DNA from: Alicyclobacillaceae bacterium
GTDB lineage: Bacteria; Bacillota; Bacilli; Kyrpidiales; Kyrpidiaceae
Reading direction: 5' to 3'
NCBI GenBank assembly: GCA_029961045.1
Contig: JASBVN010000004.1
Coordinates: 186,001 to 250,000 of the forward strand
DNA: 64,000 nucleotides
Part shown: in pieces, positions 1 through 64,000 of the stretch
Position numbering within the stretch: position 1 is the stretch's first letter
Layout of the letters: every line of letters starts with the position of its first letter
Program-made: the position numbers and the translations under genes
Notes under the pieces: generated by a model
What the model was told of the DNA's origin: nothing
Databases searched by the model: none
Seen by the model: only the letters and a program-made list of their open reading frames with translations

Positions 1-201
1 AAGGATCCGAAGGCGAAGAAGTTCGCTTTCTTGAGCTTCCTCGACGTGTTGAACCGGGGATTGGGGGTCATGGATTCCACAGCCACCTCGTTGTGCATGG
101 ACAACAACATTCCGATCATCGTCTTTGCCATCACGGAAGATGGAAACATCCGCCGGGCTGTCCTCGGCGAGCCGATCGGGACTACGGTTTGGAGGGAGTA
201 A
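1..201 (+). CDS. pyrH: UMP kinase, C-terminal 66 residues (5' truncated by window)
   Basis: The window opens inside this gene; frame 1 is open from base 1 to TAA at 199-201. UMP kinase phosphorylates UMP to UDP in the cytoplasm. The visible tail carries the hexameric bacterial UMP kinase signature [15 protein letters not shown], followed by the IPIIVF strand and a GEPIGT ending. The partner downstream is frr, whose Shine-Dalgarno lies inside the last codons of this gene (GGAGGG at 191-196), so the two are translationally close. The pyrH-frr-uppS-cdsA order is the standard one in Bacilli. Confidence 0.93.
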
Positions 202-203
202 CG

Positions 204-761
204 GTGAGTGAAAATTTATTGAAAGACACGGAAGAACGGATGAATAAATCGCTGCAAACCCTCAAAAAGGAGTTTGCCGGCGTGCGGGCCGGCCGGGCGA
301 GCCCGTCCCTTTTGGAAAAGGTGACCGTCGAGTATTACGGGACTTCGGTGCCCGTCCACCAATTGGCCTCCATCACGGCTCCCGAACCTCGACTCCTGGT
401 CATCCAACCTTGGGATAAGTCGGCGTTGCCCGAAATCGAGAAGGCCATCCTGAAGTCGGACCTCGGTTTGACGCCCTCCAACGACGGCCAGGTCATCCGG
501 GTGGTCCTTCCCCAGTTGACACAGGAACGCCGCCAAGAATTGGCCAAAATGGTCCGCAAGCTGGCGGAAGAGGCCCGGGTGGCGGTGAGGAACATCCGCC
601 GGGAGGCGAACGACGACATCAAGAAGTGGGAAAAGCAAGGGGATCTTTCGGAGGACGACGGACGCCGTCTTCAGGAAAAGGTTCAGCAGCTCACCGACCG
701 GTTTATTGACGAGATCGACCGCCTGTTGGCTGCCAAGGAAAAAGAAATCATGGAAGTTTAA
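204..761 (+). CDS. frr: Ribosome recycling factor
   Basis: A 185-residue protein, the normal length of the family. It releases the ribosome from mRNA after termination together with EF-G. The start is GTG at 204 (residues [13 protein letters not shown]), 7 bases after GGAGGG at 191-196. An open frame extends upstream to 93 but would run through pyrH and is rejected. Diagnostic stretches include [13 protein letters not shown] and the C-terminal [17 protein letters not shown]. It starts 2 bases after pyrH. Confidence 0.97.
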
Positions 762-784
762 CAGGGAGTCGCCCGAGGAAAGGC

Positions 785-1588
785 GTGTGGAGGATGAATC
801 CAAGGTGGGGACAACGAGGGGGTCCGCCCGTTTCGGCGACACAGCCCGTTCGGGGCGATCTCCCTCGTCACGTGGCGATCATCATGGACGGAAACGGACG
901 GTGGGCTCGCCGGAGGGGCCTGCCGAGGGTGGCCGGTCACCGGGCCGGTATGAAGGCTGTCAAAGAGGTGACCCGGGCCGCCGATGAGATGGGCATCCAG
1001 ATTCTCACTCTGTATGCCTTCTCGACTGAAAACTGGAAAAGACCGCGGGATGAAGTGGATTATCTCATGCGACTGCCCGAGGAATTCCTCGATCGAGAAC
1101 TCCAGGAACTTCAAGACAACGGCGTGCAAGTTCGCCTGTTGGGGGATCCTTCGGCTCTTCCGCCTCACACCCGGCGGGCGGTGGAGATTGCGGTGAAGCG
1201 GACAGAGGCCAACAAAGGCCTGATTCTCAATTTCGCCCTGAACTACGGAGGGAGAGCCGAAATCGTCCGTGCCGTCAAGGACATCGCCCGGGAAGTCCGG
1301 GAGGGGACGTTGTCCCCGGAAGAGATCGACGAATCGCTATTTGCCTCCCGCCTTCAGACGGGTGCGCTGCCCGATCCGGATCTGTTGATCCGAACCAGCG
1401 GTGAATTGCGGATCAGCAATTTTTTGTTATGGCAAATTGCGTATGCCGAGCTGTGGTTCACAGACGTTCTCTGGCCGGATTTTACGAAGGAACACCTGTA
1501 TGAAGCGGTGCGGGCCTACCAATCGAGGTCCCGGCGTTTAGGCGCAGTAGAGGAACGCCCATCCACCGATGCTCGGAGCGGCCAGTAA
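785..1588 (+). CDS. uppS: Undecaprenyl diphosphate synthase (cis-prenyltransferase)
   Basis: Condenses isopentenyl diphosphate onto farnesyl diphosphate to make the C55 carrier lipid of cell-wall synthesis. The family motif [13 protein letters not shown] is at residues 29-41, with catalytic Asp35. Downstream STENW and the C-terminal [14 protein letters not shown] and LWF(T)DVLWP motifs are intact. The start is taken as GTG 785 with GAGGAAAGG at 775-783; ATG 794 has GGAGG abutting it, which is poor spacing. At 267 residues it is slightly long because of a short extra N-terminus and a polar tail. It sits between frr and cdsA as in B. subtilis. Confidence 0.95.
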
Positions 1589-1600
1589 GGAGTGCGTAGG

Positions 1601-2425
1601 GTGCTGCGACAGCGGGTAATCACGGCATTGGTGGGTGGAGGCGCATTTTTAGGCGTGCTTTATGCAGGCGGGGTTTGGACTGTCGTCATGGTGGGAATCC
1701 TCGCAGCGGTGGCTTTCGGAGAATGGGTGCGGATGAAAGGAGTTTCCTTCTCCTCGCCCCCCGCGTGGGCGGGATGGGCGGCGATGGAGGGGATTTTCCT
1801 GTGGTCCGGCGACGGCGGGGGATTGTTGCCGACCGTTTGGCCCGGGATCCCGCCGGTCAGCTTGGAGGCGTGGGTCTGGGCGGGAGTGCTTCTTTTTTTT
1901 CTTTTCCCCGTGTTCCTTCGAAACGAGTTTACGGTGCCGGACACGGCGTATTTGTTTTTCGGAGCGCTGTATCTCGGACTTTTGTTCCGGGATTTTGTCC
2001 TGTTGCGGGTGGCGTTTGCGAACGGGTGGAGCCTGTGCCTTCTCGTGCTGCTTTCCGTTTGGGCTACCGACATAGCGGCTTATTTTGTGGGCAGTTGGCT
2101 GAAAGGCCCCAAACTGGCTCCCGTACTCAGCCCGAACAAAACGGTCAGCGGCAGTGTGGCCGGCGTCGCGGCGTCCATGGTGCCGGGGTTGCTCATGGCC
2201 GCGATGGGAGCGGCGCCGCTGCCCACATCCCGAATGATCCTGCTGGGAATCGTGGCCTCGGTGGCCGGCCAGTTGGGAGATTTGGCGGAATCGGCTCTGA
2301 AGAGGGCCTTCGGCGTCAAGGACGCCGGACATCTGTTGCCCGGTCACGGGGGAGTTTTGGATCGGTTCGACAGCCTGTTGCTGGCGGGTTCCGTCGCCTA
2401 TCATCTCCTCGTCCTCTGGTTGTGA
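1601..2425 (+). CDS. cdsA: Phosphatidate cytidylyltransferase (CDP-diglyceride synthase)
   Basis: Integral membrane enzyme that makes CDP-diacylglycerol, precursor of phosphatidylglycerol and phosphatidylethanolamine. The protein is strongly hydrophobic with about seven to eight membrane segments. It ends with the CdsA signature around residues 229-257 (SALKRAFGVKDAGHLLPGHG, then G-V-L-D-R-F-D). I place the start at GTG 1601 because AAGGAG at 1587-1592 lies 8 bases upstream; an in-frame GTG at 1592 overlaps that Shine-Dalgarno. A terminator hairpin follows at 2446-2475. Confidence 0.94.
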   Translation: MLRQRVITALVGGGAFLGVLYAGGVWTVVMVGILAAVAFGEWVRMKGVSFSSPPAWAGWAAMEGIFLWSGDGGGLLPTVWPGIPPVSLEAWVWAGVLLFFLFPVFLRNEFTVPDTAYLFFGALYLGLLFRDFVLLRVAFANGWSLCLLVLLSVWATDIAAYFVGSWLKGPKLAPVLSPNKTVSGSVAGVAASMVPGLLMAAMGAAPLPTSRMILLGIVASVAGQLGDLAESALKRAFGVKDAGHLLPGHGGVLDRFDSLLLAGSVAYHLLVLWL

Positions 2426-2445
2426 GCCGCCGGCGGCCGCCCGAT

Positions 2446-2475
2446 CCCGCAGCGCGAGCAGACTGCGGGTTTTTT
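2446..2475 (+). terminator. Rho-independent terminator after cdsA
   Basis: CCCGCAG (2446-2452) pairs perfectly with CTGCGGG (2463-2469) around a 10-base loop, followed by six T. It would end or attenuate transcription of the pyrH-frr-uppS-cdsA block, so dxr probably has an additional promoter in 2476-2585. The only -10 candidate I see there is TATGAT at 2536-2541, without a convincing -35. Confidence 0.75.
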
Positions 2476-2596
2476 CTCTTTCCGCGGACGGGTGCCTCCT
2501 TCGGTGGAGTCCGGCGGATTCCCTGTGTTACACTGTATGATAAACAACGAGAGAACAAGGGTGGCCGCACGACGGGGCCACGGTCGAGGTGAGCGG

Positions 2597-3763
2597 ATGA
2601 GCAAAGGGGTGGCGATTCTCGGATCCACCGGATCAATCGGGTGCAACGCCATAGAGGTGATCCTGGCTCACCCGGATCGGTTTGTCGTCAAGGCCCTGGC
2701 AGCCGGGCGCAACGTGGAACGTTTGCTGGACCAGATCGACCGGGTACGTCCCGAATTGGTGGCCGTGTCGGACGAAGAAACGGCAAAGGAAGTGCGGAGC
2801 CGGACCGGCCGCCGCGTAGAAGTGATGTGGGGCGAAGCGGGCATGGTGGCCGCAGCTACCCATCCCGAGGCAGATGTGGTGATATCCGCCTTCGTCGGAG
2901 CGGTGGGATTGATTCCCACCTTGCGGGCGATCCAACAGGGCAAGCGGGTGGCTCTTGCGAACAAGGAGACCCTGGTGGCCGCCGGGGAGATCATGACGGA
3001 GGCGGCCAAGCGGTCCGGGGCGGAACTGGTGCCCGTGGACAGCGAACATTCGGCGATTTTTCAATGCCTGCGGGGTGAACGGAGGACGGAGGTCGACCGG
3101 CTGTGGTTGACGGCATCGGGAGGGGCCTTGCGGGATTGGAGCCGAGAGCAGATGATGAGAGCCGGGGTGCAGGACGTCCTCCGGCATCCAAATTGGACAA
3201 TGGGGAATAAAATTACCGTGGATTCGGCGACGTTGATGAACAAGGGCTTCGAAGTGATCGAAGCCCACTGGTTGTTCGGCATTCCCTTCGATCGCATTTC
3301 CGTGGTGATCCACCCCGAAAGCATTGTCCACTCAGCGGTGGAGTTTGTAGACGGTTCCGTGCTGGCGCAACTGGGCGTGCCGGACATGCGGCTTCCGATT
3401 CAATACGCTTTGAGTTACCCGGAGCGCTGGGAAGGGAAGTGGCCCCGCCTGTCGATGGACCGGCTGGGAAGTCTTCAATTCCGGGCGCCCGATCCCGAAC
3501 GATTTCCATGTCTAGGATACGCCTACGAGGCCGGACGGGCAGGGGGAACGATGCCCGCCGCCTTGAACGCGGCGAACGAGGTGGCGGTCGACTTGTTTTT
3601 ACGGGGGAGGATTCCTTTTCTCGCAATTGAGGACATCTTGGTGCGGATCATGGATCTGCACGAGGTACGGCATCACCCCGACTTGGAGACCATCCTGTGG
3701 GCGGATGCTTGGGCCCGGGAAACCGCCGCTGAACTGGCGGCAAAAGGAAGGGTGGCGCGCTGA
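2597..3763 (+). CDS. dxr: 1-deoxy-D-xylulose 5-phosphate reductoisomerase
   Basis: First committed enzyme of the MEP isoprenoid pathway, NADPH- and metal-dependent, cytosolic. The start ATG 2597 gives MSKGVAILGSTGSIG, with the nucleotide-binding GSTGSIG at residues 9-15, and has GAGGTGAG 5-10 bases upstream; the frame is open further upstream but without family similarity. Other hallmarks are LANKETLVAAGE, the metal-binding PVDSEHSAIFQCL and the substrate-binding SATLMNKGFEVIEAHWLF. Length 388 residues is typical. Its stop overlaps the rseP start (TGATG). Together with uppS and ispG it forms a local isoprenoid cluster. Confidence 0.97.
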   Translation: MSKGVAILGSTGSIGCNAIEVILAHPDRFVVKALAAGRNVERLLDQIDRVRPELVAVSDEETAKEVRSRTGRRVEVMWGEAGMVAAATHPEADVVISAFVGAVGLIPTLRAIQQGKRVALANKETLVAAGEIMTEAAKRSGAELVPVDSEHSAIFQCLRGERRTEVDRLWLTASGGALRDWSREQMMRAGVQDVLRHPNWTMGNKITVDSATLMNKGFEVIEAHWLFGIPFDRISVVIHPESIVHSAVEFVDGSVLAQLGVPDMRLPIQYALSYPERWEGKWPRLSMDRLGSLQFRAPDPERFPCLGYAYEAGRAGGTMPAALNAANEVAVDLFLRGRIPFLAIEDILVRIMDLHEVRHHPDLETILWADAWARETAAELAAKGRVAR

Positions 3764-5013
3764 TGGTTCCGTTTTTTTCGGGCGGCGTTCAAACGGCGGT
3801 GGCGGCGATCGTCATATTTCTTTTGCTGGTGGTGTTCCACGAATTCGGTCACTTTTGGGTGGCCAAGCGGGTCGGCATTCTGGTTCGGGAATTTGCCGTC
3901 GGTTTCGGTCCAAAATTGTTCAGCCGCAAACGGGGGGAAACGGTGTATTCTTTCCGGGTCCTTCCCCTCGGAGGGTATGTCCACATGGCAGGGGAAAGTC
4001 CGGAAGACCACGGATTGGTTCGGGGAGAGACCCTTGCAGTGAGACTCGACGCGGAGGGCCGAGCGGAGGCCTTGGGCGATCCCGACGTGTTGAAGGATCC
4101 GGACCTGATCGGTCGCCTGGCGGCAGGTCCGTCCCGGGAGTCGTTTGCGGTGGAACTGGAAACAGAAGAGGGCGTCCGGCGATTGGAATTAAGTCCGTCT
4201 GCCGTCTTGTACACCGGGCGCTCGACGACGACGCTGGCCCCCTTCGAACGACAGTTTATGGGCAAACCCGTTTGGGCCCGGGCTGCGACCATCGCCGCCG
4301 GCCCGTTGATGAATTTTGTGCTGGCCGCCCTGATTTTTGCGGTTTACTTCCTCTACACCGGCGTGCCCGCCGGCCCGGACGTCGGCGAGGTGTTGCCCGG
4401 TACTCCGGCCGCTCGGGCGGGATTGCGGCCCGGCGATCACATTGCGGCGGTGGACGGCAACCCCATTCGTTCCTGGAGCCAATTAGTAAAGACGGTTCAG
4501 AGCCGGCCGGAACAACCCATGATGTTCGACGTCCGGCGCGGTGACTCCCGACTCGAGATCGCCGTGACGCCAGAGGTGCGCAGCGGCGTCGGCGTGATCG
4601 GCGTCAGTCCCCGGTTGGTGCATAACCCGCTGTTGGCCGTCTGGATGGGGATCCGCCAAACTTGGGATATATCGGTCCAGATCGTAACCGCATTCGGGCG
4701 CATGTTGACCGGCGCTTTGGCTCCGGAGGTGGCGGGCCCGGTGGGCATTGTCGCGATGATTGGCGAACAGGCGAAGCAGGGTCTGGCGAACTTGGTGACT
4801 TTGACCGCCCTGTTGAGCATCAACCTGGCCATCATCAACCTGCTGCCGATTCCCGCCCTCGACGGCAGCCGATTGATGTTCCTTTTGGTCGAGGCGGTAC
4901 GGGGCCGGCCCCTCGATCCTCATAAGGAAAGCATGGTCCATCTGGTGGGGTTTGCTCTGCTGATGGTGATCGTGGTGCTGGTGACCTATAAGGACGTGAC
5001 GCGCCTCTTTTGA
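3763..5013 (+). CDS. rseP: Site-2 intramembrane zinc metalloprotease RseP/RasP
   Basis: Membrane-embedded protease that cleaves anti-sigma factors and leftover signal peptides within the bilayer. The zinc motif HEFGH is at residues 26-30 in the first membrane segment. A PDZ domain follows the second segment at roughly residues 203-280 (VGEVLPGTPAARAGLRPGD). The third metal ligand lies in the NLLPIPALDGSRL stretch near residues 358-370. Length 416 residues is normal. It is translationally coupled to dxr, which is its usual neighbour in Bacilli and Clostridia. Confidence 0.95.
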   Translation: MVPFFSGGVQTAVAAIVIFLLLVVFHEFGHFWVAKRVGILVREFAVGFGPKLFSRKRGETVYSFRVLPLGGYVHMAGESPEDHGLVRGETLAVRLDAEGRAEALGDPDVLKDPDLIGRLAAGPSRESFAVELETEEGVRRLELSPSAVLYTGRSTTTLAPFERQFMGKPVWARAATIAAGPLMNFVLAALIFAVYFLYTGVPAGPDVGEVLPGTPAARAGLRPGDHIAAVDGNPIRSWSQLVKTVQSRPEQPMMFDVRRGDSRLEIAVTPEVRSGVGVIGVSPRLVHNPLLAVWMGIRQTWDISVQIVTAFGRMLTGALAPEVAGPVGIVAMIGEQAKQGLANLVTLTALLSINLAIINLLPIPALDGSRLMFLLVEAVRGRPLDPHKESMVHLVGFALLMVIVVLVTYKDVTRLF

Positions 5014-5064
5014 AGCTGTTCCGGGCGGATGGACGACGGCGCGGACAAAAAAGGAGGCATTGGC

Positions 5065-6135
5065 ATGGTCAGAAGGGAGAACACGCGGCCGGTCCGAGTG
5101 CGGAACATCCAGATCGGGGGAAACGATCGAGTGGTCATTCAATCGATGACCACCACCGACACGCGGAATGTGCCCGAAACCCTCGAGCAGATCCGCAGGC
5201 TGCAGGAAGCGGGATGCCAAGTGGTGCGGCTGGCGGTTCCGGACATGCAGGCGGCCGAGGCGATTGCGGAGATCCGGAAGGGAACGGACATGCCGCTTGT
5301 GGCCGACATTCATTTCGACTACCGGCTGGCTCTTACGGCGATCCGGAACGGCATCGACAAAGTCCGGATCAATCCGGGCAACATCGGATCGGAGGCCAAG
5401 ATTCGACAGGTGGTCGAAGCCGCTAAGGAGCGCGGCATTCCGATTCGCATCGGCGTAAACGCGGGCTCGATCGAGCGGGGGCTTTTGGAGAAATACGGCT
5501 ACCCCAGCGCCGAAGCGATGGTGGAGAGCGCCCTCCGCCATGTGCGGTTGTTGGAGGATCTCGATTTTTATGATATTGTCGTTTCCTTGAAATCCAGCGA
5601 CGTGCCGACGGCGATCCGCGCCTATCAAATGATGGCGGAAAGGGTGGATTATCCGCTGCACGTGGGGATTACCGAAGCCGGTACCGTGTATGCCGGAACC
5701 ATCAAGTCGGCGGTCGGCATTGGGGCGGTTTTGGCGATGGGAATCGGCAGCACCATCCGGGTGTCGCTGACCGGGGATCCGGTGGAAGAGGTGCGGGCCG
5801 CCCGTGAGATCCTGAAATCCCTCGGACTTGTGGGCGATTCTCCCGTCATCGTCTCCTGTCCCACCTGCGGGCGGTGCGAAATCGACCTGATCGACATCGC
5901 CAATCGAGTGGAACGCGAGATCGCGGATTTGCGGGTTCCTCTGAAGGTCGCCGTCATGGGTTGCGTGGTCAACGGCCCAGGCGAGGCTCGGGAAGCGGAT
6001 GTAGGGGTTGCCGGCGGAAAAGGGGTCGGCTTGTTGTTCAAAAAAGGAGAAGTGGTGCGGAAAGTGGCTGAGTCCGAAATCGTCGACGCGCTCCTTCAGG
6101 AGATCCGCGATATGGCGGAAGAGCGCAAAGCGTAG
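5065..6135 (+). CDS. ispG: (E)-4-hydroxy-3-methylbut-2-enyl diphosphate synthase (flavodoxin type)
   Basis: Iron-sulfur enzyme of the MEP pathway that converts MEcPP to HMBPP. Cluster ligands are visible as CPTC at residues 265-268 and Cys300 in [11 protein letters not shown]. The N-terminal TIM barrel begins [19 protein letters not shown]. The start ATG 5065 is preceded by AAGGAGG at 5051-5057; an in-frame ATG at 5029 has no ribosome site. At 356 residues it is the short bacterial form. In B. subtilis ispG is elsewhere; its position between rseP and proS here recalls clostridial gene order. Confidence 0.96.
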
Positions 6136-6149
6136 TTGGAGGGTGCGAC

Positions 6150-7853
6150 ATGAGGCAAAGTCGATATTTTTTGCCGACACTCCGGGAAATCCCGTCGGAG
6201 GCGGAGATTCCCAGCCACCAGCTCATGCTGCGGGCCGGCATGATCCGGCAGCTGGTTTCCGGGATTTACACCTATTTGCCCTTGGGCTACCGGGTTTTGC
6301 GTAAAGTGGAGCGGATCGTCCGGGAGGAAATGGACCGGGCGGGAGCCCAGGAAGTCTTGCTTCCCGCGGTTCAGCCCGCCTCCCTGTGGCAGGAATCGGG
6401 GAGATGGGAAGACTACGGGAAGGAGCTATTGCGGTTTCAAGATCGCCACGAGCGGCCGTTGGTGTTGGGACCTACCCACGAGGAAGTGATTACCGACCTC
6501 GTGCGGCAGGAGGTCCGGTCGTATCGCCAACTTCCCATGATCCTGTATCAGATCCAGACGAAATTCCGCGACGAGGTGCGCCCCCGCTTTGGAGTGATGA
6601 GGGCCCGGGAGTTCGTGATGAAAGACGCCTATTCCTTCGACGTCGATTGGGAAGGACTGGATCGCAGTTATCAGGCGATGTACAAGGCGTACGAGTCGGT
6701 GTTGCAGCGGTGCGGCCTCCGTTTTCGAGTGGTCCAAGCGGATCCGGGGGCCATCGGCGGGGAGGGCGGCAGCCACGAATTCATGGTGTTGTCTGAGGTG
6801 GGAGAAGATTCCCTTTTGGTGTGTCCCCGCTGTTCGTACGCGGCCAACATTGAAAAAGCCCGTTCAAAGACGCCGGAGTACGGTTCCGCTGGCGACGTGC
6901 CGCCGATGGAGCGGTTTTTGACACCGGGGGCCCGGAGCATTGAGGACCTAAAAACCCGGTTTGGATTGAATCCCGAAACGATTCTAAAAGTGTTGATTTA
7001 CAGGGTGGATGACCGGTACGTGGCGGCTGTGGTGCGCGGAGATCACGAGGTCAACGAGGTGAAGTTGAAACGGCTGCTGAACGCCCGCCGGGTGGAGCTG
7101 GCGGATGAAGAGACGGTCCGGGCCTTGACGGGTACTGGGTTCGGCAGCGTCGGACCCTTCGGTCTGACCATGGAGCGGGTGGTGGACGACGCGGTGGCGG
7201 CCCTGCCGGAAGGTGTGGCGGGGGGCAATGAACCGGACGTCCACTATCGCCATGTGGTTCCCGGCAGGGATTTTCAATGGGAAAAACAGGGGGACATTCG
7301 AACGGCAAGGGCAGGGGAGCCGTGTGTCGAATGCGGCGGTACTCTGGAAATGTACCGGGGGATCGAAGTCGGACATGTGTTTAAACTGGGAACAAAATAC
7401 AGCGAAGCCCTTTCGGCGGTATTCCTCGACGAACAGGGCCGGCAGAGGACCGTTGTGATGGGATGTTACGGCATCGGCGTTTCGCGGCTGGTGGCCGCCA
7501 TTGTGGAACAACATCACGACGACAAAGGCATTGTGTGGCCGGCTTCGGTCGCTCCTTTCCACGTTCATGTCATCCCCGTCAACATCCGCGACGAGCAGCA
7601 GCGGACGACGGCAGAAGAACTGTACCGGCAGTTGACCGAACGGGGAACGGAAGTGCTGTTGGACGACCGGGACGAACGGCCGGGCGTCAAGTTCAACGAT
7701 GCGGATTTGATCGGCGTGCCCGTTCAAGTGATCGTAGGCAAGCGGGCGTCGGAAGGTCTGGTGGAATGGAAGTGGCGTCGCACCGGCGAAGTGGAGGTTC
7801 TGTCGACGGAGGAGGCGGCGGAGCGGGCGGCGGCCATCGGTTCTGGAGAATGA
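6150..7853 (+). CDS. proS: Prolyl-tRNA synthetase (bacterial type with editing insertion)
   Basis: Class II aminoacyl-tRNA synthetase charging tRNA-Pro. Motif 2 is around residues 137-160 (KFRDEVRPRFGVMRAREFVM), preceded by the GPTHEEVIT element. The INS editing domain lies between motifs 2 and 3, roughly residues 225-405. Motif 3 (MGCYGIGVSRLVAAI) and the anticodon-binding domain (HVIPVNIRD onward) follow. Length 567 residues is normal. The start ATG 6150 has GGAGGG at 6138-6143. It sits directly behind ispG with no T-box in the 14-base gap, so it depends on upstream promoters. Confidence 0.97.
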   Translation: MRQSRYFLPTLREIPSEAEIPSHQLMLRAGMIRQLVSGIYTYLPLGYRVLRKVERIVREEMDRAGAQEVLLPAVQPASLWQESGRWEDYGKELLRFQDRHERPLVLGPTHEEVITDLVRQEVRSYRQLPMILYQIQTKFRDEVRPRFGVMRAREFVMKDAYSFDVDWEGLDRSYQAMYKAYESVLQRCGLRFRVVQADPGAIGGEGGSHEFMVLSEVGEDSLLVCPRCSYAANIEKARSKTPEYGSAGDVPPMERFLTPGARSIEDLKTRFGLNPETILKVLIYRVDDRYVAAVVRGDHEVNEVKLKRLLNARRVELADEETVRALTGTGFGSVGPFGLTMERVVDDAVAALPEGVAGGNEPDVHYRHVVPGRDFQWEKQGDIRTARAGEPCVECGGTLEMYRGIEVGHVFKLGTKYSEALSAVFLDEQGRQRTVVMGCYGIGVSRLVAAIVEQHHDDKGIVWPASVAPFHVHVIPVNIRDEQQRTTAEELYRQLTERGTEVLLDDRDERPGVKFNDADLIGVPVQVIVGKRASEGLVEWKWRRTGEVEVLSTEEAAERAAAIGSGE

Positions 7854-7908
7854 GAGGACTGGGATTCGTCCCGTCGGCCGCCGCGACGACGGAAGGGGAG
7901 GGAGTCGG

Positions 7909-8529
7909 GTGCTGAGCTTGATCATTCCGGCCTATAATGAGGAAGACCGCATCGGACCCGTGTTGGACGCGGTGTTGGCCGCAGGAGTTTTCCACGAGGT
8001 GATCGTCGTGGACGACGGCTCCTCGGACCGCACGGCGGAGGTCGCCCGGAGAAAAGGGGTCGAAGTCTTGCAACTGCCGGAAAACCGGGGAAAGGGGGCG
8101 GCGGTGGAGGCGGGTTTGTCCGTGGCCCGGGGGGAGATCATCGGATTTTTAGATGCCGATCTGGTCGGGCTGAGGCCGGAACACGTCCGGGCTTTGGTGG
8201 AGCCGGTGGTCAACGGCGAAGCGGACATGACGATGGGCCTGTTCGGCGGCGGCCGGCTCAGCACCGATTTGGCCCAACGACTGGCACCGGTTTTGACGGG
8301 GCAGCGGGTGCTCCGCCGGGAGTTCCTCGCTATTCCCGATCTTGCGGGAGCGCGGTACGGGATTGAAGTGATGTTACATAAACACGTCAAAGAAAGGGGC
8401 GCCCGCATCTTGGAGGTTCCCCTCGACGACGTGACGCACCATATTAAGGAAGAGAAACTGGGCTGGCGCAAAGGCGTCGCCGCCCGTTTGCGCATGTACT
8501 GGGACATTTTGAAGGTGATGGCCAAATGA
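7909..8529 (+). CDS. Family 2 glycosyltransferase
   Basis: A 206-residue single-domain GT-A glycosyltransferase. It begins LSLIIPAYNEEDRI, has the nucleotide-binding VVDDGSSDRT near residues 31-40 and a metal-binding DAD motif (GFLDADLVG) near residues 79-87. There are no membrane segments, so it is probably cytosolic or membrane-associated through a partner. The acceptor and sugar are unknown; similar short enzymes are often annotated as dolichyl-phosphate-mannose-synthase-like. The start is GTG 7909 behind GGGGAGGGAG. Its stop overlaps the polC start (ATGA), so it is translationally coupled to polC. In B. subtilis proS and polC are adjacent, so this gene is an insertion into a conserved pair. 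Confidence 0.85.
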   Translation: MLSLIIPAYNEEDRIGPVLDAVLAAGVFHEVIVVDDGSSDRTAEVARRKGVEVLQLPENRGKGAAVEAGLSVARGEIIGFLDADLVGLRPEHVRALVEPVVNGEADMTMGLFGGGRLSTDLAQRLAPVLTGQRVLRREFLAIPDLAGARYGIEVMLHKHVKERGARILEVPLDDVTHHIKEEKLGWRKGVAARLRMYWDILKVMAK

Positions 8530-11500
8530 ACTCGACTGCCCGCGTGGAAGGTTCAGAGGCGGCGAGGCCCTTTCTGAGCCGGATCGGATTGGACGATCCC
8601 GTCCTGTTGAAACAATTGGCCGATGTGCGGGTGGACAAGGTGCGCGTGTCCCCGAAAGACCGGAAGGGGCGCGTCTGCGTGCGTCTCCGGCGGCCTTTGC
8701 CGCCGGCGGTTTGGGAACAGTTTGAAGGAGCGTTGCGGGAAGCGGTCTTTGCCCGGGGGGGCTGGCAAGTCGAAATATGGGCCGAGGTCGAAGAGGAGCG
8801 GGAGGCCTTTGGCGCCGTCGCGGAGTATTTTCCATTGTGCGCCCGGGCGGTCGGATTTCCGGAAGCCTTGCTGGGTCAGGTTTCCGCTTTCTTTGACGGC
8901 GACCGGCAGAGATTGCGAATTGCCGGACCGCACGAAGTGGTGCTCAACACCCTGCGCAAGAAAATAGAAGAACCGATGCGCCGTTGGTTCCGGCGCGTTC
9001 TCGGGATCGAACCGGAGATCGAATGGTGTGTGGAACGGCGGGAAGAGGTCCTGTCGGAGATCCGGGAACGGTGTTTGGAAGAAGAGCGGTCAATTGTAGA
9101 GGAATTGACATCGCCACGTCCGTCCGAATCCGGGCCGGCTCCGGAAGAGGAGGACCCGGTGTTGTTGGGGCGGGAGATCGGGGAACCCCCGACGCCCATC
9201 AAAGGAATTGTCGATGAGCTGCGGGAGGTCGTAGCGGAAGGGCGCGTTTTTTTCGTGGACGTTCGCGAACTGCCGAGCGGCCGGACTTTGTTTCATTTTT
9301 ACCTGACGGACCGGACGGATTCCATTTCCGTCAAGGCATTTGCCAAATCCGAGCGGCAGGCGCGGGGGCTCCAACGCCTGCGGCCGGGGTTGTGGGTGCG
9401 GGTGAAGGGGGCCGCCCAGTACGACGCCTACGCCAAAGAACTGGTGCTGCTCGCCCAAGACATCATGGAGGTGCCCGCTCGGGAACGCCGAGACGCCGCG
9501 CCCGTCAAACGGGTGGAACTGCATGTTCATACGCCGATGAGTACCTTGGACGGAGTGGCGCCGGTGGCGGAGTTGGTGAAACGGGCTGCCGCTTGGGGCC
9601 ATGCGGCGTTGGCGGTGACGGACCACGGGGTGGTCCAAGCGTTTCCGGACTTTTTCCAAGAGGCGCACAAGGCGGGCGTCAAACCGATTCTCGGGATGGA
9701 GGCCTATCTGGTGGACGACGGGTTGCCGGTGGTGTTGGAACCCGATGAACGGCCGTTGGATGATGCAATCTTTGTGGTGTTCGACACCGAGACCACCGGC
9801 TTGAACGCCCGGGAACACACGCTGATCGAAATTGCGGCCGTCAAGGTCCGGAAGGGCGAAATCATCGACCGATTTTCTACCCTGATCGACCCCGGAGTCC
9901 CGATTTCCCCGAAAATCGAAGAGCTGACCGGCATCCGCAACGAAATGGTGAAGGGACAACCCCGCTTGGAAGAGGCAATGGAGCGATTTTCGACGTTTGT
10001 TCAGGACGCCGTGTTGGTGGCGCACAACGCGGAATTCGACATGGGGTTTCTTCAAGCGGCGGCGCGGCGTACGGGTTTGCCTCCTTGGAGGCAGCCGGTT
10101 CTGGACACCTTGGCATTGGCCCGGGTGCTGTATCCGCGGGAACGCAATCACCGCCTGAAGACGTTAGCCCAAAAGTTCGGAGTGGAACTGGTGAATCACC
10201 ACCGGGCTCTGGCGGATGCCGAAGCGACGGCCAAAGTCTTTCTGTACATGCTGCGGGAACTGCGCGATCGGGGTGCGGTGAAGCTGGAGGATTGCAACCG
10301 CCTTTCGGAGGAGATCGACGTCTCCCACGCCCGGCCTTATCACGCCACCATTCTGGTGGAAAACCGGACGGGGCTCAAAAACTTGTACAAGCTGGTCTCC
10401 CTGGCCCACACGACGTATTTGCACCGCCAGCCTCGAATTCCGAAGAGCGAGCTGGTCAAGCACCGGGAAGGTCTGCTCCTCGGCACGGCGTGCTACCAAG
10501 GAGAGTTGTTCCAGGGGGTGCTGCGGGGAAAAAGCGATGCGGAGTTGCTCGATCTCGTGCAATTTTACGATTATGTGGAACTCCAGCCCCTCGACCACTA
10601 CCGCCCCCTGCTGGAAGAGGAACAGATCCCGGATTTGGATACGGTGGCCGAGTATCAACGCCGCATCTTGGAACTGGCCGATCAGGCGGGCAGGCCGGTG
10701 GTGGCAACTGGCGATGTGCACTATCTCGAACGCGAAGATCGAGTCTTTCGGGATATTTTGCAGGCGGGTTCGGGCATGGAAACTACCGACCCGCAGATCG
10801 ATTACCATTTCCGCACCACCGAGGAGATGCTGGAGGCGTTTGCCCACTTAGGGGACCGGGCCTTCGAAGTGGTGGTGGAACAGCCCAACCGCATCGCGGA
10901 GCGGGTGGAGTGGGTCAAGCCCATTCCGGACGAATTGTATACGCCGGTGATCGAAGGAGCAGAGGAGCAGATCCGGGAACTGGCCTATCGGAAGGCCGTC
11001 CGCCTGTACGGCGATCCTTTGCCCGACTTGGTGCGCGACCGCCTGGAAAAGGAATTGAACAGCATCATCAATCACGGTTATGCGGTGATCTATTTGATCG
11101 CCCACAAACTGGTCACCAAATCCTTGGAGGACGGCTATCTCGTCGGTTCGCGCGGGTCGGTCGGATCTTCTCTGGTGGCTACGATGACCGACATCACCGA
11201 GGTCAACCCCCTTCCCCCTCATTATTTGTGCCCGGAATGCCGGTACAGCGAGTTTATCACCGACGGTTCGGTGGGATCGGGGTTTGACTTGCCCGACCGG
11301 GATTGTCCCCGGTGCGGCCGGCGCCTGAACAAAGACGGACACGACATTCCCTTTGAAACCTTCATGGGATTTAAAGGGGATAAGGTGCCGGACATCGATT
11401 TGAATTTTTCGGGCGAGTACCAAGCCCGTGCGCACCGCTATACGGAACAACTATTCGGTACGGACTACGTGTTCCGGGCCGGAACCATTTCCACCGTAGC

Positions 11501-12809
11501 CGAGAAGACGGCCTACGGATACGTCAAAAAATACGCCGAGGAACGTCAGCTTCAATTGCGGAGTGCCGAGATCGCCCGCCTGGTGGCCGGTTGCACTGGA
11601 ATCAAGCGAACCACCGGCCAGCACCCCGGAGGACTGATGGTGGTGCCCGGCGACAAAGAAATCTATGACTTTTGTCCGATCCAGTATCCGGCTGACGACA
11701 AGACCGCCGGCACCCGGACCACCCATTTCGATTATCATTCGATTCACGATAATTTACTAAAATTGGATTTGCTCGGTCACGACGACCCGACGGTGCTCCG
11801 GATGTTGCAGGATTTGACGGGGGTGGCGCCGAAGAACATTCCGGTGGACGATCCCCGGACGATGGGAATTTTCAGCGGCACGGAGCCCCTCGGGGTGACG
11901 CCGAAACAGATCCGCAGCACGGTGGGCACCTACGGGATTCCGGAGTTTGGAACGAAATTCGTCCGACAAATGCTCGAAGACACCAAACCGAAGACCTTTG
12001 CGGAGTTGGTCCGGATATCGGGGCTTTCCCACGGTACGGACGTGTGGCTCAACAATGCCCAAGATCTCATCCGGAGCGGCACGGCGAAGTTGTCCGAAGT
12101 CATTTCCACCCGGGACGACATCATGGTGTATTTGATCCACAAAGGACTGGAACCGGCCCGGGCGTTCCGGATCATGGAGTCGGTCCGGAAGGGAAAAGGC
12201 GTCGCGGAAGAAGACGAAGCGTACATGCGCGAGCACGGAGTACCCGACTGGTACATCGAGTCGTGCAAGAAGATCAAGTATATGTTTCCGAAAGCGCACG
12301 CGACCGCTTATGTTCTGATGGCCGTGCGGATCGCTTATTTCAAAGTCCACTATCCGCTGGCGTTTTATGCGACCTATTTTACCGTTCGGGCGGACGATTT
12401 TGACTTGGAAGTGGTGCAGAGGGGAAGCGATGCGGTGAGGCGGCGCATGGACGAGATCGAAGCGAAAGGGATCCAGGCTTCGGCCAAGGAGAAGGGGCTG
12501 CTCACCGTGCTCGAAGTGGCTCTGGAGATGTTGGAGCGAGGATTCCGGTTCGGCCGGTTGGATTTGTACCGGTCGGACGCGACGCGGTTCTTGCCGGACG
12601 GGGACCGGCTCATTCCTCCCTTTTCCGCCGTGGCCGGGATCGGGGAAGCGGCGGCCAAGAACATCGTAGCCGCCCGGGAAGAGGGGGAGTTCCTCTCGGT
12701 GGAGGATCTTCAGGAACGCGCCCGGCTGTCCCGAACGGTGATGGACCTGCTCGAACAAATGGGGTGCTTGAAGGCGCTGCCCCGGACGAATCAGTTGTCC
12801 TTATTTTAG
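8526..12809 (+). CDS. polC: DNA polymerase III alpha subunit, PolC type (Gram-positive replicase)
   Basis: Main replicative polymerase of low-G+C Gram-positives, 1427 residues. Domain order visible: N-terminal domain and OB fold (about 1-325), PHP domain beginning VELHVHTPMSTLDG (His near 333), interrupted by a DEDD proofreading exonuclease with FDTETTGL (Asp420), then the C-family palm with catalytic PDIDLNF (Asp956, Asp958). A four-cysteine zinc element (CPECRY...CPRCGRR) precedes the palm motif. The C-terminus ends QLSLF, a beta-clamp binding peptide. It overlaps the glycosyltransferase by 4 bases and is the last gene before the rimP promoter. Confidence 0.98.
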   Translation: MNSTARVEGSEAARPFLSRIGLDDPVLLKQLADVRVDKVRVSPKDRKGRVCVRLRRPLPPAVWEQFEGALREAVFARGGWQVEIWAEVEEEREAFGAVAEYFPLCARAVGFPEALLGQVSAFFDGDRQRLRIAGPHEVVLNTLRKKIEEPMRRWFRRVLGIEPEIEWCVERREEVLSEIRERCLEEERSIVEELTSPRPSESGPAPEEEDPVLLGREIGEPPTPIKGIVDELREVVAEGRVFFVDVRELPSGRTLFHFYLTDRTDSISVKAFAKSERQARGLQRLRPGLWVRVKGAAQYDAYAKELVLLAQDIMEVPARERRDAAPVKRVELHVHTPMSTLDGVAPVAELVKRAAAWGHAALAVTDHGVVQAFPDFFQEAHKAGVKPILGMEAYLVDDGLPVVLEPDERPLDDAIFVVFDTETTGLNAREHTLIEIAAVKVRKGEIIDRFSTLIDPGVPISPKIEELTGIRNEMVKGQPRLEEAMERFSTFVQDAVLVAHNAEFDMGFLQAAARRTGLPPWRQPVLDTLALARVLYPRERNHRLKTLAQKFGVELVNHHRALADAEATAKVFLYMLRELRDRGAVKLEDCNRLSEEIDVSHARPYHATILVENRTGLKNLYKLVSLAHTTYLHRQPRIPKSELVKHREGLLLGTACYQGELFQGVLRGKSDAELLDLVQFYDYVELQPLDHYRPLLEEEQIPDLDTVAEYQRRILELADQAGRPVVATGDVHYLEREDRVFRDILQAGSGMETTDPQIDYHFRTTEEMLEAFAHLGDRAFEVVVEQPNRIAERVEWVKPIPDELYTPVIEGAEEQIRELAYRKAVRLYGDPLPDLVRDRLEKELNSIINHGYAVIYLIAHKLVTKSLEDGYLVGSRGSVGSSLVATMTDITEVNPLPPHYLCPECRYSEFITDGSVGSGFDLPDRDCPRCGRRLNKDGHDIPFETFMGFKGDKVPDIDLNFSGEYQARAHRYTEQLFGTDYVFRAGTISTVAEKTAYGYVKKYAEERQLQLRSAEIARLVAGCTGIKRTTGQHPGGLMVVPGDKEIYDFCPIQYPADDKTAGTRTTHFDYHSIHDNLLKLDLLGHDDPTVLRMLQDLTGVAPKNIPVDDPRTMGIFSGTEPLGVTPKQIRSTVGTYGIPEFGTKFVRQMLEDTKPKTFAELVRISGLSHGTDVWLNNAQDLIRSGTAKLSEVISTRDDIMVYLIHKGLEPARAFRIMESVRKGKGVAEEDEAYMREHGVPDWYIESCKKIKYMFPKAHATAYVLMAVRIAYFKVHYPLAFYATYFTVRADDFDLEVVQRGSDAVRRRMDEIEAKGIQASAKEKGLLTVLEVALEMLERGFRFGRLDLYRSDATRFLPDGDRLIPPFSAVAGIGEAAAKNIVAAREEGEFLSVEDLQERARLSRTVMDLLEQMGCLKALPRTNQLSLF

Positions 12810-12834
12810 GGGCGGTGGGGGGCCGGTCCGTTTC

Positions 12835-12863
12835 TTGCAGGTTTCTTCCCAAAGTGTTATAAT
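12835..12863 (+). promoter_or_regulatory. SigA promoter of the rimP-nusA-infB operon
   Basis: TTGCAG (12835-12840), a 17-base spacer, then TATAAT (12858-12863) with an extended TG at 12855-12856. The -10 is a perfect consensus. Transcription would begin near 12870 and give a leader of about 125 bases before rimP. Confidence 0.8.
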
Positions 12864-12898
12864 TCCTTTGCTATGATGTGGATACCGTCAGTCGCATG

Positions 12899-12930
12899 AG
12901 AGTGGGGCCATCCCACTCTTTCGATTTGTT
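12899..12930 (+). promoter_or_regulatory. Leader hairpin upstream of rimP (putative attenuator)
   Basis: AGAGTGGG (12899-12906) pairs perfectly with CCCACTCT (12912-12919) around a 5-base loop, followed by a T-rich but interrupted tract (TTCGATTTGTT). From memory, Firmicute rimP/nusA operons often have a similar GTGGG...CCCAC element in their leader. The position, between promoter and first gene, suggests attenuation or autoregulation by an operon product such as NusA. That function is inference. Confidence 0.55.
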
Positions 12931-12995
12931 GGGATCTTTGTGGAGGGGCAGGGAATTCCCGCATTCATTCGCAACCGACGGCGGGGAGGGATACC

Positions 12996-13460
12996 ATGTC
13001 GAAACGGAAAGTGACGGCCGTAGTGGAAGACCTGGTCAAACCCATTATAGAACGGGAAGGTCTGGAACTGGTGGATATCCAGTTTGTCAAAGAAGGGGCG
13101 AACTGGTATCTCCGGGTGTTCATCGACCGGCCGGAAGGCGGAGTGGATATTGAAGACTGCAGCCGGGTCAGCGAGCAACTGTCCGATCGCCTGGACGAGG
13201 TCGACCCGATCCCGAACAGTTATTTTCTCGAAGTGTCGTCGCCGGGAGTGGAAAGGCCTCTCAAAAGACCGGAACATTTTCGCCGAGCCGTCGGCAAGAC
13301 GGTGGCCGTAACGACCTATGAACCTCTGGAAGGGCAGAAGAAGTTCCAGGGGGTCCTCGCGGAATACGGTGACGGCGTGATCACCTTGGAGGATGGAGAA
13401 CGCACGTGGAGAATCCCCCTCGAGGCGGTGGCGTCCGCCCGATCCGTGTTCGTTCCGTGA
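12996..13460 (+). CDS. rimP: Ribosome maturation factor RimP
   Basis: A 154-residue protein needed for 30S subunit maturation. It begins MSKRKVTAVVEDLVKPIIEREG and contains YLRVFIDRPEGGVDIEDC and the YFLEVSSPGVERPL motif typical of the family, followed by a C-terminal SH3-like domain. The ATG has GGAGGG 8 bases upstream. It is the first gene of the nusA operon, as in most bacteria. Confidence 0.96.
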   Translation: MSKRKVTAVVEDLVKPIIEREGLELVDIQFVKEGANWYLRVFIDRPEGGVDIEDCSRVSEQLSDRLDEVDPIPNSYFLEVSSPGVERPLKRPEHFRRAVGKTVAVTTYEPLEGQKKFQGVLAEYGDGVITLEDGERTWRIPLEAVASARSVFVP

Positions 13461-13500
13461 CGGGTCGGCCCCGGAGAGGAAGGAGGAGGCACCTGGCATC

Positions 13501-14646
13501 ATGAACCAAGATTTCATTGAAGCTCTGGATCAGTTGGAGCGGGAAAAGGGCATCAGCAAAGACGTGCTCATTGAAGCCATCGAAGCGGCCCTGATTTCCG
13601 GTTACAAGCGCAATTTTAATTCGGCGGCCAATGTCCGGGTGGACGTCAACCGGGAAACGGGCGATGTTCGTGTGTTCGCCCGCAAGACGGTGGTCGAAGA
13701 GCCGACCGATCCGCGGCTGGAGATTTCGCTGGACGCCGCCGAACAGATCAACCCTCACTATACCGTGGGCGACGTGGTCGAGATCGAAGTCACTCCGAAA
13801 GATTTCGGCCGCATTGCGGCCCAGACGGCCAAACAAGTCGTCACCCAGCGCATCCGGGAAGCGGAGCGGGGACTCATCTATCATGAATTCGTGGATCGGG
13901 AAGAGGACATCGTCACCGGAGTCGTCCAGCGCCAGGATTCCCGGTACACCTATGTGGACTTGGGAAAGGCGGAAGCCCTTCTGCCCTTTCACGAGCAAAT
14001 TCCGGGGGAAAAGCTGAAGCAGGGGGACCGGGTGAAATGCTTCATCACCAAGGTCGAAAAGACGACGAAGGGACCCCAGATTCTCCTTTCGCGCACCCAT
14101 CCGGGGTTGCTGCGCAGGCTGTTTGAGCTGGAAGTTCCCGAAATCTACGACGGGGTGGTCGAAATCAAATCCGTCGCTCGGGAGGCCGGTCATCGCTCCA
14201 AAATCGCCGTGTACTCTCGAAAGCCGGAGGTCGATCCGGTCGGAGCGTGCGTGGGTCCGCGGGGGATGCGGGTGCAGCACGTCGTGTCGGAGTTGAACGG
14301 CGAAAAGGTGGACATTGTCAAGTGGAGCGACGACCCGCAAGAATTTGTGAAAAACGCGCTCAGCCCGGCCAAAGTCGTCAGCGTGGACATCTCCGAAGAG
14401 GAGCGGGTGGCCCGGGTTGTGGTCCCGGACTATCAACTGTCGCTGGCGATCGGCAAAGAAGGACAAAACGCCAGGCTGGCGGCCAAACTCACCGGATGGA
14501 AGATCGACATTAAGAGCGAATCCCAAGTGCGGCAAAACGCCGGTGATGCGGGCGACGGCGCTTCCCGTGAAAGGGGAGGCGAGTGGCCGGTCGGGGGGGA
14601 GGAAAGTTCCCATTTGGACAGTGCGGCGGATGAATCGGCGCAGTAA
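13501..14646 (+). CDS. nusA: Transcription elongation/antitermination factor NusA
   Basis: RNA-polymerase-binding factor acting in pausing, termination and antitermination. Domains in order: N-terminal polymerase-binding domain (MNQDFIEALDQLEREKGISK), S1 domain near residues 135-200, then two KH domains ending around residue 345 with SLAIGKEGQNARLAAKLTGW. The short polar tail lacks the acidic repeats of E. coli NusA, as usual in Bacilli (381 residues). The start ATG 13501 has AGGAGGAGG at 13481-13489, an 11-base spacing. The frame is open upstream into rimP but without family similarity. Confidence 0.97.
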   Translation: MNQDFIEALDQLEREKGISKDVLIEAIEAALISGYKRNFNSAANVRVDVNRETGDVRVFARKTVVEEPTDPRLEISLDAAEQINPHYTVGDVVEIEVTPKDFGRIAAQTAKQVVTQRIREAERGLIYHEFVDREEDIVTGVVQRQDSRYTYVDLGKAEALLPFHEQIPGEKLKQGDRVKCFITKVEKTTKGPQILLSRTHPGLLRRLFELEVPEIYDGVVEIKSVAREAGHRSKIAVYSRKPEVDPVGACVGPRGMRVQHVVSELNGEKVDIVKWSDDPQEFVKNALSPAKVVSVDISEEERVARVVVPDYQLSLAIGKEGQNARLAAKLTGWKIDIKSESQVRQNAGDAGDGASRERGGEWPVGGEESSHLDSAADESAQ

Positions 14647-14658
14647 GGGGGGACGACG

Positions 14659-14934
14659 GTGGGGCCCAAACATGTACCGCAACGGAAGTGCATCGGTTGT
14701 CAAGGGATGAAGAGCAAGCGGGAGCTGGTTCGCATTGTGGCCACCCCCGACGGATCGATCCGCATCGACCCGACCGGAAGGCAGGCGGGCCGCGGCGCCT
14801 ACCTGTGCCCTTCCCTTGATTGCCTGGAACAGGCCCGGAAGCGGAAAGCCCTTGACAGGGCTCTCAAGCGAACCGTCCCCGCGGAGATTTGGGAAGAGTT
14901 GAAGGTCCAGATGGAGGGAACCTCCGGTGGCTGA
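14659..14934 (+). CDS. rnpM: RNase P modulator RnpM (YlxR family)
   Basis: A 91-residue YlxR-family protein with the hallmark PQRKCIGCQGMKSKRELVR and the GRGAYLC motif. B. subtilis YlxR has been described as an RNA-binding modulator of RNase P. The start is GTG 14659 after a purine-rich AAGGGGGGA. Its stop overlaps the ylxQ start, keeping the nusA-ylxR-ylxQ-infB order of Bacilli. Confidence 0.93.
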   Translation: MGPKHVPQRKCIGCQGMKSKRELVRIVATPDGSIRIDPTGRQAGRGAYLCPSLDCLEQARKRKALDRALKRTVPAEIWEELKVQMEGTSGG

Positions 14935-15382
14935 CCAAAGCGTACTCGGTTTATTGGGGCTGGCCCGGCGCGCCGGACGCGTGGTCATCGGCGAGCAGGC
15001 CGTGCTCGCGAACGTGCGGAGCGGTAAAGCCCGATTGGTCGTCCTCGCGGAGGACGCGGGTCCGAATACGAGTAAGCGGTTGGTCGACAAGTGCCGCAGT
15101 TATGGCGTGCCGCTGGTCCGTTTCGGAAACCGAATCACTCTGGGAGGCGCACTAGGGCGGGAGGAGGTCGTCGCGCTGGCCGTGACCGAACGTGGATTCG
15201 CCGAAGGTATGCTGGCCAAGATGCGGCAACATAACGGGGGTGACAGTCTTGAGCGAGAAACTCCGGGTGTACGAATACGCCAAACAACTCAACATGTCGA
15301 GCAAAGAAATCATCACCATTTTGAAACGGCTCGGCGTTTCGGTGAACAACCATATGAGCGTGATGGATCAGGAGATGATTGA
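14927..15382 (+). CDS. ylxQ: L7Ae/L30e-family K-turn-binding protein YlxQ (with extended frame)
   Basis: Residues 1 to about 103 are a normal YlxQ/RplGA protein: [18 protein letters not shown], the central [15 protein letters not shown] and the closing [15 protein letters not shown]. The family binds RNA kink-turns and associates with the ribosome. Canonical members stop near residue 100. Here the frame continues to 151 residues and overlaps the first 143 bases of infB in another frame. The extra tail ([16 protein letters not shown] and so on) resembles out-of-frame infB sequence rather than a domain. The GTG start overlaps rnpM by 8 bases. The family call is firm; the tail could reflect a lost stop codon or a sequencing error. 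Confidence 0.85.
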
Positions 15383-17681
15383 AAAGGTGGAGCAGTTTTT
15401 TGCGGACGTCAAAGAACGGGCTGCCCGAAAGGGGGATTCGGAATCCAAAAAGCGGTCCGGAGAGCGCAATGGACCATCCCATGGGGGGCAGCCGCCGAAA
15501 GATCAAGGTCAAAATCAAAAGGGTCATGGAAAGGACGCCGGACAAGGCCGGGCGCGCAACCAGCGGAACGGCCGGAAGCCCCAACCGGCGGCTGCGAGGG
15601 CCGATGAGCGCCGGCCGGCCGCGAAAGGCGAGGAAAAACCGGCTTCAACGGAGCGGGGCGGCGCGCCCGTCGGGCAGGAAGAATCCCCGTCCAATTCCGG
15701 GACGGCGAAAACCCAGGATTCCCCCCGGGGGTTGCGTCGGGATCTGACGGCCGCCCTGGAGATCGAACAGTACGAGGACTTGGACACCCCCGTGACCCGC
15801 AACGAACGGATCGTGCGGAAATCGAAGCCCCCGCAAAAGGGGGAAAAAGAGGGACGGAAACCTCCGTCTCCCGCGAAAGGCCAGCAGCGCCGGGATTCCC
15901 GCGGAACCCAGAAAGAACCGGCCGCAGAGGGCCCGAAGAGCGTGACGGTCGAGGGGCCGATGACGGTCGGCGAATTCGCCAAGCTGATCAAGAAAGAGAC
16001 CGGCGACGTCATCAAAAAGCTCCTCTTTTTGGGGGTAGTGGCTGCGATCAATCAAGAAATCGACGTGGATGCGATGACCCTGGTGGCCTCCGAATACGGG
16101 ATCGAGGTTCAGTACCGGGAACCGAAAGACGAGGAAATGGAGGAACTCCTTTTGGAGGAGGACGATCCCCGGGATCTCGTTCCGCGTCCTCCGGTGGTGA
16201 CCATCATGGGGCACGTGGACCACGGCAAAACCACGCTGTTGGACGCCATTCGCCACACGAACGTCACCGCCCAGGAGGCCGGGGGCATCACCCAGCACAT
16301 CGGCGCTTACCAAGTCGAAGTCAAGGGGAAGAAAATCACATTCCTCGATACGCCCGGGCATGAAGCCTTTACCAGCATGAGGGCGAGGGGCGCCCAGGTG
16401 ACCGACATTTGCGTGTTGGTGGTGGCGGCCGACGACGGGGTGATGCCGCAGACGGTGGAAGCGATCAACCACGCCAAGGCCGCCGGAGTCCCCATGATTG
16501 TGGCGGTGAACAAGATCGACAAGCCCGAGGCGAACCCCGACCGGGTCAAGCAGGAGTTGACGGAGCACGGGCTGGTCCCCGAAGAATGGGGCGGGGACAC
16601 CGTATTCGTGCCGGTTTCGGCCCTGCGGAAACAGGGGATTGAGGATCTTTTGGAAATGATCTTGCTGGTGGCGGAAATGGCGGAGTTGAAAGCCAACCCG
16701 AAGGCCCGCCCGCGGGGCACGGTCATCGAAGCCCAGCTGGACAAAGGGCGCGGACCGGTCGCCACAGTGCTGGTCCAGAACGGGACCCTGCGCGTCGGGG
16801 ACATCGTCATCGCCGGCAAGACCTACGGGCGGGTGCGGGCGATGATCAACGACCGGGGCCGGCGCGTCAAAGAAGCCGGGCCTTCCACACCGGTGGAGAT
16901 CCTCGGTCTCAGCGACGTTCCGATGGCCGGAGACGCGTTCGTCGTTTACGACGACGAGCGAAAGGCCCGGATGGTGGCGGAGAGGCGCCAAAACCGCCAG
17001 CGGGCGGAAGAATTGAAAGTCCAATCCAGGGTCACGCTGGACGATCTGTATAAACAAATTCAGGAAGGACAGGTCAAAGAACTGAATATCATCCTCAAAG
17101 CCGACGTGCAGGGCTCGGTCGAAGCCTTGGTTTCGGCCCTGGAGCGGATCGATATCGAAGGGGTGCGGGTACGGGTCATTCACCAAGGCGTCGGGGCGAT
17201 CACCGAAACGGACATTCTCCTGGCTACCGCTTCGAACGCCATCGTGATCGGCTTCAACGTCCGTCCGGAACCCGGGGCGCGCCGCATGGCGGAGGCGGAA
17301 AAGGTGGACATCCGCCTGTACCGGGTGATCTATCAAGTCATCGACGAAATCGAATCCGCTCTGAAGGGCATGCTGGAGCCGGAATATCGGGAAGTCATTC
17401 TCGGCCGGGCCGAAGTGCGGCAGACGTTCAAAGTTTCCCGTGTGGGTACCATCGCCGGCTGCTACGTTCTGGAAGGAAAAGTGCAGCGGGGTTGCGACGC
17501 GCGGGTCATCCGGGACGGGATCGTCATCTACGAGGGCAAGGTCGATTCTTTGAAGCGGTTTAAGGACGATGTCCGGGAAGTGATGGAAGGCTACGAATGC
17601 GGAATGACCCTGGAGCGGTTCAACGACGTAAAAGAAGGGGACATCATCGAGGTCTTTACGATGGAAGCGGTGAAAGTTTGA
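15240..17681 (+). CDS. infB: Translation initiation factor IF-2
   Basis: GTPase that delivers fMet-tRNA to the 30S subunit. An N-terminal IF2_N helix bundle ([18 protein letters not shown]) leads to a low-complexity Lys/Arg/Gly/Gln linker, a second IF2_N module near residues 240-290, then the G domain with [17 protein letters not shown] and NKID motifs, and domains II-IV to the end. The start is ambiguous: GTG 15240 or TTG 15249. TTG 15249 has GGGGGTGA upstream at better spacing. About 813 residues. There is no ylxP between infB and rbfA, unlike B. subtilis. Confidence 0.96.
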
Positions 17682-17688
17682 GGTCGGG

Positions 17689-18057
17689 GTGAGGACCGTG
17701 GCCAACATTCGCCCGAGTCGCGTCGCGGAACAAATGAAAAAAGAAATCACGGACATCCTGTACAACGAGTTGAAGGATCCGCGGATTGGATTTGTCACGG
17801 TGACGGGGGTTGAGGTGTCCAACGACCTCCAACACGCCAAGGTGTTCACGAGCATCATGGGCAGCGAGGAAGAAAAGGCCCGCTCCCTGCAAGCGCTGGA
17901 ACGGGCGGCCGGATTCATCCGCAGCGAGATCGGCCGTCGGATTCGCCTCCGGCACACCCCCGAAATCGTTTTCAAGCTCGACACTTCGATCGATCACAGC
18001 CAGCGCATTCTGGACGTGATCCGCGAATTGCACAAGGAAAAGGGGGAGGGGCCGTGA
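17689..18057 (+). CDS. rbfA: 30S ribosome-binding factor A
   Basis: A cold-shock-related 30S assembly factor with a KH-like fold, 122 residues. Signature sequences are RVAEQMKKEITDIL, DPRIGFVTVTGVEVS and the C-terminal LRHTPEIVFKLDTSID. Start GTG 17689 is used; GTG 17698 (VANIRPSRV) is in frame, lies behind GGGTGAGG and is equally plausible. The stop overlaps the nrnA start (GTGA). Confidence 0.95.
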   Translation: MRTVANIRPSRVAEQMKKEITDILYNELKDPRIGFVTVTGVEVSNDLQHAKVFTSIMGSEEEKARSLQALERAAGFIRSEIGRRIRLRHTPEIVFKLDTSIDHSQRILDVIRELHKEKGEGP

Positions 18058-19034
18058 GCGGAACGGCGGAGGAATACCTTCGCGCGGCGCAGTTTTTGCG
18101 TGAAAAGGACGATTTTCTCCTGATGACCCACATCCACCCCGATGGCGACGCCCTGGGTTCCACCCTCGGCCTGGCGGCGGTGTTGGCGAAGATCGGAAAA
18201 CGCTGCACCGTCGTTCACGAAGAGGCGATGCCCCGGCGATTTTCCTTTCTGCCGGGAATCGATAGGGTGCATTCCGTCGCCGAATGCGACCGGCGGTTCC
18301 GCACGGCCGTGTCCCTCGACTGCGCGGACCGGGAACGCATCGGAACGGCCGTCGAATTGCTGGACGAGGGAGCCGAATTGCTGAACATCGACCACCATGC
18401 CACCAACGACCGTTTCGGCTCGTTGAATCTCGTCGATGTCGGCGCTTCGGCCACTTGTCAGATCGTCTGCGAGCTGGCTCGGTTGCTCGGGGTCCCCTTG
18501 GCCGGGGACGTCGCCGTGTGTTTATACACGGGGTTGTTCACCGACACGGGGGGATTCCGCTACGGCAACACGACGTCGGCGGTTCACCGGTTGGCGGCGG
18601 AGATGATCGATTTGGGACTGAATCCCTATCCCATCGCCGACCGGGCCGTCGAAATGCTGACCCTCACCCAGGTTCGGCTTTTGGCCGGTGCCCTCGCCGA
18701 ACTCCGCACCGGGGCGGGCGGATTGGTGGCATACATTCCCGTTTCGTTCCGCCTGCTCCAGGAAACCGGGGCTTCGGTGGAAGACACCCAGGAACTGGTC
18801 AATTATGCGCGAAATCTGGAAGGCGTCGAGGTCGGACTGATGTTCCGCGAGGAGGAACCCGGGCGCGTCAAGGTGAGCCTGCGGTCCAAATACACCGTGG
18901 ATGTGTCCAAAATCGCGGCCCGATTCGGCGGAGGCGGTCACCTCCGGGCGGCCGGCTGTACCGTAGAGGGGTCCCTGGATCGGGTTGTGCAAAGGGTTTT
19001 GGACGCCGTCGAGGAAGAGGTGGGCAGAGGGTAA
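18054..19034 (+). CDS. nrnA: DHH/DHHA1 phosphoesterase NrnA (nanoRNase / pAp phosphatase)
   Basis: Degrades 2-5 nucleotide RNAs and dephosphorylates 3'-phosphoadenosine 5'-phosphate in B. subtilis. DHH motifs are visible: HIHPDGDALGS near residues 25-35 and DHH at 113-115 (IDHHATNDRF). The C-terminal DHHA1 domain contains GGGGHLRAAGC. Length 326 residues is typical. It is translationally coupled to rbfA and followed by truB 3 bases later. This placement is common in Firmicutes other than B. subtilis. Confidence 0.93.
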   Translation: MSGTAEEYLRAAQFLREKDDFLLMTHIHPDGDALGSTLGLAAVLAKIGKRCTVVHEEAMPRRFSFLPGIDRVHSVAECDRRFRTAVSLDCADRERIGTAVELLDEGAELLNIDHHATNDRFGSLNLVDVGASATCQIVCELARLLGVPLAGDVAVCLYTGLFTDTGGFRYGNTTSAVHRLAAEMIDLGLNPYPIADRAVEMLTLTQVRLLAGALAELRTGAGGLVAYIPVSFRLLQETGASVEDTQELVNYARNLEGVEVGLMFREEEPGRVKVSLRSKYTVDVSKIAARFGGGGHLRAAGCTVEGSLDRVVQRVLDAVEEEVGRG

Positions 19035-19037
19035 ACG

Positions 19038-19961
19038 ATGGACGGGATTCTTGTGCTGGACAAACCCGCGGGCTTGACGTCCCACGACGTGGTGGCGCGG
19101 GTTCGACGGTGGACGGGCCAGCGTCGGGTCGGACACACGGGGACCCTCGATCCCGACGTGACCGGCGTTTTGGTCTTGTGCCTGGGGACCGCAACCCGTC
19201 TCGCCGAATATTTGAGCGGGGAAGACAAGGAATACGAAGGGGTGGCGGCCTTCGGTTCCGCCACCGATACCCAAGACGCGTCGGGGAGGGAAACGGAACG
19301 CCTTCCGAATCCCGTGGTGGACCCTGAAGCCCTGCGGCAGGCAGCCCGGGAAATGACCGGGTGGCTGAGACAGGTGCCGCCGGCCTTTTCCGCGGTGCGG
19401 GTTCGGGGGCGCCGGGCGTACGATCTGGCTCGCCGGGGAGAGACCGTGCAGATTGCCCCGCGACTCGTTTTTATCGCCCGGTTTGAGGTCGGCGAACCCG
19501 TTGCGCGGGGGGACCTGGTGGAGGTCCCCTTTACCGTCGTCTGCTCGAAAGGCACTTACGTCCGCACGCTCTGTCACGATCTGGGGAGGCGTCTGGGCAT
19601 TCCCGCCCACATGGCCTCTCTGCGCCGTGTCCGGCAAGGATCCTTTACCGCGGCCGACGCGCACCCTTGGAGCCGGGTGGAAGAGGCCGGACAGGCGGGG
19701 CGCCTGGCCGAATTGGTGCGCGCACCGGCTTGGGCCGTTCGGATGTGGCCGCACCGCCACCTGTCTGAACGGGAGGCGGAGGCCGTCCGGAGGGGCCGCC
19801 CGCTCGCTTGGGATCCCGAGGCCGTGCATCCCGGACAATCGCCCGGGTTTCGGGACACCGAAAAAGGGGAACCGATCGCCCTATTGTACCGCGGCGAATT
19901 GGCGGCGGTTTACAGACGGAAAGATACGTGTCTGAAGCCCGAAAAAGTCTTTCTTCAATGA
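19038..19961 (+). CDS. truB: tRNA pseudouridine(55) synthase
   Basis: Modifies U55 in the T-loop of tRNAs. The N-terminal MDGILVLDKPAGLTSHDVV and the catalytic GHTGTLDPDVTGVL (nucleophile Asp38) are intact, as is SKGTYVRTLCHDLG. There is a C-terminal PUA-like extension, giving 307 residues. It is preceded by nrnA and followed 20 bases later by ribF, the conserved truB-ribF-rpsO order. Confidence 0.96.
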   Translation: MDGILVLDKPAGLTSHDVVARVRRWTGQRRVGHTGTLDPDVTGVLVLCLGTATRLAEYLSGEDKEYEGVAAFGSATDTQDASGRETERLPNPVVDPEALRQAAREMTGWLRQVPPAFSAVRVRGRRAYDLARRGETVQIAPRLVFIARFEVGEPVARGDLVEVPFTVVCSKGTYVRTLCHDLGRRLGIPAHMASLRRVRQGSFTAADAHPWSRVEEAGQAGRLAELVRAPAWAVRMWPHRHLSEREAEAVRRGRPLAWDPEAVHPGQSPGFRDTEKGEPIALLYRGELAAVYRRKDTCLKPEKVFLQ

Positions 19962-19981
19962 GGGCTTCTGAGGAGGTCGCC

Positions 19982-20920
19982 ATGGAAACGATCCGGTTGG
20001 TCGCAGGTCAAAAGCCGCCGCATCCAGTCCCGTGCGTCATCGCCCTCGGCACCTTTGACGGGGTCCACATCGGACATCAGCAAATCCTTGCTCAGGGCCG
20101 TTCGGAGGCCCTGCGGCGGGGCGTCCCCTTTGCGGTTTTCCTTTGTGACCCTCATCCCAGGAAGGTGCTGGGATTGGGATCCCAGTACGACGTGCAGTTG
20201 ACGCCGTTGAACGAGAAATTGCGGTTGTTGGAGCATTACGGTGCCGATTTCGTGTATATCCTCTCCTTTACCCGGGAAGTGGCGGCCATTCCTCCCGAAC
20301 GGTTTGTCCTCGAAGTGCTCGTGCCGCTACGCCCCGTCGTCCTGGTCGCGGGCTTCGACTACACCTTCGGGGCGGGTGGGCGGGGGGACTCTTCTCTGCT
20401 GCGGGCGATGGGGGAGAGTCGGGACATCGCCGTCATCGTCGTGCCCGCGGTGAGTCGGTACGGGGAAAAGATCAGCAGCACTCTCATACGGGAAAAGCTG
20501 AGCTACGGCGACGTGGCCCTGGTTCGGGAGTTGCTGGGGCGGCCCTACGCCGTGGTGGGGCGCGTATCCCGGGGGGAGGGCCGGGGCCGGACTTTGGGTT
20601 TTCCGACCGCCAACCTCGAAATGGCGGAACGGTTCGTCCTGCCCCGCTCCGGCGTGTATGCCGTCCGCGCCGCGTGGGGCCCCGAGGACCATCTCGGGGT
20701 CATGAACATCGGCGTCCGGCCCACGTTCCACGACACCGGCGCCGTGTCCGCCGAAGTGCACATCTTGGACTGGAATGCGGATTTGTACGGTGTGGAGATG
20801 CGAGTGGAATTTTTGGATTTTCTGAGGCCGGAGCGCAAATTCTCTTCGGCGGAGGAACTGGCGGCCCAGATTCGCCGGGACGCGGAGGAGGCGCGCCGCC
20901 GCTGGTCGCCGCGCAATTGA
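19982..20920 (+). CDS. ribF: Bifunctional riboflavin kinase / FAD synthetase
   Basis: Makes FMN and FAD from riboflavin. The N-terminal adenylyltransferase domain has GTFDGVHIGHQ, the HxGH nucleotidyl-transfer motif. The C-terminal flavokinase domain has GRTLGFPTANLEM and later MNIGVRPTF. The start ATG 19982 (METIRLVAG) follows GAGGAGGT at 19970-19977; an upstream extension of the frame through truB is rejected. 312 residues. No FMN riboswitch precedes it, consistent with a housekeeping operon gene. Confidence 0.96.
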   Translation: METIRLVAGQKPPHPVPCVIALGTFDGVHIGHQQILAQGRSEALRRGVPFAVFLCDPHPRKVLGLGSQYDVQLTPLNEKLRLLEHYGADFVYILSFTREVAAIPPERFVLEVLVPLRPVVLVAGFDYTFGAGGRGDSSLLRAMGESRDIAVIVVPAVSRYGEKISSTLIREKLSYGDVALVRELLGRPYAVVGRVSRGEGRGRTLGFPTANLEMAERFVLPRSGVYAVRAAWGPEDHLGVMNIGVRPTFHDTGAVSAEVHILDWNADLYGVEMRVEFLDFLRPERKFSSAEELAAQIRRDAEEARRRWSPRN

Positions 20921-20946
20921 TTTTCCGCAAAGTCGTATGCTATACT
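20917..20946 (+). promoter_or_regulatory. SigA promoter of rpsO
   Basis: TTGATT (20917-20922), an 18-base spacer, then TATACT (20941-20946) with extended TG at 20938-20939. The -35 overlaps the stop region of ribF. It would give a leader of about 100 bases before rpsO. Confidence 0.65.
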
Positions 20947-21000
20947 TCATCATGGCTATCTTTGTGCCACTTGTGAACCGGTAGCTCGGATTGCCGTTCT

Positions 21001-21025
21001 GCCGGCGGTACTCTGGGCTGCCGGC
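21001..21025 (+). promoter_or_regulatory. Hairpin in the rpsO 5' leader
   Basis: GCCGGC (21001-21006) pairs with GCCGGC (21020-21025) around a 13-base loop, followed by the Shine-Dalgarno AGGAGGTGA (21037-21045). Ribosomal protein S15 represses its own mRNA through leader structures in several bacteria. Whether this hairpin is such a site is inference. Confidence 0.35.
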
Positions 21026-21051
21026 GATTTCCGGCCAGGAGGTGAAGGCAG

Positions 21052-21321
21052 ATGGCGCTGACGCAAGAGCGCAAAAAAGAAGTGATCGACGCCTTTAAGG
21101 TGCACGACACCGATACGGGATCTCCCGAAGTTCAGGTGGCCCTGTTGACGGAAAAGATCAACCATCTCAACGAACACTTGAAGGTCCACAAAAAGGACTT
21201 TCATTCCCGTCGCGGGCTTCTGAAAATGGTCGGACAACGCCGGAGTTTGTTGAATTACCTTCGGAAAAAGGATCCGGCCCGGTATCGCGCCCTGATTGAC
21301 AAGCTTGGACTGCGTAAGTGA
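21052..21321 (+). CDS. rpsO: 30S ribosomal protein S15
   Basis: An 89-residue protein of standard length that binds 16S rRNA early in 30S assembly. It contains [24 protein letters not shown] (split here as [15 protein letters not shown] and NHLNEHL) and [19 protein letters not shown] strong ribosome site precedes it. It has its own promoter and a terminator behind, so it can be a monocistronic unit between ribF and pnp. Confidence 0.98.
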
Positions 21322-21327
21322 AAAGAA

Positions 21328-21356
21328 GGAAGCGGGTGTGCCCGCTTCCATTTTCA
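21328..21356 (+). terminator. Terminator-like hairpin between rpsO and pnp
   Basis: GGAAGCGGG (21328-21336) and CCCGCTTCC (21341-21349) form a perfect 9-base-pair stem with a TGTG loop, followed by ATTTTC. The short T run suggests partial termination, or a processing site in the rpsO-pnp transcript as known in other bacteria. Confidence 0.65.
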
Positions 21357-21437
21357 TATGGTCTATCCCCGGCGCCCGCGCGGGTTTGGGGACAAGCTTG
21401 TCGTTTTCGGCCGGGGTTTGGTGTGGAAGGAGGATCA

Positions 21438-23630
21438 ATGGAATCGATGCACAGGGTTTTCGAAACGACATTGGCGGGACGCCGCCTGGTTCTCGAAACC
21501 GGCAAATGGGCGAAACAGGCGTCGGCCGCCGTCACGGTGCGGTACGGGGACACCGTGGTGTTGGCTGCGGTGACGGTGTCGAAAGAGCCCCGGGAACTGG
21601 ATTTCTTTCCATTAACGGTAAACTACGAGGAACGGTTGTATGCGGTGGGGAAAATTCCGGGAGGTTTTATCAAACGGGAAGGGCGTCCCAGTGACAAGGC
21701 CATTCTGGCGAGCCGCCTCATCGACCGCCCGATCCGCCCGCTGTTTCCGGCCGGGTTCCGCCACGAAGTCCAGGTGGTGGTGCTCGTGTTGTCCGTCGAC
21801 CAGGACTGTTCCCCGGAAATCGCCGGTATGATCGGAACGTCGGCCGCTTTGACCATTTCGCCCATCCCCTTTGACGGGCCGATCGCAGGCGTCATCGTGG
21901 GCCGTGTCGACGGTCAGTTCGTGATCAACCCGACGGTGGAACAGTCGGAGAAAAGCGACATGCACCTGGTGGTGGCGGGTTCCCGTCAGGCCATCGTGAT
22001 GGTGGAGGCCGGGGCCAAGGAAGTTCCCGAGTCCGTCGTGCTGGACGGGATCATGTACGGCCACGAACAGCTCCAGCCCCTGATCGACCTGCAAGAACAG
22101 ATGCGGCAAGAAATCGGACAGCCCAAGATGGAATTCACCCCGCACGTGCCGGACGAAGAAATCGCACGGGCGGTTCGCGAATACGCCACCGAGAAATTGA
22201 AGGCGGCCATTCGTACGCCGGAGAAATTGGCCCGGGAAGAGGCGATCAACGCGGTTCAGGAGGAGACGAAACAGCATTTTGCGGAACTCTTTCCGGAAGG
22301 GGCCGCCGACATCGAAGCGGTGTTGCACGAAATCGTCAAAGAAGAAGTGCGACGGGCGATTCTGGAAGAGGGAATCCGGCCGGACGGGCGGGCCCTCGAC
22401 GAGATCCGTCCGATTTCCTGCGAAGTGGGCGTGTTGCCGCGCACCCACGGCTCCGGTTTGTTCACCCGCGGCCAAACCCAAGCGCTGTCCGTATGCACCC
22501 TCGGCGCCCTGGGCGACGTCCAGATCCTGGACGGACTGGATCTGGAAGAATCCAAACGCTTTATGCACCACTACAACTTTCCGCCGTTCAGCGTCGGCGA
22601 AGCAAAGCCGATCCGCGCACCCAGCCGCCGGGACATCGGCCATGGGGCTCTCGGCGAGCGGGCTTTGGAACCTGTGATCCCTTCGGAAGAGGAGTTCCCG
22701 TACACGATTCGCCTGGTGTCCGAAGTCCTCGAATCCAACGGCTCGACCTCTCAGGCCAGCATCTGCGGCAGCACGCTGGCTCTCATGGATGCGGGAGTTC
22801 CCATTAAAGCGCCGGTGGCCGGAGTGGCGATGGGCCTCGTGAAGGAAGGGGACCGGGTGGCCGTCCTGACGGACATCCAAGGAATGGAGGACCACCTCGG
22901 GGACATGGACTTTAAAGTCGCGGGAACCCAGCGCGGAGTCACCGCTCTCCAGATGGACATTAAGATCAAGGGCCTGACCAGGGATATTTTAGAAAAGGCT
23001 CTGGCCCAGGCGCACAAAGGCCGGATGTTCATTTTGCAAAAAATGTTGGAAGTCATCCAACAGCCCCGCGAACATCTGTCTCCCTACGCACCGCGGATCA
23101 TCACGATGCGGATCCACCCGGACAAGATCCGCGAGGTCATCGGTCCCGGGGGGCGTGTGATCAACAAGATCATCGACGACACCGGAGTGAAAATCGACAT
23201 CGAACAGGATGGGCGGATCTACATCGCCTCGGTGGATCAGAACGCCGGCGAGCGGGCGCGGCAAATGATCGAAGCCATTGTCCGGGAAGTGGAGGTCGGG
23301 CAGACCTACCGGGGCCGGGTGACCCGGGTTGAAAAATACGGCGCCTTTGTAGAAATTCTCCCGGGCAAGGAAGGGCTTGTGCACATCTCTCAGCTGGCGG
23401 AGGAACGGGTGGCCAAGACGGAGGATGTCGTCCACGTCGGGGACGAAATCGACGTCAAGGTGACCGAGATCGACAATCAAGGGCGGATCAACCTTTCCCG
23501 GCGCGAAGTGTTGCGCGACCGGCGCAGCGCCGCGGGCGATCTGAGATCCGAGGAAGTCTCCAGGAGGGTGACGAAGGTCGTGGGCGGGCCGGAACGGGCC
23601 GGACGGGGTTCTTCCAGGCGCCGGACGTAA
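21438..23630 (+). CDS. pnp: Polynucleotide phosphorylase
   Basis: 3'-5' phosphorolytic exoribonuclease of the degradosome, 730 residues. It has two RNase PH domains (first starting near [19 protein letters not shown], second near [19 protein letters not shown]), then a KH domain ([12 protein letters not shown]) and a C-terminal S1 domain ([15 protein letters not shown]). The start ATG 21438 has GGAAGGAGG at 21425-21433; longer upstream frames are rejected. It is followed by a strong terminator. Degradation partners RNase J and RNase Y are encoded elsewhere in this window. Confidence 0.98.
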
Positions 23631-23681
23631 TCCGGGCCTGCACCCGCAGCGAACAACCGGATGGCGGGAGGCGAACAGGCG

Positions 23682-23705
23682 AGGCGTGAATCCACGCCTT
23701 TTTTT
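23682..23705 (+). terminator. Rho-independent terminator after pnp
   Basis: AGGCGTG (23682-23688) pairs with CACGCCT (23693-23699) across a 4-base loop, followed by seven T. A textbook terminator. Confidence 0.85.
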
Positions 23706-23804
23706 CGTTTTCGAAGGCGTCCGGGCGGAACCGGCCGGAATAAGGAGCCGCCAAATGGAAGATAGTGAAGGGGAACGCACATCCGGCCGGAGGAGGTTCG
23801 AAAA

Positions 23805-24731
23805 ATGCGACGGGTTTGCCGACGGATTGGGTTGGCGGCGGGGCTCGCCGTTTGCCTGGCGGCGGGAGGAGGGATTCGCGCCGGTTCTCCAGGCCCCTGG
23901 TCTCTGGAGGAGATCCGGCAACGGGCGCCGGAGCAGGCGGTGGCGCCGGAGAACGCTCGGATCGATCGGGTGTGGAAGGCCATACCCGACTTGAACGGAC
24001 TGGAGGTCGACGTCGAGGCCACGTGGCGGCGCGTTCGGGAAGGGAGCCGGTCGCCGTCGGGAGGGATTCCGTGGGTGTTTCGCCAGGTGCCTGCGGATGT
24101 GCGCCTGAAGGACTTGCCGCCGGCGCCGATTTATCGGGGGAACCCCCATAAAAAGCAGATGGCTCTCATGGTGAACGTCTCATGGGGAGAGGATTATATA
24201 CGGCCTCTTCTGGAAATATTCGATCGCCACGGGGTGAAAGGGACCTTCTTTTTGGACGGAAAATGGGCGGAGCGATTTCCACAATCGGCGGCGGAGATCG
24301 CGCGCCGCGGCCACGAAATCGGCGACCACGGGTGGGGACATCCGGACCTGCGGGGACGCGGCGAATCCGGTGCGGAAGCCAACCTCCGCCGGAGCCGGGA
24401 GGCGATCCTTCGGGCCACGGGGAAGGCGCCCGTCTTGTTTGCGCCTCCCGCCGGCCAATATGACGACGCGGTGGTGCGGGCGGCCCGGCGCATGGGCATG
24501 TATACGGTGATGTGGACATTGGATACGGTGGATTGGCGGCATCCTCCCGTTCCGGTCATGGTGCGGCGGGTGGTGGGCCGGGCCGAACCGGGAGCCTTGG
24601 TGCTCATGCACCCCACCGAACGCACACCAGAAGCCCTGGACTCCATCATCGCGGGGCTCCGCCGGATGGGTTACGAACTCGTCACCGTATCCGAACTGCT
24701 GTCGCCCGAACGGCCGGTCCCGCCTTCGTGA
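23805..24731 (+). CDS. ylxY: Polysaccharide-deacetylase-fold protein, YlxY family (exported)
   Basis: Located between pnp and mlpA exactly like B. subtilis ylxY. A signal-peptide-like N-terminus (residues 1-26, hydrophobic core with Ala/Gly) precedes a conserved linker (NARIDRVWKAIPDLNGLEVDV split across residues 46-66) and a NodB-type domain from about residue 118. In the first catalytic motif, where active deacetylases have TFDDGP, this protein has MVNVSWGED, so the catalytic Asp is replaced by Asn. From memory B. subtilis YlxY shows the same change. The HxxxH zinc pair is present (DHGWGHPD), as are the later APPAGQYD and LMHPT motifs. Activity on peptidoglycan is therefore doubtful. AGGAGGT precedes the ATG by 7 bases. 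Confidence 0.88.
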   Translation: MRRVCRRIGLAAGLAVCLAAGGGIRAGSPGPWSLEEIRQRAPEQAVAPENARIDRVWKAIPDLNGLEVDVEATWRRVREGSRSPSGGIPWVFRQVPADVRLKDLPPAPIYRGNPHKKQMALMVNVSWGEDYIRPLLEIFDRHGVKGTFFLDGKWAERFPQSAAEIARRGHEIGDHGWGHPDLRGRGESGAEANLRRSREAILRATGKAPVLFAPPAGQYDDAVVRAARRMGMYTVMWTLDTVDWRHPPVPVMVRRVVGRAEPGALVLMHPTERTPEALDSIIAGLRRMGYELVTVSELLSPERPVPPS

Positions 24732-24749
24732 GCGGAGCCCGTCCTTCAG

Positions 24750-24779
24750 TTGTGATAGAATAGCGATTTTTGTTATAGT
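24750..24779 (+). promoter_or_regulatory. SigA-type promoter upstream of mlpA
   Basis: TTGTGA (24750-24755), an 18-base spacer, TATAGT (24774-24779) with extended TG at 24771-24772. A second -10-like TAGAAT overlaps at 24756-24761. Between promoter and gene lies a small hairpin, AGGCGC with GCGCCT (24794-24812), with no T tract. Confidence 0.55.
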
Positions 24780-24846
24780 AGACGTAATCGAGAGGCGCTG
24801 GAAAGGCGCCTATTCTGTGTTCGGCATTAGGTAGAGGAGGATGAAC

Positions 24847-26094
24847 TTGATCCATAGGCAGCAGTGCGCCAACGGGTTGACGGTGGTCGTAGAAGAGATC
24901 CCGGGGATTCGCTCCATCTCGATGGGGGTTTGGGTGGGGACGGGATCCCGGCACGAGACCCCGGAGACCAACGGCATCTCCCATTTCATTGAACACATGA
25001 TGTTCAAGGGCACGGAAACCAAATCGGCAAAGGAACTCGCCGAAGTTTTCGATCACATCGGCGGTCAGGTCAACGCCTTTACGACGAAAGAATATACCTG
25101 CTATTACGCCAAGGTTTTGGACCTTCATTTCCGCCGGGCCTTGGAGACGCTGGCGGACATGTTTTTCCGTTCCAAATTCGCACCCGAAGAGCTGACCAAG
25201 GAGCGCAAGGTGATCGCAGAAGAAATTCGGATGTATGAAGATACGCCGGACGAATTGGTTCACGATCTCCTGGCTTCCGCCGTCTGGGGTCCCCATCCTC
25301 TCGGGTACAATATTCTCGGCACGGAACAGACCTTGGAGCGGTTGGACCGGGGAGCCCTGATCGACTACGTGCACACCCGGTACACCGAAGCCAATACGGT
25401 CATCGCCGTGGCCGGCCACGTCACGGCGGACGCCGTGATGGAAGCGGTTCAAGAATGGTTCGGCCGCCCCTGGCACCGGGTGGGAAAGCGGCAGGAGTCC
25501 CGGCCGCCCGAATTCCTTCCCGGCCGAACGGTGAAAGTCAAGCAAACGGAACAAGAACACATCTGTTTGGCGGTACCGGGTCTGCCGGTCCATTCCGAGG
25601 ACCTGTACGCCATGATTCTCCTGAACAACGCCCTTGGAGGCAGCATGAGCTCGCGGCTCTTCCAATCCGTCCGGGAAGAGAAGGGCATGGCTTATTCGAT
25701 TTATTCCTATCATTCCGCGTACCGCGATACGGGGCTGTTGGGCATCTATGTCGGTTTGGCGCCCGAATACGTCCAAGAGGTCCTCGCCGAGATCAAAAGG
25801 ATTCTGGAGGACGTCGCGTGTCGCGGAATCACCGGACGGGAATTGGATCGGGGAAAAGAACAAGTCAAGGGAAACCTCGTGTTGAGTTTGGAAAGCACCA
25901 CGAGCCGGATGAACCGCCTCGGGAAAAACGAATTGTTGCTCGGCCGCCACTATACCCTGGACGAAATGATCGAGCGCATCGATGCGGTGTCCCTCGACGA
26001 TGTCAAACGGGTGGCCGAATGCCTGCGGGCTCCTCTGGCCATGGCCGCAGTGGGGCCGGTGGACGAAGAGGACTTGGCCCGGTTCCTGGGTTGA
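24847..26094 (+). CDS. mlpA: M16 zinc peptidase MlpA (pitrilysin/insulinase family)
   Basis: A processing-protease-like enzyme with the inverted zinc motif HFIEH (in ISHFIEHMMFKGT) and the downstream Glu helix (ERKVIAEEIRMYED). It is a two-domain M16B protein, with the second domain carrying LGGSMSSRLFQSVREEKGMAYS. Length 415 residues fits MlpA. I choose TTG 24847 as start: GAGGAGG at 24834-24840 abuts ATG 24841 but lies 6 bases before the TTG. The resulting N-terminus (LIHRQQCANG) aligns with B. subtilis MINRYTCQNG. It is the first gene of a cluster with dut, a nucleotidase and a flavoprotein; ymxH, its usual neighbour, is absent. Confidence 0.92.
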   Translation: MIHRQQCANGLTVVVEEIPGIRSISMGVWVGTGSRHETPETNGISHFIEHMMFKGTETKSAKELAEVFDHIGGQVNAFTTKEYTCYYAKVLDLHFRRALETLADMFFRSKFAPEELTKERKVIAEEIRMYEDTPDELVHDLLASAVWGPHPLGYNILGTEQTLERLDRGALIDYVHTRYTEANTVIAVAGHVTADAVMEAVQEWFGRPWHRVGKRQESRPPEFLPGRTVKVKQTEQEHICLAVPGLPVHSEDLYAMILLNNALGGSMSSRLFQSVREEKGMAYSIYSYHSAYRDTGLLGIYVGLAPEYVQEVLAEIKRILEDVACRGITGRELDRGKEQVKGNLVLSLESTTSRMNRLGKNELLLGRHYTLDEMIERIDAVSLDDVKRVAECLRAPLAMAAVGPVDEEDLARFLG

Positions 26095-26106
26095 AGGAGG
26101 GACAAG

Positions 26107-26583
26107 ATGATCGAGATCAAGGTCAAGCGCATTGAGCGGGCGGGCGCGCCCCCGGCGGAGCCGGCCTATCAAACGCCCGGGGCGGCGGGTCTCGACCTTC
26201 AGGCCGCGCTGTCCGCACCGGTGGAAATTCGCCCCGGCGAAGTGTTGCGGGTGCCGACGGGCATTGCGGTGGAACTGCCGGGACCGGACTTCGTGGGCCT
26301 GGTATTCGCCCGCAGCGGCTTGGCGAGCCGCGACTGCGTGGCACTGGCCAACGGGGTGGGGGTGATCGACAGCGACTACCGCGGGGAGATCCAGATCCCC
26401 CTGTACAATTTCGGTGTACGGCCGCGGCGGATTGAACCGGGAGAACGCATTGCCCAGTTGGTGGTGACCCCGGTGTGCCGGGTGCAAGTGCGGTACGTCG
26501 CGGAATTGGGGAGTACAGAGCGGGGAGAAGCCGGCTTTGGCTCAACCGGACGAGGTCCGGTCATAAAGGGGGAGGATCCGTGA
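26107..26583 (+). CDS. dut: Deoxyuridine 5'-triphosphate nucleotidohydrolase
   Basis: Hydrolyses dUTP to dUMP, keeping uracil out of DNA. All five motifs of trimeric dUTPases are visible: AAGLDLQA, ARSGLA, GVIDSDYRGEI, GERIAQLVV and the flexible C-terminal RGEAGFGSTGRG. 158 residues. AAGGAGGGA precedes the ATG. The stop overlaps the start of the next gene, a deoxynucleotidase-like protein, which suggests a coupled nucleotide-pool function. Confidence 0.95.
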   Translation: MIEIKVKRIERAGAPPAEPAYQTPGAAGLDLQAALSAPVEIRPGEVLRVPTGIAVELPGPDFVGLVFARSGLASRDCVALANGVGVIDSDYRGEIQIPLYNFGVRPRRIEPGERIAQLVVTPVCRVQVRYVAELGSTERGEAGFGSTGRGPVIKGEDP

Positions 26584-27233
26584 AGACCCTCCTGATCGAT
26601 ATGGATTCGGTGATCGTCGACCTCATGTCCGCTTGGTGCAAACGATACAACGACGATTGGAACGACAATCTGACCCCGGCGGACATCTTGACGTGGGAAT
26701 GGGAGAAATACGTGAAACCCGAATGCGGCAGGAAAATTTATCAGTACCTGGACGAACCGGACATGTTTTTGAATCTGGAACCCCTTCCCCACGCCATTGA
26801 AGTCCTCGAACGATTGTCCCGGCATTTTGAAATCCTCATCGTGACCAGCAGCCGGCGAGGAGCCATGGCCCAGAAGGACGAATGGGTCAGCCGGCACCTC
26901 CCCTTCATCGGCCGGCGCAATTTGATATTTGCCCACCGAAAAGACAAAGTGTGCGGCGATCTATTGTTCGACGACGCCCCGCACAACCTGGAGGCGTTCC
27001 GGCGCACCGGGCGCTTGGCGGTGGCCATGGACTATGCCTACAATCGCCATGTGGACTGCCTCCGGGTGAGCGGTTGGCTCGATTTTGAACAACTGGTTTG
27101 GCGCCTGTTCGGAGGGGAGGCGGATGGGGGAGGATGGGAAGATGCCGGGCCGTCGAAGGGTTCAGTTGGTTGTTGTCGGGGCGGGGCCCGCGGGCATCAG
27201 CGCGGGGATTTGGGCCCAGCGTATGGGCCTTGA
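26580..27233 (+). CDS. 5'(3')-deoxyribonucleotidase-like HAD phosphatase
   Basis: The start is GTG 26580 (VKTLLIDMDSVIVDLMSAW), overlapping the dut stop, with GGGGAGGA upstream. The DxD nucleophile motif (DMDSVIVDL, residues 6-14) and the HAD motif II Ser/Thr (IVTSSRRG) are present, and the acidic motif is LLFDDAPHNLEAF. This places it in the NT5C class, which removes phosphate from deoxynucleoside monophosphates. Beside dut it could act on dUMP, but that is inference. Homologues end near residue 180; here the frame runs to 217 residues and its last 110 bases overlap the next gene, so the tail is probably non-essential. Confidence 0.82.
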   Translation: MKTLLIDMDSVIVDLMSAWCKRYNDDWNDNLTPADILTWEWEKYVKPECGRKIYQYLDEPDMFLNLEPLPHAIEVLERLSRHFEILIVTSSRRGAMAQKDEWVSRHLPFIGRRNLIFAHRKDKVCGDLLFDDAPHNLEAFRRTGRLAVAMDYAYNRHVDCLRVSGWLDFEQLVWRLFGGEADGGGWEDAGPSKGSVGCCRGGARGHQRGDLGPAYGP

Positions 27234-28071
27234 AGCGGTCGTCCTGGAGGCGGACGAACCGGGCGGCCAACTTCGGAGGGTGCAAAATCCGATCGCCGAT
27301 TATCCCGGCTGGCCGGACATATCCGCCCGGGATCTGATCCGCAGGTTGGTGGAGCATGCGGAACGACTCGGCGTCCGCCTGGTGGCGGGCATCGGACCGG
27401 TTCGGGTGGAGACGGCGGAACGGCGCGTTTCCACCCCGGTCGGAATCTGGGAAGCGGACGCCGTTCTTTTGGCCACGGGCGCCCGGGACCGGAGGCTGGG
27501 AATTCCCGGAGAAGACGCCATGTTGGCCCGGGGGGAAGACTGGTCGGCCTCCCGCGATTCGCACCGGTTCCGGAACTTGCCCGTAGTGGTGATCGGGGGC
27601 GGCGATCGGGCCCTCGAAGGAGCCTGGCGATTGGCCGAGGCGGGAGCGAAGGTGACTCTCCTTCACAGGCGGACGGCGTTCAGGGCGGCTCTTCTGTGGC
27701 AACGCAGGGCGCTGAACCACCCGGGCGTCACCGTGCTGGCGCCGGCCGTGGCGACGGCCATCGAAGGAGCCGAGAAGACCGAAGCGGTGCGGGTGAGGGG
27801 AGCGGACGGAGTGGAGCGCCGGATTCCGGCGGCCGCCGTCCTGGTCCGCATCGGCACCGAGCCGAACCTGGAGGGCGTAGAAGGACCGCTGGAGCGGGAC
27901 GCCTTCGGGGTCTTGGCGGTAGACCGGTGGGGACGCACATCGCTTCCCGGCATCTATGCCGCCGGCGATGTCTGCACGCCGCCCCCCTATACCAGCGTGG
28001 TCTCCGCGGTGGCGGACGGCATGCGGGCAGTGAAAGCGGCTGCTCTGGATCTGGCGGGCGCACGATCATGA
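27124..28071 (+). CDS. Thioredoxin-reductase-like FAD/NAD(P) oxidoreductase lacking the CxxC
   Basis: A two-dinucleotide-binding flavoprotein: FAD motif GAGPAGISAG near the N-terminus, NAD(P) motif VIGGGDRALEGAW in the middle, and the C-terminal FAD motif GIYAAGDVC. It has the size and order of thioredoxin reductase. Where TrxB has CATCD, this protein has SASRD at residues 141-145, so both redox cysteines are gone (Ser141, Arg144). It may instead be a ferredoxin/flavodoxin-NADP reductase-like enzyme or use another acceptor. The start ATG 27124 has GGAGGGGAGG upstream; ATG 27142 is also possible. It overlaps the nucleotidase frame by 110 bases. Confidence 0.85.
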   Translation: MGEDGKMPGRRRVQLVVVGAGPAGISAGIWAQRMGLEAVVLEADEPGGQLRRVQNPIADYPGWPDISARDLIRRLVEHAERLGVRLVAGIGPVRVETAERRVSTPVGIWEADAVLLATGARDRRLGIPGEDAMLARGEDWSASRDSHRFRNLPVVVIGGGDRALEGAWRLAEAGAKVTLLHRRTAFRAALLWQRRALNHPGVTVLAPAVATAIEGAEKTEAVRVRGADGVERRIPAAAVLVRIGTEPNLEGVEGPLERDAFGVLAVDRWGRTSLPGIYAAGDVCTPPPYTSVVSAVADGMRAVKAAALDLAGARS

Positions 28072-28118
28072 GGGAGGAAGACGCGGAGCAGGAAGTCCCG
28101 CGTCTTCCTCCCTTATCC
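28072..28118 (+). terminator. Long perfect hairpin after the FAD oxidoreductase
   Basis: A 15-base-pair perfect stem (28072-28086 with 28098-28112) and an 11-base loop start directly at the stop codon. The following sequence is only TTATCC, so the T tract is poor. Its stability and position between mlpA-cluster and dpaA argue for a transcript end or 3'-stabilising structure. Confidence 0.6.
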
Positions 28119-28246
28119 ATTTCGGGGACCGGCCGGACGGTCGAGGCGAACCGGGCCGGCGGCGGGTAGGCCCTTTCACCGGCGCCCATCCCGGTGCATA
28201 GGATGACAGCAGGGGACGGCGACCGGGCGGAGCCCCTCTTGCAACC

Positions 28247-28274
28247 TTGCAATTTTGCGCCGATCGCGTAAAAT
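28247..28274 (+). promoter_or_regulatory. Possible promoter upstream of dpaA
   Basis: TTGCAA (28247-28252), a 16-base spacer, TAAAAT (28269-28274). In B. subtilis dpaAB is transcribed in the mother cell by SigK. I do not see a clear SigK -10 (CATAnnnTA) here, so this SigA-like match is tentative. Confidence 0.3.
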
Positions 28275-28296
28275 GTGTTGAAAGGAGTCTGCCGGG

Positions 28297-29175
28297 ATGT
28301 TGACGGGTAAGAGGATTGCCTTTGTCGGCGGAGACGCCCGTATTCTCGAGGTCATCCGGTACGCGATCGATTTGGACGCGTCGGTGGTGTTGATCGGATT
28401 CGACCGGCTTGCAATGGATGGGGCCGGGGCAGAGAAGGCGGAATTGAGTCCGGATGTCCTGTCGGATATCGACGCCCTCGTTCTTCCGGTGGCGGGCCTG
28501 GACGAGGACGGATACGCGGATTCGAATTACAGTGCGGCGCGCATTCGTTTCACCGATGAGCACTTTGCCTCATTACCCGGTCGCTGCACGGTATTCACGG
28601 GAATTTCCGGGCCTTATCTCGAACAGATGTGCCGGCGCCGCGGACTGGCGCTGGTCAAATTGTTCGACCTTGATGAGGTGGCGATCCTCAATTCCATCCC
28701 CACAGCCGAAGGCGCCGTCCAAATGGCGATGGAAAACACGGAGATCACGATTCACGGCTCCCAATCCGTGGTTTTGGGGTTCGGCCGTTGCGGCATGACT
28801 CTGGCCCGGACTCTCGCCGCACTCGGCTCGCGCGTGAAAGTCGGCGCGCGCAAGGCGGCCGATCTCGCACGGGTTTACGAGATGGGATTGACGGGCTTTC
28901 CCCTCGAGGAGGTGGCGGCTCGCGTGGCGGACGCCGACCTCATCTTCAACACCGTTCCCGCCCCCGTCCTGACGGCGGAGGTGTTGGCCCGGGTCCCGCG
29001 AGAATGCGTCATCATCGATATCGCGTCCAAACCCGGCGGAACGGACTTTCGCTATGCCCAGCGGCGGGGTATACGGGCTTTGTTGGCTCCGAGTTTACCC
29101 GGAATCGTCGCCCCGAAGACGGCCGGCCGGATTTTGGCGCGCACCTTGTGCCGCCATCTTCGCGAGACCGGCTGA
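28297..29175 (+). CDS. dpaA: Dipicolinate synthase subunit A
   Basis: Catalytic dinucleotide-binding subunit that oxidises dihydrodipicolinate to dipicolinic acid (DPA), the main small molecule of the spore core. 292 residues: an N-terminal domain (GKRIAFVGGDARILEVIR) and a Rossmann domain with VLGFGRCGMTLARTL. The terminal LAPSLPGIVAPKTAG stretch is typical of SpoVFA. AAGGAG precedes the ATG by 9 bases. It sits with dpaB and the lysine-pathway genes that supply its substrate; expression in the mother cell is expected from B. subtilis. Confidence 0.95.
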   Translation: MLTGKRIAFVGGDARILEVIRYAIDLDASVVLIGFDRLAMDGAGAEKAELSPDVLSDIDALVLPVAGLDEDGYADSNYSAARIRFTDEHFASLPGRCTVFTGISGPYLEQMCRRRGLALVKLFDLDEVAILNSIPTAEGAVQMAMENTEITIHGSQSVVLGFGRCGMTLARTLAALGSRVKVGARKAADLARVYEMGLTGFPLEEVAARVADADLIFNTVPAPVLTAEVLARVPRECVIIDIASKPGGTDFRYAQRRGIRALLAPSLPGIVAPKTAGRILARTLCRHLRETG

Positions 29176-29189
29176 CGGGGGTATGACCG

Positions 29190-29786
29190 ATGGTGCTTCA
29201 AGGAAAGACGGTGGGCTTTGCCGTCACCGGTTCGCACTGCACCTATGACGACGTGTTGCCGGAGTTGGCGCGGATGGTGCAGGGGGGAGCCCGCGTAGTG
29301 CCGATCGTCTCGTATACGGCGGCCTCGACCGACACCCGGTTTTGGGAGGCGGAGCAGTGGCTGAAACAATTAGAAGAGATCACCGGGGAGGCGCCGATCC
29401 GGACCATCGCCGAGGCGGAACCCCTCGGTCCTTCGAAGCGGCTGGACGTCCTGGTCATCGCTCCGTGCACCGGCAATACTTTGAGCCGGTTGGCCAATGC
29501 CATGACCGATTCTCCCGTCCTGATGGCGGCCAAGGCCACCTTGCGGAACGACCGGCCAGTGGTTTTGGCCGTTTCCACCAACGACGGCCTGGGATTGAAC
29601 ATGGCCAATCTGGCTCGTCTGATGGCGGCGAAGAATATTTTTTTCGTGCCGTTCGGACAGGATGATCCCGAGAGAAAGGTCAATTCCCTCGTGGCGAAGA
29701 TGGACCTGTTGATTCCGACGGTGGAAGCGGCTCTCGAAAAAAGACAGTTGCAACCGGTTCTCATTGAGCGGTTTCGCTACAAATAA
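29190..29786 (+). CDS. dpaB: Dipicolinate synthase subunit B (flavoprotein family)
   Basis: A 198-residue flavoprotein-fold subunit that works with DpaA to make DPA. Recognisable stretches are GKTVGFAVTGSHCTYDDV, the CTGNTLSRLANAMTDSPV nucleotide-site loop, and KNIFFVPFGQDDP near the C-terminus. It starts 14 bases after dpaA and is followed 15 bases later by asd. Confidence 0.95.
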   Translation: MVLQGKTVGFAVTGSHCTYDDVLPELARMVQGGARVVPIVSYTAASTDTRFWEAEQWLKQLEEITGEAPIRTIAEAEPLGPSKRLDVLVIAPCTGNTLSRLANAMTDSPVLMAAKATLRNDRPVVLAVSTNDGLGLNMANLARLMAAKNIFFVPFGQDDPERKVNSLVAKMDLLIPTVEAALEKRQLQPVLIERFRYK

Positions 29787-29801
29787 AGGAGTTGTGGGTC
29801 A

Positions 29802-30839
29802 ATGAAGGAATACACCGTGGCCGTGGTCGGCGCGACGGGCGCCGTTGGGCAGAAGATGATCGAAACGTTGGAGGTTCGCCGTTTTCCGGTGGGGCGCTTG
29901 GTTCCGATGGCCTCCGCGCGGTCGGCGGGCCAAACGGTCGAGTTCCGGGGACGGTCGGTCGAGGTGATCGAAGCCCGGCCGGAAGCGTTCGAGGGAATCG
30001 ACATCGCCCTGTTCAGTGCCGGCGCCAAGGTGAGCCGGGCTCTGTCCCCGGAGGCGGTCCGGCGGGGAGCGGTGGTCATCGACAATTCCAGCGCATTTCG
30101 GATGGATCCGGAAGTGCCCCTGGTCGTGCCGGAGGTCAACGGTGAGACGGCTTTGTCTCACAAGGGCCTGATCGCCAACCCCAATTGCTCCACGATCCAG
30201 ATGGTGGTGGCCCTCAAGCCCCTTTACGACCGGTTCGGCATTGAACGGATTGTCGTATCCACCTACCAAGCCGTGTCCGGAGCCGGAGGCAAAGCGATCG
30301 AAGAACTTCTGGACCAGACCCGGGCCCGCCTGGCGGGAGGGGCCGTTTCTCCCTCTGTGCTCCCGGTGGCCTCCCTCCCGGTGCACCACCCGATCGCCTT
30401 CAACGTCCTCCCGCAAGTCGACGTGTTTGAAGACAACGGCTTCACCAAAGAAGAAATGAAAATGGTAAACGAGACGAGAAAAATTTTGAACGATCCGGAG
30501 ATCGCCGTCACCCCCACTTGCGTCCGGGTCCCCGTGGTGACGGGTCACGCCGAAGCGGTATACGTCGAGACGAAGCGGCCGTTTTCCCTGGACGACGTGT
30601 ACGGGTTGCTCCGCTCGGCCCCCGGCGTGGCCTTGGTGGACGATCCGGCGTCCCAGCGGTACCCGATGCCTCTGGAGGCCGAGGGGCGGCCGGAAGTCTT
30701 CGTAGGACGGGTGCGCAGGGATTTGACACATCCCAGGGGTCTCAACCTTTGGGTGGTCAGCGACAATCTGCTCAAGGGAGCGGCGTATAATGCTGTACAG
30801 ATCGCCGAATTGCTGGTAGAGCGGGGAGGCCTGCCCTGA
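29802..30839 (+). CDS. asd: Aspartate-semialdehyde dehydrogenase
   Basis: Reduces aspartyl phosphate to aspartate semialdehyde, shared by lysine, DPA, threonine and methionine synthesis. NADP-binding GATGAVGQKM is at the N-terminus and the active-site Cys129 is in NPNCSTIQMV. 345 residues. AAAGGAG lies upstream of ATG 29802. The stop overlaps the dapG start (TGATG), giving tight coupling. Confidence 0.97.
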   Translation: MKEYTVAVVGATGAVGQKMIETLEVRRFPVGRLVPMASARSAGQTVEFRGRSVEVIEARPEAFEGIDIALFSAGAKVSRALSPEAVRRGAVVIDNSSAFRMDPEVPLVVPEVNGETALSHKGLIANPNCSTIQMVVALKPLYDRFGIERIVVSTYQAVSGAGGKAIEELLDQTRARLAGGAVSPSVLPVASLPVHHPIAFNVLPQVDVFEDNGFTKEEMKMVNETRKILNDPEIAVTPTCVRVPVVTGHAEAVYVETKRPFSLDDVYGLLRSAPGVALVDDPASQRYPMPLEAEGRPEVFVGRVRRDLTHPRGLNLWVVSDNLLKGAAYNAVQIAELLVERGGLP

Positions 30840-32068
30840 TGCGCGTCATCGTGCAGAAGTTCGGTGGGACTTCTCTGGCCACCGACGAAGCACGCCTTTG
30901 GGCGGTGCGCCATGTTCAGTCGGCGCTGGCTCAGAGGTACCGTCCCGTGGTGGTGGTTTCGGCCATGGGGAGGAAAGGGGCGCCGTACGCCACGGATACG
31001 CTTCTCGACCTGATCGATCCCGGGCTGACGCCTCCCCGGGAAATCGATTTGCTCCTGTCCTGCGGGGAGGTGATCTCGGCGGTCAGTTTTGCCTGTCTGT
31101 TGCGGCGGCACGGCGTCGACGCCTGCGCCCTCACGGGAGGACAGGCGGGAATCCTCACCGGAGGAGAATTCACGGCCGCCGAAATCCTCCGGGTCCGTCC
31201 CAGGCGGATTTTCCGGGAACTGGAGTCCGGTCGCGTTCCGGTGGTGGCCGGATTTCAGGGGCAGACGGAGGAAGGGGAAGTGACGACCCTGGGGCGCGGA
31301 GGGAGCGATACAACCGCCGCCGCCCTGGGCGTGGCCCTCGATGCCGAACGGGTGGACATCTTTACCGACGTGGAGGGCGTGATGACCGCCGATCCGCGGA
31401 TTGTCGAGGATGCCCGCCGGATCCGGAGCGCCACCTATGCGGAAATCTGCAACCTGGCCTACCAGGGAGCAAAGGTGATCCACCCCCGGGCTGTCGAGAT
31501 CGCGATGAAGAAAAATATTCCCGTCCGCATTCGTTCCACCACCAGCGACGACGAGGGGACCTTGGTGGCCAGCGGGGCGGACGGGGAACGGCTGGAAGGA
31601 AAGGATCCCGGTGACCGCCTGGTGACCGGAATCGCCTATGCGGAGAATGTCACTCAAATCCAGATCCGGCGTCCGCCCGGGGCGCCGCCGGTCGACCGGA
31701 GCGTGTTCCGGGCGATGGCCGACAGAGGCATCAGCGTCGATTTGATCAATGTCGGCCCCTCCGGAGTGGCGTATACCGTCAAAGGTGAAGAAACGGAAAA
31801 AGTCGAAGCGGCGCTGCGGGAACTGGGTTGGGATCCGGAGATCGTCCCCCGGTGTGCCAAAGTCTCCGTCGTGGGAGCGGGGATCGCCGGGGTCCCCGGA
31901 GTGATGGCGCGGGTGGTGGAGGCCTTGGCGGAGCAGGGCATTGAGATTCTGCAATCGGCGGACAGCCACACGACGATTTGGTGCCTCGTGCGGGAAGAAG
32001 ACATGAGGCGGGCGATCCGGGCCCTTCACGCCAAGTTCGGCTTGAACCGGCCCGAGGGACAAGGGTAA
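30839..32068 (+). CDS. dapG: Aspartokinase I (diaminopimelate-sensitive type)
   Basis: Phosphorylates aspartate, the first step towards DAP, lysine and DPA. The N-terminal VQKFGGTSLAT is the kinase signature, with a second motif GRGGSDTTAAALGVAL. Two ACT domains occupy about residues 265-405. Length 409 residues and position in the dpaAB-asd-dapG-dapA cluster match B. subtilis dapG, which is inhibited by meso-DAP. That regulatory property is inferred from synteny. Confidence 0.95.
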   Translation: MRVIVQKFGGTSLATDEARLWAVRHVQSALAQRYRPVVVVSAMGRKGAPYATDTLLDLIDPGLTPPREIDLLLSCGEVISAVSFACLLRRHGVDACALTGGQAGILTGGEFTAAEILRVRPRRIFRELESGRVPVVAGFQGQTEEGEVTTLGRGGSDTTAAALGVALDAERVDIFTDVEGVMTADPRIVEDARRIRSATYAEICNLAYQGAKVIHPRAVEIAMKKNIPVRIRSTTSDDEGTLVASGADGERLEGKDPGDRLVTGIAYAENVTQIQIRRPPGAPPVDRSVFRAMADRGISVDLINVGPSGVAYTVKGEETEKVEAALRELGWDPEIVPRCAKVSVVGAGIAGVPGVMARVVEALAEQGIEILQSADSHTTIWCLVREEDMRRAIRALHAKFGLNRPEGQG

Positions 32069-32103
32069 CCGAAACAAGTCGGAACAGGATGGAGGCTGAA
32101 GAG

Positions 32104-32988
32104 GTGGAATTCGGACGGTTGTTGACGGCGATGGCCACGCCGTTCAGCGAGGACGGAAGCGTGGATTGGCAGGGAGTCGACAGGCTGGTGGACCGGCTGC
32201 TGGAAACCGGCACGACCGGCATCGTGGTGGCGGGGACGACCGGAGAATCTCCGACCCTGTCCCACGATGAAAAATTGGGTCTATTCGAACGGGTTTTAAA
32301 GCGCGCAAAGGGTCGGGCGGCGGTCATCGCCGGGACGGGGACGAACGATACCCGGGCTTCGGCGGAGTTGACCAGAGAAGCCGAGCAGATCGGCGTTGAC
32401 GGCGTGATGGTGGTATGTCCCTATTACAACAAACCATCCCAGGAGGGATTGTACCGCCATTTCCGGACAGTGGCGGAAGCGACGAACCTTCCGGTGATGG
32501 TGTACAACGTTCCGGGCCGGACGGGTGTGAATTTGGCGGCGGAAACGACCCTCCGGCTCGCTGAGATCGACAACATCACCAGTGTCAAGGAAGCGAGCGG
32601 CGACCTGGTCCAGATCGCCCAAATCATCGAAGGCGCCCCCGAAGGGTTTCGGGTTTACAGCGGGGACGACAAGCTGTTGTTGCCCGTTTTGGCCGTCGGC
32701 GGATACGGTGTGGTGAGCGTCGCCTCCCACGTGGTGGGACGAGAAATGACCCAAATGATCGAAGCGTTCCTGGCGGGGCGGGTCGAGGAGGCAGCTCGGA
32801 TGCACCGCAGGCTATTGCCCTTCTTTGAAGCTCTGTTCTGGACCTCCAGCCCGGTGTTGTTGAAGGAGGCGCTGGAGTTGGTGGGATGTCCGGTGGGCCC
32901 CGTCCGGCCGCCGCTGGCGGAGGCGCCGGAGTCGTTGCGCCGTGATTTTCGCCGCTTGGTGGCCGACCTGAAAGCGGGAGAGGCGTAA
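32104..32988 (+). CDS. dapA: 4-hydroxy-tetrahydrodipicolinate synthase
   Basis: Condenses pyruvate with aspartate semialdehyde; its product is split between DAP/lysine and, through DpaAB, spore DPA. Schiff-base Lys162 (SVKEASGD) and Tyr134 (VYNVPGRT) are present, as is GTTGESPTL. The start GTG 32104 (VEFGRLLTAMATPF) has GGAGG 8 bases upstream and aligns with B. subtilis MNFGNVSTAM; ATG 32089 lies before this ribosome site. 294 residues. Confidence 0.96.
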   Translation: MEFGRLLTAMATPFSEDGSVDWQGVDRLVDRLLETGTTGIVVAGTTGESPTLSHDEKLGLFERVLKRAKGRAAVIAGTGTNDTRASAELTREAEQIGVDGVMVVCPYYNKPSQEGLYRHFRTVAEATNLPVMVYNVPGRTGVNLAAETTLRLAEIDNITSVKEASGDLVQIAQIIEGAPEGFRVYSGDDKLLLPVLAVGGYGVVSVASHVVGREMTQMIEAFLAGRVEEAARMHRRLLPFFEALFWTSSPVLLKEALELVGCPVGPVRPPLAEAPESLRRDFRRLVADLKAGEA

Positions 32989-32993
32989 TCGAT

Positions 32994-33013
32994 CCGGGCC
33001 CCGCGCGGCCCGG
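32994..33013 (+). terminator. GC-rich hairpin after dapA
   Basis: CCGGGCC (32994-33000) and GGCCCGG (33007-33013) form a 7-base-pair stem just after the dapA stop. No T tract follows, so it is a weak terminator candidate or a 3'-stabilising stem. Confidence 0.3.
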
Positions 33014-33052
33014 CATCCCGTCCGAGGGGGGAAGGCCGGATTTCGGTCCGGA

Positions 33053-33100
33053 GATCGCGAAACCGTGTAAGGGGATCGCAAAACCGTGTAAACCGAGTAA
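33053..33100 (+). repeat. Short direct repeats, 21-base period
   Basis: GATCGCGAAACCGTGTAA (33053-33070) is repeated as GATCGCAAAACCGTGTAA (33074-33091) with one mismatch, followed by a decayed third copy, AAACCGAGTAA (33090-33100). The array lies about 70 bases upstream of the -35 of the RNase J promoter, in otherwise non-coding DNA. A 21-base period is two helical turns, which would suit a regulator binding one face, but no family is suggested by the sequence. Confidence 0.6.
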
Positions 33101-33160
33101 ATAGAAAAAAGTGTAATGGAAGAGCAGGGCGTTTGGTTACGACGTCGAGACAGGATATTC

Positions 33161-33189
33161 TTGTCATTCTCCGGGGCTTGAGGTATAAT
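33161..33189 (+). promoter_or_regulatory. SigA promoter of the RNase J gene
   Basis: TTGTCA (33161-33166), exactly 17 bases, TATAAT (33184-33189). This is one of the best SigA matches in the window. It gives a leader of about 70 bases. Confidence 0.85.
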
Positions 33190-33267
33190 TTCCGGTGACG
33201 GTCTTGGTTCGGCTTTCTTGCGGTGGGGCGTGCGTGAACGAGCGGGAATGGGTACGGAGGTGCAGGA

Positions 33268-34935
33268 TTGAGTAAGTCAAATCAAAAATTGTCCATCATT
33301 CCCCTCGGCGGTCTCGGGGAAATCGGCAAAAACATGACCGCCTATCAGTACGGGAATGACATTGTCGTGGTGGACGCGGGCCTGAAATTTCCCGAGGAGG
33401 ACATGCTGGGAATCGACATCGTCATCCCAGATATTTCGTATCTTGTCGAGAATAAGCATCGGGTTCGCGGCATTTTTCTCACCCATGGACACGAGGACCA
33501 CATCGGCGGGTTGCCGTACATTCTGAAACACATCAACGTGCCCGTGTACGGAACGCGCTTGACGCTCGGATTGGTGGAAGGGAAGCTCCGGGAACATAAT
33601 CTGCTGGATGTAACCAAACTGGTGACGATTACGAACCGAAGCCAGATCAAAGTGGGGCAGTTTTTGGTCTCGTTCTTCCATACCAATCACAGCATCCCCG
33701 ATACAGTGGGAGTGGCCCTCGAGTGTCCCGAGGGGATCGTCGTTCACACGGGGGATTTCAAGTTCGATTTCACTCCGGTCGATGGCCGGATGGCCGATTA
33801 TCACCGCCTCGCCGAACTGGGAGAACGGGGTGTTTTGTGTCTGCTGTCGGACAGTACGAACGCCGAGCGGCCCGGTTACACGATGTCCGAGCGGGTGGTC
33901 GGCCAGACGATCGATGAGGTCTTTCGGGAAGCGGAAAAGCGAATTATTTTAGCGACTTTTGCGTCGAATATCCATCGCATCCAGCAGGTCATCGACGCGG
34001 CGGAACGCTACGGGCGAAAGGTAGCGGTGGTCGGCCGCAGCATGGTCAACAACATCAACATTGCGATGGAACTCGGTTATTTGCGCGTGAACAAAGGTAC
34101 GCTGGTCGATCCGGACGATATTTCCAAACTTCCCGCTCACAAGGTGGTCATTCTGTCTACGGGGAGCCAGGGTGAACCGATGTCCGCGCTCACGAGAATG
34201 GCCCGGGCCACCCACCGCAAGATCGAGATCATGCCCGGCGACACGGTGATCGTGGCTTCCTCTCCGATCCCCGGAAATGAAAAGTTCGTCGCCCGAACGA
34301 TCGACCAGTTGTTCCGAATCGGCGCCAACGTGATCTACCAACAGGTGTCCGGCGTGCACGTGTCCGGTCACGGGAGCCAGGAGGAGCTCAAACTCATGCT
34401 CAACCTGGTGCGGCCGAAATATTTTATTCCGGTTCACGGGGAATTCCGGATGCTCAAGATTCATGCCGAACTCGCCCAGGCCACCGGGGTGCCTCCGGAC
34501 CGGATTTTCATTCTCGACAACGGCGACGTCGTGGAGTTCCAAGGTGGAGAAGGACGTCAGGCCGGAAAGGTTACCGCCGGTACCGTCTTGATCGACGGGC
34601 TCGGGGTCGGGGACGTCGGAAACATCGTGTTGCGCGATCGGAAGCTATTGAGCCAGGACGGCATTCTCGTCGTGGTGGTGACCATGTCCAAGCAGGACGG
34701 GACGATCCTGTCGGGACCGGACATCATCTCGCGGGGCTTCGTGTACGTCCGGGAATCCGAGGCGCTGTTGGAAGAAGCCAATCGGATCGTGACCGCGACC
34801 CTAAAGAAAATGGTCGCGGAAAACGTCAGCGAGTGGTCGTCCATCAAGACGGGCGTGCGGGACGCGCTGGGGCGGTTTTTGTACGAACAAACGCGCCGGC
34901 GTCCGATGATCCTGCCCATCATCATGGAAGTATAA
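33268..34935 (+). CDS. rnjB: Ribonuclease J (metallo-beta-lactamase/beta-CASP nuclease)
   Basis: 5'-3' exo- and endoribonuclease in mRNA decay and rRNA maturation, 555 residues. The beta-lactamase motif THGHEDHIGG (His73, His75, Asp77, His78) is fully intact, followed by the beta-CASP domain and the C-terminal HGEFRML and HVSGHGSQEEL elements. The locus (dapA-X-tepA) is that of B. subtilis rnjB, whose product has a degenerate catalytic motif. This copy keeps the catalytic residues, so it may serve as the main, J1-like enzyme. The start is TTG 33268 with CGGAGGT 6 bases upstream. Confidence 0.93.
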   Translation: MSKSNQKLSIIPLGGLGEIGKNMTAYQYGNDIVVVDAGLKFPEEDMLGIDIVIPDISYLVENKHRVRGIFLTHGHEDHIGGLPYILKHINVPVYGTRLTLGLVEGKLREHNLLDVTKLVTITNRSQIKVGQFLVSFFHTNHSIPDTVGVALECPEGIVVHTGDFKFDFTPVDGRMADYHRLAELGERGVLCLLSDSTNAERPGYTMSERVVGQTIDEVFREAEKRIILATFASNIHRIQQVIDAAERYGRKVAVVGRSMVNNINIAMELGYLRVNKGTLVDPDDISKLPAHKVVILSTGSQGEPMSALTRMARATHRKIEIMPGDTVIVASSPIPGNEKFVARTIDQLFRIGANVIYQQVSGVHVSGHGSQEELKLMLNLVRPKYFIPVHGEFRMLKIHAELAQATGVPPDRIFILDNGDVVEFQGGEGRQAGKVTAGTVLIDGLGVGDVGNIVLRDRKLLSQDGILVVVVTMSKQDGTILSGPDIISRGFVYVRESEALLEEANRIVTATLKKMVAENVSEWSSIKTGVRDALGRFLYEQTRRRPMILPIIMEV

Positions 34936-34963
34936 GGAATTCCGCCGGGACAAGCACCGTCGG

Positions 34964-35007
34964 GGCCGAGAATCCTCGCATCGACAGGATTTCTCGGCCT
35001 TTGTTTT
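34964..35007 (+). terminator. Rho-independent terminator after RNase J gene
   Basis: A 13-base-pair stem with a single bulged T (34964-34976 with 34986-34999) and a 9-base loop, followed by TTTGTTTT. It separates the RNase J gene from tepA. Confidence 0.85.
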
Positions 35008-35121
35008 GCCCTCCTGCCTCCGGGCGGGCCAGGCCTTCGCGCGCGTGTCCTCGCCGGGCATACTACGAAAGAATTTATCCCCGGACTCGGGGTGCCACGA
35101 TTTCGAAAAGGGGGATGTGCG

Positions 35122-35895
35122 GTGAATCGACGAAGGGAATTTCAGCCCCCGGCTCTGCTGTCTTCCGGAGACATGCCTGCCTCGCCGGGGCCGGAATCTC
35201 CGCCCGCCGGCCCTGTTCAGGCCTTGGAAAGGTTGGGGCAGACCCATGTACCCGAGTTGGACACCGAGTGGTACTGCATTCCCATCATCGGCCAAATCGA
35301 AGGCCACATGGTCCTGCCTCCGCAAAACAAAACCACCAAATACGAGCACGTCATTCCCCAGTTGGTGGCCGCCGAACAGAACGAAAAGATCAAAGGGGTG
35401 CTGGTGATTCTCAACACCGTCGGCGGAGATGTGGAAGCTGGACTCGCCATCGCCGAAATGATCGCCACCATGACCAAACCCACCGTTTCGCTGGTGTTGG
35501 GGGGAGGGCACAGCATCGGCGTCCCCATCGCCGTGGCCGGACGGTACAGTTTTATCGCCGAATCCGCGACGATGACCATCCACCCCATCCGGCTCTCCGG
35601 ATTGGTCATCGGCGCTCCGGCTTCCTGGGAATACCTAGAACGTATGCAGGAGCGCGTGGTCCGGTTTGTGGTCGAACATTCCCGGATCTCCGAAGCCCAA
35701 TTCCGGGAATTGATGATGAAAACCGGTGAATTGGCGCGGGACATCGGGACGACGGTGATGGGGCGGGACGCGGTGCGGTACGGATTGATCGACGAAATCG
35801 GAGGGATCGGGCAGGCCCTCGCCAAATTGCGGGAACTGGCGGAAGGCCCCGGCCCCGCTTCTCCCGACCGCCCGGCCGGGAGGGTCGTCCAATGA
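35122..35895 (+). CDS. tepA: ClpP-like serine protease TepA
   Basis: A ClpP/crotonase-fold peptidase, 257 residues. B. subtilis TepA is involved in spore outgrowth and protein turnover. The catalytic Ser131 ([11 protein letters not shown]) and His154 (MTIHPIR) are visible. The N-terminal 40 residues are proline-rich and likely disordered. The start GTG 35122 follows GGGGGAT; an upstream in-frame extension to 35092 lacks support. Stop and ylzJ start overlap (ATGA), the arrangement seen in B. subtilis. Confidence 0.92.
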
Positions 35896-36119
35896 TCTTG
35901 TACACCGCCGTGCCCGAGGAGCAAATTTGGGCCACTTCCGGAGATGTCCGGGCCTCGGCGATCGAATGGCGGATCGGACGGGCGCTCCTGATCTTGGAAC
36001 CGCTGGGCGACATGCGGGTGCGGGTGGTGCGGCTCATCAGTCCCGATCCCCAGGATTATTTGCGGGCGGACTGCCTCCCCGGAACCGTGTGGGATTTGCG
36101 AGCGGGCGGCCCCGTATAG
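35892..36119 (+). CDS. ylzJ: YlzJ-like small protein
   Basis: A 75-residue protein beginning [13 protein letters not shown], the conserved YlzJ opening, with a later [10 protein letters not shown]. The function is unknown. It overlaps tepA by 4 bases and precedes ftsK/spoIIIE, its conserved setting in Bacilli, so it is probably co-expressed with tepA. Confidence 0.87.
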
Positions 36120-36245
36120 GACCTGGAAAATCCTTCTCGGCGGCGCAGACACCGGATCGGCGATGGGGATGGACACCCGGGCAGGAAATCTCCCCCCTTT
36201 TGGAGAAATGTTTGTAGAGTGCCTGTCGGAGGGGGAGCGACATCG

Positions 36246-38588
36246 GTGAGCAAGGCGGAACGGGCCAAGGAATGGATCAAGACGGAGGTCGCGGGGTTCG
36301 CCATCCTGGCGGCCTCCCTGATCGGCCTGGCTCAATTGGGGTGGATCGGCCGTTCTCTCGCCCACCTCGCCATGTGGGCGGCGGGCGGGTGGTATGCGGT
36401 CGTTCCGCTGTTTTTCCTCTGGGTCGGCCTCGTCGTCATCGTCAAAGGGCGGGCGCCGATGTGGAGCACCCGCATGTTCGGCGTCTTTTTGTTTTTGGCG
36501 GTCATTTTGACCTGGGAACAGTTGAACCTCTACACCAGTTTGGTTCGCGCGCATCCGGTTACTCCGCCGGATTTGTGGGAGGTAACCGTACACCGCATCG
36601 AGCAGTTGTATAAGGCCAGCACGGGGGTGACCGAGGGCGGGCATCCGGTGGCTCCTCCGGATCGGGTGGGAGGGGGATTGGTGGGATATGCCCTCTTTTC
36701 CGCGTCTCACTTTCTCTTCGATACGCTCGGTACGGAGATCGTGTTGCTGGCGGCCGCCGTGGTGAGTGTGGTGCTGGTGACGGGCCGCTCGACGGCCCCC
36801 TTGTGGAACAAACTTCGAGAGTGGGCGGCCGCGGGTCGACGGGGCGTCTCGGGGAGTCTCCAGGCTCTGGTCCGGGCTTGGAAAGCGGCGGGCCGGCGGG
36901 AGGTCCGGACTACCCGGCGCGGGAAGGCGCCGGCGCCGGAAAGCGAAGATGTACCCGTCCGGGATTATGCCGAGGCGGGTGGGTGGACCACCGGGGAGCC
37001 GGCCGGTCCCACTCTTTCGGCATGGACCCGAACGGGTACCGAAGCAGAGGATTCCGTGACGGTGGTCACCGACGACGCCCATCACCGAATCACGGTGCGT
37101 TTGCAGGCTCGCGAGACGGCTCCGGAGAGGGCGTCGAATCCGTCCGGAGCCCCGGGTTCTGAGGGAACTCCCCCCATCCCCTACCGGATTCCGCCCCTCG
37201 ATCTGCTCCACTCCTCTGGCGGGGGCCGGACGGGAGCCGATCTGCGGGACGTGGCCGCCAACGCCAAGAAATTGGAACAAACATTGGAGAGTTTCGGTGT
37301 CCAGGCCAAAGTCGTCCAAGCGTATCGGGGGCCGGCGGTGACCCGGTATGAAGTGCAGCCGGCAGTGGGGGTCAAAGTGTCCCGCATCGTGAGTCTGGCG
37401 GACGACCTGGCCTTGGCTCTCGCCGCTCCGGATATCCGGATGGAAGCTCCGATTCCCGGCAAATCGGCCATCGGCATCGAGGTGCCCAACCGGGAGATCG
37501 CCGTGATCCCGCTGCGGGAAGTGTTGGAGACGCCCGAGTTTCAACAGGCTCCGGGCCCGCTGGCCTTGGCCTTGGGCCGGGACATTTCGGGCGCTCCGGT
37601 GGTGGCGGACCTCTCCCGCATGCCCCACTTGTTGATCGCCGGAGCCACCGGATCGGGCAAGAGCGTGTGCATCAACAGCATCATTGTGAGCCTGTTGTAC
37701 AGAGCTTCTCCCGATCTCGTGCGGATGGTGATGATCGATCCGAAAATGGTGGAATTGGGGGTGTACGGAGGATTGCCCCACCTCATGGCGCCGGTGGTGA
37801 CGGATATGCGCAAGGCGGCCATGACCCTCAAAAAAGTGGTCCAGGAAATGGAAACCCGCTACGAATGGTTCGCCCGGGAGGGGGTGCGGGACATCGAACG
37901 GTACAACGACCTGGCGGAACGCACAGGCCGTGACCGTTTGCCCTATATCGTGGTCATTGTCGACGAACTGTCGGATTTGATGATGGTGGCCCCGGGCGAC
38001 GTGGAAGACGCCATTTGTCGCCTGGCCCAGATGGCGCGAGCTGCGGGAATTCACTTGATCGTGGCCACCCAGCGGCCTTCTGTGGACGTGATCACCGGTT
38101 TGATCAAAGCCAACATTCCCTCCCGGATTGCTTTTGCCGTCTCCTCCCAAGCCGATTCCCGAACCATTCTCGACATGGGAGGAGCAGAAAAACTGCTGGG
38201 ACGGGGAGACATGTTGTTTATGCCCGTCGGAGCCCCCAAGCCGTTGCGGGTGCAGGGTGCATTTGTCTCGGAAGCGGAGGTCGAGCGGGTGGTGGCGGCC
38301 ATCAAGTCTCAACAAACGGCCCGGTACCGCGAAGATTGGGACTTGCCGGAGGAGGCGGAAGAGGGCGATCGGGAATTGGATCCCCTGTTCGGAGAGGCGG
38401 TCGCCCTGGTGGTCGAATCCGGCCAGGCGTCCGTCTCTCTCCTTCAACGGCGGCTCCGGATCGGCTACACCCGGGCCGCTCGCCTCATCGATCAAATGGA
38501 ACAGCAGGGGGTGGTCGGGCCCTTTGAAGGAAGCAAGCCCAGGGAAGTTCTCTGGACGCCGGCGCACCTGGAACGATTTCGGCGGTAG
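36246..38588 (+). CDS. spoIIIE: DNA translocase FtsK/SpoIIIE
   Basis: Septal DNA pump that moves the chromosome into the forespore; 780 residues. About four N-terminal membrane segments lie in residues 15-185. A variable linker runs to about 300, then the RecA-like motor with Walker A GATGSGKS (residues 466-473) and Walker [13 protein letters not shown]. The C-terminal gamma winged-helix domain ([20 protein letters not shown]) reads KOPS/SRS DNA motifs. The start GTG 36246 has GGAGGGGGA upstream. By synteny this is the SpoIIIE orthologue, though sequence alone does not separate it from SftA/FtsK types. Confidence 0.94.
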
Positions 38589-38690
38589 ATTCTCGAGAGG
38601 CGCGTATCGGGGATACAATAGAGCCGAGGGTGGACATCTTCTGCCGCGCGGCGAGGGGAACTGCCGAATTTGCACCGGAAGGGGCCGGAA

Positions 38691-39458
38691 ATGATGGAAG
38701 ACTGGTATTTCGAATACGACATCCAAAAGAACCGGCCGGGTCTGTTGGGGGATATTTCGTCCCTCCTGGGCATGCTATCCATAAACATCCAGACCATCAA
38801 TGGGGTGGAAAACGTTCGGCGCGGCATGCTCATCCAAACGGAGGACCGCCAAAAAATTTCCATGTTGCGGCAATTGTTGCGGCACGTAGACAGCATCCGG
38901 GTGACGGCCCTGCGCCAGCCCACCCTGATCGACCGCATCGCCCTTCGACACGGCCGGTTCATTGAAAGGGAATCGAGCGATTTAAAAACGTACAAATTTA
39001 CCCGCGAGGAATTGGGGATCTTGGTGGATTTCCTCGGTGAACTGCTCAAACGGCCCGGACATCAAATCATCGGCGTGCGCGGGATGCCCCGGGTCGGAAA
39101 GACGGAATCGATCGTCGCCGCCAGCGTGTACGCCAACAAACGCTGGACTTTTGTGTCGTCCACCCTGATTCGACAGACGGTGAGAACCGAACTGTCCCGC
39201 GAAGAAATGGATCCCGCGGAGAACGTGTACATCATCGACGGGATCGTCTCGACCATGCGGGCGGACGAGCGGCATCGCCAGCTGGTTCGGGAAGTGCTCC
39301 GCCTGGACGGTCCGAAGGTGATCGAACATCCCGATATTTTTGTCCAGCGATCGGAATACGGATGGGATCTGTTCGACCGGGTGATCGAGTTGCGCAACTC
39401 GCCGGACGAAGAGATCACCTACCGGGATCTTCCCGACCATTTTACCGGTTTTGAATGA
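38691..39458 (+). CDS. ymfK: YmfK-like protein (DUF3388): ACT-like domain plus P-loop
   Basis: A 255-residue protein closely resembling B. subtilis YmfK, whose function is unknown. Residues 5-80 look like an ACT regulatory domain (NRPGLLGDISSLLGMLSINI). Residues 131-138 (GMPRVGKT) are a perfect Walker A pattern GxxxxGKT, followed by ES. A second block (ENVYIIDGIVST) may hold a Walker-B-like Asp. I infer a nucleotide-binding protein with a ligand-sensing N-terminus. ATG 38691 or 38694 both fit; AAGGGG is upstream. It sits between ftsK and rodZ as in B. subtilis. Confidence 0.88.
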   Translation: MMEDWYFEYDIQKNRPGLLGDISSLLGMLSINIQTINGVENVRRGMLIQTEDRQKISMLRQLLRHVDSIRVTALRQPTLIDRIALRHGRFIERESSDLKTYKFTREELGILVDFLGELLKRPGHQIIGVRGMPRVGKTESIVAASVYANKRWTFVSSTLIRQTVRTELSREEMDPAENVYIIDGIVSTMRADERHRQLVREVLRLDGPKVIEHPDIFVQRSEYGWDLFDRVIELRNSPDEEITYRDLPDHFTGFE

Positions 39459-39480
39459 TCTCGTGGGAGGAGGTCGTACC

Positions 39481-40275
39481 ATGGAGGACATCGGCCAGGT
39501 GCTCCGGCAGGCCCGGGAAAGCCGGGGGATTACTCTGGAGGAAGCGGCCGAGGCGACCAAAATCCGCCAAACGTATTTGGAAGCGATCGAAAACGGACGG
39601 TGGGACATGTTGCCCGCTCCCGTCTATGCCCGGGGGTTCATCCGAAGTTACGCCGATTTTCTCGGTTTGAACGGGGCGGAACTGTTGCGCCGCTCCGGAT
39701 GGCAACAGCCCTCGACGGAACAGTCCCCCCCGTCGCCCGTTCCCGAACCCCCGGTCCCGCCAAACCGATTCCGGGGCCGGTATTCCCTGTCGCAACTGAC
39801 GGCGGCAGCGGTGATACTGGCCGCATTGGCGGGGGGATATTGGGCTGTCAAGGAACGGGAGGCCGCTCAAATCCCTCCTGCGACCGAGCCTCAGCCTATC
39901 CCGAATTCGGGCGGCATCCCGGCCCCCGCGTCTCCGCCGGCGCCTCCGACTCCTCCGCAGGACGCGTCCCCGCCGGAACTGAAGGTGGTCAAGCGGACCG
40001 CTTCTCAGTTTACGGCGGAAGTAAAGCAAGTGGATCAGGTGGAAGTCTCCCTCCGGGTGGAGGACCACCCGTGCTGGGTGGAGGCGCGGGCCGACGGCAA
40101 AGTGGTGGAACGGCGGACCCTGGAGCCCGGCGAGAACCGGACCTTCCGGGCCGATCAAGAGATGCAAATCATCGCCGGACGCGCCTCGTCCCTGACGGTA
40201 AAGGTCAACGGGCGCCAACTGGATCCGGTGGAGACCAACGTGTTTACGTATACCATCCGGAAATCGGCGTCGTAA
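39481..40275 (+). CDS. rodZ: Cytoskeletal/cell-shape protein RodZ (YmfM)
   Basis: A 264-residue bitopic membrane protein. A helix-turn-helix domain at residues 1-75 (LRQARESRGITLEEAAEATKI would be the first helices), a single membrane segment near residues 103-122 and a Pro-rich spacer are followed by a C-terminal beta domain (DUF4115, WVEARADGKVVERRTLEPGE). RodZ links MreB to the wall-synthesis machinery. GGAGGAGGT lies 7 bases before the ATG. It is followed by a sporulation-type lipoprotein rather than pgsA. Confidence 0.92.
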   Translation: MEDIGQVLRQARESRGITLEEAAEATKIRQTYLEAIENGRWDMLPAPVYARGFIRSYADFLGLNGAELLRRSGWQQPSTEQSPPSPVPEPPVPPNRFRGRYSLSQLTAAAVILAALAGGYWAVKEREAAQIPPATEPQPIPNSGGIPAPASPPAPPTPPQDASPPELKVVKRTASQFTAEVKQVDQVEVSLRVEDHPCWVEARADGKVVERRTLEPGENRTFRADQEMQIIAGRASSLTVKVNGRQLDPVETNVFTYTIRKSAS

Positions 40276-40348
40276 GGCCGCGGGGGCGGCGCATGGAACC
40301 GGGCGGTCGCGGGGACACTAAGGCTACCCAGGTGAGAGGAGGACTGTC

Positions 40349-40945
40349 ATGAGCCGTGGTGCTCTTTTCGCCGTAGTCTTAGCGGGATCATCCCTGCTCC
40401 TGGCGACCGCCTGCGGCGTATCCCGGGAAGCCAATCCGGCGCCCCCTGGAGCTCCGGGTCCGCAACCCGCTCCGGCCCCCGCTCCCGCGCCGGCCCCGAC
40501 TCCGCCGCCCGCCCGAACCGCCGGATTGCGGGTGGCCGACGATTTGGCCCAGCGGGTCGTGCAAATCCCGGGAATCCGGGCCGCTACGGTGCTGGTTTCG
40601 GGGGATACCGCTTATGTGGCGGTGGACCAGGGAACAACCCAAGGGCAGCCTGCGCCTCCGGGAAGAATCGCTCCGGGACAACCGCAGCCCGCCCCGTCTC
40701 CGTCCGGCGGGACGACCTACGGACAGACGGACGTGGCGGTATCCGATCAATTGAAGCGCCGGGTGACGGAAGTGATTCAACAGGCCGACCCGTCGATCCG
40801 CGTGGTGAGGGTCAGCGCCAACCCAGCCGTATTGCAGCGATTTCGGACCTTTTCCCAAGATTTGCAGTCCGGCCGGCCGATCGGTGGACTGGCCGATCAG
40901 TTTCGCGCCTTTGTCGAGCGCTTGTGGCCGACCCCGCATTCTTGA
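40349..40945 (+). CDS. YhcN/YlaJ-family sporulation lipoprotein
   Basis: A 198-residue exported protein. A hydrophobic signal peptide ends in a lipobox-like ATAC (Cys22), then a Pro/Ala-rich low-complexity stretch. The globular part carries the family pattern ADDLAQRVVQIPGIRAATVLVSGDTAYVAV and a C-terminal VTEVIQQADPSIRVVRVSANP (each split at 20 residues in homologues' alignments). Related proteins sit in the inner spore membrane and affect germination. GAGAGGAGGA precedes the ATG. A strong terminator follows. Confidence 0.83.
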   Translation: MSRGALFAVVLAGSSLLLATACGVSREANPAPPGAPGPQPAPAPAPAPAPTPPPARTAGLRVADDLAQRVVQIPGIRAATVLVSGDTAYVAVDQGTTQGQPAPPGRIAPGQPQPAPSPSGGTTYGQTDVAVSDQLKRRVTEVIQQADPSIRVVRVSANPAVLQRFRTFSQDLQSGRPIGGLADQFRAFVERLWPTPHS

Positions 40946-40960
40946 GAGTGGGGCTCAGGC

Positions 40961-41026
40961 GAAGGGGCCGTCCCAAAAGTAGCCAAAGCTACCGAAGGGA
41001 CGGCCCTTCTCTATTTTTGCTTTTTC
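40961..41026 (+). terminator. Rho-independent terminator with nested hairpin
   Basis: GGGCCGTCCC (40965-40974) pairs with GGGACGGCCC (40997-41006), flanked by GAA/TTC pairing around a bulged G. The loop holds a second hairpin, GTAGC-CAAA-GCTAC. TTTTTGCTTTTT follows. Confidence 0.85.
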
Positions 41027-41052
41027 TTGTCCCGCTCCGGATGTGGTATAAT
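41024..41052 (+). promoter_or_regulatory. Extended -10 promoter of yajQ
   Basis: TATAAT at 41047-41052 preceded by TG at 41044-41045; the -35 (TTCTTG, 41024-41029, 17-base spacer) is weak and overlaps the terminator T tract. The predicted start near 41059 leaves about 24 bases before the TTG start of yajQ. Confidence 0.6.
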
Positions 41053-41082
41053 ATGGCGAAGCGCTGCAAGGGGGGCTCTGGT

Positions 41083-41574
41083 TTGGCGAAGGAAAACAGC
41101 TTTGACGTGGTTTCGCGGGTGGATCTACAAGAAGTGGAGAATGCGGTCAACCAGGCGATGAAAGAGATCCAAACCCGCTTTGATTTCAAGGATAGCGTCA
41201 GCCGGATTGAGCGCCAAGATCGAGATTTGGTGATCGTCAGCGACGACGAATATAAGTTGGCCAGCGTTGTCGACATTTTGCAAAGCAAACTGGTCAAGCG
41301 GGGTGTATCGTTGAAATCCTTGCGATACGGAAAAATCGAACCGGCGGCGGGAGGGGCCGTTCGCCGGCGGATCACCGTGCAGCAAGGGATCGATCCGGAG
41401 ACGGCCAAGCAGATCGTCAAGGCGGTGAAGGACAGCAAAATCAAAGTTCAGGCTTCCGTCCAGGGGGACCAGGTACGGGTTTCGGGGAAGAGTAAGGATG
41501 ATTTGCAACGGGTAATTCAACTGATCAAGGGGATGGATTTGCCCATCGACGTTCAGTTTACAAACTTTCGGTGA
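41083..41574 (+). CDS. yajQ: YajQ-family nucleotide-binding protein
   Basis: A 163-residue protein of the YajQ (UPF0234) family, which binds cyclic di-GMP in some bacteria. It starts at TTG 41083 (LAKENSFDVVSRVDL), 7 bases after AAGGGGGG. This aligns end to end with B. subtilis YitK (MAKESSFDIVSKVEL) and ends DLPIDVQFTNFR. Longer upstream frames run through the preceding terminator and are rejected. It is flanked by its own promoter and appears monocistronic. Confidence 0.93.
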   Translation: MAKENSFDVVSRVDLQEVENAVNQAMKEIQTRFDFKDSVSRIERQDRDLVIVSDDEYKLASVVDILQSKLVKRGVSLKSLRYGKIEPAAGGAVRRRITVQQGIDPETAKQIVKAVKDSKIKVQASVQGDQVRVSGKSKDDLQRVIQLIKGMDLPIDVQFTNFR

Positions 41575-41649
41575 CACCTGTACATGGGAAATCTCTTTGG
41601 AGTATACTGAGGTGTGAATGTCAATCGAGGTGGCTTGGAGGATCTTAGC

Positions 41650-42978
41650 ATGACGCGTCAGGTCGCAGTGGTAACCCTGGGATGCGAAAAGAACCAGGTT
41701 GATTCAGAAGTGATGATGGGACTGATGGAACGCCGCGGCTACCACCTGGTTGGCGATCCGCAGGAGGCGGACATTATCATCGTCAACACCTGTGGATTCA
41801 TCGACGACGCGAAGGCCCAGTCGGTGGAAACTATACTTCGCATGGCGGAATACAAGGAATCGGGACGTTGCCGGGCACTGGTGGTGACGGGGTGTCTCGC
41901 CCAACGCTACCAAGAGGAGTTGGTCCGGGAAATCCCGGAAATCGACGGATTGATCGGAACCGGGGAGTTTCACCGCATTGCCGAAGTGGTCGATGAAGCG
42001 CTGGGCGGGCGCCGGCCGATGCGGTTCGGAAACCCCGTTTATTTGTATGACGAGCTGACGCCGCGCAAACGTTTGGGAACCCCATATTCCGCCTTTGTCA
42101 AGATTGCGGAAGGATGCGACCACCAGTGTACCTTTTGCGCGATTCCGTTGATGCGCGGGCGGTTCCGCAGCCGGCCGGTCGAATCCATCGTGGAGGAAGC
42201 CAAACGGCTGGCCGCCGAGGGAGTGCGGGAGATCAGCCTGATCGCCCAGGATTCCACCCAGTACGGCCTCGATTTATACGGACGGCGCCGGTTGGCGGAT
42301 TTGCTGGAGGCCTTAAACGGCGTCGAGGGCCTCGATTGGATCCGGCTGCACTATGCGTACCCCGGTCATTTCACCGACGAATTGATCGAGGCCATCGCGG
42401 CGTTGCCGAAAGTCTGCAAATACATCGACATGCCCCTGCAACATTCGGAAGACGACATTCTCAAGGCGATGCGCAGGCCGGGACGGCAAAGGCAAATCCG
42501 GGCGCTGATGGAGAAAATCCGCAGCCGGATCCCGGACGTGGCCGTCCGGACGTCTTTCATCGTCGGGTTCCCGGGGGAGACGGCCGGCCATTTCGAGCGA
42601 TTGGTCGCCTTTGTGGAAGAAATGGCCTTCGACCGGATCGGCGTGTTCGCCTATTCCAGGGAAGAGGGCACTCCGGCGTCCCGTTTGGGCGACCAGGTGC
42701 CGGAAGAGGAAAAGGAAAGGAGAGCCGCACTCCTGATGGAGGCCGGCCGGAAAGCCGCCGCGGCCCGCGGCGCCTTGCGGGTGGGCCGGGTCATCGACGT
42801 CCTGCTGGAGAGGAGGGACGAAACCCGGCCCGACGTGTGGATCGGGCGATCTCAATACGACGCGCCGGAGATCGACGGACAGGTTTTTGTGTCGGGAGTC
42901 TCCGGAGAGGCGGGACGAATGGTCAAGGCCCGAATCACTCATTCCTACGACTTTGACCTCGCCGGGGAGGTCGTTTAG
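41650..42978 (+). CDS. rimO: Ribosomal protein S12 methylthiotransferase RimO
   Basis: Radical-SAM enzyme that methylthiolates an Asp of ribosomal protein S12. The N-terminal UPF0004 domain (VVTLGCEKNQVDSEVMMG), the CxxxCxxC cluster motif (EGCDHQCTFCAIPLMRGRFRSR, split around Cys ligands) and a C-terminal TRAM domain are all present. 442 residues. LGCEKN, rather than the MiaB TYGCQMN type, decides for RimO. The start ATG 41650 has GGAGG 8 bases upstream. A TATACT -10-like element lies at about 41602. pgsA begins immediately after the stop. Confidence 0.94.
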   Translation: MTRQVAVVTLGCEKNQVDSEVMMGLMERRGYHLVGDPQEADIIIVNTCGFIDDAKAQSVETILRMAEYKESGRCRALVVTGCLAQRYQEELVREIPEIDGLIGTGEFHRIAEVVDEALGGRRPMRFGNPVYLYDELTPRKRLGTPYSAFVKIAEGCDHQCTFCAIPLMRGRFRSRPVESIVEEAKRLAAEGVREISLIAQDSTQYGLDLYGRRRLADLLEALNGVEGLDWIRLHYAYPGHFTDELIEAIAALPKVCKYIDMPLQHSEDDILKAMRRPGRQRQIRALMEKIRSRIPDVAVRTSFIVGFPGETAGHFERLVAFVEEMAFDRIGVFAYSREEGTPASRLGDQVPEEEKERRAALLMEAGRKAAAARGALRVGRVIDVLLERRDETRPDVWIGRSQYDAPEIDGQVFVSGVSGEAGRMVKARITHSYDFDLAGEVV

Positions 42979-43560
42979 GTGAATTTGGCCAACCGCATCA
43001 CGATCGCCCGGATCATTTTGGTGCCCGTCGTCATGTTTTTTCTTCTGGTGCGGTACGATTTCGGGCGGGTGGTCGTAGGAGGTCAGGTGATCACCATCAA
43101 CGAAATAGCCGCAGCTCTGATTTTCATTGTGGCGGCCAGCACCGACGGCCTGGACGGGTACATCGCCCGAAAGCGGCGCATCGTGACGAACTTCGGGAAG
43201 TTCCTCGATCCGCTGGCGGACAAATTGTTGATCTCCGCGGTACTGGTCTCCCTGGTGGAGATGCAGCGGTTGGAAGCGTGGGAAGCGATCGTGATCATCA
43301 GCCGGGAATTTGCCGTAACGGGGCTGCGTCTGGTGGCGGCGGCGGAAGGTACCGTGATTGCCGCGAGCCGGTTGGGCAAAGTGAAGACGGTGACTCAAAT
43401 CGTCGCGGTGGTGGCGTTGATCATCAACAATTTGCCCTTTGCGTATTTCGGCGTGCCCGCAGCCGATTGGATCATGTATGCGGCGGTGGCGATCACCATC
43501 CTGTCGGGCATCGATTATTTTTTCAAGAACCGGCACGTCATCGGCTTGGGAAAATCGTAA
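42979..43560 (+). CDS. pgsA: Phosphatidylglycerophosphate synthase
   Basis: Membrane enzyme that makes phosphatidylglycerol phosphate from CDP-diacylglycerol and glycerol 3-phosphate, using the product of CdsA encoded earlier in the window. The CDP-alcohol phosphotransferase motif DGLDGYIARKRRIVTNFGKF(L)DPLAD gives the DG-AR-G-D-D pattern. About five membrane segments in 193 residues. The GTG start directly follows the rimO stop. Confidence 0.95.
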   Translation: MNLANRITIARIILVPVVMFFLLVRYDFGRVVVGGQVITINEIAAALIFIVAASTDGLDGYIARKRRIVTNFGKFLDPLADKLLISAVLVSLVEMQRLEAWEAIVIISREFAVTGLRLVAAAEGTVIAASRLGKVKTVTQIVAVVALIINNLPFAYFGVPAADWIMYAAVAITILSGIDYFFKNRHVIGLGKS

Positions 43561-43620
43561 GTCCGAGCCGGTTCGTCCGGCTGCGGGGCCGGCGAGCGCG
43601 GGGCGGAATGGGGCGGTAGG

Positions 43621-44901
43621 ATGCGAGCCGAAATCATTGCCGTTGGCACGGAGTTGTTGTTGGGGCAGATTGCGAATACCAACGCCCGGTTTTTGTCGGA
43701 GCAGTTGGCCCGGTTGGGTGTCGGCGTTTATTTTCATACGGTCGTCGGGGACAATCGGGACCGCCTCCGCTCGGTTCTGGAAATTGCGCGGAGCCGTTCC
43801 GATTTGATCGTGTTGTGCGGGGGGCTCGGGCCGACGGAAGACGATTTGACCCGTGAAACGGTGGCGGAATTTTTAGGGTTGCCCTTGGTTCTCGACGCGG
43901 GAGTTTTGCAGCGGTTGGAGGCCCTGTTTGCTTCGATGGGGCGGGCGATGCCGCCGAACAACAAGCGGCAGGCAATGGTGATTCAAGGCGGACAAATCCT
44001 CCCCAATCCCCGGGGCACGGCTCCCGGCCAGTACGTGGAGGCCGGCGGGCGGCGGTATCTTTTGTTGCCCGGCCCTCCGACGGAACTGGAGCCGATGGTG
44101 CGCGAATCGGTCGTTCCCTTGATTCAAACGTGGACGGATCGGGAAAGCGGCGCCATCCGCTCCCGGGTGCTCCGGCTGTACGGCATCGGGGAATCGGCCA
44201 TGGTCGAACAAATCGCCGATCTTCTCGATAACCAGTCCAATCCGACCATCGCCCCCCTGGCTTCGGAGGGGGAGGTCACCCTCCGTTTGACGGCCAGGGC
44301 CGCCGACGAGGCGGGGGCGCTGGCGTTGATCGATCCGCTGGAATCGGAATTGCGCCGGAGACTGGGGAAATACATTTACGGGTGCGACGACGAAACCCTC
44401 GCCGTGGCCGTGGGCAAGGAACTGGCGGCCCGCGGTTGGACGGTTGCGGTGGCCGAAAGTTGCACCGGGGGATTGGTGGGGGAGATGCTGACGGAAGTTC
44501 CCGGGAGTTCGCGGTATTTTCTCGGGGGCGTGATCGCTTACGACAATTCGGCGAAGCAAGGGCTGCTCGGCGTCCCCGGGGAGGTGCTGGCCCGGGCGGG
44601 AGCGGTCAGCACAGAAACGGCGGCCCTCATGGCGGAGGGGGCGGCCCGGCGGTTGGGCGCCGATTGGGGCGTCTCCGTCACCGGCATCGCCGGACCCGGC
44701 GGAGGAACCCCGGAGAAACCGGTGGGATTGGTGTACGTGGGCGTTTATCATTCTGCCATGAAACCGTGGGTGAAACGGTTCCAGTTTTACGGAGATCGGC
44801 GGCAAATCCGCATTCGGTCCGCCAAAGCGGCTCTGTACGCCCTGTGGCGCCGTGTTCGGGAGCACGGCGGTTCGGGTGTCGAGCCGGAAAGACGAGAGTG
44901 A
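43621..44901 (+). CDS. cinA: Competence/damage-inducible protein CinA (NMN amidohydrolase type)
   Basis: A 426-residue two-domain protein. The N-terminal MoCF-like domain (MRAEIIAVGTELLLGQIANT) and the C-terminal nicotinamide-nucleotide amidase domain (VAESCTGGLVGEMLTEVPGS) are both complete. It recycles NMN and belongs to the competence/recA regulon in some Firmicutes. The pgsA-cinA order is conserved; normally recA follows, but here a DEAD helicase intervenes. Confidence 0.94.
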   Translation: MRAEIIAVGTELLLGQIANTNARFLSEQLARLGVGVYFHTVVGDNRDRLRSVLEIARSRSDLIVLCGGLGPTEDDLTRETVAEFLGLPLVLDAGVLQRLEALFASMGRAMPPNNKRQAMVIQGGQILPNPRGTAPGQYVEAGGRRYLLLPGPPTELEPMVRESVVPLIQTWTDRESGAIRSRVLRLYGIGESAMVEQIADLLDNQSNPTIAPLASEGEVTLRLTARAADEAGALALIDPLESELRRRLGKYIYGCDDETLAVAVGKELAARGWTVAVAESCTGGLVGEMLTEVPGSSRYFLGGVIAYDNSAKQGLLGVPGEVLARAGAVSTETAALMAEGAARRLGADWGVSVTGIAGPGGGTPEKPVGLVYVGVYHSAMKPWVKRFQFYGDRRQIRIRSAKAALYALWRRVREHGGSGVEPERRE

Positions 44902-44920
44902 AAAACGGAAAGGTGAGATC

Positions 44921-46501
44921 ATGACGACGTTTAAGGATTTTCAATTGAGCCGGCGGGTTCAACAGGCCATCGACGATATGGGGTTTGAAGAACCGTCCCC
45001 GATTCAGGCGGCCTGTATTCCCTTTGTTTTGCAAGGAAAAGACGTGATCGGCCAAGCCCAGACGGGCACCGGGAAAACGGCGGCCTTCGGCATCCCGATC
45101 ATCGAAATGGTCGGTCCCGGGCGTCACGTTCAAGCTCTGATCCTCACCCCCACCCGGGAGTTGGCCATTCAAGTGGCGGGTGAGTTGCGCAAAATCGCCA
45201 AGTATACGCGGATCCGGACTTTACCGATCTACGGCGGACAGTCGATCGGCCACCAGGTGCGGGCGCTGCAACAGGGGGTCAGCGTCGTGATCGGCACTCC
45301 GGGACGGGTGCTGGATCACCTGCGCCGGGGCACCCTCAAGCTCGACAAGGTTCGCACGGTGGTACTGGACGAGGCCGATGAAATGCTGGACATGGGCTTT
45401 ATCGAAGACATCGAAGCCATTCTTCAACAGACGCCGCCGGACCGGCAAACCCTGCTGTTTTCCGCGACGTTTCCTCCCGAGGTGAAACAGCTGGCGCTGC
45501 GGTACATGCGGGATCCGGAACATGTGACGGTCAACCGCGGAGAGGTCACCGTGCCCCTGATCGACCAGATCTATTACAAGGTCCTCGAACGCAACAAGCT
45601 CGAAAGCCTGTGCCGGATCATCGACAGCGAGGATGTTTCCCTGGGCATCATTTTTTGCCGGACCAAGCGCGGGGTGGACGAGTTGACGGAGGCGCTGTTG
45701 GCCCGGGGATATCTGGTGGACGGTCTCCACGGCGACCTGTCCCAGGCGCAGCGGGACAGGGTCATGAAAAAGTTTCGCAACGGGGACATCGAGTTTCTCG
45801 TGGCCACCGATGTGGCCGCCCGTGGGATCGATGTTTCGAACGTGACGCACGTCATCAATTACGATATTCCCCAGGATCCGGAGTCGTACGTCCACCGCAT
45901 CGGCCGAACGGGACGGGCGGGGCGTCGCGGGCTGGCGATCACACTGGTGACGCCGCGGGAGTTTAAACTGTTAAAGCAAATTGAGCGGGAAACAAAGGCC
46001 CGCCTCGTGCCGCGGGAAGTGCCGACCCTCGCCGATGTGGCCGAGCGCGTGGCGGAAAACTGGCGGGAGCGGTTGCGCCGTACGGTGCAGGAGGGAGGAT
46101 TGGCGAATTACCGGGCCATTTTGGGTTCCCTGGTGGATGAATTCGATCCGGTGGATCTGGCCGCGGCGGCATTGAAGCTCGCCGGCTCGGACGAGCTTCG
46201 CGCCGGAGAGGAAGAGGACTACGATTTCGGAGAAACGGGAGCGTCTCCCGGTATGGTCCGGTTCTTCCTCAACATCGGCCGGAGCGCCAATATGGGCCCC
46301 GGAGACCTGGTGCGCCTGATCTCGGAGGAAACCGGAATACCTGGGCAAGCGATCGGCAAGATCGACCTGTACGACCGGTTCGCCTTCGTGGAAGTGGAAG
46401 AGGAATCGGCCCCCTTCGTGTTTGAAGCCCTTCGCCAGGCCAAGGTCAACGGGCTGCGGGTGAATCTGGAACCGGCGCGGCCGCGAAGCCGCCGGGCCTG
46501 A
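44921..46501 (+). CDS. DEAD-box ATP-dependent RNA helicase with DbpA-type RNA-binding domain
   Basis: A 526-residue SF2 helicase. The Q motif (FKDFQLSRRVQQAIDDMGFE with SPIQ), AQTGTGKTA, PTRELAIQ, DEADEML, SAT and HRIGRTGRAG are all visible. The C-terminal domain (residues about 440-520: FLNIGRSANMGPGDLVRLI) is the DbpA/CsdA RNA-binding fold found in YxiN, DbpA and DeaD. It probably remodels rRNA or structured mRNA, for instance in cold response or ribosome assembly. AAAGGTGAG precedes the ATG. Its location between cinA and recA is unusual. Confidence 0.92.
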   Translation: MTTFKDFQLSRRVQQAIDDMGFEEPSPIQAACIPFVLQGKDVIGQAQTGTGKTAAFGIPIIEMVGPGRHVQALILTPTRELAIQVAGELRKIAKYTRIRTLPIYGGQSIGHQVRALQQGVSVVIGTPGRVLDHLRRGTLKLDKVRTVVLDEADEMLDMGFIEDIEAILQQTPPDRQTLLFSATFPPEVKQLALRYMRDPEHVTVNRGEVTVPLIDQIYYKVLERNKLESLCRIIDSEDVSLGIIFCRTKRGVDELTEALLARGYLVDGLHGDLSQAQRDRVMKKFRNGDIEFLVATDVAARGIDVSNVTHVINYDIPQDPESYVHRIGRTGRAGRRGLAITLVTPREFKLLKQIERETKARLVPREVPTLADVAERVAENWRERLRRTVQEGGLANYRAILGSLVDEFDPVDLAAAALKLAGSDELRAGEEEDYDFGETGASPGMVRFFLNIGRSANMGPGDLVRLISEETGIPGQAIGKIDLYDRFAFVEVEEESAPFVFEALRQAKVNGLRVNLEPARPRSRRA

Positions 46502-46510
46502 GTCGGAACC

Positions 46511-46550
46511 GTCCCCGCCGGAGGAACGGCGGGGACTTACTCGCTTTTCT
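46511..46550 (+). terminator. Terminator after the helicase gene
   Basis: GTCCCCGCC (46511-46519) pairs with GGCGGGGAC (46528-46536) around an 8-base loop, followed by the T-rich TTACTCGCTTTTCTTT. It isolates the helicase transcript from recA. Confidence 0.65.
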
Positions 46551-46553
46551 TTA

Positions 46554-46567
46554 CAAACATATGTTCC
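46554..46567 (+). promoter_or_regulatory. LexA (SOS/DinR) operator upstream of recA
   Basis: CAAACATATGTTCC matches the Gram-positive SOS box CGAAC-N4-GTTCG with one mismatch per arm; the central AAC-ATAT-GTT is symmetric. It sits across the -35 region of the recA promoter, the expected repressing position. Confidence 0.78.
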
Positions 46568-46591
46568 GTCTCCTCGAGGGTCTGTTATAAT
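46563..46591 (+). promoter_or_regulatory. recA promoter (extended -10)
   Basis: TATAAT at 46586-46591 with TG at 46583-46584. The -35 (around GTTCCG, 46563-46568) is poor and is overlapped by the SOS box, fitting a LexA-repressible promoter driven mainly by its extended -10. Confidence 0.7.
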
Positions 46592-46683
46592 GATCCAAGA
46601 AGCAAGACTGCGGCAAGCGGCAGGAACGGAACCGGACGGAAGCGAATATCTCAAAAAGGTCGACCGGAAAGGAGTGGGGAAGG

Positions 46684-47736
46684 GTGGCGGACCGAAAAGC
46701 GGCGCTGGAGATGGCGCTCCGGCAAATTGAAAAACAATTCGGCAAAGGTTCGATCATGAAGCTCGGAGAAGCGGCCTCGGCGATGCACGTCGACGTGGTT
46801 CCGACCGGGGCGTTGGCCCTCGACATCGCCTTGGGGGTCGGAGGATTTCCCCGGGGGCGGATTGTGGAAATTTACGGTCCTGAATCGTCGGGGAAGACGA
46901 CGGTGGCCCTTCACGCCATTGCCGAGGTGCAGAAACTGGGGGGGCAGGCGGCCTTCATCGATGCAGAGCACGCCTTGGACCCGGTGTACGCGCGGAATCT
47001 CGGCGTCAACATCGACGAATTGTTGATTTCCCAACCGGACACGGGGGAACAGGCCTTGGAGATTGCGGAGGCTTTGGTCCGGAGCGGCGCCGTGGACATC
47101 ATCGTGATCGATTCCGTCGCCGCGTTGGTTCCCAAAGCGGAATTGGACGGCGACATGGGAGATGCCCACGTGGGTCTCCAAGCGCGGTTGATGTCTCAGG
47201 CCCTGCGGAAGTTGTCCGGCGCCATCTCCAAGTCGCGGACGATCGCCATCTTCATCAATCAGATCCGGGAGAAAGTCGGGGTCATGTTCGGCAATCCGGA
47301 GACGACGACGGGCGGGCGGGCCTTGAAATTCTATGCTTCGATCCGCCTGGAGGTGCGGCGGGCCGAAGCGCTGAAACAGGGAAACGAGTTGATCGGCAAC
47401 CGCACCAAGATCAAAGTCGTCAAAAACAAAGTGGCTCCCCCGTTTAAACAGGCGGATGTCGACATCATGTTCGGCGAAGGAATCTCCCGGGAAGGGAGCA
47501 TCATCGACATGGGTGTGGAGCTGGACATCATCGAAAAGAGCGGGACCTGGTACTCCTTCGAAGGGGAGCGCCTCGGTCAGGGGCGGGAAAACGCCAAACA
47601 GTTTCTCAAGGAGCACCCGGAGGTGGCCGATCGCATCGAGGCGAAGATCCGGGAAGTGTGCCGGGCGACGACTCCCTCCGTCATCCGGTCGGCGGGAGGA
47701 GGGCCGGATGAAGAGGAGGAGTTCTTTGACGAATGA
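46684..47736 (+). CDS. recA: Recombinase RecA
   Basis: DNA strand-exchange ATPase and SOS co-protease, 350 residues. Walker [10 protein letters not shown] is at residues 65-73, with the diagnostic [14 protein letters not shown] near the N-terminus and [20 protein letters not shown] in loop L1/L2. The start is GTG 46684, preceded by AAAGGAG. It is SOS-controlled as judged from the operator upstream and overlaps recX. Confidence 0.98.
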
Positions 47737-48199
47737 AGGAGACGCCTGGCGGCTAGCCCTGACGTACTTGGCCCGCCGTCCCCGGACGGAATCCGAGTTG
47801 CGCCGCTACTTAACGGAAATCGGCGTTCCGGAAGAATCGGTTGAACGGGTGGTCAGCCGGTGCGGGGAGCGGGGGTGGATCGACGATCGGGAATACGCCC
47901 GGCGCTGGATGGAGCGGCGGGTGGGGGGCGGGGCAACCAGCCTCCGGGAAGCCGCTGCGGAACTCCGAAAGCGGGGGGTGGAACGGGAAATCGTCGAGGA
48001 GGCGGTGACCGCCTTTTCGGAGGATGAAGAAGAAGCGGCCCGGAATTGGGCCCGCCGCCATCGTCGCCGCCATCGCGAACTCCCCCTGTCCGAATGGCGG
48101 ATCCGCGCATACCGCGCCTTGATGAGGAAAGGATTTTCCCCCGAGGCGGCCCTTCGCGTCCTTTCCGGGTGGAGCGATCCGGATCTTCCCAACGGTTGA
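47708..48199 (+). CDS. recX: Regulatory protein RecX
   Basis: A small helical-repeat modulator of RecA filaments, 163 residues. Conserved RecX patterns are [31 protein letters not shown] and [14 protein letters not shown]. Two starts are possible: ATG 47708 (GGAGGAGGG upstream, overlapping recA by 29 bases) or TTG 47726 (GAGGAGG upstream). In B. subtilis recX lies far from recA; here they are coupled, as in many other bacteria. The rny promoter -35 overlaps its stop codon. Confidence 0.92.
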
Positions 48200-48224
48200 C
48201 AACTATTGACACATCCCGTACAAT
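48196..48224 (+). promoter_or_regulatory. SigA promoter of rny
   Basis: Consensus TTGACA (48196-48201), exactly 17 bases, TACAAT (48219-48224). A second TTGACA at 48206-48211 lies inside the spacer without a matching -10. It predicts a 5' leader of about 125 bases for rny. Confidence 0.85.
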
Positions 48225-48356
48225 AGAGGTTGCGTATGAGAAATTTTATCGGTCTCTGCCGAACGCGGCGGCCGTAGATACCGATCCGCACGTAATGCGT
48301 GCGCTGTTCTGCGTCCGTGCTCAGGTGGTGTATCCTGGGCAAGGGGGCGATGGACC

Positions 48357-49892
48357 ATGTCGACGTTTGTCTACGTATTGCCTGCCCTGACGCTTCTCCT
48401 GGGTGCGGGGATCGGCTACTGGGTTCGCCGGGCGGTGGCCGAAGGAAAGATCCGGACGGCCGAAAGACAGGCCGCAGCGTTGATGGAAGAGGCGGCTCGG
48501 GAGGCTGAACGAACCCGGAAGGAAGCCTTGATTGAAGCCAAGGAAGAGGCCCACCGGCTGCGAGCGGAAGCGGAACGGGAGATCCGCGAACAGCGCAGCG
48601 AAATGCAACGACTGGAAAGGCGTCTCCTTCAGAAGGAAGAGCATCTCGACCGCAAGACGGAGACGCTCGAGCGGAAGTTGGAATGGGTCGCCCAGCGGGA
48701 GCGGGAAGTAGACAATTTGCGGAGCGAGGCCGAACGGGCTTTGCGCCAACAGTTGGCTGAACTCGAGCGGATTTCCGGTCTAACCCGGGAACAGGCCAGA
48801 CAGGCGATCCTCGGGGCCGTGGAACGGGAATGCCGGCACGAGGCGGCCATGCTGATGAAGGAAATCGAACAGCAGGCACGCCAGGAGGCGGAGAAAAAGG
48901 CGAAGGACATCATCGTCACGGCCATTCAACGCTACGCGGCCGATCACGTCGCAGAAGCCACCGTCTCGGTGGTGAACCTCCCGAACGACGAGATGAAGGG
49001 CCGTATCATCGGCCGGGAAGGCCGCAACATCCGGACTTTGGAAACCTTGACGGGTGTGGACTTGATCATCGACGATACGCCTGAGGCGGTCATTCTGTCC
49101 GGGTTTGATCCGATTCGGAGGGAAATTGCCCGGCTGGCGCTGGAAAAGCTGGTCGCCGACGGGCGTATTCACCCGGCGCGGATTGAAGAAATGGTGGAGA
49201 GGGCCCGTCGAGAGGTGGAAGAGCGCATTCGCGAAGAAGGGGAACAAGCCACCTTCGAAACGGGAGTCACGGGATTGCACCCGGATCTCGTGAAGATCCT
49301 CGGCCGTCTGAAGTACCGCACCAGTTACGGGCAAAACGTCTTGAAACATTCCGTGGAAGTGGCGCATTTGGCCGGATTGATGGCGGCGGAACTGGGGTTG
49401 GATGTGCAACTGGCCAAAAGGGCCGGATTGCTGCACGATATCGGAAAGGCGATCACCCATGAAGTGGAAGGATCGCATGTGGAGATCGGGATGGACTTGG
49501 CGCGCAAATATAACGAACATCCCGTTGTCTTAAATGCCATCGGCGCCCATCACGGGGATATGGAATATACGTCGGTCATTTCCATGCTCGTCGGGGCCGC
49601 CGACGCTCTTTCCGCGGCGCGACCCGGAGCCCGTCGCGAAAGCCTCGATGTGTACATCAAGAGGCTGGAGAAATTAGAAGAAATTGCCGAATCCTTTGAA
49701 GGCGTGGAAAAGTCGTACGCCATTCAAGCGGGCAGGGAAATTCGGATTATCGTCAAGCCTGAGCTGGTCGACGACGCAGAATCGGTACGCATGGCTCGGG
49801 AGATATCCAAGCGCATTGAAAACTCGACTATCCCTGGGCATATTAAAGTCACGGTGATCCGCGAGACCAGAGCCGTCGAATACGCAAAATAG
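48357..49892 (+). CDS. rny: Ribonuclease Y
   Basis: Membrane-anchored endoribonuclease that initiates mRNA decay, 511 residues. One N-terminal membrane segment (residues 3-25) and a long charged coiled coil (about 28-200) precede a KH domain ([20 protein letters not shown]) and an HD domain with LLHDIGKAI and the nearby HHGDME. The start ATG 48357 follows a purine-rich stretch. ymdB lies behind it, beyond a terminator, the same order as in B. subtilis. Confidence 0.97.
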
Positions 49893-49893
49893 G

Positions 49894-49919
49894 GTAGCCG
49901 TAAGGCTACTTTATTTTTT
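49894..49919 (+). terminator. Rho-independent terminator after rny
   Basis: GTAGCC (49894-49899) and GGCTAC (49904-49909) with a GTAA tetraloop, followed by TTTATTTTTT. It begins 1 base after the stop codon. Some read-through to ymdB is likely because no separate promoter is visible in the 26 bases that remain. Confidence 0.8.
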
Positions 49920-49945
49920 CAGATTTCAGAAAGGGAGTTTGACGG

Positions 49946-50740
49946 GTGCGCATCTTGTTCATCGGGGACATCGTCGGGGGACCCGGCCGGCAGGCCATCG
50001 AACGGTTCTTGCCGAGGGTAAAGGCGGAGGTCAATCCGGACGTCGTCATCGCCAACGGGGAGAACATCGCCGACGGCCGGGGGATTACCCCGAATCTGGC
50101 CGAGTGGATGTTTGACCACGGGATCGACTTCATCACGATGGGGAATCACGTGTGGGATCATCCAAAAATTTTTGATTTTATCGACCGGGAAAAGCGACTG
50201 ATCCGTCCGGCCAATTTTCGCTTCGCACCGGGACAGGGATACACCCTGTGTTCAGTTGGCGGCAAACAGCTGGCGATCATCAACGTGTTGGGCAGGACGT
50301 TCATGGGAGAGTGGGATTCCCCTTTCTCGGTGATCTCCGAGATCTTGGAACAAATCCAAGACGTCGCCACCTGGGTGTTCATCGATCTGCACGCGGAGAC
50401 CACGTCCGAAAAACAGGCGGTGGCTTGGTTTTTTGACGGGAAGGTCAGTGCTGTGGTCGGCACCCATACCCATGTGCAGACCGCCGACGAGCGGATTCTC
50501 CCGATGGGCACCGCCTACATCACCGATGTGGGCATGACGGGTCCCTTCAACGGGATCATCGGTATGAAGCGGGAACCGGTCATCCGGCGCATGCTCACCC
50601 ACATGCCCTCCCGCTTCGAGGTGGCGGACGGAGATGTGCAATTCGCGGCCGTGGTCCTGGAAATGGACAATGAGACCCGCCGTTCGGTGTCGATTGACCG
50701 CATTTTGATCACGCCGGACCGGCAGTGGAGAGGATTGTAA
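49946..50740 (+). CDS. ymdB: YmdB metallophosphodiesterase
   Basis: A 264-residue member of the TIGR00282 family. B. subtilis YmdB hydrolyses 2',3'-cyclic nucleotides and affects biofilm/motility decisions. Metal-binding signatures are ILFIGDIVGGPGR at the start, ANGENIADGRGIT, GNHVWDH and the late THTHVQTADERIL. The start GTG 49946 follows AAGGGAG. It stands between rny and spoVS as in B. subtilis. Confidence 0.95.
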   Translation: MRILFIGDIVGGPGRQAIERFLPRVKAEVNPDVVIANGENIADGRGITPNLAEWMFDHGIDFITMGNHVWDHPKIFDFIDREKRLIRPANFRFAPGQGYTLCSVGGKQLAIINVLGRTFMGEWDSPFSVISEILEQIQDVATWVFIDLHAETTSEKQAVAWFFDGKVSAVVGTHTHVQTADERILPMGTAYITDVGMTGPFNGIIGMKREPVIRRMLTHMPSRFEVADGDVQFAAVVLEMDNETRRSVSIDRILITPDRQWRGL

Positions 50741-50767
50741 GGAAAATTCCGGAACGTCGGACGAGAA

Positions 50768-50794
50768 TTTTTCGAATTATGGACATTCGAAAAA
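50768..50794 (+). repeat. Inverted repeat upstream of spoVS
   Basis: TTTTTCGAA (50768-50776) and TTCGAAAAA (50786-50794) are perfect inverted arms separated by 9 bases. The right arm touches the proposed SigH -35 element. It may be an operator. An overlapping weaker pairing (AAAATTC at 50744-50750 with GAATTTT) could instead serve as a ymdB terminator. Confidence 0.5.
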
Positions 50795-50821
50795 GGAATT
50801 TTTGAAACGGATCGCGAATAT
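50794..50821 (+). promoter_or_regulatory. Candidate SigH promoter of spoVS
   Basis: AGGAATT (50794-50800) and GAATAT (50816-50821) fit the SigH consensus AGGAwwT ... GAATww at near-standard spacing. B. subtilis spoVS is SigH-dependent, which supports the call. Confidence 0.6.
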
Positions 50822-50868
50822 ATGTATCAATGTCCTGCTCAACCAAACAGCAAGGGAGGAACCTCATG

Positions 50869-51129
50869 ATGGAAGTATTAAAGGTTTCAGCAAAGTCCAA
50901 TCCTAACTCCGTAGCCGGAGCTCTGGCCGGGGTTCTCCGCGAGCGCGGCGCAGCGGAGATCCAAGCGATCGGGGCCGGGGCCCTCAATCAGGCAGTGAAG
51001 GCGGTAGCGATTGCGCGAGGATTCGTAGCGCCCAGCGGAATCGACTTGATCTGCATCCCGGCTTTTACAGACATTCTCATCGACGGAGAAGAGCGGACCG
51101 CGATCAAGTTGATTGTGGAACCGCGTTGA
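50869..51129 (+). CDS. spoVS: Stage V sporulation protein S
   Basis: An 86-residue Alba-like protein required for progress to late sporulation. Nearly identical to B. subtilis SpoVS over its whole length (MEVLKVSAKSNPNSVAGALA start, ending ERTAIKLIVEPR). AAGGGAGGA (50852-50860) lies 8 bases before ATG 50869; ATG 50866 is adjacent. The terminator at 51188-51228 makes it monocistronic. Confidence 0.97.
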   Translation: MEVLKVSAKSNPNSVAGALAGVLRERGAAEIQAIGAGALNQAVKAVAIARGFVAPSGIDLICIPAFTDILIDGEERTAIKLIVEPR

Positions 51130-51187
51130 ACCCGTTTCGCACCGGTTCAGAACGTGTCCGGTTCAAGCGGGGTGTCGCCTCCAATAT

Positions 51188-51228
51188 GCCTGTTTGCTGT
51201 CATAGTCAAACAGGCTTTTCGTTTTTTT
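51188..51228 (+). terminator. Rho-independent terminator after spoVS
   Basis: GCCTGTTTG (51188-51196) pairs with CAAACAGGC (51207-51215) around a 10-base loop, then TTTTCGTTTTTTT. Strong. Confidence 0.88.
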
Positions 51229-51246
51229 GGAAGGGAGTGGGACACG

Positions 51247-52218
51247 GTGGTCCACATACCCGTCTGGGATGCCCATGTGGACGTCCTGTGGCGGATGGCG
51301 CGAGATGGCGTGTCCTTCGACCATCCCGCTTCCCCGTTGGCGGCCGGTTGGGAAAACCTGAGAGCCGGAGGAGTTCGGGTTTTGGGATGTTCCCTCTTCG
51401 TCTCGCCGAATCGCCCCGCCGGAGAAGGATGGCAACAGTTGTTGCAACAATTGTCCGTTTTTTACGGCCGGATGGTGCAAAGCGGCGATCGGGTCATCCC
51501 CCTTTTGCACCGGGAAGATCTCGACGATCCGGCCCCCCAGGGGGACAGGGTGAGGGCCCTGTTGAGTTTGGAGGGGTGCTACGCCTTGGAAGGCAGTCTC
51601 GAACGATTGCGCCGGTGTATGGGCCTCGGCGTGCGGGTGGTCTCACTGACGTGGAATGAGGCCAACGGGCTGGCGGACGGGGTGGGGGAGCCCCGGGGGG
51701 CCGGTCTGACGGCCCGTGGGCGGGAGTTTGTTCGGGAAATCGGGCGCCTCTCCGGGGTGGTGGACGTGGCCCATTTGGCGGAGCGGGGGTTTTGGGATGT
51801 TTTAGAAGAAGCGCGCGGTCCGGTGATGTGTTCCCATGCCAACGTCCGGGCGGTGTGGCCTCACCGGAGAAATTTGACCGACGGACAGCTGCGCGCCCTG
51901 GCGGAGGCGGGCGGCGTGGTGGGTTTGACCTTTGTTCCCGCCTTTATCGGACCGAAAGGGGATCTGGAGGAGTTATTGCTGCATGTCGATCACGCCCTGC
52001 GGGTGGCCGGAACCCGCCACGTGGCGTTTGGTTCCGATTTCGACGGTTCCGAAGAGGCGGTGAGGGGTCTTGAAACCGCACGGCGTTATCCGGCACTGGC
52101 CGAGGCGCTCGTGCAAAGATACGGGCCGGAGACGGCGCGGCGGCTGTTGTGGGAAAACTGGCTCCAATTCTTTCGCGGCGCTTTGCCGAATCGGTCCGAC
52201 GGTGCAGAGGCCGTCTAA
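51247..52218 (+). CDS. Membrane dipeptidase family M19
   Basis: A 323-residue zinc dipeptidase of the renal dipeptidase family. The metal sites are visible: DAHVD near the N-terminus, the bridging Glu in LLSLEGCYAL, then DVAHLAERGF, CSHANVRAV and GSDFDGS. Substrates are probably dipeptides, including L-D types from wall turnover. The start GTG 51247 (VVHIPVWDAHVDVLW) has AAGGGAG 8 bases upstream; an upstream extension covers the spoVS terminator and is rejected. It is absent from this place in B. subtilis, where tdh/kbl and ymcBA lie between spoVS and cotE. Confidence 0.92.
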   Translation: MVHIPVWDAHVDVLWRMARDGVSFDHPASPLAAGWENLRAGGVRVLGCSLFVSPNRPAGEGWQQLLQQLSVFYGRMVQSGDRVIPLLHREDLDDPAPQGDRVRALLSLEGCYALEGSLERLRRCMGLGVRVVSLTWNEANGLADGVGEPRGAGLTARGREFVREIGRLSGVVDVAHLAERGFWDVLEEARGPVMCSHANVRAVWPHRRNLTDGQLRALAEAGGVVGLTFVPAFIGPKGDLEELLLHVDHALRVAGTRHVAFGSDFDGSEEAVRGLETARRYPALAEALVQRYGPETARRLLWENWLQFFRGALPNRSDGAEAV

Positions 52219-52256
52219 GGGTCTGAGAAATATAAAATGAAAAAATGCGCGGTGCG

Positions 52257-52285
52257 GCCAATCCTGCCGGGGATTGGCGTTTTTT
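52257..52285 (+). terminator. Rho-independent terminator after the M19 dipeptidase
   Basis: GCCAATCC (52257-52264) and GGATTGGC (52271-52278) form an 8-base-pair stem, followed by GTTTTTT. A second hairpin without T tract follows at 52290-52317 (GGTGCGAC with GTCGCACC). Confidence 0.85.
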
Positions 52286-52314
52286 CTCCGGTGCGACCGC
52301 CCGGCGGCAGTCGC

Positions 52315-52342
52315 ACCAAAGGCCAATGCCCCGCATAGAATT
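52315..52342 (+). promoter_or_regulatory. Possible mother-cell (SigK-like) promoter of the cotE cluster
   Basis: AC at 52315-52316, 17 bases, then CATAGAATT (52334-52342), close to the SigK pattern AC-N16/17-CATAnnnTA with the last A replaced. B. subtilis cotE has SigE and SigK promoters. No SigA-type promoter is visible in 52286-52425, which supports sporulation control, but the match is weak. Confidence 0.3.
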
Positions 52343-52425
52343 GGTACTAAACATGCGCCTGTCTTCACCTTTTCACCAGCCCCGGGCGTTGCGCAGCCGA
52401 TGATTCCGAAAGGGGAGGGAATATC

Positions 52426-52953
52426 GTGGCAAGTACAGTGAGAGACGCCGGGTGCCGCGAGATCATCACCGATGCGGTATGCGGCCGCGGGAGTCGCTAT
52501 TCGCAGATGACGTATACGATTCACCCGGCCAACCGGCCGTCCACAATCGGCGGATGTTGGGTGATGAACCACACCTTTGAAGGCCACCTGGTGGGGGACG
52601 TGGTCGAGGTGCGGGGACGCATGGACATCAACGTGTGGTACGCGTACAACAACAACAGCGAGACCGCCGTTGCGAAGGACACCGTGTCCTACGTGGAACA
52701 CATCCCCCTCCGGGACCTGGATCCCCATTGCCTCCATGGACACCGGGACGTGCTGGTCAAAGTGATCCAGCCGCCCCACTGCCTGGACGCCGTCATCGCC
52801 GGAAACGGCGCGGACATCTGCGTGCGGGTGGAAAAAGAACTGGCGGCGGAAGTGATCGGAAGAACCAAGCTGTACGTTCTGGTGTGCGAGCCGCCGGGAA
52901 AGAAGGACGAGGACGAAGATCTGGTAGAGGAAGAAGTCGAGGAACTGGCCTAG
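52426..52953 (+). CDS. cotE: Outer spore coat morphogenetic protein CotE
   Basis: Organises the outer layer of the spore coat; 175 residues. It aligns with B. subtilis CotE through REIITDAVCGRGSRYSQ, GCWVMNHTFEG, DINVWYAYNNNSETAVAKDT and VEKELAAEVIGRTKLYV. The tail is strongly acidic (KKDEDEDLVEEEVEEL), as in other CotE proteins. The GTG start has AGGGGAGGGA upstream. No terminator is visible between it and the five ligase genes that follow, the nearest only 39 bases downstream. Confidence 0.96.
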   Translation: MASTVRDAGCREIITDAVCGRGSRYSQMTYTIHPANRPSTIGGCWVMNHTFEGHLVGDVVEVRGRMDINVWYAYNNNSETAVAKDTVSYVEHIPLRDLDPHCLHGHRDVLVKVIQPPHCLDAVIAGNGADICVRVEKELAAEVIGRTKLYVLVCEPPGKKDEDEDLVEEEVEELA

Positions 52954-52992
52954 CGGCCCCCGGGGCTTCTCCGAGTTCCGCCGCAAGGTGGG

Positions 52993-54321
52993 GTGTTGGC
53001 CGTGTTGGAGGGACCGCTGCGCCTGGAATCCCTGGTTCACACGCAGCCCGTTGTCTATGTCGCCGCTCCGCTGATGCGCCGGGCCGGCATGCGGCAGGGT
53101 GCCTCCGCGGAGATCCGAGTGGGGTTGGGGCCTCCTCTTGCCGTCCAGGTGCGTTCCCACGTCCTCGATCCGAATGTCATGTTGGTGGCGCGTCCCGTTC
53201 TGCGGAAACTGGGGTTGCAGCGAGGAGACCGCCTGCACGCGCAGTGGGACGGGACGCGGCTTCGGCTCGGTCCCGTGGTCGCGATCTGGCTGCCGCCCCC
53301 GCGGAGTTCACCGCCCATCGCCTTCGGAGCCCAAACGGCTTGGGCGCGGGACGTCCTTGCCCTGGCACGGGACTCCGGCATATTGGCCTATATCACCGAA
53401 CAGCCTCCCCGGGGAGGCACCCGCACCTTCGGATGGTCGTGGGCCCGTCGATCCGGATGGATCAGGCGGCCCGTTCCGCCGCCCCACGCCCTATGGAGGC
53501 GAGTCGAACGGAATCAGAGGCGTCCGATCGGTTTGCAGGCGGACAGTCCGGAAGAGGGGCCTCTTTTGTTGTCCCCCGATATTGGGGATAAATGGAATAT
53601 ATATAAATTATTGATAGATGCGGGTTTGGGCGACCACGTGCCGTGGACGCGCCCGGTGGACTCCGTCCGGGAATTGGCTCGGGCCCTCCGGAGATTCGGT
53701 ACGGTGTTCGCCAAGCCCCGAAGGGGCAGCCGGGGTGAGGGACTGATTTTGTTGAGCGAGGAGGGAGGCCGGTTTCGCTGGTACCGGTACGGTCGCCGGG
53801 AACAGAGGGGGGTGTGGAATGGAGCGCCCACCCGGGCCCAGTGGCTCGATGTAGCCGGGCGGCAACCGTACCTGATCCAGCAGGCGATGGACACGCTACA
53901 TCTCGATGGGAGGCCTGTGGACTTCCGGTGGCTGGTCCAGCGGGACGGCCGGGGGATCTGGTCCGAAACGGCGGCTGCCGCCCGATGCGGCCTCGAAACG
54001 CCGGGCCCCACCAATCTCTCAAGGGGCGGCGCCGTGCGCCCGGCCCGGGATGTGCTCGATCCGGAGGATGCGGAATCCGGCCGCCAGCTCGCGCTGGCCG
54101 CGGCCGACGTCGTGGGGAAAGTTTATCCGACGCTGGCCGAATTGGGGATCGATATGTTGCTGGATGTCGGGCGCCGGTGGTGGATCCTCGACATCAATCC
54201 GAGACCCGGGAGGCGGATTCTCCGCCTGATCGACCCGGAGTTGCGGGAGCTGTCAATTCAAAAACCGCTGGAATATGTTAAATACGCGACGGGCTTCGCG
54301 GAAATCCGCTCGGAGGAATAA
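52993..54321 (+). CDS. YheC/YheD-like ATP-grasp protein, paralogue A (divergent)
   Basis: A 442-residue protein. The N-terminal ~95 residues form a beta-rich domain ending RLGPVVAIW, as in YheC/YheD. The ATP-grasp part has LSPDIGDKWNIYKLL, the nucleotide-binding Lys loop FAKPRRGSRGEGL, the hinge YLIQQAMDT, PVDFRWLVQRDG and the metal site ILDINPRPGRR. The metal site has Asp400-x-Asn402 where paralogues have Glu-x-Asn. YheC/YheD proteins are sporulation-associated in B. subtilis; YheD is a coat protein. The reaction is inferred to be ATP-dependent amide ligation. Four in-frame starts (52993 GTG, 52996 TTG, 53002 GTG, 53005 TTG) compete. It follows cotE by 39 bases. Confidence 0.83.
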   Translation: MLAVLEGPLRLESLVHTQPVVYVAAPLMRRAGMRQGASAEIRVGLGPPLAVQVRSHVLDPNVMLVARPVLRKLGLQRGDRLHAQWDGTRLRLGPVVAIWLPPPRSSPPIAFGAQTAWARDVLALARDSGILAYITEQPPRGGTRTFGWSWARRSGWIRRPVPPPHALWRRVERNQRRPIGLQADSPEEGPLLLSPDIGDKWNIYKLLIDAGLGDHVPWTRPVDSVRELARALRRFGTVFAKPRRGSRGEGLILLSEEGGRFRWYRYGRREQRGVWNGAPTRAQWLDVAGRQPYLIQQAMDTLHLDGRPVDFRWLVQRDGRGIWSETAAAARCGLETPGPTNLSRGGAVRPARDVLDPEDAESGRQLALAAADVVGKVYPTLAELGIDMLLDVGRRWWILDINPRPGRRILRLIDPELRELSIQKPLEYVKYATGFAEIRSEE

Positions 54322-54336
54322 AGACGGTACCCGGGG

Positions 54337-55719
54337 GTGAGGGGAGTGGTTCAAGTAGTCCGCGTGACGTTGCATCGCTCACCGCAACTGGAGGGCGCTT
54401 TAGCCGCGCCCCTGCGTTTCGGGGGTATCGGGGAGGATGTCCCCGTCGCGCTCCGGCACGGGCATGAGGAAGTATCCGCGCGGACGGTGGCGCTCACCTC
54501 TTCGGAGGACGAAGTCTACCTGGCGCAGGATCTCTGGACTCGCCTTCGCCTTCCGGATCGGGACCGTCTCGACTTACACCTGTCGTGGCAACCGTCAGAA
54601 CGGCTCGTCCGACTCGGCCCGTTGGTGGGGATCATCGCGGATCTCAAACGGAAAGGGAGCCGGCCCACCGGCCGGCAAGTGCCGATTTTCCGGCAACTCC
54701 TCCGGGCGGCGGGCGATCTGGGCGTCGTGGCTTACGTCTTCTCCCCCTTCGATGTTCAGTGGTCCAAAGGGACGGTGAAGGGGAGCTACCTCACCGGAGA
54801 GGACGGATGGACGACCCGTTTGCTTCCCCTGCCCGACGTCGTGTACGACCAAATTGTGTCCCGCCGGTTTGAACGGCGGCGGGATGTCCGAAAGACGCGC
54901 GAAAAGTTGATCCATTTGTTGTACCCGCGATATTTTAACGCGGGTTTCTTTGACAAATGGACCGTGTTTCACTGGCTTTCATCCGACGACCGCACGCGTC
55001 ATCAGTTGCCCCCCACCCTATTGTACCGCACGCCGGAACAGGGATTGGAATTCCTGGAGGAACACGGAGACATCTATTTGAAGCCGTCTATGGGAAGCCT
55101 CGGAGTAGGATTGATTCGCATTCACCACGGAGCCAACGGATTGGTCCACTACCGGTGGCGCAAGGGAAATCGCCGGTTGGAGGCGGGGGTGTGTCGCGAC
55201 CCGGCAGCATGGTTCACCCAACACCATCGGTTCTTTAAACAACGCTCGTATCTCCTGCAGCGGACCGTACCGCTGTGGCCTTTTGGAAACCGCATCTGGG
55301 ACGTTCGAGCTCTGCTGCAAAAGGACGGGACCCGGACTTGGAAACGGACCAAGATGTTCGTTCGGGTTTCGGCTCCCGGGGACATCGCGTCGAATGTCAC
55401 GACGGGGGGCCGGGCCGAACGGGTGGAGACTCTCATGGATCAGCTCCAAGTTTCCCGGGCCCAGGAACGGGCCATCGTCCGCCGCCTGTCCCGAACCGCC
55501 CGCTTCGTGGCCCAGGTTCTCGAGGAGAAATCCGGGCTCCTCCTCGGAGAACTCGGAGTGGATCTGGGAGTGGATGTTCACGGGCGCGTCTGGATCATCG
55601 AGGTGAATGCCAAACCGTGGAAGTCTCCGCATACGTTGGCCGGTACCGAAGAATTGGTACGGAAATCGTTCTTGCGGCCCATTGCCTACGCCAAATCCCT
55701 GGCCGGTTTTGCTCCGTAA
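54337..55719 (+). CDS. YheC/YheD-like ATP-grasp protein, paralogue B
   Basis: A 460-residue member, the most canonical of the set. The N-terminal beta domain ends RLGPLVGIIADLKRKG. Next come the conserved FNAGFFDKWTVFHWL, the Lys loop YLKPSMGSLGVGL, the hinge YLLQRTVPLW, IWDVRALLQKDG, and the metal site IIEVNAKPWKSPH (Glu422, Asn424). All residues expected for ATP and Mg binding are present, so it should be catalytically competent as an amide ligase. Start GTG 54337, with GTG 54346 an equal alternative. It begins 15 bases after paralogue A. Confidence 0.88.
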   Translation: MRGVVQVVRVTLHRSPQLEGALAAPLRFGGIGEDVPVALRHGHEEVSARTVALTSSEDEVYLAQDLWTRLRLPDRDRLDLHLSWQPSERLVRLGPLVGIIADLKRKGSRPTGRQVPIFRQLLRAAGDLGVVAYVFSPFDVQWSKGTVKGSYLTGEDGWTTRLLPLPDVVYDQIVSRRFERRRDVRKTREKLIHLLYPRYFNAGFFDKWTVFHWLSSDDRTRHQLPPTLLYRTPEQGLEFLEEHGDIYLKPSMGSLGVGLIRIHHGANGLVHYRWRKGNRRLEAGVCRDPAAWFTQHHRFFKQRSYLLQRTVPLWPFGNRIWDVRALLQKDGTRTWKRTKMFVRVSAPGDIASNVTTGGRAERVETLMDQLQVSRAQERAIVRRLSRTARFVAQVLEEKSGLLLGELGVDLGVDVHGRVWIIEVNAKPWKSPHTLAGTEELVRKSFLRPIAYAKSLAGFAP

Positions 55720-55758
55720 GCGGGAGGGGCCAGAGGGCGTGGGGAAGGAGGGAAACGC

Positions 55759-57225
55759 GTGCAAGTACAGGTACTTCACACCGGCCAGGCATCGGCGCAG
55801 AGGCTTGAACGCCGGCTTTCCAAACTTTTGGAACCTTGGGATTCCAGCCAGGCGAACGTGTACATTCGCTGGGGGACGGGAGGGGGCCCGGACCCGGCGG
55901 GAACGGTTCTCAACCGCCGGGAGGCGGTTCAAAGGGCGACGGACCGGGACCGGGTATTGTCCCTCCTCAACCGGTTCGGCGTCCGGACACCCGCCCGGTT
56001 GTGGGATTCCGAGGCGCCCCGTCGCATGGCCGCCGTGAGGCAGTATCGCATCCCCGTGTTCGACCACGCCGTTTTGGCCTGTTTTCGTTCCGAAGACCGG
56101 CGGGTGTGGTTAAACCGGCGCTTGACCCGGTTGCGGGACGACTACGTCGAAGTGCCGGAGGACGCGGACCGGGAGAGCATGCGGGCCTGCCGGTTGGCCC
56201 TGCGGGCCTCTCACGCCCTCGGACTCGATTTTGCCCTGGTCAGCATCGGCGTGTCGCCGAAGAACCGGCTGTACGTCCTCGATGTATCGCCGACTCCGGT
56301 GCTCCACGGACGCCTCCTGGATCTGTTTAGCGAAGCGGTCTCCCGGTATGTGGCGCGGGGGAAAGACAACACATCGAAGAGCGCCGCCCTGGTTCTCGGA
56401 GCCGATTTGGAATTCATGCTTCAGGGGCAGAGTGGAAGATTGGTCCTGGCTTCTCGGTACTTTCCCCGAAAGGGGGAAGTGGGGTGTGACGACCGGACCT
56501 TTCGGGGAGATCCGGGGCGCCTGCCCTTGGCGGAAATTCGGCCGGCCGCCTCTTCGTCCCCCCTTCGCCTGGTCGGGCACATCCGGGAAGCCCTCCTGGA
56601 GGCGGCCCGGCTGTGTCCTTCCCGAAAAATCAAATGGGTGGCCGGCAGCATGCCGGTACCTGGTTTTCCAATCGGAGGACATATCCATTTTACGGGAATC
56701 CACGCGGGAAGTCGCCTGGTCCGGGCCCTCGACACGTACGTCGGGCTCCCCGTGGCTCTGATGGAAGATCCGGAGACGGCGAGGATCAGAAGGCAAAAGT
56801 ACGGGTTTCTAGGCGATATCCGGCATAAATCCCACGGGGGGTTTGAATACCGGACGCCGGGCAGTTGGCTCGTTTCACCCGAAATCGCAACCGCCGTTCT
56901 GTGCCTGGCGCATATCGCGGCGGAACACTACCGGGATCTAGACGACTGGCCCTTCGGGGATCCGGAGGTTCAGATCGCCTTTTACCGGAGCGACCGGTCG
57001 GTTCTCAAGCCGGTGTTCGAGGCGATCTGGAAGCGGCTCACCCGGATCCCCCTTTACGAGGTGTATGAGGATCACCTTTCCGTCATTCCGTGGATGATCG
57101 GGCGGGATTTAACCTGGGATGAATCGGCGGACATCCGGGAGACCTGGGACATTCCCGCGCCCCGCCGCCGGGCTCGAACCGCCCGCTCGGGGTCCGGGGC
57201 CGGAACGGCTGCGGCACGGCGCTAG
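55759..57225 (+). CDS. Fusion of an ATP-grasp-like remnant with a COOH-NH2 ligase (phiEco32 type 2)
   Basis: A 488-residue protein in two halves. Residues 1-200 resemble a reduced ATP-grasp: YIRWGTGGG, NRREAVQRATDRDRVLSLL, then GLDFALVSIGV and the metal-site position LDVSPTP, where Asn is replaced by Ser177. The glycine-rich nucleotide loop of YheC/D is not recognisable. Residues 210-460 match the glutamine-synthetase-fold amidoligase family first named from phage phiEco32: GADLEF at 214-219, LAEIRPAAS, GGHIHF at 306-311 and the late GGFEYRTPGSWL. This half probably performs the ligation. AAGGAGGGA lies upstream of GTG 55759. The gene sits in the middle of the ligase row. Confidence 0.85.
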   Translation: MQVQVLHTGQASAQRLERRLSKLLEPWDSSQANVYIRWGTGGGPDPAGTVLNRREAVQRATDRDRVLSLLNRFGVRTPARLWDSEAPRRMAAVRQYRIPVFDHAVLACFRSEDRRVWLNRRLTRLRDDYVEVPEDADRESMRACRLALRASHALGLDFALVSIGVSPKNRLYVLDVSPTPVLHGRLLDLFSEAVSRYVARGKDNTSKSAALVLGADLEFMLQGQSGRLVLASRYFPRKGEVGCDDRTFRGDPGRLPLAEIRPAASSSPLRLVGHIREALLEAARLCPSRKIKWVAGSMPVPGFPIGGHIHFTGIHAGSRLVRALDTYVGLPVALMEDPETARIRRQKYGFLGDIRHKSHGGFEYRTPGSWLVSPEIATAVLCLAHIAAEHYRDLDDWPFGDPEVQIAFYRSDRSVLKPVFEAIWKRLTRIPLYEVYEDHLSVIPWMIGRDLTWDESADIRETWDIPAPRRRARTARSGSGAGTAAARR

Positions 57226-57252
57226 GCTTTCGCATGGAAAGGGGGACCGCCG

Positions 57253-58602
57253 GTGGACACGATGGAGAAGACCGGTCAGGCGACGATTTGGTTGCCGCGC
57301 TCTCTGGCGTCCCAATTGGGCATCCGCCCCGGCCGGACCGTTCGAGTGCGGTGGGGGCGGTGGAAAGGAAGGGCCGTGGTGGAAGTTGCCGAAGATCGGA
57401 GCGGTTCCGTAGAGATTCGCTGGCCCGCGACCGATTGTCCGCCGGCTGTACGCCCCGGTTCCCGCCGCCGTTTGCGGTATGTCGACGGGACGTTGGACCT
57501 CGGGCCCGTGCTGGCCGTCTTGATCGGAGCGGAGCCGGGCGAAGGGCGCAAAATTCCGGGCTTGGTCCGAACGCTGCTGCGTACGGGCGAACAGCAAGGG
57601 GTGTTGATCTACGCCTGTTATGGGTCGGAGATCGACTGGAACCGGCGAAGGGTCTGGGGATGGCGTCCGGCGCTCCGGGGTGGCTCCGGATGGCGTTGGT
57701 GGCCCCTGCCCGACGCGATCTACAACCGCATTCCCCACCGTTCAGAAGAAAATTTGCCTTCGGCCAAACAAGTGAAAGTGGAGGCGGCCGTCCATAGGAT
57801 TTGCTTGTTCAACAGCGGTTTCATCGACAAATGGAAAACCTACGAGATCCTATCCGGAGATGCGGTTCTTCGCTCCTGTCTTCCCCGTACGGAACGGCTG
57901 GAGGATCCTTCCCGCCAGATTCGCCGGTGGCTCGATGAAGGAGAGGCCTTCTATCTGAAGCCCGTTCACGGAAGCCTCGGAGAAGGTCTCGTCCTCAGCC
58001 TACCCGGTGCGGACGGATGGCGCGTCGGCCAGCAGGCGGGCGGCGTAGTCCGTTGGGGTGCGGGCGGCGTGTCGGCGGTTTACCGCCGGTTGGTCCGTCT
58101 GGCTTCGCGCCGCCCCTTTCTCCTTCAGAAGCGGGTCGATTTACTCCTGTTTCAGGGAAGGCGGGTGGATTTTCGCGTTCACCTCCAGCGGGGAAGTCTG
58201 GGACGCTGGACTCTCGTCGCTTTGGCGGGTAAAGGCGCCGGATCCGGGGCCCTCTCGACCCACGTGCGCTACGGTGGGATTGTCTGGCCGGCCGAGCGGG
58301 TTCTCGGCGCGTGGTTCGGAGGGGAGGCGGCGGCGTGGCGCAAACACCTCGCCGATCTTGCGGTGGCGGCCGCCGAACGCTTGGAAGGCGCGCTCGGCGG
58401 CCGCCTGGCGGAACTGGGACTGGACGTCGGCATTGACGCGGTCGGGCGGACGTGGGTATTTGAAGCCAACGCCAAACCCGGCCATCACATTTTTTCTCAC
58501 CCCGATTTGCGCTCCGCCCGGGTTCGGTGGGCCCGCCTGGTGGTCGACTATGCTGCGGATTTGGCGGAAGGAGCGGGGAGAAAGGGGGTGGAACACCTTT
58601 GA
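57253..58602 (+). CDS. YheC/YheD-like ATP-grasp protein, paralogue D
   Basis: A 449-residue protein with the full YheC/D architecture: beta domain ending DLGPVLAVLIG, FNSGFIDKWKTYEIL, Lys loop YLKPVHGSLGEGL, hinge FLLQKRVDLL, RVDFRVHLQRGS, and metal site VFEANAKPGHHIF (Glu404, Asn406). Competent by residue content. Start GTG 57253 with ATG 57262 as alternative; AAAGGGGG lies upstream. Its stop overlaps the start of the next paralogue (TTGA), so the two are translationally coupled. Confidence 0.88.
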   Translation: MDTMEKTGQATIWLPRSLASQLGIRPGRTVRVRWGRWKGRAVVEVAEDRSGSVEIRWPATDCPPAVRPGSRRRLRYVDGTLDLGPVLAVLIGAEPGEGRKIPGLVRTLLRTGEQQGVLIYACYGSEIDWNRRRVWGWRPALRGGSGWRWWPLPDAIYNRIPHRSEENLPSAKQVKVEAAVHRICLFNSGFIDKWKTYEILSGDAVLRSCLPRTERLEDPSRQIRRWLDEGEAFYLKPVHGSLGEGLVLSLPGADGWRVGQQAGGVVRWGAGGVSAVYRRLVRLASRRPFLLQKRVDLLLFQGRRVDFRVHLQRGSLGRWTLVALAGKGAGSGALSTHVRYGGIVWPAERVLGAWFGGEAAAWRKHLADLAVAAAERLEGALGGRLAELGLDVGIDAVGRTWVFEANAKPGHHIFSHPDLRSARVRWARLVVDYAADLAEGAGRKGVEHL

Positions 58603-59726
58603 ACCTGGCGATCCTGTTGTGGGAAAAAAACGGCCGCCCGATAGGCAACCTTCCCCTTTGTTCCGAATTGCTCCAAACGGGCCGGAAGATGGGGGCCGAC
58701 GTCTCGGTGGTCACCCCCCACGGACTTTTAAGGGCGCACCCATATGCCTTCGTACTGAGAAAGGGAATCTGGCGCCGCCGGCCGTTCGAAGGGGCCGATG
58801 CCGTTTACAACCGCATCTCCCTTCGCAAATGGGAACAGACGCCCCGGTTTCACGGTACCGTGCGGATGTTGAAGGAGCAAAATATACCGGTCTGGAATCC
58901 CGGCTTCTTTGCCAAAGACGACTTAATCCGGTCCTGGACGGCCTCGGACGCCGTCCTTTCCCGGCATGTGCCCGAGACCGTCGCCTGGACGGGGAAGGAG
59001 ACGGCCCCGCCGTTTTCATCCGGGGCCTGGGCGCTCAAGCCTTGCGACGGGCGGGCGGGAGAAGGGATTGTCAAAATCGTCCGCACCTCAGGCGAATACC
59101 GGTGGTGGTGGCAGGGCCGGGGAAAATCCGGCGAGGGACGGGGGGATTGGAACACCTGTCTGTCCTTTCTTCGCCGTTGGACGCAGGGCAGGAGATTCCT
59201 GTGTCAACGGTGGATCCAAACCGCTCGTTGGAAAGGTTGTCCGTTTGATTTCCGGCTGTTGTTCCAAAAGGACGCCACCGGCCGCTGGGTTCTCCGCGGT
59301 ACGGGAGCCCGGGCGGCAGGCAGGCGGCGGATGACCACCCACGTTCCCTGGGGAGGGCGCGTCGTCGATGGGGAATCGGCCGTCAAAGAGGTGTTCGGGC
59401 TGCAGGCGCCCGAAGTGTTTGAATCGGCACTCCGGGTCGCCCGGATGGCTGTCGAAACCGTCGACGCCCGGTACGGAGGCCGCACCGGGGAGATGAGCGT
59501 GGATCTCGCGTGCGACCGGAGCGGTTTTCCGTGGCTGTTCGAAGCAAACGCCAAACCCATGCGCTTCGACGAGCCCCACATCCACCGGAGCTATCTTCAC
59601 GGAGTTTTCGAAACCGCGCGGTGGACTGCGACATTCACCGGATGCGAGCGGCCTGCGACCTCCAGTCCTCCAGAATCTCCGCGGCCAACCGCCGTGAGCG
59701 AAAGGCGACATTCAATTCGTGGTTGA
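58599..59726 (+). CDS. YheC/YheD-like ATP-grasp protein, paralogue E (no N-terminal beta domain)
   Basis: A 375-residue protein starting at TTG 58599 (LNLAILLWEKNGRPIGN), 10 bases after AAAGGGGG and overlapping the stop of paralogue D. It begins directly at the pre-ATP-grasp domain, lacking the ~95-residue beta domain of the others. It has WNPGFFAKDDLIRSW, Lys loop ALKPCDGRAGEGI, PFDFRLLFQKDA, EMSVDLACDRSG and metal site LFEANAKPMRFDE (Glu315). The last 31 codons overlap the convergent phospholipase-D-like gene and are low in recognisable sequence, so the functional end may be near residue 345. Confidence 0.84.
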   Translation: MNLAILLWEKNGRPIGNLPLCSELLQTGRKMGADVSVVTPHGLLRAHPYAFVLRKGIWRRRPFEGADAVYNRISLRKWEQTPRFHGTVRMLKEQNIPVWNPGFFAKDDLIRSWTASDAVLSRHVPETVAWTGKETAPPFSSGAWALKPCDGRAGEGIVKIVRTSGEYRWWWQGRGKSGEGRGDWNTCLSFLRRWTQGRRFLCQRWIQTARWKGCPFDFRLLFQKDATGRWVLRGTGARAAGRRRMTTHVPWGGRVVDGESAVKEVFGLQAPEVFESALRVARMAVETVDARYGGRTGEMSVDLACDRSGFPWLFEANAKPMRFDEPHIHRSYLHGVFETARWTATFTGCERPATSSPPESPRPTAVSERRHSIRG

Positions 59727-60654
59727 CTTCAAAGGCCCGGTTCGTCCAGTTGGCGCTGCCCATCACCACCGTTTCTTCGTCCGCCACGAGAACCTTGGCG
59801 TGAAGCCGTTCGCCGCGACTCCGGTACAGGCGGACATCCGCTCCTGAAGCGGCCAGAAAGTCCTGGGCGAACCACCGGTCGGGTTGACGCGGATCGAGGA
59901 GGACATGCACCTCCACGCCCCGTCCGGCGGCCCGGGCGAGGGACCGCAATACCGTTTCGTCGTTAAGATCGAAAATTTCGGCATAGATCGAGCGTTGCGC
60001 CCGCTCCACGGCACCGGTCAACACATCGCGCACCGCTTCCCCCGAGTATACCCACTGTCCCGCCTCGCGGCGATGCGCGACCCCATGTTCCCAATCTTTT
60101 TCGAAATGGGCGCGGCATTCTCGCCCGAGGGGATGGTCGGCGGGTACCCGAAGAACCAGGTCGTGGTTGGCCCACGAGCCCGGTCCCCAGTTCATGCTGC
60201 CCACCAGGCAACCTTCGTCGGTCAACAGCAATTTCACGTGGTCGATTCCCCCGGGCACGGCGGCCTGGCGGACCTGGACTCCCTCCCTTCGAAGAAAATC
60301 GAAGGCCCGCCTGCTGTGTTCTTCCGTAGCGTCCAAGATGACCCGCACGTCCACGCCGCGGTCGGCGGCCCGGGCCGCGGCTTCCAGAAGGGCTTCATCT
60401 CCCCACTCGTACATTTCGATCCACAGCAGAGTTGCAGCCCGGTCGATCCAACGGAGGGACTGGTCGCGCACACGCTCGCCCCAAACCAAGCGCAGACCGG
60501 AATCGGCGCCGGTTCGAACGGGGGAGGCGCAGGCCCCAAGGAGCACCGCGACCGTCCAGCAAGCGGCCAGTATCCGGAGGAGCGTCCGGGCGCGGAGGGG
60601 TGTGTGCGTCCGGTTCAAACCCCCTTTCGCGCATAATCGGGAAAGGAGATTCAT
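59635..60654 (-). CDS. Phospholipase-D-like lipoprotein with two HKD motifs
   Basis: A 339-residue protein on the minus strand. A signal peptide with lipobox LGAC (Cys42) predicts a lipoprotein exposed outside the membrane. There are two PLD repeats, each with a complete HxKxxxxD: His139-Lys141-Asp146 followed by GSMNW, and His285-Lys287-Asp292 followed by GSANW. The fold covers phospholipases, cardiolipin synthases and nucleases. With lipid anchoring and no membrane helices I favour a surface phosphodiesterase; the substrate is unknown. The ATG at 60654 lacks a clear Shine-Dalgarno. The 3' end overlaps paralogue E by 92 bases. Confidence 0.88.
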   Translation of the reverse strand: MNLLSRLCAKGGLNRTHTPLRARTLLRILAACWTVAVLLGACASPVRTGADSGLRLVWGERVRDQSLRWIDRAATLLWIEMYEWGDEALLEAAARAADRGVDVRVILDATEEHSRRAFDFLRREGVQVRQAAVPGGIDHVKLLLTDEGCLVGSMNWGPGSWANHDLVLRVPADHPLGRECRAHFEKDWEHGVAHRREAGQWVYSGEAVRDVLTGAVERAQRSIYAEIFDLNDETVLRSLARAAGRGVEVHVLLDPRQPDRWFAQDFLAASGADVRLYRSRGERLHAKVLVADEETVVMGSANWTNRAFEVNHELNVAFRSRRLAAEILEDWRSQAARIR

Positions 60655-60689
60655 AGGGTAAAAATGTGCCTCGAGGTCTTTCCCGTTGT

Positions 60690-60720
60690 ACCGGCTTCCG
60701 CGCGGAAGTCGGTTTTTTTT
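60690..60720 (+). terminator. Plus-strand terminator beyond the minus-strand PLD gene
   Basis: ACCGGCTTCC (60690-60699) and GGAAGTCGGT (60704-60713) pair with one G-U wobble around a GCGC loop, followed by eight T on the plus strand. Its orientation serves rightward transcription, although the nearest plus-strand gene upstream ends at 59726. Confidence 0.75.
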
Positions 60721-60827
60721 CTTCGCCGGCCGGAAGGGGGATCCTTCTGCTAAAAATTTTCCGCCTCGCTAAATGGGAGTCCGGCCGGAATCGGACCCGA
60801 CCGGCCGCGGCCCGTCCCATCCCGGAG

Positions 60828-60853
60828 CAGAAAGGGGCGGCGATTCCGCCCCT
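60828..60853 (-). terminator. Minus-strand terminator after the Trp-rich protein gene
   Basis: Read on the minus strand, AGGGGCGG (60853-60846) pairs with CCGCCCCT (60840-60833) around a 5-base loop and is followed by TTCTG. The T tract is weak. Confidence 0.45.
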
Positions 60854-60854
60854 C

Positions 60855-60890
60855 AACGGAAACCGCCGCACAAACGGAAACCGTCGCACA
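60855..60890. repeat. Tandem duplication, 18 bases x 2
   Basis: AACGGAAACCGCCGCACA (60855-60872) is directly followed by AACGGAAACCGTCGCACA (60873-60890), one mismatch. It lies in the non-coding stretch downstream of the Trp-rich gene. No function is suggested. Confidence 0.8.
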
Positions 60891-60926
60891 TGGAACCGGC
60901 GGTCGGCTTTCGCCGCGCTCCTGTTG

Positions 60927-61292
60927 TCACCATAACAGGAAGGCAAAGGCGAGCAGCCACGCCCAGGCGATCCACCACCACCACCAGCCTCCGTGCCACC
61001 ACCCCCAGCCCGGGGCAGCCCATTGCACCAACTCCACACCGAGGTGTTCCCGGACCGGCCGGGCGAGAGCGTGACGCACCCGTTGCAACTGCTGGACGTC
61101 CCCTCCTTGTAACGGAGTGGCGGCCCAGGTTGCAGAAAAGGCGAACCGGGGAGCGTAACGGCGAGGGACACTGACCAAGATCCCGTCCGGCGTCACCCGG
61201 CGGATGATACCCCGGTGTACGCCCCACGGAGTGCGGAATTCCATCCAATGCCCCACCCGTCGACGGCACACCGCATACGCGTAGGCGGCCAT
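60927..61292 (-). CDS. Small protein with Trp-rich hydrophobic C-terminus (unknown function)
   Basis: A 121-residue protein starting at ATG 61292, 6 bases after AAGGAGGT on the minus strand, a very good ribosome site. I do not recognise a named family. Residues 10-60 (RRRVGHWMEFRTPWGVHRGI followed by IRRVTPDGILVSVP) resemble a small SH3/Sm-like beta barrel. A middle segment (about 65-90) is likely helical. The last 27 residues contain 11 tryptophans, including a run of five, and end as a hydrophobic segment WAWLLAFAFLLW. The tail could insert in a membrane or the spore coat interface. It may be a spore-surface protein, but this is a guess from composition and location. Confidence 0.75.
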   Translation of the reverse strand: MAAYAYAVCRRRVGHWMEFRTPWGVHRGIIRRVTPDGILVSVPRRYAPRFAFSATWAATPLQGGDVQQLQRVRHALARPVREHLGVELVQWAAPGWGWWHGGWWWWWIAWAWLLAFAFLLW

Positions 61293-61647
61293 GTCATGCA
61301 CCTCCTTCCTGCCGGTTCCCTTATAAGAAATGCCTTGACCCGGAGGGGCGAAACGGACAGTTGTACGAGATCGGCGGTCCCGTTCCGTATGAGGAAATGC
61401 GCGGGAGCGTCCGGAGAAACTCGGCGGGCGAACTCTCGTGAACAAAGTGTTCTCCCTCTTTGAACACTTTGTTCATCTTTTTTCTTAGCCCGAAGTTTTG
61501 GATAAGATCGATTTCTTCGATCCACTCAGGGGCGGGGAGGCAGAGGATCCTACCGTTGGCATGCTTTGTGCATGCGTACTTGTGGGTGGAGCGCACGAAG
61601 AATGCGGGCGCCTCATCCATAAATCTCAGAAGGAGGATTCGACATCC
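61293..61647. other. Non-coding divergent region with palindromes upstream of the alcohol dehydrogenase
   Basis: About 355 bases between the divergent minus-strand small gene and adh. No credible gene is visible; plus-strand frames here are mirror frames of the neighbours. It holds the Shine-Dalgarno of the minus-strand gene, a long palindrome at 61439-61475, and two short inverted repeats with identical 5-base gaps: GATCGA/TCGATC (61506-61522) and GCATGC/GCATGC (61559-61575). I see no strong SigA promoter. Confidence 0.6.
61439..61484 (+). promoter_or_regulatory. Nested palindrome: two GAACA-N3-TGTTC sites forming a T-tailed hairpin
   Basis: GAACAAAGTGTTC (61440-61452) and GAACACTTTGTTC (61462-61474) are each a palindrome with a 3-base centre. 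Together they are inverted copies of each other (14-base arms with flanking T/A). TCTTTTTT follows, so the element could be a rightward terminator, or a double operator for a dimeric repressor of the downstream dehydrogenases. Confidence 0.6.
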
Positions 61648-62703
61648 ATGAGAGCGGCACGACTGATTGAACACAAAAAGCCCCTGCCTGTTCAGGAAAT
61701 ACCCGATCCCAAGCCCGGTCCGCAAGACGCCGTACTTCGCGTGGAAGCATGCGGCATTTGCCGCAGTGATTGGCACGCTTGGCAAGGAGATTGGTCTTGG
61801 ATCGGTCTGACTCCGGAATTGCCCATCACCCCCGGTCATGAGTTCGGAGGTGTTGTGGAAGAGGTAGGAAAAGAAGTAAAGAATTTTCGACGCGGCGACC
61901 GGGCCACGGTGCCGTTTCACTCCGGATGCGGTCATTGTGAATATTGCCTCAGGGGAGTCCCCAATCTCTGCGAAAACATTATGATTTACGGTCTGGTCTC
62001 CGGATTTGACGGAGGATACGCCCAGTACGTTCTAATCAAAAACGCCGACTTCAATTTGATCCGACTCCCGGAAAGTGTGGACGGGGTCACGGCCGCCGCC
62101 ATCGGCTGTCGGTACATGACGGGGTATCACGGCGTGGTACGAGGGAATGTTCAGCCGGGCGATTGGGTGGCCGTCCAAGGTGCGGGCGGCGTGGGGTTGT
62201 CCGCCATTCAGGTGGCCACGGCCCTGGGGGCGCAAGTGATCGCCGTAGATATTGACGACGTGAAGTTAGACAAAGCAAAGCGAGAGGGTGCTGTGGCCGT
62301 CGTCAATGCCAAGCGGGAAAACGTTCCGGAAGCGATTAAAGAAATTACCAAGGGCGGGGCTCACGTAGGGATTGACGCACTGGGAATTCGGGAAACCGTT
62401 CTGAATTCGGTGCTCTCCTTGCGCAAAGGGGGTCGCCACGTACAGATCGGTTTGACCACTTCAGAAGAGAGTGGCATGGTCTCACTGCCCGTGGATATGA
62501 TGACGGCCATGGAATTGGAGTTCGTCGGGAGTCTAGGCAATCCTCATCCAGCCTACCGCGGTCTGCTCAATCTCGTGGCATCCGGTCGGCTCAATCCGAA
62601 GTCTCTGGTCACCGCGGAAGTCGGCTTGGAAGACGTGTCCCGGGTATTCGAAGACATGAGCCATTTCCGCACCATGGGATTTAACGTCATCACGAAGTTT
62701 TGA
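61648..62703 (+). CDS. Zinc-dependent alcohol dehydrogenase (MDR family)
   Basis: A 351-residue medium-chain dehydrogenase. Catalytic zinc ligands are in CGICRSDWH and GHEFGGVVEEVG; the structural zinc site is CGHCEYCLRGVPNLC, and the NAD-binding motif is GAGGVGLSAIQVA. The start ATG 61648 has AAGGAGG 11 bases upstream; an in-frame upstream extension lacks similarity. The substrate is not evident; with the aldehyde dehydrogenase 67 bases downstream, an alcohol to acid route is likely. Confidence 0.93.
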   Translation: MRAARLIEHKKPLPVQEIPDPKPGPQDAVLRVEACGICRSDWHAWQGDWSWIGLTPELPITPGHEFGGVVEEVGKEVKNFRRGDRATVPFHSGCGHCEYCLRGVPNLCENIMIYGLVSGFDGGYAQYVLIKNADFNLIRLPESVDGVTAAAIGCRYMTGYHGVVRGNVQPGDWVAVQGAGGVGLSAIQVATALGAQVIAVDIDDVKLDKAKREGAVAVVNAKRENVPEAIKEITKGGAHVGIDALGIRETVLNSVLSLRKGGRHVQIGLTTSEESGMVSLPVDMMTAMELEFVGSLGNPHPAYRGLLNLVASGRLNPKSLVTAEVGLEDVSRVFEDMSHFRTMGFNVITKF

Positions 62704-62770
62704 TTTCGGCGATCGTTTTGTCGCGGGTCCAGCTCGATATAAAATTCGTTGCGGCAAAGGAGAGATATAG

Positions 62771-64000
62771 ATGGCCGTCGAGAAAACCCTACGTCCCGAA
62801 GTTTCGCGTTTTTTGCAAGGGACGAAAAAAATGTTGATCGACGGGAAATGGGTGGACGCAGTGAGCGGGAAGACATTTCCCACCTATAATCCTGCCACCG
62901 GAGAGATTTTGGCCCAAGTAGCGGAAGGAGACAAGGAGGACATCGACCGCGCTGTCCAGGCGGCCCGCCGGGCTTTCGAATCAGGCCCCTGGCCGAAAAT
63001 GACGCCGTCGGAGCGAGGCAAATTGCTCTATCGATTGGCCGACCTGTTAGAAGAACATTTGGAGGAACTGGCCCAATTGGAGACCCTGGACAACGGCAAG
63101 CCCATCCGGGAGAGCTTAAACGCGGATTTGCCGTTGACCATCGAGCATTTTCGGTATTATGCCGGTTGGGCGACCAAGGTTACCGGCCAGACCGTTCCCG
63201 TTTCGGTTCCAGGGTATTTCAACTATACTCGAAGGGAACCGGTGGGCGTAGTCGGCCAGATTATCCCTTGGAATTTTCCTTTGCTCATGGCGGCATGGAA
63301 GTTGGGAGCGGCGCTGGCCTGCGGCAACACCGTGGTGTTGAAACCCGCCGAGCAGACCCCGCTTACTGCCTTGCGTTTGGGAGAGCTGATTCTGGAAGCG
63401 GGGTTCCCGGAAGGGGTCGTCAACATTGTGCCAGGATACGGAGAAACGGCGGGTGCTGCCTTGGCTGCCCATATGGATGTGGACAAAGTCGCTTTCACCG
63501 GCTCCACGGAAGTGGGTCGTAAAATCATGCAGGCGGCATCGGGCAACGTCAAGAGGATTTCTCTGGAATTGGGAGGAAAGTCTCCTAACATCATTCTGCC
63601 GGACGCCGACTTGACCCAGGCGATCCCGGGTGCTTTGATGGGGATTTTCTTCAACGCCGGACAGGTGTGTTGTGCGGGATCCCGTTTGTACGTGGAAAAG
63701 AAGGCCTATGACACCGTGTTGAGCGAGATGGCGGCCTATGCCCGTTCGGTGAAGCAAGGTCCGGGCATTGAACCGGATACGGAACTCGGGCCACTGGTTT
63801 CCGATGAACAGTTGCAGAGGGTCAGCGGGTACATCGAAAAGGGGAAGGCGGAAGGAGCCCAAGTGGTGGTGGGCGGTACCTATAACCGGAGTGGAGGCTA
63901 CTTCGTTCAACCCACCGTGTTTGCCGACGTACGGGACGAGATGACCATCGCCAAGGAAGAGATTTTCGGTCCGGTTATTGCGGCAATGCCTTTTGAAGAG
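62771..64000 (+). CDS. NAD(P)-dependent aldehyde dehydrogenase (3' truncated by window)
   Basis: 410 codons are visible and the frame is still open at base 64000; the family length is about 490-500. Signatures: [25 protein letters not shown], the catalytic Glu in ELGGKSPN, and the nucleophile Cys in [18 protein letters not shown] precedes ATG 62771. It pairs with the alcohol dehydrogenase upstream and presumably oxidises its aldehyde product. Confidence 0.95.

Follow-up and report, generated by a model that had tools for sequence, protein, structure and literature searches.

A cotE-linked row of four YheCD-type ATP-grasp genes and a carboxylate-amine ligase gene as a candidate amide-ligation pathway of the spore coat

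Spore coats are heavily cross-linked, and to our knowledge the chemistry of their insoluble, cross-linked fraction is poorly explained. We likewise know of no function for YheC and YheD, and our literature search found no experimental papers on catalysis by YheCD proteins or by ligases of the PF14395 family. The ATP-grasp ligase RimK adds amino acids to the tail of ribosomal protein S6. In 2009, Iyer, Abhiman, Burroughs and Aravind (Mol BioSyst 5:1636) reportedly predicted amidoligase gene neighbourhoods containing YheCD, a PF14395 ligase and CotE, with a role in modifying the spore coat or wall, and the Pfam notes are said to predict the same role for these families. In Bacillus subtilis, YheD is described as a coat protein of unknown function that surrounds the spore as a shell in a SpoIVA-dependent manner (PMC7911427). 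B. subtilis has CotE, YheC and YheD and lacks the PF14395 ligase, yet it sporulates.

Here we describe a row of genes at positions 52426-59726 of the window (the whole 64,000-nucleotide stretch that was analysed), all of them on the plus strand. The row begins with cotE (52426-52953, 175 aa; PF10628, E=3e-57), which encodes an outer spore-coat morphogenetic protein; its PF10628 score is 193 bits against a cut-off of 25, and both the conserved core and the acidic tail are present. It continues with two YheCD-type ATP-grasp ligase genes, Y1 (52993-54321, 442 aa; PF14398, E=1e-48) and Y2 (54337-55719, 460 aa; PF14398, E=1e-67), a two-domain COOH-NH2 ligase gene (55759-57225, 488 aa; PF14395, E=2e-100), and two further YheCD-type genes, Y3 (57253-58602, 449 aa; PF14398, E=8e-56) and Y4 (58599-59726, 375 aa; PF14398, E=2e-47). 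The recomputed gaps, from cotE to Y4, are 39, 15, 39, 27 and -4 bases; Y4 starts with a TTG inside its TTGA overlap with Y3, and a convergent gene bounds the row 3' of Y4. The open reading frames, Pfam matches and gaps confirm the description given by the sequence-only reading. That reading had also counted four ATP-grasp genes and one ATP-grasp/ligase fusion. The four YheCDs stand, whereas the ATP-grasp part of the fusion is a truncated RimK-like domain that has lost its ATP-binding lobe, so the active-looking ligases number five, not six. No PF14398 or PF14395 gene was found beyond this row in the genome (2.19 Mb, about 80% complete).

An intrinsic-terminator-like hairpin of 9 pairs with a GTTTTTTCTC tail (52257-52278, plus strand) lies between the upstream M19 dipeptidase gene and cotE. 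Also upstream of cotE is a sigma-K-like promoter candidate, ACC-N16-GCATAGAATT (52315-52342, plus strand), that matches the consensus. Terminator-like matches across positions 51000-61500 number 10 where 12.6 are expected, and those inside the row do not rise above chance, in line with the earlier claim that no terminator separates its genes. Sigma-K-like sites are found in 20 of 37 ligase-linked cotE upstream regions, compared with 1.5 expected in shuffles, while sigma-E-type sites occur in these regions at chance level only. Judged from its promoter consensus, the row is consistent with transcription of the mother-cell type.

The sequence-only reading had made conserved linkage to cotE in relatives its main test, and had proposed a search for co-occurrence across Bacilli. 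Both came out in favour of conserved linkage. The ligase is present in 140 of 251 Bacilli genomes, and CotE and YheCD both accompany it in all 140; the p-values for this co-occurrence take no account of phylogeny. Of the 120 Bacilli genomes that could be scored, 118 have the ligase gene at most 10 kb downstream of cotE and in the same orientation, although part of this linkage reflects the general synteny of the rny-ymdB-spoVS region. One of the two exceptions is at a contig end and the other beside a transposase. In 89 of the 118 linked genomes only cotE and the ligase adjoin, with the YheCDs located elsewhere. The full cluster of cotE, four YheCDs and the ligase is also found outside the Bacilli, amid different gene surroundings. 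In a phylum-wide sample of 150 genomes the ligase occurs in 20, all of which carry SpoIVA and YheCD, and restriction of the ligase to spore-formers is thereby supported. The arrangement exceeds chance and recurs across the class and the phylum; the linkage to cotE is real and old. Elsewhere, the ligase is fused with a YheCD in a single protein of about 880 aa, which suggests that the two work together.

Are the YheCD proteins enzymes, or merely building blocks of the coat? A structural role in which catalysis is vestigial would suit B. subtilis YheD, which interacts strongly with itself and assembles into a shell (PMC7911427). However, Y1-Y4 score 162-228 bits against the PF14398 profile (curated cut-off 26.8), and the Lys-Pro-Gly loop, the D-x-R and the E-x-N metal site are present in all four and in their orthologues. 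This bears out the motifs that had been read as shared by the paralogues, with the one qualification that in Y1 an Asp takes the place of the metal-site Glu, the other ATP-grasp residues being kept. The four proteins belong to four orthologous lines common to Bacilli and other classes, in all of which the catalytic residues are near-invariant; by sequence comparison these are old, distinct and conserved lines. The truncated RimK-like domain next door illustrates what loss looks like, and we regard a purely structural role as highly improbable.

For Y2, the top fold match of the predicted model is RimK (4iwx, E=4e-10), although confidence in the fold models is moderate (mean pLDDT 66.6 and 69.2). 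The graspetide ligases MdnC and PsnB are also among the Y2 matches. Together with the heavy cross-linking of spore coats, these matches invite a graspetide-like or isopeptide reading, in which the ATP-grasp enzymes stitch coat-protein side chains to one another. But they are no better than those to RimK or Ddl, and the row holds no gene for a precursor peptide, as there is no room for one: the gaps are at most 39 bases and the upstream gap is taken by the terminator and promoter. Cross-linking of this kind is very unlikely.

The ligase gene combines two domains of very different character. Its catalytic GS/GCS-fold carboxylate-amine ligase domain (56395-57153, plus strand) carries GxDxE, ExRP, GGHxH and FEYR motifs, and its PF14395 score is 335.7 bits against a cut-off of 25. 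The key residues are invariant even in comparison with phage homologues. The core is modelled with a pLDDT mostly of about 90 or above, and its best fold matches in the PDB are the YbdK-type ligases 1tt4 and 1r8g and GshF (3ln7). The N-terminal domain (55759-56376, plus strand) keeps the pre-ATP segment and the C-lobe of a RimK-like ATP-grasp, while the ATP-binding lobe with its Lys-Gly loop is absent and E-x-N has become D-V-S. Its kinship with RimK is drawn from PHROGs and PDB profiles: residues 94-204 match positions 198-312 of the RimK-like phrog_2599 (1.3e-7), and further RimK profile matches are collinear and sub-threshold. Pfam gave no relevant match to this domain, and hhalign found no useful similarity to the four YheCDs (probability 2.9). 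The AlphaFold model of the domain is of low confidence because the input alignment leaves it uncovered. From its sequence, we identify it as a dead, shortened RimK-like ATP-grasp. A scan of contigs with the single ligase protein as query returned nothing beyond a single weak relative, in Alsobacter soli, and tblastn against named phage records gave no match.

What might the enzymes act upon? The sequence-only reading had pointed to the Glu/Asp-rich tail of CotE, to which amino acids would be added much as RimK does with S6. The near-universal adjacency of cotE and the ligase in Bacilli, where the ligase never occurs without CotE, agrees with this, as do the RimK-like features of Y2 and of the ligase N-domain and the flexibility of the tail (PMC11980541). 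However, CotE tails are acidic irrespective of the ligase, 10 of 13 sampled tails from ligase-free genomes being at least 42% Asp/Glu, like the ligase-bearing ones. Tail acidity is moreover explained by Ca2+-controlled assembly, a role of its own that the tail has in B. cereus (PMC11980541). In five spore-formers with ligase and YheCD genes, not even a broad profile detected a CotE, and where cotE occurs in tandem the tail is missing from the first CotE, though the second keeps one. The tail is therefore a weak acceptor candidate; tagging of CotE is improbable, and we have dropped the tail as the leading idea for a ligase-specific acceptor. The only CotE positions that separate ligase-bearing from ligase-free genomes are C19, A83 and P94, and these are confounded by phylogeny. 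CotE more probably acts as a scaffold, placing the pathway or co-timing it, and less probably as its obligate substrate.

Another reading dispenses with a protein acceptor, the product being a small molecule or a polymer, either free or bound to a carrier and resembling teichuronopeptides, cyanophycin or phosphonopeptides, that is sent to the spore surface. In two genomes the neighbours of the ligase-YheCD fusion are genes for a Mur ligase, a PEP mutase, a TPP decarboxylase-like protein and an aminotransferase/nucleotidyltransferase, a context of small-molecule or polymer synthesis, and linked peptide ligases usually yield such products (PMC4431377). Within the cotE clusters themselves, however, there is no transporter, carrier, glycosyltransferase or Mur ligase, and the pairing with a coat protein is near-universal; we consider this reading rather unlikely.

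On balance we favour, with some reserve, a pathway under sporulation control in which amide ligations proceed in order and a peptide-like component of the coat is made or attached. The linkage, the restriction to spore-formers, the consensus promoter, the intact sites and the four paralogues all fit a series of amide ligations carried out while the coat forms. Some non-Bacilli clusters end with a GNAT gene, as do other linked peptide-ligase operons whose products are thought to be acyl-capped (PMC4431377). The sequences show the gene content, the operon layout, conservation across the phylum, orthology of the four paralogues, intact catalytic residues, the restriction to spore-formers and, by consensus, the promoter type; the chemistry, the order of action and deposition in the coat we infer. 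The row would be one mother-cell sporulation operon that couples CotE to a five-enzyme, ribosome-independent pathway. Each ligase would activate a carboxylate with ATP as an acyl-phosphate and then join it to an amine, the GS/GCS-fold ligase and the four non-redundant YheCDs acting in a fixed order. The dead N-domain of the ligase would probably serve as an acceptor or docking module. The output would be a short peptide-like chain, built or attached, that becomes part of the coat; its acceptor may be a coat protein, a lipid/glycan carrier or a free peptide. More tentatively, a widespread, endospore-specific non-ribosomal peptide or peptide-like polymer, made by the four ATP-grasp ligases and the GS-fold ligase, may be a covalent coat component across several classes of Firmicutes and predate their divergence; that B. 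subtilis has no GS-fold ligase and retains only part of the system would explain why it has been missed. B. subtilis sporulates without the ligase, so coat formation does not require the full pathway, and for want of this enzyme B. subtilis alone is unsafe as a model of the coat. The occurrence of the cluster across spore-formers suggests that the coat undergoes a chemical finishing step as yet uncharacterised, and the conserved, cotE-coupled set of five ligases names the exact genes that bear on a possible non-ribosomal peptide modification or polymer of spores.

Compared with known systems, the row shares its ATP-grasp family with YheC and YheD of B. subtilis, which in control searches has no PF14395 gene, and it differs from the ligase-free Bacilli loci examined, where no YheCD gene lies near cotE. 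RimK-type glutamylation offers the analogy of an ATP-grasp amide ligase with an acidic-tail acceptor, but the row has four distinct paralogues and a GS-fold ligase, and the sequence relation between YheCD and RimK is weak. Clusters of phiEco32-like phages contain a homologous ligase domain, in several copies in some loci and with RimK-like ATP-grasp genes nearby; these ligases are about 24-32% identical to ours, the copies examined have no fused RimK remnant, and CotE is absent. The gamma-glutamylcysteine ligases YbdK/GCS2 and GshF resemble the ligase core in fold; at the sequence level no solved structure gave a significant match, and the substrate is not inferable. The earlier statement that no characterised cotE-linked system of this size is known holds, in that we found none, but the neighbourhoods of CotE, YheCD and the ligase had probably been predicted already, the reported 2009 prediction naming the same three families. 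We therefore place the row, on good support, in a system that is predicted but uncharacterised. To that prediction we add quantified nestedness and linkage, the four YheCD lines, the non-Bacilli and the CotE-less clusters, the recognition that the N-terminal part of the ligase is a non-working RimK-like ATP-grasp, and reasons to doubt that the CotE tail is the acceptor.

The row of five enzyme genes behind cotE, claimed by the sequence-only reading, is confirmed by open reading frames and Pfam matches. Downstream of cotE (52426-52953, + strand) lie, in the same orientation, two YheCD-type ATP-grasp genes (PF14398), Y1 (52993-54321) and Y2 (54337-55719), a COOH-NH2 ligase gene (PF14395; 55759-57225) and two further YheCD genes, Y3 (57253-58602) and Y4 (58599-59726, with a TTG start within a TTGA overlap), at gaps of 39, 15, 39, 27 and -4 nucleotides. 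The matches to CotE (one gene), ATPgrasp_YheCD (all four of Y1 to Y4) and COOH-NH2_lig (one gene) lie far over the cut-off. The claimed lack of internal terminators holds too, as terminator-like matches within the row occur only at chance level. Upstream, an intrinsic terminator sets the row apart from the gene for an M19 dipeptidase; at its other end the row stops at a convergent phospholipase-D-like gene. This last gene (59635-60654, - strand) encodes a two-HKD protein, overlaps the end of Y4 and, among the cotE-ligase loci read, was seen solely in the window's own family, which includes its nearest sampled relatives (G001-G003). Between it and an alcohol dehydrogenase gene lies a 172-aa open frame (60927-61445, - strand) that has no Pfam or NCBIfam match and may not be a gene. 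The row holds the only PF14398 and PF14395 genes of this incomplete 2.19-Mb genome.

By profile counts, 140 of 251 Bacilli genomes have the ligase, 179 CotE and 172 YheCD; CotE and YheCD are present in every ligase genome, though these co-occurrence statistics ignore phylogeny. Conserved linkage to cotE, which the sequence-only reading had proposed to check, was found: where places are listed for both genes, the ligase lies downstream on the same strand within 10 kb in 118 of 120 Bacilli genomes, directly adjacent in 89 and with genes between in 29. The two exceptions are a ligase at a contig end (G087) and one at a contig start, adjoining a transposase (G141). Part of this linkage could be general synteny of the rny-ymdB-spoVS region, but beyond Bacilli the cluster is kept amid different gene surroundings. 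The order cotE-Y-Y-ligase-Y-Y was read in the window's family and in G037, G105, G149 and G245; other Bacilli loci have one to three YheCD genes at cotE-ligase, and in the remainder they lie elsewhere, forming a four-gene cassette in those that were read. Upstream of cotE, the window and its relatives carry a sigma-K-like site (AC-N15-18-CATAnnnTA/T). Such sites occur in 20 of 37 ligase-linked cotE upstreams against 1.5 expected, an enrichment that is indicative only, because the shuffles are mononucleotide and the upstream sequences related.

In these non-Bacilli clusters the order is cotE-cotE'-Y-Y-Y-Y-ligase in G263, G305, G395 and, with one frame split, G370, or cotE-Y-ligase-Y-Y-Y with an acetyltransferase-like (GNAT) gene at the end in G269, G310 and G346; G375 has the same type, its terminal gene GNAT-like by eye, without a Pfam match. 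These small terminal genes (L118:5352-5843, L123:13890-14357, L128:13947-14441 and L131:8077-8610; Pfam matches in three of four) possibly encode a capping step. Among 150 genomes of the wider phylum, SpoIVA occurs in 131 and the ligase in 20, all 20 with SpoIVA and YheCD and 15 with CotE, a distribution limited to spore-formers in this sample. The other five (G267, G297, G308, G334 and G373) gave no match even with a broad CotE profile and retain YheCD genes near the ligase. The non-Bacilli CotE homologues (L116, L118, L119, L121, L123, L124, L128, L129, L131, L132 and L135) belong to the same phylum, match PF10628 at E about 1e-24 to 1e-35 and are sometimes tandem pairs in which the acidic tail is absent from the first copy; according to a survey of 2012, clostridia have no CotE (PMC3533761). 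At two loci (L119:2268-4850 and L124:7320-9746) an 810-860 aa AstE/AspA-M99-like metallopeptidase gene, which in L119 encodes a run of Pro-Gly-Glu-Asp repeats, lies between divergent cotE and ligase genes; its product could trim or recycle the cluster product.

Each of the YheCD proteins Y1 to Y4 contains the Lys-Pro/Gly loop, D-x-R strand and (E/D)-x-N-x-(K/R)-P metal site. The same residues form near-invariant columns in alignments of their orthologues (groups of 14, 14, 7 and 14 sequences, and a further 28 from stand-alone clusters). A purely structural role is one rival reading, against which this conservation speaks. Another is isopeptide or graspetide-like cross-linking; the predicted Y2 model (mean pLDDT 66.6) matches graspetide ligases along with RimK, Ddl, ArgX and tubulin tyrosine ligase. 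In trees, Y1 to Y4 fall into position-specific groups, so that the paralogues are old and not redundant, a pattern that fits enzymes for separate steps of a single pathway. Y3 and Y4 are joined (100/98 and 98/88) by genes 3 and 4 of stand-alone cassettes as well as by genes from non-Bacilli clusters, Y2 clusters with non-Bacilli sequences (99/96), and the position of Y1 differs between the two trees. Alternatively, whole cassettes may have moved by horizontal transfer.

In the ligase, the core model (residues about 210-465, for most of which pLDDT is about 90 or higher) has structural matches among YbdK-type carboxylate-amine ligases, GshF, glutamine synthetase and Dop. Among Bacilli proteins the GxDxE, ExRP, GGHxH and FEYR motifs vary little or not at all, and the key residues are invariant even when phage homologues are compared. 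The ATP-grasp domain claimed for its fusion partner is inactive: the lobe with the Lys-Gly loop is absent, and the window's protein has D-V-S in place of E-x-N. Residues 94-204 align to positions 198-312, the C-lobe part, of the phage RimK-like ATP-grasp family phrog_2599 (E=1.3e-7), of which a stand-alone phage ATP-grasp spans positions 77-309. Two collinear RimK matches, each sub-threshold, lie on either side of a middle part that is shortened (E=0.03 for the whole sequence). We infer that this part is a remnant, probably retained for docking or acceptor binding. Viral contigs (L098-L115) each carry one to three ligase homologues, several with a phrog_2599 gene close by.

One rival is that the enzymes tag CotE, whose acidic tail was suggested as one possible acceptor. 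That tail is much alike in ligase-bearing and ligase-free CotEs (of 13 ligase-free sequences, 12 have an Asp/Glu share of 31-58% and one of 7%) and governs Ca2+-dependent assembly in B. cereus (PMC11980541); both points, along with the CotE-less clusters, speak against an obligate acceptor role of the tail. That ligase and YheCD work together is suggested by fusion proteins of the two, about 870-905 aa long, in G086, G098, G080 and G148. A free polymer or small molecule is a further rival product, and in two genomes the fusion gene's neighbours are a small-molecule or polymer context. There (L072:8548-16517 and L074:4601-12606) the fusion is followed by Mur ligase, PEP mutase, TPP decarboxylase-like and aminotransferase/nucleotidyltransferase genes, a set that resembles a cluster for making a phosphonate (2-aminoethylphosphonate-type) peptide or polymer.

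Judged from sequence, the row is most likely a mother-cell pathway for a peptide-like coat component, in which ATP-dependent amide ligations in a fixed order would build or attach that component, and CotE would serve as its scaffold or as a partner with the same timing. The YheCD/COOH-NH2 ligase/CotE neighbourhood was reportedly already named by Iyer et al. in 2009 and in the Pfam notes, and we therefore grade the window's cluster as a member of a predicted, uncharacterised kind of system. YheD is a coat-shell protein dependent on SpoIVA, of unknown function (PMC7911427), and ATP-grasp, COOH-NH2 and GNAT ligases that are linked frequently act one after the other (PMC4431377, whose reference list cites Iyer et al. 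2009 on amidoligases).
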